A stretch of DNA of 55,706 nt from an uncultured Sulfurovum sp. (GTDB taxonomy: Bacteria > Campylobacterota > Campylobacteria > Campylobacterales > Sulfurovaceae), in NCBI GenBank assembly GCA_902727935.1, contig CACVAX010000044.1, positions 1,619-57,324 of the forward strand. The letters run 5' to 3'. The notes under the pieces were generated by a model that was not told the DNA's origin, made no database searches, and saw nothing but the letters and a program-made list of their open reading frames with translations. Positions 1-55,706 of this stretch are shown in pieces. Within the stretch, counting starts at the first letter, position 1. Every line of letters begins with the position of its first letter. The translations under genes and the position numbers were made by a program.

Positions 1-2
1 AA

Positions 3-326
3 GCTTTTGAAAAAGCAGAATTTATTAATCTGCCCAAAGGTGAACAAGACAAATACCATAAAAATCTCAAAGTCTACCGAGACCTAGTCAATAGTTTTGA
101 TACAGCCCACAAAGAGGGTTTAGAAGAGGGAATGGAGCTAGGCTTAGAAGAGGGAGAGAAGATTGGGATTGAGAAGGGAATTGAGCAAGGAATTGAGCAA
201 GGAATTGAACAAGGAAAACTCAAAGAAAAACTAAAAATTGCCCAAAACCTTTTAGATATTTTAGACAATGAGACCATTGCTCTAAAAACAGGATTAAGTG
301 TTGAAGCCATAGAGACACTTCGATAG
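3..326 (+). CDS. Rpn/PD-(D/E)XK family nuclease-transposase, C-terminal part (5' end outside the window)
   Basis: The reading frame is open from the first in-frame codon of the window to TAG at 324-326, so only the last 107 residues are visible. The visible text (AFEKAEFINLPKGEQDKYHK, then YRDLVNSFDTAHKEG) matches the usual end of Rpn-family recombination-promoting nucleases (PDDEXK_2 family). After it comes a low-complexity Glu/Gly/Ile stretch with repeated GIEQ, also typical of that family, and a short helical tail. The catalytic PD-(D/E)XK core would lie upstream and cannot be checked. An ATG at 132 exists but lies inside the conserved region, so it is not the true start. Rpn proteins are known as mobile, multi-copy RecA-independent recombination nucleases. 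The gene converges on fabG across a hairpin terminator. Confidence 0.75.
   Translation, partial: AFEKAEFINLPKGEQDKYHKNLKVYRDLVNSFDTAHKEGLEEGMELGLEEGEKIGIEKGIEQGIEQGIEQGKLKEKLKIAQNLLDILDNETIALKTGLSVEAIETLR
177..212 (+). repeat. 12-bp in-frame tandem repeat (GIEQ units) in the Rpn-type gene
   Basis: Three head-to-tail copies of GGAATTGAGCAA (the third has one change, GAGCAA to GAACAA) encode three G-I-E-Q units. A diverged fourth unit (GIEK) lies just upstream at 165-176. Length change by whole units would keep the frame, as in other Rpn-family C-termini. Confidence 0.85.
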
Positions 327-349
327 TGGTTAAAAGAAACTATTTAATC

Positions 350-377
350 AAAGCTAAGTAGAGACTCTCTTAGCTTT
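350..377. terminator. Hairpin terminator between convergent Rpn-type gene and fabG
   Basis: AAAGCTAAG (350-358) pairs perfectly with CTTAGCTTT (369-377), and the loop can extend the stem through AGA/TCT. It lies between two convergent stop codons and is followed by an AT-rich run on each strand, so it could serve both directions. Confidence 0.7.
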
Positions 378-394
378 AATATTATATTCAAACT

Positions 395-1138
395 CTACAT
401 CAACATCCCACCGTTGACCTTTAAGGTCTCACCTGTAATGTACGAAGAGTGGTCACTTAAAAGAAATGCTGTCGCTTCAGCTACTTCAGAAGGGTTACCA
501 AAACGTGCCATAGGAATTTTTGCTGTAAAGGCATCTTTAACCTCATCTTTTAACACGTCTGTCATCTCTGTAGCAATAAACCCTGGTGTAATGGTGTTAT
601 AACGAATTCCTGAAGTAGCTGCTTCAATGGCAAATGATTTGCTCATTGCAATTGTTCCTCCTTTAGAGGCAGCATAATTTGTTTGTCCAGCATTTCCTGT
701 TTCCCCAACAATTGATGCAATGTTGACTACTGAACCAAAACGTTTTTTACGCATGGTTTTCAGTGCTTCTCTACAACCAATGAATGTTGACTTTAAATTT
801 GCATCAATCACGGACATAAACTGTTCACTCTTCATTCTCATTGCTAAACCATCTTTGGTAATTCCAGCATTGTTTACCAAATACGCCAACTCTCCATCAG
901 CGATTACAATTTGTTTCATGGCATCCACAAAAGCAGCCTCATCACTTACATCAAAACCAATCACTTCAGCTTCTCCACCAGTAGCCACAATGTCTGCCTG
1001 AACAGCTTTCGCTTCTGCTTCACCAGAGCGATAGTTTATCCATACTTTAAGACCAAAACCTGATAAAGACTTTGCTATCTCTGCACCAATTCCTCTACTT
1101 GAACCTGTTACTAATACGTTTCTACCTGTAAATTTCAT
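395..1138 (-). CDS. fabG: 3-oxoacyl-[acyl-carrier-protein] reductase FabG
   Basis: A 247-residue classical short-chain dehydrogenase, the usual FabG length. The N-terminal NADP-binding motif is TGSSRGIGAEIAKSL (residues about 11-25), the NNAG motif is in the middle, and the catalytic Ser/Tyr/Lys set is visible as NIASIVG followed by YAASKGG. The C-terminus GETLKVNGGMLM is the conserved substrate/tetramer region. It reduces 3-oxoacyl-ACP in fatty-acid elongation in the cytoplasm. A ribosome site (AAAAGGTGAAGC) precedes the ATG. In many relatives fabG is followed by acpP; here the downstream side holds the Rpn-type fragment instead, so acpP is not in its usual place within this window. Confidence 0.95.
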   Translation of the reverse strand: MKFTGRNVLVTGSSRGIGAEIAKSLSGFGLKVWINYRSGEAEAKAVQADIVATGGEAEVIGFDVSDEAAFVDAMKQIVIADGELAYLVNNAGITKDGLAMRMKSEQFMSVIDANLKSTFIGCREALKTMRKKRFGSVVNIASIVGETGNAGQTNYAASKGGTIAMSKSFAIEAATSGIRYNTITPGFIATEMTDVLKDEVKDAFTAKIPMARFGNPSEVAEATAFLLSDHSSYITGETLKVNGGMLM

Positions 1139-1233
1139 GCTTCACCTTTTAAAATTAATTGTGATTATTGTAGTTTATTGTTGATTAAATTGTTATGAAA
1201 GTATGAAGCTAAAAGTGTGTATGGAAAGTTTGT

Positions 1234-1256
1234 GTAGATAGATAACTTCTATCTAC
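1234..1256 (-). terminator. Small inverted repeat at the 3' end of the TerB-like gene
   Basis: GTAGATAG (1234-1241) and CTATCTAC (1249-1256) form a perfect 8-bp stem with a 7-nt loop, overlapping the stop codon of the minus-strand gene. There is no clear T-run, so intrinsic termination is only a possibility; it may act as a 3' stabilising hairpin. Confidence 0.35.
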
Positions 1257-1597
1257 TTATGATTTGGGAAAAAAGCTTCTTTAACTTTATCAAATAAGTC
1301 ATAATCATCATCTTCAAGTTTGGACTTGACAATAATATGATTTAACTGTTTGAGTACAGACATCTTGGTATAAGTTTCATTACTAAGACCATTGGCAATC
1401 ATTGAGATTTGTGTATCAATATTATATTCTTTTTCCATAACTTCATCGAGTAAAGCACAGGCTTCTTCTTTAGGTACATCAAAATCCTGCCTCATAAAAC
1501 GCTGAAACAGAGGACGTTCTGCATCCAAATCCTTATTATCTAATTTAATCACATGACAAAACAGTGCTGCCACAGATTCTTTTAACATGATATCCAT
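1253..1597 (-). CDS. TerB-like all-helical cytoplasmic protein, function unknown
   Basis: A 114-residue acidic, helical protein with no signal peptide or membrane segment. The arrangement (helix ending VIKLDNKDLDAERPLFQRFM, then a cluster of acidic residues, then DYDLFDKVKEAFFP) resembles the small TerB-like fold, in which acidic residues can bind a metal. I recognise the family only tentatively and no tellurite function should be inferred. A strong ribosome site (AAAGGAGG) lies upstream of the ATG at 1597; a second in-frame ATG lies 9 nt downstream. It is downstream of gpmI on the same strand with a roughly 100-nt gap, so co-transcription is possible. Confidence 0.6.
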   Translation of the reverse strand: MDIMLKESVAALFCHVIKLDNKDLDAERPLFQRFMRQDFDVPKEEACALLDEVMEKEYNIDTQISMIANGLSNETYTKMSVLKQLNHIIVKSKLEDDDYDLFDKVKEAFFPNHK

Positions 1598-1700
1598 CTA
1601 TAAGCCTCCTTTTTGACTCTATTTATATAATATCTAAATAAACATAATTTAAAGTAAAACAGTTTTTAATTATGTGATATCGTGTACTATAAAATCACAT

Positions 1701-3182
1701 TTACAAGAGACTGTTGTCCATCTCTTTTGGTACGTTTAATCCCATGATTTCTAATACTGTTGGAGCTACATTGTTTAAGCCTCCATTATTTTTTAAAGTC
1801 TTAACTCTTTTGTCTAATACATAACACCAAACATCGCCTACAGTGTGATTGGTGAGCGTATTTCCTTCACTGTCTTTCATCTCTTCACAATTTCCATGGT
1901 CAGAAGTTAACACAATTGAATAATCACACTGTTCTGCTTTTTCAATAATCTTTCCAAGCTCCGTATCAACAGCATTTACAGCAAGAAGTGCAGCTTCATA
2001 ATTGCCTGTATGTCCTACCATGTCACCATTGGCAAAGTTAACCACTATGAGTTCATACTTTTCATCCATCCCTGTTCTAACAGCCTCACCCACCTCTGCT
2101 GCTGACATTTCAGGTTTTAGGTCATAAGTCTTTACATTGGGACTGGGAATAAGCACACGGCTTTCCCCAATCATAGGTGCTTCAATTCCTCCGTTTAAAA
2201 AGAACGTTACATGCGCATATTTTTCAGTCTCGGCTGTATGTAATTGAGATAATTTAGCCTTAGAGACTACCTCTGCCAACGTATTTTTAGGGGCTTCTTT
2301 AGAAAACATAATAGGATGCGTAAAACTGGCATCATATTTTGTTAGAGTGGTAATATTTAAAGGAAGATAATCACGCTCAAAACCATCAAAAATTTCATTG
2401 CCTAACGCCATGGTAATTTCACGTACTCTATCTGAACGAAAGTTTGCAATCACCACAGCATCATTCTCTTCCATTCCCTCATAAGCACCCAGTGCTACAG
2501 GTTCTAAAAACTCATCTAAAATATTTTTTTCATAACTTTTAGTTACATACTCTTGTGCATTAAGCGTGGTTGAGGATTGTGCCTTGACCATCGCTTTATA
2601 TCCTAATGCTACACGTTCCCAACGGTTGTCTCTGTCCATGGTATAAAAGCGTCCTGCTAACGTGGCAATAGAAATATTTTCAGAACAAATACGCTCTATC
2701 TGTTCAATATACGTTTTTGCTGAAGTGGGCGAGACATCTCGACCATCCGTAATAAGATGTAGAAAAACCCTTTTTCCTCTTTTTTCAGCTAATTGTGCCA
2801 AACCAATAATATGCTCAATATGTGAATGCACCCCTCCATTACTCAAAAGCCCAATAATATGTACTCTATTACTCTTTTCTAAAGTGCCATTTAGTGCTAT
2901 ATTCTCTTCGATGCTTCCATCTTTAATCGCCAATGAAACTTTTACTAAATCTTGATACAAAATACGCCCAGCACCAATGCTCATGTGACCCACTTCTGAA
3001 TTTCCCATTTGTCCTTCTGGTAATCCAACACTTAATCCATGAGTAGCAATTAGTGTCTTTGGAACTTCTTCCATAAGTTTGTCATAAGTTGGTTTTACAG
3101 CATCTTTAAATGCATTGCAAGTACTATCAGGCTTACATCCTATCCCATCGGTGATGATTAAAACAGTTTTTTGTATCTTCAT
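1701..3182 (-). CDS. gpmI: 2,3-bisphosphoglycerate-independent phosphoglycerate mutase
   Basis: A 493-residue protein, slightly shorter than the approximately 510 typical of the family. It interconverts 3- and 2-phosphoglycerate in glycolysis/gluconeogenesis and needs two Mn2+ or similar ions. Visible family marks are the N-terminal TDGIG metal motif, the phosphoserine motif MGNSEVGHMSIGAGR, HLITDGRDVSPTSA in the phosphotransferase domain, FRSDRVRE, and the C-terminal metal ligands in NFANGDMVGHTG, SDHGN and NHTVGDV. The start is the ATG at 3182, giving the family N-terminus directly. It is divergent from mraY across an 86-bp AT-rich gap that must hold both promoters. Confidence 0.96.
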   Translation of the reverse strand: MKIQKTVLIITDGIGCKPDSTCNAFKDAVKPTYDKLMEEVPKTLIATHGLSVGLPEGQMGNSEVGHMSIGAGRILYQDLVKVSLAIKDGSIEENIALNGTLEKSNRVHIIGLLSNGGVHSHIEHIIGLAQLAEKRGKRVFLHLITDGRDVSPTSAKTYIEQIERICSENISIATLAGRFYTMDRDNRWERVALGYKAMVKAQSSTTLNAQEYVTKSYEKNILDEFLEPVALGAYEGMEENDAVVIANFRSDRVREITMALGNEIFDGFERDYLPLNITTLTKYDASFTHPIMFSKEAPKNTLAEVVSKAKLSQLHTAETEKYAHVTFFLNGGIEAPMIGESRVLIPSPNVKTYDLKPEMSAAEVGEAVRTGMDEKYELIVVNFANGDMVGHTGNYEAALLAVNAVDTELGKIIEKAEQCDYSIVLTSDHGNCEEMKDSEGNTLTNHTVGDVWCYVLDKRVKTLKNNGGLNNVAPTVLEIMGLNVPKEMDNSLL

Positions 3183-3268
3183 TAAGCTTTGACCCTATCT
3201 TTATAAAATTTTAAGTAAAATAACACTTATTTACTTAAATAAACTCTAATATCAGGACATTATCTTAT

Positions 3269-4333
3269 ATGTTATATGCTTTCTACGAATATTTCGACAT
3301 CAACATTTTTCAATACATCTCGGTGAGAGCTGGTTTTGGTTTTTTTATTGCTTTTTTATTAACTCTTTACCTTTTACCCAAATACATGGCATGGGCAATT
3401 TCTAAAAAAACACACCAACCCATTAATAAATATGTGCCTAATCATGCCTCTAAAGCCAATACGCCCACCATGGGAGGTGCTATTTTTGTATTAGCAACGG
3501 TGGTGGCACTTCTATTTACCTCAAACTTTTCAAATCCTTACATCATAGCAGGACTTATTGCCATGATTGGTTTTGCTTTAGTTGGATTTCAAGATGATTT
3601 AGGAAAAATCTTATCAGGAGACAACCTACAAGGGCTTTCAGCAAGGGGAAAACTGCTTTTACAAGGGGTTATTGGTGCTGCTGTTTCGATGTACTTAGTA
3701 TTGGTTGCTGACTTTCCAACAACCATGTATGTACCCTTTTTAAAAGAACCACTTTTTGACTTAGGCATTTATTTTGCCATTCCATTTTGGGTGTTTGTAT
3801 TTTTATCTGTAACCAATGCTGTTAACCTAACTGATGGACTTGATGGTTTAGCCACTGTTCCTTCTATTTTTTCTTTGGCTACTTTAGGGGTGATTGTTTA
3901 TTTAACAGGTCATGCTATTTTCTCTGGTTATCTATATTTACCAAACATCAAAGGGGTTGGAGAAGTCACCATTTTAGCAGCTTCTCTCTCTGGTGCTTTA
4001 CTTGGTTTTCTTTGGTACAACTGTTACCCAGCAGAAATCTTCATGGGAGATACGGGTTCATTAGCCATTGGTGGGGTTTTGGCGTATATGGCTATCATTG
4101 GTAAATCAGAAGTTTTACTGGTACTTATTGGTTTTATTTTTCTTATTGAAACGATCTCGGTTATTTTACAAGTAGGCTCTTATAAACTACGCCAAAAAAG
4201 GGTCTTTCTCATGGCCCCCATTCATCATCATTTTGAGATGAAAAAATGGGCTGAAAACAAAATAATTGTACGTTTTTGGATGATTGCCTTTTTGTCTAAT
4301 ATCTTAGCTCTTATCTCATTAAAAATTCGGTAA
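3269..4333 (+). CDS. mraY: Phospho-N-acetylmuramoyl-pentapeptide-transferase MraY
   Basis: A 354-residue polytopic membrane enzyme (about ten hydrophobic segments) that moves phospho-MurNAc-pentapeptide from UDP to undecaprenyl phosphate to make lipid I. Family motifs are all present: TPTMGGA near the N-terminus, GFQDDLGK with the paired aspartates, [22 protein letters not shown], and the histidine cluster APIHHHFE. It is followed 5 nt later by murD, so the pair forms a small cell-wall operon. In many bacteria these two lie in a large dcw cluster; here they stand alone beside gpmI. Confidence 0.97.
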
Positions 4334-4338
4334 ACAAG

Positions 4339-5553
4339 ATGAACTCTACTTTAAAACCTACCCTTTTTGGATACGGATTAACCACAAAAGCCATTGCTAA
4401 AAGCCTTGGTGGAAGCTGTACTTTCTTTGATGACAAGGCAAAAGAAGCTTATACTGATGAAAATAACAACCAGATTTTACCTTCTAACTTATTTGACCCA
4501 GAAGCTTCACAACTAGAAGTAACCACCCCCAGCGTTCCTCCTACTCATCCTCTCATAAAGTCTGCTAAAAACCTTATGAGTGAATATGACTTTTTTGCCA
4601 AAGAGATGCCTTTTAGCATTTGGATTTCAGGAACTAATGGGAAAACTACTACTACCCAAATGCTTACTTACCTATTAGCCGACAAAGGGGCAGTTAGTGG
4701 AGGGAATATTGGTACACCATTAGCCCAACTTGATACCAAAGCACCTATTTGGGTCTTGGAATCAAGCTCATTTACATTGCACCATACAAATGTCGCTTCA
4801 CCTAACATCTATTTACTCCTTCCAATCACCCCTGACCACCTCGATTGGCATGGAACAGCTGAACAATATGAAGCAGATAAACTAAAACCCCTACTTACCA
4901 TGAAAGAGGGAGAGTTAGCCTTGTTACCAAAAGGTCTTAACTTGCCCCAAACAGATGCCTTTGTGGTAGAGTATGATTCATTAGAGTTTTTAGCCAACTA
5001 TTTTGACATCGATACCTCAAAAATCCGTTTTAAAGCAGCTTTCTTGGAAGATGCCCTAGTAGCTCTAGCTGTCACCAAAACACTTTTTGATGAAGTAGAC
5101 TATAATAAAATCAATGCTTTTACATTAGACAACCATCGTCAAGAAGAGACAAAGGATGCATTAGGAAGATTATGGGTCAATGACTCAAAAGCTACCAACC
5201 TAGATGCAAGTATACAAGCTGTTAAAACTTATGATGACCGATTCATAAGACTTATTCTAGGAGGAAATGACAAAGGTGCTGATTTAGAACCTCTCTTTGT
5301 TCTTCTACAGACAAAAGAAGTTCATCTCTATACCATTGGTGCAAATTCAGAAAAACTGGCAAAATTAGCTAATAAATATGCTATTGATTTTACAGCCTGT
5401 GAAACTTTAGAAAATGCCATCAAAACCATCTACACGGAAAGATCCCAAGATGATGTAGCTTTGCTCTCCCCAGCAGCTGCAAGTTTCGATCAATTTAACT
5501 CTTATAAACATCGTGGCGAGGAATTTTTCAGAATTATAAAGTCCATGAGTTAA
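4339..5553 (+). CDS. murD: UDP-N-acetylmuramoylalanine--D-glutamate ligase MurD
   Basis: A 404-residue Mur ligase, shorter than the approximately 440 residues of E. coli MurD, mainly through a compact N-terminal UDP-binding domain. The ATP P-loop is SGTNGKTTTTQML (about residues 95-107), followed by ESSSF, DHLDWHG, HRQE, NDSKATN and LGGNDKGADL. The C-terminal domain ends with LSPAAASFDQF. It adds D-glutamate to UDP-MurNAc-L-alanine in the cytoplasm. Start ATG at 4339 lies just after the mraY stop, indicating translational coupling. Confidence 0.96.
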   Translation: MNSTLKPTLFGYGLTTKAIAKSLGGSCTFFDDKAKEAYTDENNNQILPSNLFDPEASQLEVTTPSVPPTHPLIKSAKNLMSEYDFFAKEMPFSIWISGTNGKTTTTQMLTYLLADKGAVSGGNIGTPLAQLDTKAPIWVLESSSFTLHHTNVASPNIYLLLPITPDHLDWHGTAEQYEADKLKPLLTMKEGELALLPKGLNLPQTDAFVVEYDSLEFLANYFDIDTSKIRFKAAFLEDALVALAVTKTLFDEVDYNKINAFTLDNHRQEETKDALGRLWVNDSKATNLDASIQAVKTYDDRFIRLILGGNDKGADLEPLFVLLQTKEVHLYTIGANSEKLAKLANKYAIDFTACETLENAIKTIYTERSQDDVALLSPAAASFDQFNSYKHRGEEFFRIIKSMS

Positions 5554-5580
5554 ATTAAGATTTTTTTAAGTTTATATGGC

Positions 5581-5586
5581 TATAAT
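5581..5586 (+). promoter_or_regulatory. -10 box of the tRNA-Phe promoter
   Basis: TATAAT in the context ATGGCTATAATTTC, 36 nt before the mature tRNA, with a T-rich stretch upstream and no evident -35. This matches the sigma-70 promoter style of Campylobacterota and resembles the rpmE and ispA promoters in this window. Confidence 0.65.
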
Positions 5587-5622
5587 TTCAGCCACTTCAA
5601 ATATGAAGTACTACAAAAGAGT

Positions 5623-5698
5623 GGCTCCATAGCTCAGTTGGTAGAGCAAAGGATTGAAAATCCTTGTGTCGGCAGTTCGATTCTGTCTGGCGCCACCA
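5623..5698 (+). tRNA. trnF: tRNA-Phe (anticodon GAA), CCA encoded
   Basis: A 76-nt cloverleaf can be folded by eye: acceptor GGCTCCA/TGGCGCC, D stem GCTC/GAGC with loop AGTTGGTA, anticodon stem AAGGA/TCCTT enclosing TTGAAAA (anticodon GAA, Phe), variable GTGTC, T stem GGCAG/CTGTC with loop TTCGATT, discriminator A, and encoded CCA. The acceptor stem has an apparent T-C mismatch at the fourth pair (position 5626 against 5691); all other pairs form, with one G-T pair in the T stem. The gene is a single tRNA between murD and the TonB receptor. Confidence 0.95.
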
Positions 5699-5825
5699 CT
5701 TTAAAAACTACATAAAATAATCATCTTAAATACTAATTCTTAATTATCTCTTTATCATTTAATATTGACCTATCAATTACCTTCAATAAGCAAAGTACAA
5801 GTTGGAGTTGCTAAACTTCCGAAAA

Positions 5826-5839
5826 AGGAGCTAGCTCCT
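5826..5839 (+). promoter_or_regulatory. Perfect palindrome in the leader of the TonB-dependent receptor
   Basis: AGGAGCTAGCTCCT is a perfect 14-bp palindrome 41 nt before the receptor start. Its right arm (CTCCT) is complementary to the gene's strong ribosome site AAGGAGG (about 5872-5878). A nearby upstream segment (GGAGTTGCTAAACTTCC) can also form a weaker hairpin. The geometry would allow either a DNA operator or an RNA switch that masks the ribosome site. No known riboswitch class is recognised. Confidence 0.45.
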
Positions 5840-5880
5840 CATAAAATCTTATAAACTGCTACATACTCTAAGGAGGTATT

Positions 5881-7932
5881 ATGATTAATAACTTAAAAAA
5901 GTCCTTGAGGTATTCGTTACCTTTAACCCTAATTCTATTTCAAACAACGCTCTATGCAGATGTTAATTCACTTGAAGACATTGTGATTCATGAAGGGCAT
6001 GAAACCTCGTTGATTGGTGAAGCCATCTCTTCTTCAGAAGGAGTGATTACCCAAAGTGAAATCGCAAGTAGACCCGTATTACGTACTGGGGAAATATTAG
6101 AATTTGTTCCAGGTATGGTGGTAACACAACACAGTGGTTCAGGAAAAGCGAATCAATACTTTTTACGTGGGTTCAATTTAGACCATGGTACAGATTTTAG
6201 TACAAGTGTTGAGGGAATGCCCATCAATATGCGTACTCATGGACATGGACAAGGCTATACGGATTTAAATTTTATTATTCCAGAATTTGTGGAACGTATT
6301 GACTACCAAAAAGGACCTTATCATGCAGAAGATGGTGATTTTTCAGCAACTGGTTCAGCAAGGTTTTCACTGTTGAATCATTTAAAGTCCCCTTTTGTAT
6401 CGGTTGAGTTAGGTGAAGATGGTTACCAACGTACGGTAATGGGTACGGACATTGACATTGGTGAGAATGAACTTCTTTTAGGTCTTGAAGCCCATCAATA
6501 CGATGGACCATGGGATGATGTACGTGAAGATGTTGAAAAATATAACTTCTTGGCACGACTGCATAGACCTTTAGCCGAAGGTGATTTAACCATGACCTTA
6601 ATGGGTTATAAAAACTCTTGGAACTCAGCTGATCAAATTCCAAGTTATGCCGTGGAAGAAGGTATTATTTCGGACTTAGGTTCTATTGACACAACGGTTG
6701 GTGGTGAGTCCAGTCGTTACAGTCTTTCTGGAAAATGGAGAAATGATGATTTGTTAGTGGATGCTTTTGCCATTAAATCCAGTTTAAATCTCTATTCCAA
6801 CTTTACCTATTTTTTAGACGACCCTATCAATGGCGATCAATTTGAACAGATAGATGAACGAATGCTTTATGGTGCTAACATACTCAAACGGACAGAAGGC
6901 GAATTAGGCAAAAAAGCACTCTATCAAGATTTCGGTGTGCAGTTGCGTCATGATAATATTGATGAAGTAGGATTGAACAAAACAAAAGAACGCCAATACC
7001 TAAGTACGGTGCGTAATGATAATGCTGATGTTTCTTCTTTGGGGCTGTTTTGGGAAGGGGAAGTTGAGTTAACCGATAAATTAAGCATGAACACAGGTGT
7101 TCGATATGATTACATGAAAGTAGATGTTACGAGTAACATTGCCCAAAACAGTGGTAAGGCTGATGATGGTTTATTTAGTTTTAAAGGTGGGCTTCGCTAT
7201 ACCTTTAATGATAAATTCGATGCCTATGTGAATGCTGGACAATCGTTTCACTCCAATGATGCAAGAGGGGCTGTGATTAGTGTTGACCCTGTGAGCAATG
7301 AAAAAGTGAATCCAGTGGATCTCTTGGTACAAGCACAAGGTGCAGAAGTTGGTCTTCGATTTTTTGAAACAAATAAACTGAATGTCTCAGCAGCCTTATG
7401 GATGTTAGATTTAGACTCTGAATTGCTCTTTGTTGGAGATGCTGGGAATACGGAAGCCAATCGTGCTTCAAGACGGCATGGAATAGAGTTGACAGCTTAC
7501 TACTGGTTAAGTGATCACTTCAATCTTGACTTTGAAGCAGCGTGGACTCAAGCACGTTACAAAGATGATGTGGCAGATGAAGGCAATAGAATAGAGGGGT
7601 CATTACCGATGGTTGTAAGTGCTGGAATGACTTGGAATCCTACCTCAAATTGGGATACCAGCATTAGAATAAGACACTTTGATAAGCGTGTTCTGGACTC
7701 TTACGATGAGCAAGATTCTGACCCTTTTACGGTTGTAAATGTTGGTTTAGGCTATCAAAAAGGACATTGGCAGTATGGTCTTGATGTGTTAAATTTATTT
7801 GATAGTAATGATCAAGACATTGCCTATTATTATGCTTCAAGACTTTCCAGTTCGGTGAACAGTAGAGAAGATGTACATTTTCACCCAATTGAACCACGAA
7901 CAGCAAGGGTACATGTTCGATACAACTTTTAA
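5881..7932 (+). CDS. TonB-dependent outer-membrane receptor
   Basis: A 683-residue protein with a signal peptide (basic MINNLKKSLRY, hydrophobic core, cleavage near LYA-DV). A possible TonB box (EDIVIHEG) follows, then a plug domain (about residues 45-170) with GEILEFVPGMVV, FLRGFNLDHGTDF and the DYQKGPYHAEDGDFSATGSA motif, and a 22-strand-type barrel ending in aromatic VHVRYNF. It would import a ligand across the outer membrane using TonB energy. A His-rich plug segment (MRTHGHGQG) marks a subfamily of metal- or small-chelate-type receptors, but the substrate cannot be read. No TonB/ExbBD or ABC transporter genes adjoin it. A strong ribosome site (AAGGAGG) sits behind a palindromic leader, suggesting post-transcriptional or repressor control. 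Confidence 0.92.
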   Translation: MINNLKKSLRYSLPLTLILFQTTLYADVNSLEDIVIHEGHETSLIGEAISSSEGVITQSEIASRPVLRTGEILEFVPGMVVTQHSGSGKANQYFLRGFNLDHGTDFSTSVEGMPINMRTHGHGQGYTDLNFIIPEFVERIDYQKGPYHAEDGDFSATGSARFSLLNHLKSPFVSVELGEDGYQRTVMGTDIDIGENELLLGLEAHQYDGPWDDVREDVEKYNFLARLHRPLAEGDLTMTLMGYKNSWNSADQIPSYAVEEGIISDLGSIDTTVGGESSRYSLSGKWRNDDLLVDAFAIKSSLNLYSNFTYFLDDPINGDQFEQIDERMLYGANILKRTEGELGKKALYQDFGVQLRHDNIDEVGLNKTKERQYLSTVRNDNADVSSLGLFWEGEVELTDKLSMNTGVRYDYMKVDVTSNIAQNSGKADDGLFSFKGGLRYTFNDKFDAYVNAGQSFHSNDARGAVISVDPVSNEKVNPVDLLVQAQGAEVGLRFFETNKLNVSAALWMLDLDSELLFVGDAGNTEANRASRRHGIELTAYYWLSDHFNLDFEAAWTQARYKDDVADEGNRIEGSLPMVVSAGMTWNPTSNWDTSIRIRHFDKRVLDSYDEQDSDPFTVVNVGLGYQKGHWQYGLDVLNLFDSNDQDIAYYYASRLSSSVNSREDVHFHPIEPRTARVHVRYNF

Positions 7933-7978
7933 ATAATAGAAAGAAGTGTAAAGATTTTGTGTTGATTTCAGGTTTTTC

Positions 7979-8007
7979 TATTATTATAATTTAATATTAT
8001 AATAATA
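7979..8007. promoter_or_regulatory. AT-only inverted repeat between TonB receptor and the NifX-like gene
   Basis: TATTATTATAAT (7979-7990) and ATTATAATAATA (7996-8007) are perfect 12-bp inverted arms around TTAAT. It could be a weak terminator for the receptor or an operator for an AT-preferring metal regulator (Fur/NikR-like sites are AT-rich palindromes). The sequence alone does not decide. Confidence 0.4.
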
Positions 8008-8053
8008 ATTACTTAAACTTATAATTTTAATGTTTTTTTGAACTTTTGTTGGT

Positions 8054-8059
8054 TATACT
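8054..8059 (+). promoter_or_regulatory. -10 box for the NifX-like/cyd operon
   Basis: TATACT in the context TTGGTTATACTC, 30 nt before the ATG at 8090, with a long T-rich stretch upstream. It fits the same extended -10 pattern as other promoters here. Confidence 0.55.
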
Positions 8060-8089
8060 CTAAAAATTTCAAAAATTTAAGGAAAAATT

Positions 8090-8476
8090 ATGAAAATCGC
8101 ATTACCGATAAAAATGAACAATTCAAATTCAGCCATAGCACCCCTTTTTGGAAAAGCAAAATGGTTTGCCATTATCGACAATGACACACTCACCATAGTA
8201 GCAAATCCTGCTCATGGAGGAGGAGCTGTTATTGATTGGTTGGCTTCTATTCATGTTGATACCATTATTTTACAAGAGATGGGCATGAATCCCTATAGAA
8301 AAGTTCAAGCCTATGGCAATATAAAACTTTACCACATAGGATTTGAAAGAGTACTACTCCAAGATGTTTTAGAGAAATTTAAAAATAATGCCTTAACCCT
8401 GCTTGATGAAGAAGAGATGGCTAAAGTCATTGCCCATCATGAAAAAAAACACCCAGCACATGACCATCATCACTAA
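8090..8476 (+). CDS. NifX/NifB C-terminal-like (dinitrogenase cofactor family) protein with His tail
   Basis: A 128-residue cytoplasmic protein of the Fe-Mo cofactor-binding domain family (RNase H-like fold). It opens with KIALPIKM and has the family layout LFGKAKWFAIID, then NPAHGGGAVIDWL and VDTIILQEMGMNPY. The end is His-rich (HHEKKHPAHDHHH), suggesting metal binding. Stand-alone members occur in many non-nitrogen-fixing bacteria, and no nif genes are present, so a nitrogenase role should not be assumed. It is the first gene of the block leading into DUF4492 and cydAB; its 3' end overlaps the next start by 17 nt. I infer a link to redox or metal handling for the oxidase, without proof. Ribosome site TTAAGGAAAAATT precedes the ATG. 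Confidence 0.8.
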   Translation: MKIALPIKMNNSNSAIAPLFGKAKWFAIIDNDTLTIVANPAHGGGAVIDWLASIHVDTIILQEMGMNPYRKVQAYGNIKLYHIGFERVLLQDVLEKFKNNALTLLDEEEMAKVIAHHEKKHPAHDHHH

Positions 8477-8696
8477 GTTTGTAACTTTGGTTAAAAAAAT
8501 CTTCTATTTTTATGTAGAAGGTTTTAAAAACATGAAAATAGGCAAACGCTTATGGGCAATCATCGGCATTAAATTTCTGCTCTTTTTTATTCTTATGAAA
8601 ATTTTCTTTTTCCCAAATCTCTTAAAAGAGAATTTTTCTAACGATACTCAAAGAGCCAATCATATTTTAGAAAAATTAACGAAGGAGCAGCAATAA
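8460..8696 (+). CDS. DUF4492 small membrane protein upstream of cydAB
   Basis: About 78 residues with the family core FYVEGFKNMKIGKRLW followed by one strong hydrophobic helix (AIIGIKFLLFFILMKIFFF) and a short hydrophilic tail. DUF4492 proteins are regularly found directly before cytochrome bd genes in Campylobacterota and Bacteroidetes; their role is unknown. The start is uncertain. ATG at 8460 gives a normal family length but lies inside the His-tail codons of the preceding gene; an upstream ATG at 8403 would add 19 residues with no family resemblance. No ribosome site is clear, so translational coupling is likely. The stop overlaps the cydA start (TAATG). Confidence 0.8.
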   Translation: MTIITKFVTLVKKIFYFYVEGFKNMKIGKRLWAIIGIKFLLFFILMKIFFFPNLLKENFSNDTQRANHILEKLTKEQQ

Positions 8697-10225
8697 TGGA
8701 AGATTTACTGTTGGTAGATTGGTCACGCGCACAATTTGCCTTAACGGCGTTATATCATTGGCTTTTTGTCCCTTTAACTTTGGGGCTTTCATTTATTATC
8801 GCCATCATGGAAAGTATCTATGTTAAAACAGGCAATGTAATTTGGAAAGAAATCACCAAATTTTGGATGACCCTTTTTGCCATTAACTTTGCCATTGGTT
8901 TGGCAACGGGCATTATTATGGAGTTTGAGTTTGGAACAAATTGGTCCAACTACTCTTGGATTGTGGGCGATATTTTTGGAGCACCTCTTGCCATAGAAGG
9001 TATTATGGCATTTTTTATGGAATCTACCTTCTTTGCCATTATGTTTTTTGGTTGGGACAAAGTAAGCAAAAAAATGCACCTCTTAGCCACATGGTTGGTA
9101 GCGATTGGCTCAAACCTTTCGGCACTTTGGATTTTGGTTGCCAATGGTTGGATGCAACACCCTGTGGGCATGGAGTTCAATCTTGATACAGCCCGTTTTG
9201 AGATGGCAAGTTTTTGGGATGTACTTTTTAATCCTAATGCCTATTCCAAGTTTTTACATACCATTGGTAGTGGCTATGTCATGGGGTCGCTTTTTGTGGT
9301 GGGTATTTCTGCTTGGTATTTACTGAAAGGGAAAGATGTAATTAAAGCTAAAAAAAGTATTGTGGTGGGGGCAACCTTTGGATTGATTACCTCTATTTTT
9401 CTCATTATTTCAGGTGATGAATCGGCCCATCAAGTCGCCCTCAATCAACCCACCAAACTCGCAGCCATGGAGGGACTTTACGATGGTCATGAACGGGTGG
9501 GTATTGTAGCCATTGGTCAGCTCAACAGTGACAAAAAAATAGGTGATGACCAAGAAGAGTTTATTTGGAGTTTAGAGATTCCTTATGCCTTATCATTTTT
9601 AGGATTTCATGATATGGAAGCTTTTGTTCCAGGAATTAATCAACTGGTCTATGGCGACAGTGACCATCATAATATTGAGTCAGCAGCAAGTAAAATTGAA
9701 AAAGGAAAAATAGCCATAGAGGCACTTAAGCGTTATAAAACAGCCAAAAAAGAAGGCAATGTAGAAGTAACTAAAAAGGCTTTAACAGACTTTAGAGCCA
9801 ATGAAAAATACTTTGGTTATGGTTATTTAAAAAACCCTGAAGATATCATTCCTCCTGTGGCATTGACCTTTTACAGTTTTCACCTTATGGTAGGACTTGG
9901 CACATGGTTCTTGGTTTTGTTTTTCTTGATTCTCTATTTTGCCATGCTCAACAAACTCGATGGTAAAAAAATGCTCTTACGCTTGGCTGTTTTCTCCATA
10001 CCCTTAGGGTATTTGGCTGGTGAACTCGGTTGGATAGTCGCAGAAGTTGGGCGACAACCATGGGCAATCCAAGGAATGTTACCCACAGGAATGGCAACCT
10101 CAAGCATCAGCGTGGCAGCTGTTCAGACAACTTTTTGGCTTTTCTTTATTATCTTTACAGGCTTACTTATTGCTGAGATAAAGATTATGTTAACACAAAT
10201 TAAACTTGGAATGGGAGGACATTAA
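8696..10225 (+). CDS. cydA: Cytochrome bd quinol oxidase subunit I
   Basis: A 509-residue polytopic membrane protein. Near the N-terminus the heme-ligand region is WSRAQFALTALYHWLFVP (His21); other marks are GTNWSNYSWIVGDIFGAPLAIEG, the quinol-binding loop between helices 6 and 7 (charged stretch at about residues 255-390), and the hallmark GRQPWAIQGMLPT near the C-terminus. It oxidises quinol and reduces oxygen with high affinity, supporting microaerobic respiration. Ribosome site AAGGAG lies 11 nt before the ATG; the start shares one base with the DUF4492 stop, and the stop shares one base with the cydB start. Confidence 0.97.
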   Translation: MEDLLLVDWSRAQFALTALYHWLFVPLTLGLSFIIAIMESIYVKTGNVIWKEITKFWMTLFAINFAIGLATGIIMEFEFGTNWSNYSWIVGDIFGAPLAIEGIMAFFMESTFFAIMFFGWDKVSKKMHLLATWLVAIGSNLSALWILVANGWMQHPVGMEFNLDTARFEMASFWDVLFNPNAYSKFLHTIGSGYVMGSLFVVGISAWYLLKGKDVIKAKKSIVVGATFGLITSIFLIISGDESAHQVALNQPTKLAAMEGLYDGHERVGIVAIGQLNSDKKIGDDQEEFIWSLEIPYALSFLGFHDMEAFVPGINQLVYGDSDHHNIESAASKIEKGKIAIEALKRYKTAKKEGNVEVTKKALTDFRANEKYFGYGYLKNPEDIIPPVALTFYSFHLMVGLGTWFLVLFFLILYFAMLNKLDGKKMLLRLAVFSIPLGYLAGELGWIVAEVGRQPWAIQGMLPTGMATSSISVAAVQTTFWLFFIIFTGLLIAEIKIMLTQIKLGMGGH

Positions 10226-11349
10226 TGTTTGGCGATATGGAATTATTACACTTACAACAATATTGGTGGTTTATCATTGCCCTTTTAGGAGGGCTGTTTG
10301 CTTTTATGATGTTTGTTCAAGGAGGTCAAACGCTACTTAATAAATTGGGGAAAACAGAAGAAGAGAAAAATGTTATCATCGCTTCCTTAGGACGAAAATG
10401 GGAGCTTGGCTTTACCTCTTTGGTGATGTTTGGGGGAGCATTGTTTGCTGCTTTTCCTCTTTTGTATGCTGTTAGTTTTGGAGGAGCATACTATGTTTGG
10501 ATGGCAATATTATTTTGTTTTATCCTTCAAGCTGTCTCTTATGAGTACCGTAAAAAACCCAACAACTTTTTTGGACAAAAAGTCTATGAAATATTTTTAT
10601 ACCTCAATGGTTCATTGGGTATTTTTCTCATTGGGGTAGCCTTGGCAACCTTTTACACGGGTGGAAATTTTATTAAAAATGAGATGAACCTTTCACATTG
10701 GACACTTGAGACGTATGGGCTAGAAGCTTTATTCAACCCGTTTAACCTCTCCTTTGGATTGGTGATTTTCTTCTTAGCACGTGTTGGGGCGAGTTTGTAT
10801 TTTATCAACAATTTAGATGAAGAGAGCATTGTTAACCGAGCTAAAGCACAACTTAAAAAAGATGCCCTGCTCTTTTTGGGCTTTTTTCTTACCATGATGG
10901 CGATGCTTTTTCTAATGAGTGGACTCGGTTATGAAGCAGGAAATTTTAAAGTGGTAGAACATAAATTTTTCTTGAACCTCATAGAAACGCCTATTTTATT
11001 AATAGCATTTTTAACAGGTGTTTGTTTGGTTCTTTTTGGCATATACCGTGCTTTATTTCAAAACAAAACCAATGCCATTTGGTTTCATGGCATAGGAACG
11101 GTTATCACGGTTACCACGTTACTTAGTTTACTTGGCTTTAACCAAACAGCTATTTACCCCTCTTTGAGTGACATAGAGAGTTCCTTAACCATCGTCAACA
11201 GTTCAGGTAGTCATTACACTTTAGCAACCATGAGTTATGTATCGTTGATGGTGCCTTTTGTACTAGGGTACATTTATTTGGTGTGGAAATCCATGGACAA
11301 AACAAAAATAACGAGCGAAGAGATAGAAGCTGATAGTCATCATTATTAG
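10225..11349 (+). CDS. cydB: Cytochrome bd quinol oxidase subunit II
   Basis: A 374-residue membrane protein with about eight to nine hydrophobic helices. The family N-terminus (LQQYWWFIIALLGGLFAFM, then FVQGGQTLL) and the motif GRKWELGFTSLVMFGGALFAAFPLLY are clear. It forms the heterodimer with CydA. Translation is coupled: its ATG overlaps the cydA stop. The end (EADSHHY) is followed after 9 nt by a small membrane-protein gene, probably the third subunit. Confidence 0.96.
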   Translation: MFGDMELLHLQQYWWFIIALLGGLFAFMMFVQGGQTLLNKLGKTEEEKNVIIASLGRKWELGFTSLVMFGGALFAAFPLLYAVSFGGAYYVWMAILFCFILQAVSYEYRKKPNNFFGQKVYEIFLYLNGSLGIFLIGVALATFYTGGNFIKNEMNLSHWTLETYGLEALFNPFNLSFGLVIFFLARVGASLYFINNLDEESIVNRAKAQLKKDALLFLGFFLTMMAMLFLMSGLGYEAGNFKVVEHKFFLNLIETPILLIAFLTGVCLVLFGIYRALFQNKTNAIWFHGIGTVITVTTLLSLLGFNQTAIYPSLSDIESSLTIVNSSGSHYTLATMSYVSLMVPFVLGYIYLVWKSMDKTKITSEEIEADSHHY

Positions 11350-11358
11350 GAGAAAAGA

Positions 11359-11508
11359 ATGGAAACGATTAATTATACAACAGCAATAATGTGGTACGCC
11401 ATGTGGCCCGTGGTTATTTTTGTGGCTTATAAATTTGTACTTACCAATGTCGAACATTTAGAAGAAAATTTGGAAAATAATTTGAAAGAGAAGCCCAAAG
11501 ATAAGTAG
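11359..11508 (+). CDS. CydX-like small subunit of cytochrome bd oxidase
   Basis: A 49-residue frame starts 9 nt after cydB behind the ribosome site TTAGGAGAAAAGA. It encodes one transmembrane helix and a charged tail (EENLENNLKEKPKDK). The segment MWYAMWPVVIFVAYKFVL followed by NVEHLEE resembles E. coli CydX, which starts MWYFAWILG and continues to a HVE motif; here ten extra residues (METINYTTAI) precede it. CydX/CydS-type peptides stabilise the heme centres of bd oxidases. The position after cydAB, the single helix and the MWY..W motif together make this assignment likely, although homology over so few residues is not certain. Confidence 0.75.
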   Translation: METINYTTAIMWYAMWPVVIFVAYKFVLTNVEHLEENLENNLKEKPKDK

Positions 11509-11551
11509 CTATAAAAGGTTATTAAAAATCTTTCAAAACTTTATTTTAGTC

Positions 11552-11557
11552 TATAAT
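11552..11557 (+). promoter_or_regulatory. -10 box for the GH9 giant gene
   Basis: TATAAT in the context TAGTCTATAATTTTAAG, 43 nt upstream of the ATG at 11600, in an AT-rich 91-bp gap. It indicates an independent transcript from the cyd operon. Confidence 0.55.
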
Positions 11558-11599
11558 TTTAAGTAACTATTGATAAAATAAAATCATAAAGGATGAGAG

Positions 11600-14500
11600 A
11601 TGAAACACGGTTTAAGAGTGTTATTAAGCTTAATATTCACGGTATTGGTACAGGCTGATACACTGCAACTTAACCGTGGTTGGAATTTGGTAGGTATCAA
11701 TGCCAATTTAACATTGGAGGAGATTCAATATCAAATAGGGCAGAGCAATCTTTTAGTGATACAAGGAGAGAACAAAACCTATCAAAGGAGCTATGCACAA
11801 CAGAGTCTTAATGCCTTAAATGATTTTACAGCGTTTGAAATGGGAAAAGGGTATTGGGTCAAGATTGTGCAGGATGTGAATCTCTCTTACACCCCCATGA
11901 GCTATAGTGATACAAAAAATCTGTTGTTAGCCAAGGGATGGAATTTGATAAATCCTCTTGATACCCTAAGCCTTGAGACGCTCTTTAGTCAACTTGGGCA
12001 GGATAATGTTGAGGTGATTCAAAGCGAGACACAAACTTATCAAAAAGAGTATCTGGATAAGGGATTTTTTTTTTTAAATGATTTGACACAGTTGGAAGCT
12101 TCTAAAGCCTATTGGATAAAAATTAAAAATGGTGTTGAGTTGGCATTTACCTTTACCCCAACAGCCTACTATTCGAGTGACTTAAGCGAGGAAGAGCAAA
12201 AACAGCTAAATCAAAAAATAGTGAGAATGCAAAAGTCTGATGAGATAAACATTGATGCTATTACGCCTAATATTGTTGAAATAGCACTCATTCCACCTTT
12301 TAATGATGAGGGTTTTACCCGTCTGCCCATTGATATTAATGCTACGCACAATGTTTTGAACTTTACCATCACTTCAAGCAATGATTCCAACTACGAAAAC
12401 AACACACACCCTACTCAAAGTGGATTGAAACGACGGGTAATGTCTGCTCCGATTGATAGCCACGATTTACGTATTTTAGAACGTATTTATTTGAAGTTGC
12501 CCTATGACTTACAAGAGGAGAACAACTACACCCTTAGCATTGAAAAGAATGTTAGTGGAACATCACATGATTTAAGCTTTAGTTATAAGCATAATAGAAT
12601 TTCAAGCCTTATTCATCTTGACCCTGAGGGGTATCTGCCTAATGATAAGAAAAAAGCCTATATGGGAATGCAGTTGGGAAGTTTGGGTGAAGTGGTGGCT
12701 GATGATGTATCGTTTGTAGTCAAACGTGTGGATAACCGAGAAATTGTCTATTCAGGAGAGGGTACAATAGAGGCTTCGAGTGCTTGGAGAGAGAATTTTA
12801 CCAATTTAGAGACGCTCTATCAACATGTGGTTGAATTTGATTTTTCAGCACTCACGGATGAGGGCGAATACATTATAGAAAGTCCCATAGCAGGTATTTC
12901 ACAACCCTTTACCATTAATGGTGATGCCTATCGAAAAACTTTGAATACTTTAGCCCTTGGAGTTTACAATCAACGACGAGGCGAAGATATAAAGATGCCC
13001 TACAGTCGACATGAACGACTCTCTACCATTGAGAACAACACCTATATTTATAGCAGTGATGATTTAGACCCATTTATTACAGGGGATAATGAGTTTGGTG
13101 GTATTAAATACCCTACGAACAATGAAGGAAAAAAAGTTACCTTTGAAGCAGCAGGTCATATGGATGCAGGAGACTATTCACCCTATACCTACAACAGTTC
13201 TGAGTTTACTTGGACACTCTTGGCAGGATTGGACCTATTTGGTTCTAAAGTACTGCACGATAATTTGGGTGTGCCTGAATCAAATGACAATATTCCCGAT
13301 ATCTATCAAGAGATGATGATTGAGCTTAAATGGCTGATGGGAATGCAAGATGATGATGGTGGGGTCTTTGGTATGAGTAAACCCAAAGGGCAAAGCTACC
13401 AAAACAAGATGACAGGAGTTGATACAAATATAGAACGATACCTTAGCCCAAAAGATACCCCACACACGGCAAGTTTTACAGCCGTGATGGCACGTGCTGC
13501 TCGAAGTAAGATTATTAAACAGTACAATCCTGAATTAAATAGTGTGTTTAAAGAGAAAGCCCTCAAAGCATGGGCATGGTTAGAGGAGAATGAAGGATAT
13601 GATGGATGGCACCATTATGGAGCAAAAGAGGGTGATGTCGATGACCGAGTGTGGGCTTCGATTGAACTCTATGCTTTAACAGGTGAGGAGAAGTATCATG
13701 ACTATTTTGTTGCCAATCACAAGCCTGAAAAGCGAGACAATGGTGTAGAGTGGTTTAACCATGGATACGGTTATGCCAATCGTGTGGTTGCCATGTGGGA
13801 CAAAGAGGAGATTCCCTATACCCTTGATAGTACCATGAAAACACAATGTATCAATCGTTATAAAGCGATGCTGGAACATTTTGTGGGATTGGCAGAGAGT
13901 ACTCCTTATGATTTGGTTTTAGAGTGGGCTAGAAAACGATGGAATCAGTTGGGTTGGTATTTTCCACTCTATCAATATGGTTATGATTTGGCAATTGGTC
14001 ACTATCTCTATGAAGATGAACGCTATTTAGAGACGCTTAAAGACCAAATCCACTTTACTTTAGGAGCAAACCCTAGCAACAGTTCAGCCATTACAGGGAT
14101 AGGAAACAAGCGATTACACTCCCTTGTTGACCAAAAGAGTCGGTTTGATGGCTTAGACCAACCTGTTAACGGTCTTCCTGTTTCACCAATAGTAAGTGGG
14201 GCAAGTTGGTTAGACAGTTACGAAAGAAACTTAACCAATTACACCTACCCTAGTACCACCTATGATTTTAGCGATGGTCCTGCCTATGGTCTACTGGATG
14301 AGGTCTACGATGGGTGGAATATCAATGCTGAATTTACCATTGAAAAATTGGGGGCGATGTTAGTGACCTTGGGATATGTGACCCAAGTAGAAGAGAAAGT
14401 TTATGCTTATCCAAAATTTAGTTTAGAGCTGACGGCTATTGATAATGGAAAGTTTAAAACAGCACTCAATTTTATAGAAAAACCAGAGAGTGGTAAGGTG

Positions 14501-17029
14501 GTATGGTATGCCAATGGTCTACCTGTTTCAGTGAATCCAAACTTTATTTTAGAACAAGATTTTGACGAGCCTACATATAAGTTGGGTGCAGAATTTATAG
14601 ACAAGCATGGACGACGCTGGTTTGATGAAGTGCTTGTCAACACACGTGACTACAACAACAGCAATATTCCCTTAGTCTCTTTTGAATCCGAACCCTTGAC
14701 ACATCTTTGGCATTTTGATACCAATCTTAGCAGTGATACAGGAATTGATTTGACCTATGAGGGAAATGCATATTTGGACGATAGCAATCTCTATTGGATG
14801 AAAAACTCCAGTGGAAAAGCGTTAAGAGTAGAGAACTATGGGGATGGGGTGAGTGGCTCTATTTTTATGGAAGAGATACTTGAGGGGAGAAGTTTAGCTG
14901 AACTCGATGCTGTGACCGTTGAGGCACTGATTTATCCTGAAAAACTTTTAGACCGAGGAAGTGCTACAGCAGAGATTATCAAGTTTGAACAGTCGTGGGG
15001 TGCACAACTACAACTCTTACGTTTTACGTGGGATTATGACCTTAAAACGCGATTGGCACGGCACGTTTTAGGCGAAGATGAACAAATAAGCGATGCTTTA
15101 ACAGAGCATGAGTGGCACTATGTCAAAATGAAGATTGACCGATATCGTGTCTACTTTTACCTTGATGGAGAAGAGATTTATGCCCAAGAGCGTGTGCAAA
15201 CCAATCTTGGAAACCTCTTTGATACACGAGAAGTCAAAATCTCTTTGGGTGATTTTACAGGGTGGATTGATGAGTTTAGAATCAGTTTAGAGGTAAGTGA
15301 GGTACATCAAGATAGCGACAGCGATGGATTGCCTGACAGTTGGGAAAATGCCTACGGTTTTAATGTGTTGAGTACTACCGATGCTCTTGAAGACAGTGAC
15401 GGTGATGGATATACCAATTTAGAGGAGTATCAGAACTTAACCAATCCAGAAGTAGAGGATAGCTATTTTGAACCCATAGGAACAAATCTTAGCAGTGTTG
15501 TTGATTGGACAACCCAATTACCTTTTGTCGATTACTTTAAGTTTGCACGAACATGGATTACCCAATGTAAAGTAGGAACGGATACCAACTGTAGCTGGAG
15601 TAACAGTTGGGACACCAAGGAGGAGAATCTACTTGATTTAGACAGTAATGGTTGGGTCAAATCTTTACCCATTCCAGAGGATGGTCATATTTATTCAAGT
15701 GTGGCAACCGTTTGGGACATGCCAAAAAGTTTGCCAAAAGGTCGATATGTAGTACTCTATGAGGGTGAGGGTCTATTAGAGTATCGGCTAGGAGCAACGC
15801 TGGTTGAATCTGACAATGGTTGGGATGTTATTGATGTTGACATGGAAAATGGACTGATACAGATGGTTATTGTACAGACCGATCCCAATGGTACAGGTGA
15901 CTACCTACGCCATATTAAACTGCTAAAAGAGGAAGATGAAAGCAATTCGGCAACCTTTAACAGTGATTTTTTAGAACGTATTAGACCGTTTAAAGTATTA
16001 CGCTTTATGGATTGGCAACGTACCAACAACTCTGACCTTTGTATCTATGAAGATAGATCAAGAGAAGAGAATTACACTTATGCTACCGATAAAGGTGTAC
16101 CCCTAGAAATTATGGTACGTTTGGCAAATGAGTTAGAAAAGACCCCTTGGTTTACGATTCCTCATCAAGCTGATGATAATTTTATTCGAGGTTATGCCAA
16201 AGTGATTAAAACGAAGTTGGATATCAATATTCCCCTTTATGTTGAGTACTCCAATGAGGTATGGAATGGAATGTTTGAGCAGAGCAGTTGGGTAGAGCGT
16301 CAGGCAGAAGCGTTGTGGAGTGACTCAACAAGTAGTGCTTTTACCAAAAAAATTAACTGGTATGGTATGAGAAGCTCTGAGATGTGTGCCATTTTTAAAG
16401 AGGTGTTTAGCGACCAACCCAAACGGGTTAACTGTGTCTTATCGGCACAAGCAGCCAATGTTTGGACAGCGAGTCAAGCATTAAAATGTCCATTGGTTAC
16501 GGATGGCAATTGTAGTAAAGATATTGATGCCTTAGCCATTGCTCCCTATTTTGGAGCGTATATTGGTCAATCTGAAAATCAAGAAGAGCTTGAAAGCTGG
16601 GCAGAAGAGAGCCAAGGAGGGCTTGAACAACTTTTTAGGGAGTTAAGCGAAGGAGGAGTGCTTAGTCACTCCGTTGAAAATGGTGCGTTACATTCATCAT
16701 TTACTTGGATGGAGAATCATAAAGCCGTGGCAAATGAATACCATTTAAAGCTCCTTGCCTATGAAGGGGGACAACATTTAGTGGGTGTAGAAGGTGTTGA
16801 GAATGTGGATGCCATTACCAATTTATTTATGGATGCCAATCGAGATGAACGTATGGGCGACCTCTATTTAGAGTATTTAGCAGAGTGGAAAGCAAGAGGA
16901 GGAGGAGTTTTTATGAATTTTTCCGATATTGGTGCTTATAGTAAATGGGGAAGTTGGGGTGCATTGGAATCGGTCGATCAAAATGAATCAGCGAAATATG
17001 ATGCATTGATGGAGTATATGGGGAAATAG
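11600..17029 (+). CDS. Giant exported two-catalytic-module glycoside hydrolase (GH9 cellulase-type plus TIM-barrel-like module)
   Basis: 1809 residues. Signal peptide to about residue 19 (VLVQA). Two repeats start with a GWNLVG/GWNLIN motif (about 22-100 and 108-180). A CelD-type Ig-like domain lies at about 336-435 (LIHLDPEGYLPND). The GH9 catalytic domain (about 440-930) has the general-base pair in HMDAGDYS (Asp522, Asp525) and a likely acid Glu911 in NINAEFTIEKLGAML. A concanavalin/LamG-like domain follows (about 1032-1237), then a Ca-binding segment DSDSDGLPDSW...DSDGDGYTNLEEY (about 1238-1281). The last 500 residues resemble a clan GH-A barrel, with YSNEVWNG (Glu1553) and LAYEGGQH (Glu1722) spaced as acid/base and nucleophile. 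It likely cuts beta-glucans outside the cytoplasm. An 11-T run lies at 12065-12075. Transfer from a polysaccharide degrader is plausible. The GH9 call is firm; the substrate is not. Confidence 0.85.
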   Translation: MKHGLRVLLSLIFTVLVQADTLQLNRGWNLVGINANLTLEEIQYQIGQSNLLVIQGENKTYQRSYAQQSLNALNDFTAFEMGKGYWVKIVQDVNLSYTPMSYSDTKNLLLAKGWNLINPLDTLSLETLFSQLGQDNVEVIQSETQTYQKEYLDKGFFFLNDLTQLEASKAYWIKIKNGVELAFTFTPTAYYSSDLSEEEQKQLNQKIVRMQKSDEINIDAITPNIVEIALIPPFNDEGFTRLPIDINATHNVLNFTITSSNDSNYENNTHPTQSGLKRRVMSAPIDSHDLRILERIYLKLPYDLQEENNYTLSIEKNVSGTSHDLSFSYKHNRISSLIHLDPEGYLPNDKKKAYMGMQLGSLGEVVADDVSFVVKRVDNREIVYSGEGTIEASSAWRENFTNLETLYQHVVEFDFSALTDEGEYIIESPIAGISQPFTINGDAYRKTLNTLALGVYNQRRGEDIKMPYSRHERLSTIENNTYIYSSDDLDPFITGDNEFGGIKYPTNNEGKKVTFEAAGHMDAGDYSPYTYNSSEFTWTLLAGLDLFGSKVLHDNLGVPESNDNIPDIYQEMMIELKWLMGMQDDDGGVFGMSKPKGQSYQNKMTGVDTNIERYLSPKDTPHTASFTAVMARAARSKIIKQYNPELNSVFKEKALKAWAWLEENEGYDGWHHYGAKEGDVDDRVWASIELYALTGEEKYHDYFVANHKPEKRDNGVEWFNHGYGYANRVVAMWDKEEIPYTLDSTMKTQCINRYKAMLEHFVGLAESTPYDLVLEWARKRWNQLGWYFPLYQYGYDLAIGHYLYEDERYLETLKDQIHFTLGANPSNSSAITGIGNKRLHSLVDQKSRFDGLDQPVNGLPVSPIVSGASWLDSYERNLTNYTYPSTTYDFSDGPAYGLLDEVYDGWNINAEFTIEKLGAMLVTLGYVTQVEEKVYAYPKFSLELTAIDNGKFKTALNFIEKPESGKVVWYANGLPVSVNPNFILEQDFDEPTYKLGAEFIDKHGRRWFDEVLVNTRDYNNSNIPLVSFESEPLTHLWHFDTNLSSDTGIDLTYEGNAYLDDSNLYWMKNSSGKALRVENYGDGVSGSIFMEEILEGRSLAELDAVTVEALIYPEKLLDRGSATAEIIKFEQSWGAQLQLLRFTWDYDLKTRLARHVLGEDEQISDALTEHEWHYVKMKIDRYRVYFYLDGEEIYAQERVQTNLGNLFDTREVKISLGDFTGWIDEFRISLEVSEVHQDSDSDGLPDSWENAYGFNVLSTTDALEDSDGDGYTNLEEYQNLTNPEVEDSYFEPIGTNLSSVVDWTTQLPFVDYFKFARTWITQCKVGTDTNCSWSNSWDTKEENLLDLDSNGWVKSLPIPEDGHIYSSVATVWDMPKSLPKGRYVVLYEGEGLLEYRLGATLVESDNGWDVIDVDMENGLIQMVIVQTDPNGTGDYLRHIKLLKEEDESNSATFNSDFLERIRPFKVLRFMDWQRTNNSDLCIYEDRSREENYTYATDKGVPLEIMVRLANELEKTPWFTIPHQADDNFIRGYAKVIKTKLDINIPLYVEYSNEVWNGMFEQSSWVERQAEALWSDSTSSAFTKKINWYGMRSSEMCAIFKEVFSDQPKRVNCVLSAQAANVWTASQALKCPLVTDGNCSKDIDALAIAPYFGAYIGQSENQEELESWAEESQGGLEQLFRELSEGGVLSHSVENGALHSSFTWMENHKAVANEYHLKLLAYEGGQHLVGVEGVENVDAITNLFMDANRDERMGDLYLEYLAEWKARGGGVFMNFSDIGAYSKWGSWGALESVDQNESAKYDALMEYMGK

Positions 17030-17039
17030 TCTCTCTCTT

Positions 17040-18188
17040 CTATTTTTTTGAACCTCTTGTTTTTATAAACAGTATCAAAGAGGTCAAAACCGAGACAATC
17101 GCAACGAGTAAAAAAAGAGTTTGTATGTCCGAATGAGCGACAATGGGCTGAAAGATTAAAGGTGAAGAGAATTGCCCTAAAAAAAAGCTAGAGGTTAAGA
17201 TGCCCGAAGCTTTTCCCCGTTTGGAAGCATGTACCTCTGAGAGAAACCATGCGTTGGTATTCACCAAAAGTAGACCAAATGCCATCCCAATGAAAACTGT
17301 GCTGTAAAAAAGATGAGGGATAGAGTGGGCTTGAGACATGATAAAAAGTCCTAAACCAAACAGCACAAAAGTGAAACTGTAAATCTGTAGATAACTTAGT
17401 CGTGCTTTTATTTTAGCATATTGCATGGAAGTGAGTGCATTAAATATCATGGCTGTTACAATGACAAAACCCACAGTTTGTGGTTCTTCATTGAGGGTGT
17501 TTACAATAAGATACGGCAACTGTGTGGGCATCATGTAAAAGAGTACCATGGCAAAAAAAGCTGTAATGTAGACAGGAAGCAAAGAGCTTTCTATCTCTCC
17601 AACTTCCATGGATACTTTATGTTTTTGGGGTTCATACAACGAAAAAAATAAAAAAGGTAAAAAGAGTAACGGTATGAGGTAAATGGCAAAAGGGTAAGAC
17701 CAGTGCATCTGTGCCAAAAGACCTCCCAAGGTAATAAAAACAATGCCTCCTAACGCAACAGACAAACCTTGCACCGACATAAACTTGTGACGAGACGCTT
17801 CATCAAAATAGTCACCAATAAGTGCTGTTGAAGAGGTCATAATGAGTGCTACTCCCAAACCTAAAATGGCTCTTCCTATTAAAATAATATAAAAGTCATG
17901 AAGATAAAGCCCTGAACTTCCTCCCAAAATAAAAAGTATAATTCCTATGTATAAAGGTTTTAATCGTCCCCATTTGTCCACAATCATGCCAACAAAAGGA
18001 GCAAAAAAAGCAATAACCATCGAGGGGATGGTAAGCATGAGTTTAGAAAGAAAATCAATGTGGGGTATCTCTGAAAAAGTCTGACTAATTAACGGTAAAG
18101 AAGAGACAATGGTAATGCCTGACATTACTCCAAGGGTGGCTACCAACAGTAGAGAGATTTTTAGGTTTCGTTGAAATTTATTGGGCAT
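17040..18188 (-). CDS. Major facilitator superfamily drug/multidrug-type transporter
   Basis: A 382-residue membrane protein with 12 hydrophobic segments. Marks of the drug:H+ antiporter group are the loop GMIVDKWGRLKPLYIG between helices 2 and 3 and LIGRAILGLGVALIMTSSTALIGDYF in helices 4-5. The inner-membrane exporter's substrate is unknown. It converges on the GH9 gene with only 10 bp between stop codons, and is divergent from the antiporter gene at 18274; the 85-bp gap must contain both promoters. The short C-terminus (KTRGSKK) is typical. Confidence 0.88.
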   Translation of the reverse strand: MPNKFQRNLKISLLLVATLGVMSGITIVSSLPLISQTFSEIPHIDFLSKLMLTIPSMVIAFFAPFVGMIVDKWGRLKPLYIGIILFILGGSSGLYLHDFYIILIGRAILGLGVALIMTSSTALIGDYFDEASRHKFMSVQGLSVALGGIVFITLGGLLAQMHWSYPFAIYLIPLLFLPFLFFSLYEPQKHKVSMEVGEIESSLLPVYITAFFAMVLFYMMPTQLPYLIVNTLNEEPQTVGFVIVTAMIFNALTSMQYAKIKARLSYLQIYSFTFVLFGLGLFIMSQAHSIPHLFYSTVFIGMAFGLLLVNTNAWFLSEVHASKRGKASGILTSSFFLGQFSSPLIFQPIVAHSDIQTLFLLVAIVSVLTSLILFIKTRGSKK

Positions 18189-18273
18189 AGTGGACTTTCA
18201 TTTTCAAGTAAATAATCTAAATAATAGAGAGTAGTTGCTAAAATACTTTAATTTAAATTTAAGGTATAGATTC

Positions 18274-19614
18274 ATGATATTAACACTTTTAGCTTTATTA
18301 ACCATTTTATTTATCGCCATTGAACTGCAAAAATACTTTAAGATTCCTTCACCTGTTTCACTCATTGGATTAAGTTATGGATTTTATTACATGTTTCCAC
18401 AAATGGTTCTTTTTTCCGAAGAGACTTTTGCTGATTTGGTTTTGTTTTTAATTCCTATTTTAATTGCTGCTGATGCCTTGCAATTGAAGTTAGAAGATTT
18501 GAGAAAAAATGCTTTAAGCCTTTTTTATGTGGCAGCTTTTTCTGTGGCAATTTCCATTAGTTTTGGGATTATTGCTGCGAATACTTTTTTTGCAGAGTAT
18601 GCCCTCTCTACAGGAGCAATTATTGCCCTTTTTGCTATGGTCTTAGCCACTGACCCTGTTTCCGTGGTTTCGGTTTTTTCTTCCTTTAAAGTACCCCATA
18701 AATTGGCTATTTTAGCCGAAGGTGAGTCACTCTTTAATGATGCAACGGCATTGATTATCTTTATGTTTATTGCCATTCCCATGATAAATGGGGTACAAAT
18801 TGGAGCCATGGACATTGCTTTGGTGTCTCTGAAGGTGATACTCTTTTCGGTACTTATTGGGCTTTTTGTGGGGTATGTGGGAATACTCCTTATGCGTTTA
18901 ACTTCCGATGCCATGAGTGAATTGGTTCTTATTTTACTAACAGCTTACGGAGCATTTGAAATAGCCGAAATCTTTCATTTTGCTGGACTTTTAGCTGTTA
19001 TTGTTGCCATTATTACACTCAATACCATTACCCAAAAGTCTTTTGATGAGAAAGCACGTCAAGTTAAAAAATCCTCTAGCATTGTCAATCGTGCAAATCG
19101 TAATAAAAAAATCTTTTCCACAAGTTTTATGAGTGGTATTACCCGTCGACTCTCTAACGATGTAAGTAGCATTGAGCGACACAAACAAAACTTAAATTAT
19201 GTGGGTGTTTTAGCACTTCTAGCCAATACCTTTTTATTTATGTCCATGGCAAGTATTGTGCATATTGATGAGTTGTTAGCCTACAAAACAGAGATACTGC
19301 TTATGTTTTTAATTACCACACTCATTCGTGCTTTTATGATGGGGACTTTTGGGATTGTTTCGAATCTAACACAAAAAATGACCAACATTGGCGTACGTTG
19401 GTGGTCAGTCTTGTTGTTTGCAGGAATCAAAGGAGGGCTTTCCATTGTGATGCTTCAAATGCTTCCTAAAGGTTTTGAACATCAAGCCATGTTTGAAGCC
19501 ATTGTGATTGGGGTTATCTTACTCTCTACTTTTGTCTATGCCACCGTGTTAGTAGGTATTATTTTACTCAATAAAAATGCGTTCGATAAAGAAGTTAGAA
19601 GAGAGAGACATTAA
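18274..19614 (+). CDS. Cation:proton antiporter, CPA1 (NhaP-like) family
   Basis: About 446 residues with 12 or so hydrophobic segments. Helix 5 carries ATDPVSVVSVF and helix 6 EGESLFNDATALIIF; the ND pair is the ion-binding signature of the CPA1 family (electroneutral Na+/H+ or K+/H+ exchange). A hydrophilic insertion (about residues 265-310, basic with KARQVKKSS) interrupts the membrane part. The ATG at 18274 is preferred over an upstream in-frame TTG at 18235 because TTAAGG lies 10 nt before it and the first helix (MILTLLALLTILFIAIEL) starts there. It probably contributes to pH or salt homeostasis, fitting a marine habitat. Confidence 0.87.
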   Translation: MILTLLALLTILFIAIELQKYFKIPSPVSLIGLSYGFYYMFPQMVLFSEETFADLVLFLIPILIAADALQLKLEDLRKNALSLFYVAAFSVAISISFGIIAANTFFAEYALSTGAIIALFAMVLATDPVSVVSVFSSFKVPHKLAILAEGESLFNDATALIIFMFIAIPMINGVQIGAMDIALVSLKVILFSVLIGLFVGYVGILLMRLTSDAMSELVLILLTAYGAFEIAEIFHFAGLLAVIVAIITLNTITQKSFDEKARQVKKSSSIVNRANRNKKIFSTSFMSGITRRLSNDVSSIERHKQNLNYVGVLALLANTFLFMSMASIVHIDELLAYKTEILLMFLITTLIRAFMMGTFGIVSNLTQKMTNIGVRWWSVLLFAGIKGGLSIVMLQMLPKGFEHQAMFEAIVIGVILLSTFVYATVLVGIILLNKNAFDKEVRRERH

Positions 19615-19619
19615 GCCTC

Positions 19620-19646
19620 AAAGGGTAGCCCAAAAGACTACCCTTT
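19620..19646. terminator. Bidirectional hairpin between antiporter and msr genes
   Basis: AAAGGGTAG (19620-19628) and CTACCCTTT (19638-19646) form a perfect 9-bp stem with a 9-nt loop, placed between the convergent stop codons (19614 and 19650). Confidence 0.75.
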
Positions 19647-19649
19647 AAG

Positions 19650-20585
19650 TTAAAACCTCTTTTGATATGCGTGACAATAAGGCTTAGAACCTTTATGTTC
19701 ATAATAATCTTGATGATAATCTTCTGCTTTATAAAAAACCTCCTCTTTGGCTTCTATGATTTTGGTGGCGACTTTAAGCCCTTTACTCTCTAAAATCTTG
19801 ACAAGCTTTTGAATGGTTGCTTTCTCTTCATCATTTTTGACAAAAATAGCTGAGAGATATTGCGACCCAATGTCTGGCCCTTGTCCATTGGTTTGGGTAG
19901 GATCATGAATTTCAAAAAAAGCTTTCGCCAAGGTTTCATAGCTCAGCACATTAGGGTCATAAACCACTTCAACCGTTTCTAAATGTGCTGTGTTTTTACG
20001 AATCACCTCTTGATAAGTAGGATTTTTCATCTTTCCACCCATGTAACCTGAAATGGCATCTTTAACGCCTTTTATGGACTCTAAATGGTACTCCACTCCC
20101 CAAAAACATCCTCCTGCAAAGTAGGCACGTTTAAGTTCCTCTTTTTTTGTCTCTTTCTTTTTAAAGTTGAGTGAAATAGAGTTAACACAGTGTCGCGTGT
20201 TTTTAGCTGTCATCCCCTCACCTTTAAACACATGACCCAAATGGGCGTTACAGTTGGCACAAAGAATTTCCATTCGGTAGCCATCAGCATCTTTTTTATG
20301 TTTAATAGCCCCTTTAATCTCATCATCAAAACTGGGCCATCCACAGTTGGAGTTAAATTTGTCAGCAGATTGATAAAGAGGAGCATCGCACACTTTACAA
20401 GTATAAACACCCTCTTCTTTGTTGTTGAGGTATTTTCCTGTATAAGGACGCTCTGTGCCTTTGTTAACAATCACCTCTTTTTCTTGTTCCGTAAGATTTT
20501 GCAAGGCAGCAGCCCATGGTTTAAGCTCTTGGGCATTTATTAAATGTAAACCGATGATACTTAGAATGAGTAATAACTTTATCAT
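19650..20585 (-). CDS. msrAB: Exported methionine sulfoxide reductase, MsrB-MsrA fusion
   Basis: 311 residues. A short signal peptide (MIKLLLILSIIGLHLINA) places it in the periplasm. MsrB comes first (about residues 25-145), with zinc Cys63/Cys66 and Cys109/Cys112, CGWPSF, and catalytic Cys133 in RHCVNS. MsrA follows (about 153-305), with GGCFWG (catalytic Cys160), GYMGG, HDPTQTNGQGPDIGSQY and the C-terminal DYHQDYY. Together they repair both diastereomers of oxidised methionine in envelope proteins. The MsrB-then-MsrA order is the reverse of the better-known MsrA-MsrB fusions such as PilB. The membrane or periplasmic electron donor is not encoded nearby. There is no adjacent oxidant-specific regulator. 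Confidence 0.95.
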   Translation of the reverse strand: MIKLLLILSIIGLHLINAQELKPWAAALQNLTEQEKEVIVNKGTERPYTGKYLNNKEEGVYTCKVCDAPLYQSADKFNSNCGWPSFDDEIKGAIKHKKDADGYRMEILCANCNAHLGHVFKGEGMTAKNTRHCVNSISLNFKKKETKKEELKRAYFAGGCFWGVEYHLESIKGVKDAISGYMGGKMKNPTYQEVIRKNTAHLETVEVVYDPNVLSYETLAKAFFEIHDPTQTNGQGPDIGSQYLSAIFVKNDEEKATIQKLVKILESKGLKVATKIIEAKEEVFYKAEDYHQDYYEHKGSKPYCHAYQKRF

Positions 20586-20676
20586 TTTATATTCCTTTAA
20601 CTGTTTTAGTTAGAGAGTATATATACCTTTTATTAATATTTGATAAACAACCTTTTAATTTTAAAGAGCCTTTGGT

Positions 20677-20682
20677 TATAAT
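20677..20682 (+). promoter_or_regulatory. -10 box of the rpmE promoter
   Basis: TATAAT in TTTGGTTATAATTCGCTCC. The predicted transcript begins about 120 nt upstream of the rpmE start, leaving a long leader. Confidence 0.65.
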
Positions 20683-20724
20683 TCGCTCCAAATTTCCCGT
20701 ATTGCCAAGAGTCTTACGAGAATA

Positions 20725-20775
20725 CCCTTCTATGTTTTAGAAGAAGAGCGAAAGCTAGGGCAGGTTAGTGACCTG
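20725..20775 (+). ncRNA. Structured leader of rpmE: three-way junction plus hairpin, possible L31 autoregulatory element
   Basis: CCCT (20725-20728) can pair with AGGG (20757-20760) and enclose two hairpins: one with TCTA/TAGA (the arms can extend to CTTCTA 20727-20732 and TAGAAG 20738-20743 in an alternative register) and AGC-GAAA-GCT (20747-20756), a GNRA-capped helix. A separate CAGGT/ACCTG hairpin follows (20761-20775). The spacing from promoter to gene and the compact folding suggest regulation by ribosomal protein, as known for other L31 leaders in other phyla. It matches no leader family that I recognise. Confidence 0.4.
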
Positions 20776-20808
20776 ACATAAATAAAAATTACTTTAAAAG
20801 GTCTTATG

Positions 20809-21006
20809 ATGAGAAAAGATATTCACCCAGATTACCAAGTATGTGCTGTTAAATGTGCATGTGGAAATGAGTTCGAAATTAGAACAAACAAGGCAGAGAT
20901 GACCATTGATATTTGTAACGAATGTCACCCATTCTTCACAGGTTCAGAAAGAAGCGTTGATGCTGCTGGAAGAATTGACAAATTTAAGAAAAAATATAAC
21001 CTTTAA
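20809..21006 (+). CDS. rpmE: 50S ribosomal protein L31 (zinc type)
   Basis: 65 residues starting [10 protein letters not shown]. The zinc-binding Cys set is present as CACGN and [10 protein letters not shown], so this is the Cys-containing form rather than the zinc-independent paralogue. The C-terminus ([12 protein letters not shown]) is typical. Two adjacent ATG codons occur at 20806 and 20809; the second gives the family N-terminus and better spacing (7 nt) from the AAAAGG ribosome site. It leads an RNA-modification/translation block with rsmI and rlmB. Confidence 0.96.
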
Positions 21007-21020
21007 TCGGTCATTCCTAC

Positions 21021-21045
21021 GTTCTCTTCGCTTGACGAAGGGAAC
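21021..21045 (+). terminator. Strong hairpin between rpmE and rsmI
   Basis: GTTCTCTTCG (21021-21030) pairs with CGAAGGGAAC (21036-21045) over 10 bp (one T-G pair) around CTTGA. No T-run follows, so it may lower read-through or mark an RNA-processing site that separates abundant rpmE mRNA from rsmI. Confidence 0.5.
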
Positions 21046-21060
21046 ACATAGAAAGAATTT

Positions 21061-21885
21061 ATGCTAACCTTTATTCCCACTCCCATTGGAAACCCCCAAG
21101 ACATTACTATTAGAGCTTTAAAAGAGTTTGAAAAAGCTTCATTGTTTTTATGTGAAGATACACGAGAGACTAAAAGATTATTACGTATTTTAGAGGAACG
21201 TTTTGATTTTACTTACCCCTCTGATGAGGTAGAGTTTTTATCTTTTCATGAACATAATGGTGCTGAACGTCTAGCTGAGGTAGCTTCTCGATTGGCTAGA
21301 GAAGAAGTAGTGTATGTGTCGGATGCTGGTATGCCTGTTATCTCTGACCCTGGACAACTTTTAGTAGCTCATTGTCAAAAACATCAAGTAACTTATGATG
21401 TTTTACCTGGGGGTACAGCTGTTACCACAGCTTATGCAGCCTCAGGTTTTGAAGAGGGTGAATTTACCTTTTGTGCTTTTCTTCCTCAAAAAGGTTCAGA
21501 ACGTACTACAGCATTGATAGCGATGATGAATGCTAGGACAAATACAGTGCTTTATGAAGCACCTCACCGAATTGAAAAATTGCTTACTGAAATTGTAGCC
21601 ATTGATGAAGAGCGAGAACTCTTTTTGGCTAAGGAATTGACTAAAAAATTTCAGAACTATTATCGAGGATTAGCCAAAGAGATTCTTTTGCAGTTTGGAG
21701 AGAATAGCATCAACAGTAAAGGTGAGTGGGTTGTGGTGATTAAATCTAAAGAAGCAGACTCTAAAGCCTTGTACGTAGAGGATGTTTTAGTATTAGATTT
21801 ACAGCCTAAGGTAAAAGCCAAGTTACTTGCAAAATTGACGAACAAATCTGTTAAAGCATGGTATGCCGAACTTATAAATCAATAA
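21061..21885 (+). CDS. rsmI: 16S rRNA (cytidine1402-2'-O)-methyltransferase RsmI
   Basis: A 274-residue SAM-dependent enzyme of the tetrapyrrole-methylase fold. It begins with FIPTPIGNPQDITIRAL and has CEDTRETKRLL, the SDAGMPVISDPG loop, the PGGTAVTTAYAASGF region and YEAPHRIEKLL. These are standard RsmI motifs. It methylates C1402 in the decoding centre of the ribosome. Only a weak ribosome site (AGAAAG) is visible. The C-terminal 40 residues are a small Lys-rich extension. Confidence 0.94.
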   Translation: MLTFIPTPIGNPQDITIRALKEFEKASLFLCEDTRETKRLLRILEERFDFTYPSDEVEFLSFHEHNGAERLAEVASRLAREEVVYVSDAGMPVISDPGQLLVAHCQKHQVTYDVLPGGTAVTTAYAASGFEEGEFTFCAFLPQKGSERTTALIAMMNARTNTVLYEAPHRIEKLLTEIVAIDEERELFLAKELTKKFQNYYRGLAKEILLQFGENSINSKGEWVVVIKSKEADSKALYVEDVLVLDLQPKVKAKLLAKLTNKSVKAWYAELINQ

Positions 21886-21934
21886 ACAACGTAGAATAAT
21901 AGAAATACAGCAAAAAAAGGGTAAAATCTTTTTT

Positions 21935-22618
21935 ATGATTATTTATGGAAAACAAGTCTGTTTACATGCTTTAGAAGTGCATGAAGCGAAGATTAAAACA
22001 ATATACATTGCTAAAAAAGGGATTTTACCTCAGAAGCTTTTTGATGCCAACAGAGATAAAATTAAATTTTTAGAAGAACGATGGGCACAGAGCATGAGTA
22101 AAGGGGGAAACCATCAAGGTATTTTACTTGAAATAGAACCTTTGGAACAGAGCGACTTATCCACGTTAAAAAAAGAACGTTTTATTTTAGTCCTTGACGG
22201 TTTAACCGATACAGGTAACATTGGTGCAATTATTCGTTCAGCATATGCTTTAGGTGTTGACGGAGTGATTGCGACAGGTGTTAAAACTTTAAATATGGCT
22301 TCCATTGTTCGTACAAGTTCAGGAACATTATTAGATTTACCTTTTGTAATTGTTCCCAATATTTTAGATGTTTTAAATGAACTTAAACAAGTAGATTTCA
22401 AAGTTTATGGTGCTTCAATGGATGGAGAACAGCTTGATAAATGTCAGTTTAGTGAAAAAAAGGTACTGGTTTTAGGTTCTGAGGGTGAAGGACTATCAAA
22501 AAGGGCAAAGTCGAAGGTAGATCACGTCGTGTCTATTGAGATGAAGCATGAGTTTAATTCACTAAATGTAAGTGCAGCAGCAGCAATATTAATTCATAGG
22601 ATGGGAAATGTTATTTAA
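21935..22618 (+). CDS. rlmB: 23S rRNA (guanosine2251-2'-O)-methyltransferase RlmB, SpoU family
   Basis: 227 residues, with an N-terminal RNA-binding subdomain (starts IYGKQVCLHALEVH) and a C-terminal SPOUT knot. Knot motifs are LDGLTDTGNIGAIIRSAYALG, LVLGSEGEGLSKRAKSKVDH and the final NSLNVSAAAAILIHRM, diagnostic for TrmH/SpoU enzymes. Its N-terminal part is shorter than in E. coli RlmB. Assignment to RlmB rather than TrmL/TrmH rests on the N-terminal domain and the rRNA-modification neighbour rsmI. It overlaps the next gene by 11 nt. Confidence 0.88.
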   Translation: MIIYGKQVCLHALEVHEAKIKTIYIAKKGILPQKLFDANRDKIKFLEERWAQSMSKGGNHQGILLEIEPLEQSDLSTLKKERFILVLDGLTDTGNIGAIIRSAYALGVDGVIATGVKTLNMASIVRTSSGTLLDLPFVIVPNILDVLNELKQVDFKVYGASMDGEQLDKCQFSEKKVLVLGSEGEGLSKRAKSKVDHVVSIEMKHEFNSLNVSAAAAILIHRMGNVI

Positions 22619-23624
22619 CGAGATTATAGACACAGATGGTATTGAAGGGGTCGCTTCAAAAACAAATATTTCAACAGTTAACTTAGGGTACTTACTGGAA
22701 GAAGATTTTGGAAGACTAAACAGGGTAAAAGCATTGGGCTTTCTGTTAATTTTAGAGAGAGAATATAAAGAAGCTGATGTTGATGCACTTCGAGATAGAA
22801 TTAAAACCTATTATGATGAACATAAACCTTCAGATGATAAGGTTGTCATGGTAGCAAAAGACTCTGTAGAAGGAGCTAGTAACTTTTCATTCTTTAAACT
22901 CTTTATTATTCTTGCATTGGTGGCTGGTGCGTATTTCCTCTATAGCCAAGGTAAACTTGATTCATTAATTCAAAACATTGAGGATAAAAAAGAGTTTTTT
23001 GATGACAAAAAAGCCTTAGAAAACAATGTAAGTGATGCTGATGCAGACAAGGTTGTTGTGGGAAAGTCTGAAGAGGAGTCTATTAAAATTGAGACTCCTG
23101 TTGCACCTAAAGTAGATACTATTGTCTTAAACGATGAAACTTTAGATGATAACGAGACAATAGAAGAGGCTCAAGCATTATTGACATTGGCCGATGATAC
23201 TGAAGCTGATGATATTCAACTAGAAAATAACAAATCTGTTGAAGCCGTTGTAAAAGAAGTTGCAGCCGAGTTTTTAGCCAATGAAGAAAATAGTTCTATA
23301 GCAACGAATGAAGAGTCAACTGTTGATGCCATTAAAATAACAACGGTCAACGTTAATCCTACACGAGGGATGTTATGGTTTGGTTTTATCAACCTTGATA
23401 CTAAAAAACGTAGAGAGTTTATGAAAAAAGTCTCTACGCCATTTAATATCAATAATAGTAGATGGCTTTTGGTAACAGGTCATGGTTATTTGGATGTTGT
23501 TGCAGGTGAAAAGACCTTAGACATTTCAGATAATAAGAAGCACTATTTTTACATAGATGCATCTGAATTACGTGAAATTGATAAAAAAGAGTTTAGAACG
23601 CTGAACGGACGTAGAGGCTGGTAA
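22608..23624 (+). CDS. RodZ-like single-pass membrane protein of unknown function
   Basis: 338 residues. A cytoplasmic part (about 1-90) starts IIDTDGIEGVASKTNISTVN and contains a helical segment that could be a degenerate HTH (GIEGVASKTNIS, LGYLLEEDFGRLNRVKALGF). One membrane helix follows (FKLFIILALVAGAYFLY, about 97-113). The periplasmic part has a long acidic, low-complexity linker and a compact C-terminal domain (RGMLWFGFINLDTKKRREF to TLNGRRGW). Its HTH-TM-linker-beta-domain order is like RodZ, but key RodZ motifs are not evident. It starts inside rlmB (11-nt overlap), so it is translationally coupled. Function unknown; a role in envelope or shape is only suggested by architecture. Confidence 0.75.
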   Translation: MLFNEIIDTDGIEGVASKTNISTVNLGYLLEEDFGRLNRVKALGFLLILEREYKEADVDALRDRIKTYYDEHKPSDDKVVMVAKDSVEGASNFSFFKLFIILALVAGAYFLYSQGKLDSLIQNIEDKKEFFDDKKALENNVSDADADKVVVGKSEEESIKIETPVAPKVDTIVLNDETLDDNETIEEAQALLTLADDTEADDIQLENNKSVEAVVKEVAAEFLANEENSSIATNEESTVDAIKITTVNVNPTRGMLWFGFINLDTKKRREFMKKVSTPFNINNSRWLLVTGHGYLDVVAGEKTLDISDNKKHYFYIDASELREIDKKEFRTLNGRRGW

Positions 23625-23724
23625 AGATTTAAACATTTTTAAAATTTTCTTAAATTATAAAAAATAAAGTTAATGGAAAAAATGTTAAGGTATAAAATTG
23701 AAATAATGAGTGGAGAAGATAAGA

Positions 23725-24963
23725 ATGTTTGATGAGATTCAATTTGAAAAAATAAATAGATTGCCAAAATATATTTTTGCTGAGATAAATGACCTAAAAA
23801 TGGCAGCAAGAAGAGAAGGTAAGGATATTATAGATTTTTCCATGGGGAATCCCGATGCCCGAACACCTCAGCCGATTATTGATAAACTTTGTGAAACGGC
23901 ACAACGTGACAAGACACATGGTTACTCTGCGAGTAAAGGTATTTATAAACTACGTCTTGCCATGGTGAATTGGTACAAAAGAAAATACAATGTTGAACTA
24001 GATCCAGACACAGAAGTGGTCGCAACCATGGGAAGTAAAGAAGGGTACGTTCACTTAGTACAAGCTATCTCTAATCCTGGTGATGTGGCGATTGTTCCTG
24101 ATCCTACTTATCCTATTCATTCACAAGCATTTATTTTAGCTGGTGCAAATGTAGAGAAGATGCAGTTAAAGTTTGATGAAGAAAATTTTGAAGTGGATGA
24201 AGAACAGTTTTTTATTGATTTAAATGATGCCTTAGATAATTCATTGCCTAAAGCCAAGTTTTTAATTTTAAATTTTCCTCATAACCCTACAACAGCGACG
24301 GTTACTCCTGCTTTTTATGAAAAAATTGTGGCTTTAGCAAGAGAAAAACGTTTTTACATTATTTCAGATATTGCTTATGCTGATATTACATTTGATGGTT
24401 ACACAACCCCTTCTATTTTAGAAGTTGAAGGGGCAAAAGAAGTGGCTGTAGAAGCTTATACGATGTCTAAGTCATACAACATGGCTGGTTGGCGTGTTGG
24501 TTTTGTGGTTGGTAATAAAAAGCTTATTGGGGCATTACAGAGCATTAAGTCATGGTTGGATTATGGAATGTTTACCCCAATTCAAGTAGCAGCAACGGTT
24601 GCTTTAGATGAACATCACTATGTACCTGATGAGCAGATTGTCCCTCTTTATGAAAAAAGAAGAGATACGATGCTTCAGTCATTTGAAAATGCTGGTTGGA
24701 AAATGGGCAAACCAAATGCTTCCATGTTTATTTGGGGTAAAATTCCAGAAAATTGTAGAGCCATGGGGTCACTTGAATTTTCAAAAAGATTACTAGTTGA
24801 AGCTGGTGTGGCCGTAAGTCCTGGTATTGGTTTTGGTAAATATGGTGATGAGTATGTACGTATTGCACTGATTGAAAATGAAAATCGAATTAGACAAGCA
24901 GCAAGAAATATTAAAAAGTTTTTAAAAACCGTTGATGAAGAAAATAAAAAAGGGGAAGCATAA
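23725..24963 (+). CDS. alaC: AlaC-like class I/II aminotransferase
   Basis: 412 residues, fold-type I PLP enzyme. The N-terminal half matches E. coli AlaC (YfdZ) closely in pattern: RLPKYIFAEINDLKMAARR, IIDFSMGNPD, HGYSASKGI, GSKEGYVHL, and the PLP lysine at 249 in MSKSYNMAGWRVGF. AlaC makes alanine from pyruvate and glutamate; the paralogous LL-diaminopimelate aminotransferase is the main alternative. ATG at 23725, preceded by GGAGAAGATAAGA, is preferred over a GTG 15 nt upstream. Its stop overlaps the hom start (TAATG), so the two form an amino-acid biosynthesis unit. Confidence 0.85.
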   Translation: MFDEIQFEKINRLPKYIFAEINDLKMAARREGKDIIDFSMGNPDARTPQPIIDKLCETAQRDKTHGYSASKGIYKLRLAMVNWYKRKYNVELDPDTEVVATMGSKEGYVHLVQAISNPGDVAIVPDPTYPIHSQAFILAGANVEKMQLKFDEENFEVDEEQFFIDLNDALDNSLPKAKFLILNFPHNPTTATVTPAFYEKIVALAREKRFYIISDIAYADITFDGYTTPSILEVEGAKEVAVEAYTMSKSYNMAGWRVGFVVGNKKLIGALQSIKSWLDYGMFTPIQVAATVALDEHHYVPDEQIVPLYEKRRDTMLQSFENAGWKMGKPNASMFIWGKIPENCRAMGSLEFSKRLLVEAGVAVSPGIGFGKYGDEYVRIALIENENRIRQAARNIKKFLKTVDEENKKGEA

Positions 24964-42115: not shown

Positions 42116-43447
42116 TTAACTCAACATTCCTCGAACTTCATCTTCATCAATCATATCTTTGTTAAATTTAACCACAGCTATTTGCTCTGTTTCGTTTACA
42201 TAAGACTCAACAATGGCTTCATGTTCAGTAAGGGCAGAGACCTTTTCTCTATCAAATAAATCAAGAGGTAAGTAAACATTTCCACGGTTGTTTGGACTTG
42301 GCATGGTATAGACCCATAAGAACCATGCTACAGAAAGTCCTGTAACTACTAAAGCTAAAGCAGCTCTATCGTAGTGTTGTATCATCCAACCAGCGAAGAT
42401 ACCACCAAAAAAGATACCTGTATAAGCAAAAGTATTGGCAACCCCAAGGGCTGCTCCTTTTTGGTGAACCTTTGCATATTTTGCTACGAAACTTTGTAGG
42501 AGTGGTTCAAACATATTAAACCCAATGAAGAACATGACCACACCCATGGTAAAGAGCCAAGGAGAATTTGAAAAACCCATTGCTAAGAAACCAAGAAGAA
42601 TAATTACAATAGAAATCATAAATATCTCTTTTCCTTTTCCATGTTTTTCACCAAAAATAGCAGCAGGAGCCATGGCAAAGAATCCAAATATCATGGCAGG
42701 GAAATAGACTTTCCAGAGTTCAGAATGGGCCCAGCCAAAACCACCATCTTCAACACTTTGGGTAATAACCAAGGGAATAATAAAAAATGCCATGGTCATA
42801 ATGGAAGAGTGAAATAAGAAAGTTACGTACATTCTAACCAGTGCTTTGTCTTTAAATACTTCGGTAAATTTTGATTCTGCTTGTGAATAGGTATGTACTA
42901 TGTGTGGAGGTTTTGGTACAGAAGTAAAAAGAACGCCCATGGCAACGACTGATAAAATGGCTGTTATCCAAAAGAGTTTGTCATAACCCCATACAGGCCC
43001 AACGGTTGGGGCAATAATCATGGCTGCTGCAAAGGAGAGGGCAATCGTTCCTCCCATAATCGCCATGGCATGCGCACGTTGTTCTTCTTTTACAAGGTCG
43101 GCTATCATAGCAGAGACTACTGAACCAATTGCCCCAGCTCCTTGTAAAAAACGACCAATTAGAAGCATGTAGATATTGTCTGAAAGTGCTGCAATAACAG
43201 AACCAATAATGAAGATAACGAGTCCAAAGAATAGAACAGGTTTACGACCAAATTTGTCAGAAACCATTCCAAAAGGCACTTGGAATAGGGCTTGGGTTAC
43301 AGCGTAACCACCCACAGCAAGACCTGCTAGAAAAGGAGTTGCTCCAGGCATTTGTAAGGCATAAACCGAGAGAATAGGGAGGACAATAAAGAGTCCAAAA
43401 AATCGCAATCCAACAATGAATGTTAAAGGTAGGATTTGTTTAATCAT
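42116..43447 (-). CDS. YajR-like MFS transporter with C-terminal ferredoxin-like extension
   Basis: 443 residues. Twelve hydrophobic helices; motif A is FGMVSDKFGRKPVLFFGL and the helix-5 motif is FLQGAGAIGSVVSAM. After helix 12, about 60 residues form a soluble tail (DLFDREKVSALTEHEAIVES to EDEVRGMLS), similar in placement to the YAM domain of YajR. A proton-driven exporter of unknown substrate is likely. The start ATG 43447 follows TTGGAGATATTACT. The promoter-leader repeats with vapB suggest that these genes share transcription features or arose by a local rearrangement. Confidence 0.85.
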   Translation of the reverse strand: MIKQILPLTFIVGLRFFGLFIVLPILSVYALQMPGATPFLAGLAVGGYAVTQALFQVPFGMVSDKFGRKPVLFFGLVIFIIGSVIAALSDNIYMLLIGRFLQGAGAIGSVVSAMIADLVKEEQRAHAMAIMGGTIALSFAAAMIIAPTVGPVWGYDKLFWITAILSVVAMGVLFTSVPKPPHIVHTYSQAESKFTEVFKDKALVRMYVTFLFHSSIMTMAFFIIPLVITQSVEDGGFGWAHSELWKVYFPAMIFGFFAMAPAAIFGEKHGKGKEIFMISIVIILLGFLAMGFSNSPWLFTMGVVMFFIGFNMFEPLLQSFVAKYAKVHQKGAALGVANTFAYTGIFFGGIFAGWMIQHYDRAALALVVTGLSVAWFLWVYTMPSPNNRGNVYLPLDLFDREKVSALTEHEAIVESYVNETEQIAVVKFNKDMIDEDEVRGMLS

Positions 43448-43463
43448 AGTAATATCTCCAATA

Positions 43464-43485
43464 GGGTAAAATTATTTTTATTATA
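43464..43485 (-). repeat. 22-bp promoter/leader repeat, copy 2 (before the YajR-like gene)
   Basis: Second copy of the sequence at 42085-42106, 21 of 22 positions identical. On the minus strand it carries TATAAT about 30 nt before the MFS start. Confidence 0.6.
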
Positions 43486-43506
43486 GACAAAGAAGGTTAA
43501 GTGTTG

Positions 43507-44097
43507 ATGAAAATTGTTCTTGCAACAGGTAACAAGGGTAAACTAAGAGAGTTTAAAAACATGTGTGAAACGGATGTCATTGCTTTTTCAGATATTTTAG
43601 GAGAAGTTGACATCGTAGAAGATGCCGATACTTTTAAAGGTAATGCACTGATAAAAGCACGAACTATTTATGATAAACTAGGAGATGAAGAGAGCATTGT
43701 GGTTTCTGATGATTCAGGAATTTCTGTACCACTTTTAGGAGGTATTCCTGGTGTTTATTCTGCTCGTTATGCTGGAGAAGGCTCAACAGACAAAGAAAAT
43801 TTACACAAATTGGTGGCATCTGTAAAAGAAACAGGTCTTGAAAAAACTCCTGCTTACTATACAGCTGCGATTGCCATAGTGAGTAAGTATGGAGAATATG
43901 TAGTCCATGGTTGGATGTATGGTGATGTATTGAGTCGTACGCGTGGGGACAAAGGCTTTGGCTATGACCCCATGTTTGTTCCGAGTGGATATGACAAAAC
44001 TTTAGGTGAGTTAGATGATGAGTTAAAGAAAAGTATTTCACATAGAGCAAAAGCTTTAAAACTTGCAAAACCTATTATAAAAATGTTACAAAGATAG
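43507..44097 (+). CDS. rdgB: Non-canonical purine NTP pyrophosphatase (ITPase/HAM1)
   Basis: 196 residues. The family signature is complete: [15 protein letters not shown] at the N-terminus, [50 protein letters not shown] and the C-terminal SHRAKAL. It removes ITP, dITP and XTP to keep bases out of DNA and RNA. ATG 43507 is preferred; GTG 43501 and TTG 43504 are in frame just upstream, the ribosome site AGAAGG ends 10 nt before the ATG, so the exact start is not certain. It begins an apparent three-gene unit with the next two genes. Confidence 0.93.
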
Positions 44098-44122
44098 AAA
44101 ATTATAAATTAAAGGAAGAAAA

Positions 44123-44749
44123 ATGATTATAGATGTAGTGGCTGATGTAGTGAAAGCTTTAAATTCAGATGTGTTAGACAATGATAAAGCGTTACATGAG
44201 AATGTATTGGATTTAATGCAAGAGACCTCTTTTGTATGGCGTAAAGATTATACCATAGCTGTAAGTAAAGATAATCAAAAAACAAAAGTAGCCAATTTAA
44301 TGGTTTGTGATAAACTGGATGAAACAGAACAGACTTTTAAGGTTAAAAGAGAAAAAGATTATTGGAAAAAGCTTCAAGCTAGAGCTGATTATTTAGCTGT
44401 GGTGGAGTGTTCACTTTTTTCACGAGAGACCACACTTTGTAGCATTGAAACAGTAGGACGTGATATTATGCGTTCACGTAAAGAAGTACCAACGGTGGCA
44501 GCAGGTGGTTTTGTGTGGGTAGTACATGTTGGGCCTCAGGAAAATCTTGATTCTTTATTTCATCTTTATTTTAAAGAGGATTACATTACCCTTAGTCAAG
44601 ATGAAGCAAAATATTATATTGGTTGGACAGACAATCTTAAAACTTTAGACATGCGTAATTTTATATGTGATCCAACAGCAGCAAAACCTGAAAATGAAAT
44701 TGTAGATTTTTCGGCTGAAGTGGAATACGATGCACTTACAAAAGATTAA
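44123..44749 (+). CDS. Conserved hypothetical cytoplasmic protein, possible nuclease-like fold
   Basis: 208 residues, no signal peptide or membrane segment. It starts MIIDVVADVVKALN behind AAAGGAAG. Features are a basic middle (VKREKDYWKKLQARADYLAVVECSLF, given here by parts: VKREKDYW, LQARADYLAVVECS) and an aromatic segment GGFVWVVHVG. The pairing of an internal acidic-hydrophobic strand with ECS is reminiscent of, but not diagnostic for, nuclease folds. I do not recognise the family. It lies between rdgB (25-nt gap) and ywbE (3-nt gap), in a unit that may be linked to nucleotide or translation quality control. Confidence 0.6.
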   Translation: MIIDVVADVVKALNSDVLDNDKALHENVLDLMQETSFVWRKDYTIAVSKDNQKTKVANLMVCDKLDETEQTFKVKREKDYWKKLQARADYLAVVECSLFSRETTLCSIETVGRDIMRSRKEVPTVAAGGFVWVVHVGPQENLDSLFHLYFKEDYITLSQDEAKYYIGWTDNLKTLDMRNFICDPTAAKPENEIVDFSAEVEYDALTKD

Positions 44750-44752
44750 GAG

Positions 44753-44947
44753 ATGTCAGATGGAAGAATAAGAGCCAACATAAAATCTGGCTCTGAAGTC
44801 AACATAGTTTTAAAAGAAGACCAAGACACAGGTTTACTTACTTGGGGAATTGTTCGTGACATTTTAACCAAGTCTAAGACCCATCCTCATGGTATAAAAG
44901 TACGGCTCATGAGTCGTGAAGTTGGACGGGTTAAAGAGATTTTATAG
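44753..44947 (+). CDS. ywbE: YwbE family small protein
   Basis: 64 residues that cover the whole YwbE family: DGRIRANIKSGSEVNIVLKE, then DQDTGLLTWGIVRDILTKS, then HPHGIKVRL and GRVKEIL. The strand-rich fold is often encoded beside translation or RNA genes; its role is unknown. It begins 3 nt after the preceding stop, so it is part of the same transcript. Confidence 0.88.
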   Translation: MSDGRIRANIKSGSEVNIVLKEDQDTGLLTWGIVRDILTKSKTHPHGIKVRLMSREVGRVKEIL

Positions 44948-44970
44948 TTATTTGCTTTTTATGATAATTC

Positions 44971-44992
44971 TCCGACAAAAATTTGATATAAA
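44971..44992 (+). promoter_or_regulatory. Tandem 11-bp motif before the outer-membrane protein gene (candidate response-regulator site)
   Basis: TCCGACAAAAA followed directly by TTTGATATAAA. The first unit matches TCCGACAAATA before the lipoprotein gene (48939-48949) in 10 of 11 positions; the second matches TCCGATAAAAA in 8 of 11. Two head-to-tail units with 11-bp spacing are the usual geometry for OmpR/PhoB-type regulators, and one is encoded 3 kb away. The second unit overlaps a likely -10 (TATAAA). Confidence 0.4.
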
Positions 44993-45022
44993 CGTAAAGA
45001 GATGTTTATAAAGGAGAATATT

Positions 45023-46237
45023 ATGAAGTATCAGAACTATATGAATCTATTTTTGTTGTCAACAACACTTTTAGTAAGTGAGGAGATTGCGACAGAGCGT
45101 CAACATGCATTAAGCAACTTAGCACCCAAAGGAAACTTTGTACTAAGAGTAGAGGGTAAAACGCGAAGCACACAGTTTTCTTATAATAACAAAGGGGATA
45201 AGGTAGGTTTAGGAGAGGGGTTAAATGCTGTTCATTTAAATCAAAATCTTTTTCCCTCATTGGCTATTTTTGGAGAAGGAGCGAGTTTAGGAACAACTTC
45301 TTCTTCCATGGAGTTTGATTCCCAACGCTTTGAAATCTCTTTTGGTTATGGAATAACAGATGATTTAACCGTGGGTATTATTTTTCCTTTTGGAACGGTC
45401 AAGAACAAGGTTGACTTTTCAGTCAGTGGGGCGAACCTTGGAAAGAATCCAAACTATAATCCTCTTGTTGCCCCTTCTGCTACTAATTTACCATATTTAC
45501 CCACCACTACAGGAGTAACACCTTTCAGTACAGCTGATGTACAAGCACTGTTAGCATCGCCTACTTATGGCTATAAACCCATTGCTTCGACACGAACAAC
45601 GGGCTTGGCTGACCCAACCATTGGGCTTTTGTATCAAGCGTTAAAAAATAAAGATTCATCCTTGGTATTGGCAGGAGGGGTGGACATTGGAATTGCTAAA
45701 GAGGATGACCCTGATAACTTGGTGGATGTCCCCATTAATAATGGTAATTCAGCATTACGTGTTCGAGCCGAGTATTATAGGAACTTAGCCAACAACTGGG
45801 ATGTTTTTGCTAAAGCAGAGTATGGAATAGAGTTTGAAGACCGTGTCACCAAAAGAGTACCTAAACAAGGGGAAATTTTAGCTCCTCAAAGCAGTACAGA
45901 AAAAGTTAAAAGAGATTTAGGGGATTACCGTAGCTATGAGTTAAGTTTAGGTAAGTCTGTCAATAACTGGCGATATGCAGGAAGACTGTATCGACTTGAA
46001 AAAGATGCTGATGATTATACGTCTGATATTGGAACTGATGTAACGGTATTGGAGGCGAATACAGCTGGATATGCTAATCAGTGGGAAGCAGAAGTCTCTT
46101 GGTCAGGTGTGGATGCATGGGCAAAAGGAAATTTAGCCATGCCATTGATTGTGTCTTTGGCGTATAAAGATACATTTTCTGGAAAGAATGGGCTTGATTG
46201 GTCTGAACTCTATTTTCGTGTTACAAGCTTCTTTTAA
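45023..46237 (+). CDS. Outer-membrane beta-barrel protein (transporter/porin-like)
   Basis: 404 residues from ATG 45023, chosen over an in-frame ATG at 45002 because AAAGGAGAATATT precedes it and a signal peptide starts there (MKYQNYMNLFLLSTTLLVS). The mature part has alternating strands, aromatic girdles and a terminal Phe (LYFRVTSFF), as in barrels recognised by BAM. The motif FEISFGYGITDDLTVGIIFPFG resembles the MetA-pathway-of-phenol-type outer-membrane family. It may be a channel or hydrophobic-compound transporter. A tandem motif shared with the lipoprotein promoter lies 31 nt upstream of the start. Its stop overlaps the histidine-kinase stop by 4 nt. Confidence 0.78.
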   Translation: MKYQNYMNLFLLSTTLLVSEEIATERQHALSNLAPKGNFVLRVEGKTRSTQFSYNNKGDKVGLGEGLNAVHLNQNLFPSLAIFGEGASLGTTSSSMEFDSQRFEISFGYGITDDLTVGIIFPFGTVKNKVDFSVSGANLGKNPNYNPLVAPSATNLPYLPTTTGVTPFSTADVQALLASPTYGYKPIASTRTTGLADPTIGLLYQALKNKDSSLVLAGGVDIGIAKEDDPDNLVDVPINNGNSALRVRAEYYRNLANNWDVFAKAEYGIEFEDRVTKRVPKQGEILAPQSSTEKVKRDLGDYRSYELSLGKSVNNWRYAGRLYRLEKDADDYTSDIGTDVTVLEANTAGYANQWEAEVSWSGVDAWAKGNLAMPLIVSLAYKDTFSGKNGLDWSELYFRVTSFF

Positions 46238-48066
46238 AGTTTAAATATCAACTCATAACGTGTGCCATTTTCAAAAGTGAATTCACTTTTAGAAGCATGT
46301 AGCTTTTTGGCAAACTGTTTAATGAGTTTGAGTCCAAAACTGTTTCGTTGATGCTTTAAGTCAAATCCTTCACCATTGTCTTGTACGATTAATAAGATTT
46401 CATTGTCAATTTTTTGACATGTGAGTTGAAGGATACACCTTTCATCTTTTTTAAAATGTTTAATAGAATTGGTTAAAAGTTCATTGACAATGATTCCTAA
46501 AGCCAAGGCATGGTCAGCAGAGAGAGTAAAATCATCTATCTTATCATGAATATTAACCAGCTTTTGAGTATAACTTTTTTGTATCTCTACATTTATTTGG
46601 TGAAGATACTTTTGTGTTTTTATTTCAGCATAGTCATCCATACCTAAGAGGTATTGATGAATGAGTGCCATAGATTTAATACGGTTGATGAGTTCGAGTA
46701 GTGAATCATCGTCATCATTACTTTTTTTGTTCTCATTTTCAATCCATAAAAGACTGATGACCATTTGAAAGTTGTTTTTTACTCGGTGATAGACTTCCTT
46801 TAGGAGTACTTCTTTTTCTTTGAGGAGTTGGTTTACTTTGTTGGTACGTTCTTTTACTTTTTTCTCTAGGATTTCTTCATTGTTTTTTTGGATTTCAAGT
46901 AAATCATCTTGAAGTTTTATTTTTTCATTTTGGGTGGTATAGAAACGGTTCACTAAGATAAAAGAGAAAAACATAATTTCAATGTAGGATAAAACAGAGA
47001 AAGAGTAGTGCGTAAATAGTGTATGAGGTAACGTTCCATTAGCCATGAGAGGTAAAATGGTTAAACCACTGATGTAAAATATAGCCCCCACAAGATATAG
47101 TCTTGCTTCTTTATGTCCTTTATAGGCAACATAAAGAGAAGCAAAGATGGTAATTGGGGCAAAAGTTACGGTAGAAACTCCAAAAATTTTCATCCAGTTA
47201 GAATAGTCGTATAACATGTAGGGAAGAGACAAGAGGTAAATCCATATCATAAAAATTAGTAATTTATGTAGACGTGGTAGATAATAATCAAGTTTTAGTA
47301 GTTTATCGGTAAATAATATTAGAAAAACTAAGAAAATAGGCATGGAAAGAATAAGTTCTCTGTACCATAATGATAGACCAAAATAGTGTATTAACCCTGA
47401 ATAAATGGTGACATAGAGAGAGAAAAACAGAATATACATGGTATAGTAGAAATAGATAATATCATGAAATTTGATAAATAAAAAAAGATTAAAAAGGATA
47501 AGAAGAAACATACTTCCTAAGAAAAAGAAGTAAAAGAGATAATTACTTAAGATATTTTTGTGATTAAAAGCACTTTGTGTGCTAAGATGAAAGCGTCCAA
47601 AGGAGAACCCAGCAGTCTTTCTATCGGGTGCAAATTGTAGGTAGATTGTTTTTGTTTGATGGGGTTTAACGGTAAAAGGAAAAATAGGACTAAGGTTTTC
47701 TTTACTCTTATTTTTCTCATAATATCGTAACCCTACATTTTGTTGATGCCACTGATTATTTTTTTGACTATAAAAGTGAATGCGTTGGAAGAATGGTTCT
47801 ATGAGTTGAAAAATAAATTGCTCATTTTGAGTTTGATTGTTAATGGTGAGTTTAAACCAAGTGTTACCAGAGATAAATCCAAAAGTAAACATGTTAGAGG
47901 TTGTCTCTTTAAATTTTACTTTTTGAATGCTCTCTATTGTATGGCTTTTATTGTGGTCATAATGGTAGGCGAGTTCAAAGTCATTGACCTCTTGCATTTC
48001 ACTATAGATGTCGATATTGGCGTGTAAATAGCCATAGAAGCATAAAAGAATAAAGAGCTTTTTCAT
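46234..48066 (-). CDS. 7TMR-DISM sensor histidine kinase (HWE/HisKA_2 type)
   Basis: 610 residues. Signal peptide (LFILLCFYGYLHA), a periplasmic 7TMR-DISMED2 beta domain (about 20-170), seven membrane helices (about 180-375, beginning LFYFFFLGSMFLLILFNLFL), then a coiled coil and a kinase core. The phospho-His box is KEVYHRVKNNFQMVISLLWIE (His in residue about 427), of the HisKA_2 type, and the ATP-binding domain has LALGIIVNELLTNSIKH and DNGEGFDLKHQR. It likely senses an extracellular ligand, perhaps a carbohydrate as in other DISM receptors. The response regulator gene lies 3 bp upstream on the same strand, so they form one pair. Confidence 0.9.
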   Translation of the reverse strand: MKKLFILLCFYGYLHANIDIYSEMQEVNDFELAYHYDHNKSHTIESIQKVKFKETTSNMFTFGFISGNTWFKLTINNQTQNEQFIFQLIEPFFQRIHFYSQKNNQWHQQNVGLRYYEKNKSKENLSPIFPFTVKPHQTKTIYLQFAPDRKTAGFSFGRFHLSTQSAFNHKNILSNYLFYFFFLGSMFLLILFNLFLFIKFHDIIYFYYTMYILFFSLYVTIYSGLIHYFGLSLWYRELILSMPIFLVFLILFTDKLLKLDYYLPRLHKLLIFMIWIYLLSLPYMLYDYSNWMKIFGVSTVTFAPITIFASLYVAYKGHKEARLYLVGAIFYISGLTILPLMANGTLPHTLFTHYSFSVLSYIEIMFFSFILVNRFYTTQNEKIKLQDDLLEIQKNNEEILEKKVKERTNKVNQLLKEKEVLLKEVYHRVKNNFQMVISLLWIENENKKSNDDDDSLLELINRIKSMALIHQYLLGMDDYAEIKTQKYLHQINVEIQKSYTQKLVNIHDKIDDFTLSADHALALGIIVNELLTNSIKHFKKDERCILQLTCQKIDNEILLIVQDNGEGFDLKHQRNSFGLKLIKQFAKKLHASKSEFTFENGTRYELIFKL

Positions 48067-48069
48067 TTA

Positions 48070-48765
48070 TTATAACTCGTCTAATACATAGCCTAAACCT
48101 GAAACGGTACGAATATTTAAATCGGGAACTTTTTTACGAAGTCGTAGAATGGTATCTCGAATGGTAGAGGTAGCCACCTGTTTATCTATCCATATTTGAT
48201 TGTTTAAATAGGTATTGGTAACTACTTGATTGAGATTTAAAAATAGATAATAAAAAATATCGGATTCTTTTTTACTGAGTTTAATAAGATGCTCATCTTT
48301 CATCAGTGTTTGTGTTTTTTTATAATATTTATAATTGTTATTTAGCTGAGTAAAGAGAGGATTAGTCTTTTTTTTTATTGTTCTATTTTGAGTATAGTTT
48401 TGTTTAATGGCGATGGCAAGTGCAACTTCTATGTCATGATAGTCAAAAGGTTTAATAAGGTATCCAAAAAGGTTGGTGTCGGTTGCTTCGGCAATGGTTT
48501 GACTGTCTGAAAAGGCTGTGGTATAGATGATGGGTATTTTCTTATGCTGATTTATCTTTTTTGCACAACTAATTCCATCCATACTACCATCTAGGTTTAT
48601 ATCCATAAATACGATGTCTATAGTCTCTTTAGTAATTATATCTACTGCCTCTTTACCCGTTTCTAGGGTATCGATAACATTATGACCTAACTTGACAATA
48701 GCTTTTTTAAGAAATTGAGCGTTAATAAACTCATCTTCAACGATTAATATATTATATTTATGCAT
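48070..48765 (-). CDS. Response regulator with receiver and winged-helix DNA-binding domain
   Basis: 231 residues. Receiver domain 1-120: acidic E10 D11, phospho-acceptor Asp55 in FMDINLDG, Thr in IIYTTAFSD and Lys in LIKPFDYH. A C-terminal winged helix (about 140-231) contains LIKLSKKESDIFYYL, DTILRLRKKVPDLNIRTV and ends SGLGYVLDEL, the OmpR/PhoB class. Such regulators bind tandem 10-11-bp direct repeats as dimers. It is cotranscribed with the kinase. A tandem 11-bp repeat lies in the divergent intergenic region at 48939-48960 and before the porin gene, so both are candidate targets. Confidence 0.93.
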   Translation of the reverse strand: MHKYNILIVEDEFINAQFLKKAIVKLGHNVIDTLETGKEAVDIITKETIDIVFMDINLDGSMDGISCAKKINQHKKIPIIYTTAFSDSQTIAEATDTNLFGYLIKPFDYHDIEVALAIAIKQNYTQNRTIKKKTNPLFTQLNNNYKYYKKTQTLMKDEHLIKLSKKESDIFYYLFLNLNQVVTNTYLNNQIWIDKQVATSTIRDTILRLRKKVPDLNIRTVSGLGYVLDEL

Positions 48766-49068
48766 GATTTACCTATGTTAAATTATATTACTTATATAAA
48801 ATATTATATATAAAATTTTTTAAAGTTTGGGTTGTATTTCTGTTATTTTAATTTTTTTAAATAATAAATATTAAAAAAAAATACTTAAAAGTATTGTTAG
48901 ATAAAAATATAAATACTAATTATAGATAAAAATAAAAATCCGACAAATATCCGATAAAAATTGATTATTATAAGAATGAGACTTTATTTAATATTTTAAT
49001 TATAAATATTTAGTTTTAAATTGTTTTAAACTGTTTTTTGTGTGAATTACTTAAAAAAAGGAGGATAA
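48766..49068. other. 303-bp AT-rich divergent intergenic region between response regulator and lipoprotein genes
   Basis: No reading frame of note; almost pure A/T with A-runs (for example nine A near 48871-48879). It must hold the divergent promoters of the two-component pair and the lipoprotein-sapC-giant unit. The tandem motif at 48939-48960 and a -10 candidate (TATAAG, 48969-48974) lie in the centre; a strong ribosome site AAAGGAGG precedes the lipoprotein. Confidence 0.7.
48939..48960 (+). promoter_or_regulatory. Tandem 11-bp motif before the lipoprotein-sapC-giant unit (candidate response-regulator site)
   Basis: TCCGACAAATA followed directly by TCCGATAAAAA (9 of 11 identical). It sits 9 bp upstream of a possible -10 (TATAAG), at the place where an activator would bind, and it shares the sequence with 44971-44992. 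Confidence 0.45.
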
Positions 49069-49941
49069 ATGAAGCGAATACTAATCTTGATTAGTTTAGG
49101 ACTTTTTATAGTCGCTTGTAGCTATGAGGAACAAACGACATCGGTAGAGGAAGAAGAGAGTTTTCCAGCAGCTGTACAAATACAAGTAGTAGGTAGTACG
49201 GTTGAAGGATTAACCGTTTGTTTTGATACAAATAATACTTGTAAAAAAACAAACACAAATGGTGTGGTAGAGTATGAATCTTTTGGAGACTATAGATTTA
49301 TGATTCGAGATATCAACATTACAACTTTAACAATAGATAACAATAGAACAATAGTTTCACCCTACAAGCTATTTGATGCCAATGAAACAATGGCAAAAAG
49401 ATTTTTAATGTTGTTACATGCATTTAGTAAGTCCAGTGACCCTACAGATGAGGCTGTATTGTTAACACTTTCTGATTATATTCCTGTAGAGAAGAGTATA
49501 GAGGAGTTGTTAGATAAGACGGCTATTGATAGTAATACGACGCATGAAACATTAAAATATACCATTAATGAGCATAATGTCAGTATTGATTTTGATGAAA
49601 GTAATATCACGAGAGATGATAAGACTTATAATCTCTCGATACCAAGTAAAAAAGCTTATCAAGCATTGGAAACAGTCAAAAATTTTGTAGATTTTGCAGT
49701 TGATAAAAATGTGAGTCTTGATAACTTTGAAGATAAGTTTTTATTTGTAAAACAATCGTTAACAACTTTTTCATTAGGAGATAAATATACTGTTACAACC
49801 ATCGTAAAAGAAGATGAAGTATTCTTAGATTTTTTAGACAATGAATCTAGAACAACCGATAGAACCACTTTAATTGAAACGAATAATTCTAAGGTGCTTA
49901 CAACAAGCTTATTGAGTTTACGCATAAACTCTGACGAATAA
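49069..49941 (+). CDS. Lipoprotein of unknown function, first gene of the surface-protein unit
   Basis: 290 residues. The lipobox is LFIVAC, with Cys17 as the lipidation site, preceded by a hydrophobic signal MKRILILISLG. The mature part starts with an acidic linker and holds VQIQVVGSTVEGLTVCFDTN, which reads like a Cys-containing carbohydrate- or protein-binding beta domain (PKD-like start), then mixed helix/strand. No known family is recognised. It is followed after 20 nt by sapC, suggesting cotranscription; the acidic linker places it outside the inner membrane. The AAAGGAGG ribosome site is the strongest in this region. Confidence 0.75.
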   Translation: MKRILILISLGLFIVACSYEEQTTSVEEEESFPAAVQIQVVGSTVEGLTVCFDTNNTCKKTNTNGVVEYESFGDYRFMIRDINITTLTIDNNRTIVSPYKLFDANETMAKRFLMLLHAFSKSSDPTDEAVLLTLSDYIPVEKSIEELLDKTAIDSNTTHETLKYTINEHNVSIDFDESNITRDDKTYNLSIPSKKAYQALETVKNFVDFAVDKNVSLDNFEDKFLFVKQSLTTFSLGDKYTVTTIVKEDEVFLDFLDNESRTTDRTTLIETNNSKVLTTSLLSLRINSDE

Positions 49942-49961
49942 AATTAATAAAAGGAAATAAA

Positions 49962-50738
49962 ATGTTTAAAAATATCGTACCAATCAATAAAGAAAAACAC
50001 TTAAAAACAAAAGTGAAGGCTGTGAACAATTTTGATTTTGTAAAAGATGTGCATATCGCTTCAGTAATGGTTCATGAGTTTTCAAGAGCTTCTTCAGTTT
50101 ATCCAATAGTATTTTTGGAAGATCAAGCAAAAGACCAGTTTAAACCAGTGGTATTGACAGGACTAGAAGAGGGAGAGAATCTATTTGTAGAAGGTAATAA
50201 GTGGGATGCATCTTATATACCAGCTATTGTAAGAAGATATCCATTTGCATTGGCACAAACAGGAAAAGATAGCCAGTATACCATTTGTATCGATGAAGAG
50301 AGTGAGTTCGTTAATGAAGAAGAAGGGCAATCTCTTTTTAATGAACAAGGTGAAGCTGGAGAAGTGATTGAGAAAGTTAAACAATACTTGACTGAATTAC
50401 AACAGATGGAGCAATTTACCATAGAGTTCTCGGCTTATATGTCTAAAAACAATATGTTTACTCCATTGAATATGAAAGTAAGAGTGGGAAGTGAAGTTAA
50501 AAACATTTCAGGAGCTTATGTCATTAATGAAGAACGATTTAATGCTTTGTCTGATGAAAAGTTTATTGAAATGAGAAGTAAAAAGTATATTCCTGTGATT
50601 TATTCACATTTAAGTTCATTGGCACAAATAGAACGTTTAGTTGCTTTTAAAGATGAAAAAAATAAAGCTCAAAAGAGTGAAAACTTGGATGTAATTGAAA
50701 ATAAAACAGCCTTAGAAGACGAGACAGCTGAAGTATAA
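49962..50738 (+). CDS. sapC: SapC-family protein
   Basis: 258 residues without signal peptide or membrane helix. Marks of the SapC family are the start MFKNIVPINKEKHLKTKVK, then FVKDVHIASVMVHEFSRASS and YPIVFLEDQAKDQFKPVVL, and the middle GNKWDASYIPAIVRRYPFAL. In Campylobacter fetus SapC belongs to the S-layer locus. Similar genes often lie next to giant surface proteins. Here the giant gene starts about 100 nt downstream and the lipoprotein gene ends 20 nt upstream, which supports a role in a giant surface protein's maturation or export; that is inference. The end is acidic and may be disordered. Confidence 0.85.
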   Translation: MFKNIVPINKEKHLKTKVKAVNNFDFVKDVHIASVMVHEFSRASSVYPIVFLEDQAKDQFKPVVLTGLEEGENLFVEGNKWDASYIPAIVRRYPFALAQTGKDSQYTICIDEESEFVNEEEGQSLFNEQGEAGEVIEKVKQYLTELQQMEQFTIEFSAYMSKNNMFTPLNMKVRVGSEVKNISGAYVINEERFNALSDEKFIEMRSKKYIPVIYSHLSSLAQIERLVAFKDEKNKAQKSENLDVIENKTALEDETAEV

Positions 50739-50745
50739 ATAGTTG

Positions 50746-50777
50746 AGTTAGAAAGAGTCTTTTTACTCTTTCTAACT
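50746..50777 (+). terminator. Hairpin 1 in the sapC-giant gap
   Basis: AGTTAGAAAGAG (50746-50757) and CTCTTTCTAACT (50766-50777) make a perfect 12-bp stem around TCTTTTTA. It could be a terminator/attenuator setting the ratio of sapC to giant-protein mRNA, with no separate promoter visible before the giant gene. Confidence 0.6.
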
Positions 50778-50815
50778 TATTTATATAAAGCAACTTAGGT
50801 TGTTTTATATAAATA
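50778..50815 (+). promoter_or_regulatory. Hairpin 2 in the leader of the giant gene
   Basis: The arms starting TATTTATATAAAGCAAC (50778-50794) and ending GTTGTTTTATATAAATA (50799-50815) form about 17 bp (one G-T pair) around TTAG, ending 20 nt before the ribosome site AAGGAG. It may stabilise the giant mRNA's 5' end or act with hairpin 1 as an attenuator. Confidence 0.5.
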
Positions 50816-50845
50816 AAAAATTTATTTATAAATAAGGAGAATATT

Positions 50846-53800
50846 ATGAGTTCATTACATGGATTACGAAGATGTCAACGTGCTTTTGAAAAAGCAATGA
50901 GAAAAAAAGCAAAATCTAAATCAGAGGTTAAGCATGATGAATCTCTATTTAAAATAGATGCCTTAGAAGATAGAATCTTACTCTCTGGAGACCCTGTTTT
51001 AGGTGAATTTATTAGCAATCAAAGTGCAAATCAAACTTATGAAATAGTGAAAAATACGACTGCCAATGATAATATTTCTGATGAAGATGCCATTGTTTAT
51101 GATTATAAAGAAGATGAAAGTATTATTTTAGATGCGAGTGTAATAGGCATAAATGATGGTACAGAATATACAGAAGGTGACCTTCTTCTTACTAGTAATG
51201 AACTAGAGACAAGAGCATTGTCAAGTCTTGAAGAGAGTAATGAACAGTCGAGTTCTCTGGAGACAATACTTGCTGTAGATACAATAGTAGAAGATACAAG
51301 CTTTGAAATTAGCACAGAGATGCTTGAGTTAGAACCTTCTACATTTCAATTGACTGATGGGGAAAGTATAGTTCTTGTTAAAGAAGAAGATGACAATGAA
51401 GTGCTACATAATACAGACCTATTAACACTTTTAACCAATGAATATGAGGCTGATACCTCTATCGATGCAACAGCTCCACCAAAATCATCAGTAATTTTAG
51501 AAGATAGCGAATTTGGCTACTACTCTGAGGTAAATGATGGTTTTATAGTTGATACAAACTATTTAGAAACTCATAATTTACTTGAGAATAGTGATGTATT
51601 AACCATCTCCGAAGACATGATTTTAGGGGGAAGTGGTACGCTTGCTTTAGATGTTGTTAACAATGGTATTCTAGCACCTGGATACTCTCCTGGTGTAGTA
51701 AACTCTTCAACCTTTACTAACGAAAGTAATGCAACGCTTCAAATGGAGATTGCAGGAAGAGGTATTGCAGGTCAAGCTGATGGATTTGATCAAATTAATA
51801 TCTCAGGAGATCTCTCTTTAGCTGGAACGTTAGATGTTAAATTTTTAAATGCTTTTGTGCCTAATGTTGGTGATTCTTGGGAGATTATTACTTTTGGTGG
51901 GGATATTACAGGTAGTTTTGAAAGTTTAGAAGGAATGTATGGTTTTAATAGTGATTACTATTTAGAACTGGTTCAAACTGATCATGCTTTAACTCTGGTT
52001 ACCAAAGAGATTATTACAGGTGATAATCTTAGCATAGAAACAACAAGTGAAACAAATAGTCAAATTGGTAACTTGTTGAATTATGATTATTATGCACAAA
52101 ATATTGCAACACTTCCTTCTTCGGTGAGTATTGATGGAACACTAAGCATTTCAGACTCTTTAGAATTGAGTGGAACATTCAGTTTAAGTCGTGAAGCCAA
52201 TCAAAGTATTACCCTAAGCGATACTTCAACACTCACAACAGAGATGTGGAGTATCTCTACAAGCAATGCCCGTGCCAACTTTGGTGTGGATGCAACTGGA
52301 AATGGATTAGGATTGAGCTTATCAACTGTGACAATGGGCTTGGCTATTTTTGACAGTACCGTAGCTAATGATGATAAATCTTGGATAGTAGCAGAGGGTA
52401 CGGTTGGAAGTGCTTCTTTTTTAAATCTTGATGATTTAGGCTTTAATTCTACTAATCTTGCCTTAGACATGAATTTAGGTTTTGGAGTTGATAATACTCT
52501 CGGGGTTAATTTATCTAGTTCACCATTAGTCCTTAATAGTCAAACATTAGATAGTAGTGCGAGTTATGGTGAATATATAGCCGTATCAGGTACAGCAGAG
52601 ATTACTTTAGAAGATGTAACTTTAAGTGGTACGGTTGCTTTTTCATCTACAGCTACATTATTCCAAATGATTGCAGAAGATGTTTCTTTATCTTTTAGCA
52701 GTGCTGGAACACAAATAGGTCTTTCTAGTGGTTCGTTGGGTTTAATTGCGAATACAAGTGGTATTGTCATAGAAGCAGGTGGAGATTTAGTTTTAACCAG
52801 TAGTGACTTTAACACCCCTACAGCTGAATCGGTTATGTTTAGATATAACAGTACAGGCAGTGCTTATACCGATTATGAACTGATAATTAATGATAAAGTT
52901 TATGGCTTTGGAACACTAGGAGCTACTGATTTAAAAGAGATTCAAGTTTATGGATTCTTTGCCTCTTTAGAAGATATTTTTGAAATCTCTGGAGATTTTG
53001 TTTTTAAATCAGAGAGTAACCAGTTGATTGTGTTGGCTGATAATGCAAGTATTCTTTTGGGGTCTAGTTCTTTTGGTGCTGGTGTGAAAAATGCTTCTTT
53101 TGGTATGGTTATTTTCTCTGATGGTAAAAAGGCACTAGAGGCTAATGGTGAGTTTTTTGGGAATGTTGCTGAAGATGTGTCTATTTCATCTAACAATACA
53201 AACGTTTTATGGAATGAAACAGGAACAAGTCTTTTAAATCAAGAATTTCATGCTTCAGTTTTAAGTCATAAGTTTACTTCTTTAGCTTCTAGTGAAAATA
53301 TTAAAACAGTTGAGGTAAATGATGCTGAACTTAAAATTTCAGATTTTTTTTCTGCAGAAGGAAATTTTGTTTTTTATTTTGAAAAAAATCAAAATACTCA
53401 AGTTAATACAGATGGTATTTCTGAAGCAATTAATACTAATATTTTAAGACTTGAAACAAGTAATCTAAATATATTGTCTGGGTTTTTAACGGATGAATCA
53501 AATATTGGTGGATTAAACATTATTGAAGCAAGTTTTGCTCTGGCTTTTGTTTCTGATAAAATGAATAACCGTTCTTGGATAGTGATTCAATCTAATAAAA
53601 ATTCTAAAGCTGAAAATTTAATTATAAATGATAATAATCTTTTGACGAACTTATTGCAATATTCAGAAGAAAGAGAATCTTTAATTTTGGATGTACATTT
53701 TTTAGAACAAAATGGATTTTTAAGTGCTCAAGAACAACTGGTAGTGTCTGATGGTGTGATTTTGGGTGGAAGTGGTGTATTAGATATTGATTTAATTAAC

Positions 53801-55706
53801 AATAATATATTTTCTCCTGGTTATTCACCTGGGGAAGTTACTTTTAACTCCTTGATTCAAGATAGTGCTTCAGTTTTAAAAATTGACATAGGAGGGACTT
53901 CAGGGGCTGGTCAGGATACAGGGCATGATAAAGTTAATTTAGTAGAAAATGCCTCTCTTGCAGGGACTCTTGAAATTACAATTATTAATGATTATGAAAT
54001 AAAAGTAGGTGATAGCTGGGAGATTATGACTTTTGATTCCAGTGATGGTAAATTTGAGAATGCTATTGGCTTATATGGTTTTGGTGATGGTAGTCTATAT
54101 TTAGATATTGAGCAGTATGATGACAAAATATTATTGGTAGCTAGAGATGTTGGAGATATTCAGTTGAATGTACTTGATGTTGAGGTAAATCAACAGTTAG
54201 GAGAATATTTTAACGAAGACTATTTTGACATCTTGAATAATTCTATAACAGTGAGTGGAGCTGTTAAAATATCTGACACCACATATATTGATGGAGATTT
54301 AACCTTAACATTTGGTGGAATAGAACATATTGATATTTCGACAGGTATTAATGAAAATATGACAAATTTATTTGATGGGTTAGGCTCTAGAATTGAAGAT
54401 GTAAAAGTTTCAAGTTTTGATATTCAAGTAGCCAATGCGAATTTATTTATGGGACTTGGAGGAGACTTTGTTAGTAATTTAAGTGCAGATGCTTATGGAT
54501 TAGTAGCAGAGAATTTAAGTTTGGGTCTTACAGTCATGAGTACGTTGATAGATCCAACAGAGCTTAGCAGTAACGACGATGTGAGTTCATTATTCTCCAC
54601 GCTTGAGCTTTATTCTGTAACAGGTTCTATTGAAAAAGGAAAACTAGTTGGTTTTGGAAATACAGAGTTTGAAGCTATCGATATACAATTGGATATAAAT
54701 AGTAGTGTTACTGCAGGGATATCTCCTCTTGAATCATATTGGAACCCTGTTATTAATTATCAATCAAGTTTTGAAAATGGTTATACAATAGGTAGTCATA
54801 CATTAAATTATGACGGTGAAGAAAGGTTTGGAATCGATGTGGGACAAGCGAAGTTACAGATAGATGAGTTTGTTTATCTGCAAGGAGGCTTTAACTTCAC
54901 CAAAGGACCAGGGTATCAAGTTGATATTGCGACAGGACTTCCAGCCAGTTTAGAAGGAACAGTTGGGACAATTGTTGATCCGTTAATTGATATAGCAGCA
55001 GATGGTTCAGACTACAATACTTTAAAAGGTATTGAAGTAGGTTCAATGACCATAGGTGCATCCAACATACAAGCCTTTGTAGGAATGAATGGTCCATATA
55101 AAGAAGATCAGTCACTAACAACAGAGATTAATTTAGCTACCTGGGAAAAAGATGAGGATGGAAACTATAAAAATCTAATCTATACAGATGGTGTTCTTTC
55201 AGATATTTATGGTGATGGCAATACCTATAATGATTATGTTCTTAATAATGATGCAACGGGGGTAATGGTTGATGATTTAGACTTTGGCATGATTATGGTG
55301 GAGGTAGATACGCCACTTGTCAAAGAGAGATTGGACAGTTTTACAGCGTTTAAAGCCACAGCAGACCGAGGGGCATTAATTGGTTTTGAAGAGGGTGTAG
55401 AGTTAGAAGCAGTAGATATCGAGATAGGGATGAACAGTGCTAAAGAGCTCTATCCAGGTTTTGGTTCAGCAATTGATTGGGCAGGTAGTTTTGAAGAGAC
55501 TGGTGGTTTAGAGATTGCTGCTGGAGGAGAAAGTACGGTACTGTTAGACTATGATGATGAGATTCTAAAAGTGGATATCGGACAAGCGAAGTTACAGATA
55601 GATGAGTTTGTTTATCTGCAAGGAGGCTTTAACTTCACCAAAGGACCAGGGTATCAAGTTGATATTGCGACAGGACTTCCAGCCAGTTTAGAAGGAACAG
55701 TTGGGA
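50846..55706 (+). CDS. Giant repetitive surface protein with LEPR-XLL-like N-terminus (3' end outside the window)
   Basis: An uninterrupted frame from ATG 50846 (AATAAGGAGAATATT upstream) runs through the end of the window, at least 1620 codons, with no stop. The N-terminus is basic and has no classical signal; residues 40-51 read LEDRILLSGDPV, close to the LEPR-XLL motif of giant surface proteins. Then come acidic linker text (to about 240), two beta-rich blocks with GGSGTLALDVVNNGILAPGY-type text and VGDSWEI (about 252-390 and 967-1102), long Ser/Thr/Gly beta repeats, and repeats of 246 residues near the end. It is Cys-poor, typical of secreted adhesins or S-layer-like proteins. Upstream SapC and lipoprotein support export. 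Pattern recognition only; no homologue has been checked. Confidence 0.85.
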   Translation, partial: MSSLHGLRRCQRAFEKAMRKKAKSKSEVKHDESLFKIDALEDRILLSGDPVLGEFISNQSANQTYEIVKNTTANDNISDEDAIVYDYKEDESIILDASVIGINDGTEYTEGDLLLTSNELETRALSSLEESNEQSSSLETILAVDTIVEDTSFEISTEMLELEPSTFQLTDGESIVLVKEEDDNEVLHNTDLLTLLTNEYEADTSIDATAPPKSSVILEDSEFGYYSEVNDGFIVDTNYLETHNLLENSDVLTISEDMILGGSGTLALDVVNNGILAPGYSPGVVNSSTFTNESNATLQMEIAGRGIAGQADGFDQINISGDLSLAGTLDVKFLNAFVPNVGDSWEIITFGGDITGSFESLEGMYGFNSDYYLELVQTDHALTLVTKEIITGDNLSIETTSETNSQIGNLLNYDYYAQNIATLPSSVSIDGTLSISDSLELSGTFSLSREANQSITLSDTSTLTTEMWSISTSNARANFGVDATGNGLGLSLSTVTMGLAIFDSTVANDDKSWIVAEGTVGSASFLNLDDLGFNSTNLALDMNLGFGVDNTLGVNLSSSPLVLNSQTLDSSASYGEYIAVSGTAEITLEDVTLSGTVAFSSTATLFQMIAEDVSLSFSSAGTQIGLSSGSLGLIANTSGIVIEAGGDLVLTSSDFNTPTAESVMFRYNSTGSAYTDYELIINDKVYGFGTLGATDLKEIQVYGFFASLEDIFEISGDFVFKSESNQLIVLADNASILLGSSSFGAGVKNASFGMVIFSDGKKALEANGEFFGNVAEDVSISSNNTNVLWNETGTSLLNQEFHASVLSHKFTSLASSENIKTVEVNDAELKISDFFSAEGNFVFYFEKNQNTQVNTDGISEAINTNILRLETSNLNILSGFLTDESNIGGLNIIEASFALAFVSDKMNNRSWIVIQSNKNSKAENLIINDNNLLTNLLQYSEERESLILDVHFLEQNGFLSAQEQLVVSDGVILGGSGVLDIDLINNNIFSPGYSPGEVTFNSLIQDSASVLKIDIGGTSGAGQDTGHDKVNLVENASLAGTLEITIINDYEIKVGDSWEIMTFDSSDGKFENAIGLYGFGDGSLYLDIEQYDDKILLVARDVGDIQLNVLDVEVNQQLGEYFNEDYFDILNNSITVSGAVKISDTTYIDGDLTLTFGGIEHIDISTGINENMTNLFDGLGSRIEDVKVSSFDIQVANANLFMGLGGDFVSNLSADAYGLVAENLSLGLTVMSTLIDPTELSSNDDVSSLFSTLELYSVTGSIEKGKLVGFGNTEFEAIDIQLDINSSVTAGISPLESYWNPVINYQSSFENGYTIGSHTLNYDGEERFGIDVGQAKLQIDEFVYLQGGFNFTKGPGYQVDIATGLPASLEGTVGTIVDPLIDIAADGSDYNTLKGIEVGSMTIGASNIQAFVGMNGPYKEDQSLTTEINLATWEKDEDGNYKNLIYTDGVLSDIYGDGNTYNDYVLNNDATGVMVDDLDFGMIMVEVDTPLVKERLDSFTAFKATADRGALIGFEEGVELEAVDIEIGMNSAKELYPGFGSAIDWAGSFEETGGLEIAAGGESTVLLDYDDEILKVDIGQAKLQIDEFVYLQGGFNFTKGPGYQVDIATGLPASLEGTVG
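51600..52015 (+). repeat. SPG-type beta block, copy A, in the giant gene
   Basis: Encodes ILGGSGTLALDVVNNG, ILAPGYSPG, VGDSWEIITFGG and GMYGF. It is a diverged protein-level copy of the block at 53743-54150, about 2.14 kb downstream. Such autotransporter-like units usually form beta-helix rungs. Confidence 0.7.
53743..54150 (+). repeat. SPG-type beta block, copy B, in the giant gene
   Basis: Encodes ILGGSGVLDIDLINNN, IFSPGYSPG, VGDSWEIMTFDS and GLYGF. Same order as copy A, but diverged in DNA. Confidence 0.7.
54842..54968 (+). repeat. Exact long direct repeat, copy 1 (period 738 bp)
   Basis: GGACAAGCGAAGTTACAGAT and the following 107 bp are identical to 55580-55706 (127 bp in all, and the second copy is cut by the window end). 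The offset is 738 bp, that is 246 codons in frame. The text is GQAKLQIDEFVYLQGGF, TKGPGYQVDIATGLPASL and EGTVG. Confidence 0.9.
55580..55706 (+). repeat. Exact long direct repeat, copy 2, truncated by the window end
   Basis: Identical at all 127 visible bases to copy 1 at 54842-54968. DNA identity rather than only protein similarity points to recent duplication or gene conversion, and more copies are expected downstream. Confidence 0.9.

Follow-up and report, generated by a model that had tools for sequence, protein, structure and literature searches.

A Sulfurovum locus for a giant LEPR-XLL protein with a probable dedicated export machine, SecA-driven and of the TolC type

Described systems and the Sulfurovum locus

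A gene module without an ABC transporter was described in 2015 by Kamneva, Poudel and Ward, whose accessible text lists a short SecA without the wing-scaffold, GAF/HlyD, M50/HlyD and HlyD proteins and, in some loci, an OEP protein, with the M50 Pfam match weak in that set also (PMC4452313). As far as that text goes, its authors suggested that SecA is the ATPase and M50 the membrane pore, and while protein secretion was suggested, the broader biological role was called completely unknown (PMC4452313). A term search of the same portion of the paper returned neither 'LEPR' nor 'giant'. The locus analysed here lies in a window, a stretch of 55,706 nucleotides from an uncultured Sulfurovum sp., and on the DNA that continues it. 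As in the 2015 module, a second, shortened SecA_DEAD protein adjoins GAF/HlyD, M50-like/HlyD, HlyD and OEP-type proteins, all of which are present. Relative to the part of the 2015 description available, it differs in the LEPR giant linked to it as putative cargo, in its SapC partner and in its Campylobacterota host.

Giant adhesins and S-layer proteins are exported by type I secretion, as exemplified by Campylobacter fetus sapDEF and by LapA. The present locus shares with these systems its TolC and HlyD parts and a giant, repetitive, cysteine-poor putative cargo, and in other genomes of the same genus and order SapC precedes ABC-type systems. What sets the locus apart is that an M50 membrane protein and a SecA-like motor stand where an ABC transporter would be expected. 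The locus also resembles accessory Sec, where a second SecA (SecA2) is thought to serve special surface proteins, but SecA2 models scored below their cut-offs (e.g. 456 bits vs 930) and the partners here are TolC, HlyD and M50. LEPR-XLL is named in NF012209 as a domain only, near the N-terminus of giant proteins, as it is here, whereas in this locus the LEPR giant is linked with exporter genes. In the parts of the literature on LEPR-XLL retrieved by name there was no link to exporter genes, and our literature search found no paper tying the module to LEPR giants.

The giant gene and its upstream neighbours

A sequence-only reading of the window had described a kinase, a regulator, a lipoprotein, sapC and a giant frame as one regulated system. 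The open reading frames of the window bear out the order and coordinates of the five genes, the 3-nt spacing between kinase and regulator, the 20-nt spacing between lipoprotein and sapC, and the frame that is still open at the window end (Table 1). As a complete system the five genes did not hold up, as the export module lies downstream, beyond the window, and they seem to be the first half of a larger locus for a giant protein and, apparently, its own export machine.

Table 1. Features of the locus in window coordinates; G022 is a Sulfurovum relative.
Feature	Position	Strand	Basis
Sensor kinase of 7TMR-DISM type (HisKA_2, HATPase_c)	46234..48066	-	Frames, Pfam, G022 counterpart
OmpR-type response regulator	48070..48765	-	Frames, Pfam, 62% identical in G022
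Divergent intergenic region, 303 nt	48766..49068	.	Promoter-like sites vs shuffles
Lipoprotein-like protein, 290 aa	49069..49941	+	Frame; 55% identical in G022
sapC, lineage occurring beside SecA/M50/HlyD module	49962..50738	+	Pfam, neighbourhoods, tree
15-pair hairpin, 4 G-C pairs, T-rich tail, terminator-/attenuator-like	50744..50779	+	Inverted repeat, sapC-giant gap
Giant gene, first 1,620 codons	50846..55706	+	Open frame, then C44 and C20 by overlap
LEPR-XLL motif, giant residues 35-52	50948..51001	+	NF012209 profile
Repeat region, best shift 738 nt, closes assembled piece	54842..55706	+	Self-comparison

Past position 55706, a 100-N scaffold gap is followed by 5,663 more codons, open to the end of contig C44 (C44 position 74414; C44 coordinates are window coordinates plus 1618). 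An early stop or frameshift just past the window was therefore rejected, none being met along C44. The last 587 codons, with the stop, were placed on contig C20 (31554-29791, minus strand) through common repeats and a 56-base overlap. The 127 bases that close the window have an exact second copy at 54842-54968, and the first 127 bases past the gap have one at 55120-55246. Pieced together in this way, the giant protein would exceed 7,800 residues, a length that rests on a two-contig joint at a tandem repeat in a host genome with 5.8% estimated contamination. No Pfam domain above cut-off was found in the giant pieces scanned. The observed giant has a single Cys, at position 10. Its N-terminus consists of a basic stretch that has no hydrophobic segment and, as the earlier reading had noted, a LEPR-XLL motif, which matches NF012209 (LEPR-8K) at 23.1 bits against a curated cut-off of 17. 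A hydrophobic segment ahead of the motif, defined as a 19-residue mean over 1.6, was absent in 45/45 measurable cases.

The window SapC matches PF07277 over its full length (profile 1-220 of 220; E 6.6e-70, 235.6 bits vs cut-off 28.9). The proposed link between SapC and the giant was upheld by genome G353, in which sapC lies immediately 5' of a 16,201-codon LEPR frame, and by gamma- and betaproteobacteria and Cloacimonadota, in which SapC adjoins the same export module. In a tree of the SapC domain, the window SapC clusters with SapCs of module loci from other phyla. The SapC domain profile gave six matches in the scanned stretches, a scan of the genome contigs with SapC alone returned no relative, and a search by sequence for a solved structure of SapC found none (best E 0.21, chance level). 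The first 260 residues of fused SapC proteins miss most of the SapC domain. In the window, the 15-pair hairpin between sapC and the giant gene may put the two on separate transcripts; G353 also has an inverted repeat in its sapC-giant gap, though not the same one. SapC would help the giant to be produced, folded or attached.

The kinase carries 7TMR-DISM, DISMED2, HisKA_2 and HATPase_c domains and the regulator Response_reg and Trans_reg_C, and no Pfam family above cut-off was found for the lipoprotein. The order from kinase to sapC is retained in G022, where the kinase counterpart is 65% identical and in the same place, but this part of the expected conservation failed in G353: the 8.6 kb 5' of its sapC hold no relative of the kinase/regulator pair, and a profile of the lipoprotein matched nothing in the stretches it was run on, G353 included. 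Only the window and G022 showed the pair and the lipoprotein, and kinase control as part of a general system was rejected on the G353 result. Also rejected were promoter sites at 48939-48960, where regulator binding had been proposed; there is one minus-strand promoter-like match nearby (48946-48919), and the region has 10 sites vs 12.1 in shuffles made from 48700-50900. The two-component pair may turn the locus on in Sulfurovum only.

The putative export module and its co-occurrence with LEPR giants

On C20, the giant gene is followed, with gaps of at most 22 nt, by genes for TolC, HlyD, GAF/HlyD, M50-peptidase/HlyD and a short second SecA. The same order stands behind the giant's C-terminus in G022, and also in G353 and G375, where one or two lipoprotein-like genes separate the giant from TolC. 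The short SecA (655 aa; SecA_DEAD E 3.4e-79) has its motor parts, retaining GEGKT, DEAD and TNMAGRGTDI, lacks ~220 residues relative to the main SecA of the cell (873 codons, on contig C8), and matches no wing-scaffold family at E 0.01. Two SecA_DEAD genes are found in the host genome (G000), G022, G353 and G375, the second of 652-672 codons vs 866-878, and a single one in G402 and G366. Several Campylobacterota modules have no neighbouring SecA, which means that not every system can depend on the SecA-like protein. Pfam gives only a weak M50 match (4.6e-5, below cut-off), and the HExxH pattern is kept in this M50 protein and in 57/57 selected full-length M50 frames. The second half of the protein matches MacA, EmrA and other adaptors, and the first half weakly matches MJ0392 (E 0.029). 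There is no ABC transporter among the six genes from the giant through the SecA-like gene. The PrtD-type profile found no ABC protein above cut-off in the host genome or G022; the best host candidate, a 572-codon frame, reached 223 bits vs a cut-off of 510 and was rejected.

LEPR matches above cut-off were found in 9 of 397 Campylobacterota genomes, all of them among the 11 with an M50/HlyD gene (Fisher 9e-17; per genus, the same 6 of 68, Fisher 9e-9), and in 26 of 274 Gammaproteobacteria, of which 43 had M50/HlyD and 20 both (M50 in 20/26 LEPR genomes vs 23/248 others, Fisher 1e-13), all Fisher values overstating independence because the sampled genomes are related. No LEPR match above cut-off was found in 23/43 M50-positive Gammaproteobacteria, and 6/26 LEPR Gammaproteobacteria showed no M50, among them G700, which has a 7,373-codon frame. 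Among 50 genomes with the module, 34 had LEPR, the longest open frame reaching at least 18,012 codons. Carriers of the module include Pelagicoccus sp. SDUM812002 (L128) and Oceanospirillum sanctuarii (L126). In 80 named loci, the motif pattern occurred in 18/861 frames; each of these lay on a stretch within 10 kb of an M50 match and extended past the end of the sequence retrieved. Control genomes gave a LEPR match above cut-off in 1/14 (Deinobacterium chartae) and none at a stricter E. This association is consistent with LEPR giants being cargo of the module.

Competing readings and the proposed export route

Comparative sequence evidence suggests that the locus probably encodes a giant surface or secreted protein together with a dedicated exporter. 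In our best reading, the LEPR N-terminus would mark giants for export by a TolC-dependent machine that has a SecA-like motor and no ABC transporter. A LapA-like arrangement is unlikely but has some claim: the export signal would occupy the very C-terminal end, and a retention or cleavage module formed by the LEPR N-terminus would keep the giant in the envelope until the M50 protease frees it. Giants that stop just 5' of the module do end alike, with EYWIEDIAI in G000, G022 and G375, ELWTEDLVL in both giants of G353, EYWIENIAI in L096, EYWIEEMMF in L098, EYWIEDVVF in L100, EYWIENMMF in L101, EYWIEDMMF in L102, DDWQEELAL in L112, DLWVEELAL in L167 and DVWSEEVYL in G440:C22. The C-terminal signals of type I secreted proteases similarly have an acidic residue and hydrophobics at the end. 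This ending is, however, common to one set of lineages and missing in others, whereas LEPR is present in all sampled lineages. A general C-terminal signal was set aside since only 2/24 LEPR-selected frames with a visible stop have the ending, one of which (G444) is the L100 giant again.

We consider it less likely still that the module exports other cargo, a peptide or a surface-modifying molecule, and that LEPR giants are neighbours with another path. The best NCBIfam match of the M50 protein, to a daptide protease (161 bits, below the cut-off of 300), and the 16/50 module genomes without a LEPR match, many of them fragmented MAGs, would fit such cargo, but the co-occurrence of LEPR and M50 in two groups, their adjacency, and the host genome's lack of a PrtD-type ABC protein above cut-off argue against it. 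Least probable, and already weakened, is the earlier view of a kinase-controlled S-layer-like system in which lipoprotein and SapC serve assembly and the giant has no exporter of its own. The gene order kept in G022 agrees with it; against it stand the G353 locus, where kinase, regulator and this lipoprotein were not found and other lipoprotein-like genes lie behind the giants, the giant's lack of a signal peptide-like segment, and the export module directly 3' of the giant.

Under the preferred reading of a LEPR-marked giant with its own exporter, the LEPR N-terminus would, as a guess, be read in the cytosol by the inner-membrane M50/HlyD and GAF/HlyD proteins. The SecA-like ATPase would stand in for the type I ABC transporter, pushing the unfolded chain, HlyD and TolC would take the giant across the envelope, and the M50 protease may trim a leader. 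Judged from sequence, the chances are about even that LEPR-XLL serves as export tag in a widespread Gram-negative pathway whose ABC transporter is replaced by a SecA-like motor together with an M50-type membrane subunit, and which acts with HlyD and TolC on proteins of up to ~18,000 residues, with SapC as a cargo helper. The machine is already known; its link with LEPR giants is what is added here. Together, these results propose a cargo and a signal for the secretion-like module left without a known role in 2015, and an export route for very long bacterial proteins.

The giant frame beyond the window

The kinase, regulator, lipoprotein, sapC and giant genes of the window (C44:1619-57324), drawn from a 2.4-Mb uncultured Sulfurovum genome (60 contigs, completeness 84.6%, contamination 5.8%), stand in the order and at the spacing that the sequence-only reading had claimed, and their domains were found as well. 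The LEPR-type N-terminus attributed to the giant was borne out by a match to NCBIfam NF012209 (LEPR-8K) at residues 35-52 (23.1 bits, cut-off 17). An early stop or frameshift past the window was looked for by reading on, and no stop was met in the same frame over the 5,663 codons up to the end of the contig, C44. The scaffold gap directly at the window end lies inside a repeat, and the 127 bases on either side of it recur exactly within the window. C44 ends in another tandem repeat. When the repeats at this end were searched in the genome, the one match besides themselves lay at the end of contig C20, and the last bases of C44 overlap the first bases of C20 (reversed) exactly over 56 bases. 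C20 carries the final 587 codons of the giant frame. The join, located in a repeat, would likely, if not provenly, give one giant gene. The pieces (1,620 + 5,663 + 587) amount to 7,870 codons, of which ~18 are counted twice by the overlap, leaving ~7,850 observed, a length that excludes an unknown number of repeat copies. The only Cys in the observed giant sequence is residue 10. Assembly pieces stop at the long giant-gene repeats, at two places outside the window; such genes are thus likely under-counted in short-read genomes.

Coordinates and gene features of the locus and of compared loci (G, genomes; L, fetched loci; C, contigs)
Feature	Location	Gap	Match or remark
Giant gene start	window 50846(+)		
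Scaffold gap	C44:57325-57424		100 N
Recurrence of bases before gap	window 54842-54968		
Recurrence of bases after gap	window 55120-55246		
Assembly end at giant repeat	C44:74415		
Assembly end at giant repeat	C20:31555		
Match to C44-end repeats	C20:30613-31554(-)		73% identity
TolC-like gene	C20, first after giant stop	22 nt	PF02321 OEP 5e-35
HlyD-like gene	C20, second after giant	12 nt	RND_mfp 124 bits, cut-off 94.9
GAF + HlyD gene	C20, third after giant	9 nt	
M50-like + adaptor half gene	C20, fourth after giant	4 nt	
SecA-like gene, 655 aa	C20, fifth after giant	1 nt	SecA_DEAD 3.4e-79, SecA_PP_bind, P-loop
SapC fusion	L035:3360-4775		Front part Y1_Tnp (Pfam), 36 bits, cut-off 23
SapC near subtilase	L042:1237-15998		
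Tryptophan halogenase	L117:10805-12160		PF04820, E 1.8e-92
Locus of two-system genome	G353:C1:202000-221999 (L084)		

The putative export module and its association with LEPR giants

Five export-type genes follow the giant on C20 (Table). The nearest relative having the same locus, G022, has the identical module order behind the C-terminus of its giant. On another contig it carries relatives of the kinase (65%), regulator (62%), lipoprotein (55%) and sapC (77% over 132 aa) in the window's order; this contig breaks off within sapC, placing the giant N-terminus outside the G022 data. The window's genome, G022, G353 and G375 have two SecA_DEAD genes apiece, a long one (866-878 codons) and a short one (652-672 codons), against a single gene in G402 and in G366. 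A tryptophan halogenase gene follows the SecA-like gene of G375 (Sulfurimonas sp. N3_29) at a short distance and on the same strand. The text of Kamneva, Poudel and Ward (2015; PMC4452313) describes second SecA_DEAD proteins without the wing-scaffold, adjoining GAF/HlyD, M50/HlyD and HlyD proteins, proposes that SecA is the ATPase and M50 the pore, and calls the broader biological role of the module "completely unknown". The terms LEPR and giant are absent from that text, figures and supplements aside, and no paper joining the module to LEPR giants was found in the open-licence literature, so that a report elsewhere is possible. The module is already described; its proposed link to LEPR cargo is new as far as the literature was searched.

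Among 397 Campylobacterota genomes, 11 match the M50/HlyD protein at E <= 1e-10, and all nine with LEPR over cut-off fall within these 11, the two others being G315 and G340; at genus level, the same 6 of 68 genera have both. LEPR matches below cut-off occur in G340, G203 and G270, the latter two looking like noise by their frames of 22 and 37 codons. Among 274 Gammaproteobacteria, LEPR was found over cut-off in 26, M50 in 43 and both in 20; six have LEPR without an M50 match (G495, G563, G607, G634, G700, G724), and in G516 and G610, two of the 43, the match is confined to the HlyD half. Fisher tests gave p = 9e-17 (Campylobacterota genomes), 9e-9 (genera) and 1e-13 (Gammaproteobacteria, all 43 counted), values that are guides only because the sampled genomes are related by descent. 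One of 14 controls, Deinobacterium chartae, has LEPR over cut-off, its module status lying outside the comparison.

The best 80 of 451 confirmed module places span, among others, Verrucomicrobia, Planctomycetota, Deltaproteobacteria, Nitrospirota, Cloacimonadota and Pseudomonadota. LEPR exceeds cut-off in 34 of the 50 genomes bearing the first 50 of these loci, G022 and G375 being included again. The M50 frame was recognised by profile in 67 of the 80 and not in 13. Where there was room, and by a distance rule, SecA-like genes lie directly downstream of M50 in 52/57 loci and GAF/HlyD directly upstream in 55/61; TolC and HlyD occur within the fetched stretch in 38/50 and 37/50, respectively. 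The LEPR pattern is present in 18 of 861 frames from the 80 loci, all 18 extending beyond the fetched stretch: 16 belong to the 50 frames with >=1,000 aa and one to the 489 with <500 aa. The gammaproteobacterial genome G727 (contigs C44, C56 and C84) matches LEPR five times, in frames 5,806 to 14,112 codons long, and its giants at L303, L305 and L306 have a common C-terminal ending unlike the WxE type described next.

Both ends of the giants were compared. Seventy distinct N-termini were gathered by a pattern fixing E and R and restricting five other positions. Outside the positions set by this pattern, an F lies five residues ahead of the motif in 41/70 and an E two residues ahead in 54/70, with D after the motif in 36/70 and P in 38/70; no hydrophobic segment (19-residue mean > 1.6) precedes the motif in any of the 45 N-termini long enough to test. 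Giant frames ending just before the module have a W-x-E-[DEN]-hydrophobic ending in common in Campylobacterota, Cloacimonadota, deltaproteobacterial groups, Thiomicrospira and Hydrogenophaga, the N-termini of most lying beyond the fetched data. Forty LEPR frames were picked by length from the scans of the 50 module genomes and of the Gammaproteobacteria, seven reaching a contig end were dropped and 33 were fetched; nine lack a stop in the stretch. The ending occurs in two of the 24 with a stop, one of them the L100 giant again, ends being taken from the longest open frame. Of the two ends, the N-terminus is the one that the giants have in common.

SapC lineages and regulation

SapC is present in 20 of 60 relatives, the window's genome included. 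In nine loci of SapC-bearing relatives it is fused behind another domain, and eight of these fusions precede frames resembling type I ABC transporter, HlyD and TolC (two cut by contig ends); at L034 such frames stand behind an unfused copy. PrtD-type ABC models exceeded cut-off in all three tested genomes with such loci (G016, G019, G028) and in neither the window's genome nor G022. Frames similar to the L035 fusion, the one scanned, whose front part is IS200 transposase-like, occur at L028, L030, L033, L034 and L037-L040. SapC stands beside the SecA/M50/HlyD module at the window's locus, G022, G353, L126, L167, G540, G594 and L099. LEPR and SapC share one locus in the window, G353 (sapC directly upstream of a 16,201-codon frame), G540 and G594; the L126 genome has LEPR on another contig, the scan of the L099 genome showed no LEPR match, and in G022 and L167 the giant N-terminus lies outside the data. 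In a tree sampling, outside Campylobacterota, SapCs from module context only, seven of the eight module-side SapCs form one group (100/99 support) apart from the fused SapCs of the window's own order, covering Campylobacterota, Cloacimonadota, gamma- and betaproteobacteria; that of G594 falls outside, on a long branch. At L042 and L043, the neighbours of SapC are a subtilase of 930 aa that carries cadherin and a P-domain (L042) and a frame of >=2,986 aa, possibly a second kind of SapC-linked giant.

In the window as in G022, the kinase/regulator pair and the lipoprotein and sapC genes are divergently oriented; a search of 8.6 kb upstream of G353 sapC gave no relative of the pair. Promoter-like sites in the window's regulatory region do not exceed chance level. 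The gap between sapC and the giant contains a 15-pair hairpin followed by a T-rich tail, in a region with 2 terminator-like sites (0.4 in shuffles); the corresponding G353 gap has a visible, different inverted repeat. That the kinase controls the giant, as first proposed, is a guess.

Cargo length and the proposed exporter

An M50 protein (25-29% identity) and HlyD partner lie near a giant gene in G253, G315, G340, G353 (second locus), G366, G380, G413 and G417, with no SecA-like gene in the stretches read. All seven of these loci where the giant start was read (all but G315) have a LEPR-like N-terminus (LEQRILFDGA type). LEPR frames of this variant span 1,472 to 3,063 codons. In genomes with the SecA-like gene the LEPR frames measure 16,201 and 3,455 codons (G353), 877 and at least 9,395 codons (G375, both away from the contig of the module) and, in the window's genome, at least 7,328 codons; G022 has a giant frame of 8,062 aa or more. 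This small sample suggests that the SecA-like motor accompanies very long cargo. G353 has two systems, the 16,201-codon giant with a SecA-like gene and a 1,469-aa LEPR protein without SecA nearby.

Gene content, gene order, co-occurrence and motif conservation are best accounted for by a dedicated ABC-free exporter for LEPR-tagged giants, in which the SecA-like motor would drive the giant through and SapC would assist as a helper. We infer the export direction, which protein would read the LEPR tag, what the protease does and the surface location of the giant. The machine itself is known; the new parts would be the assignment of cargo and tag, the SapC lineage and the trend towards long cargo.
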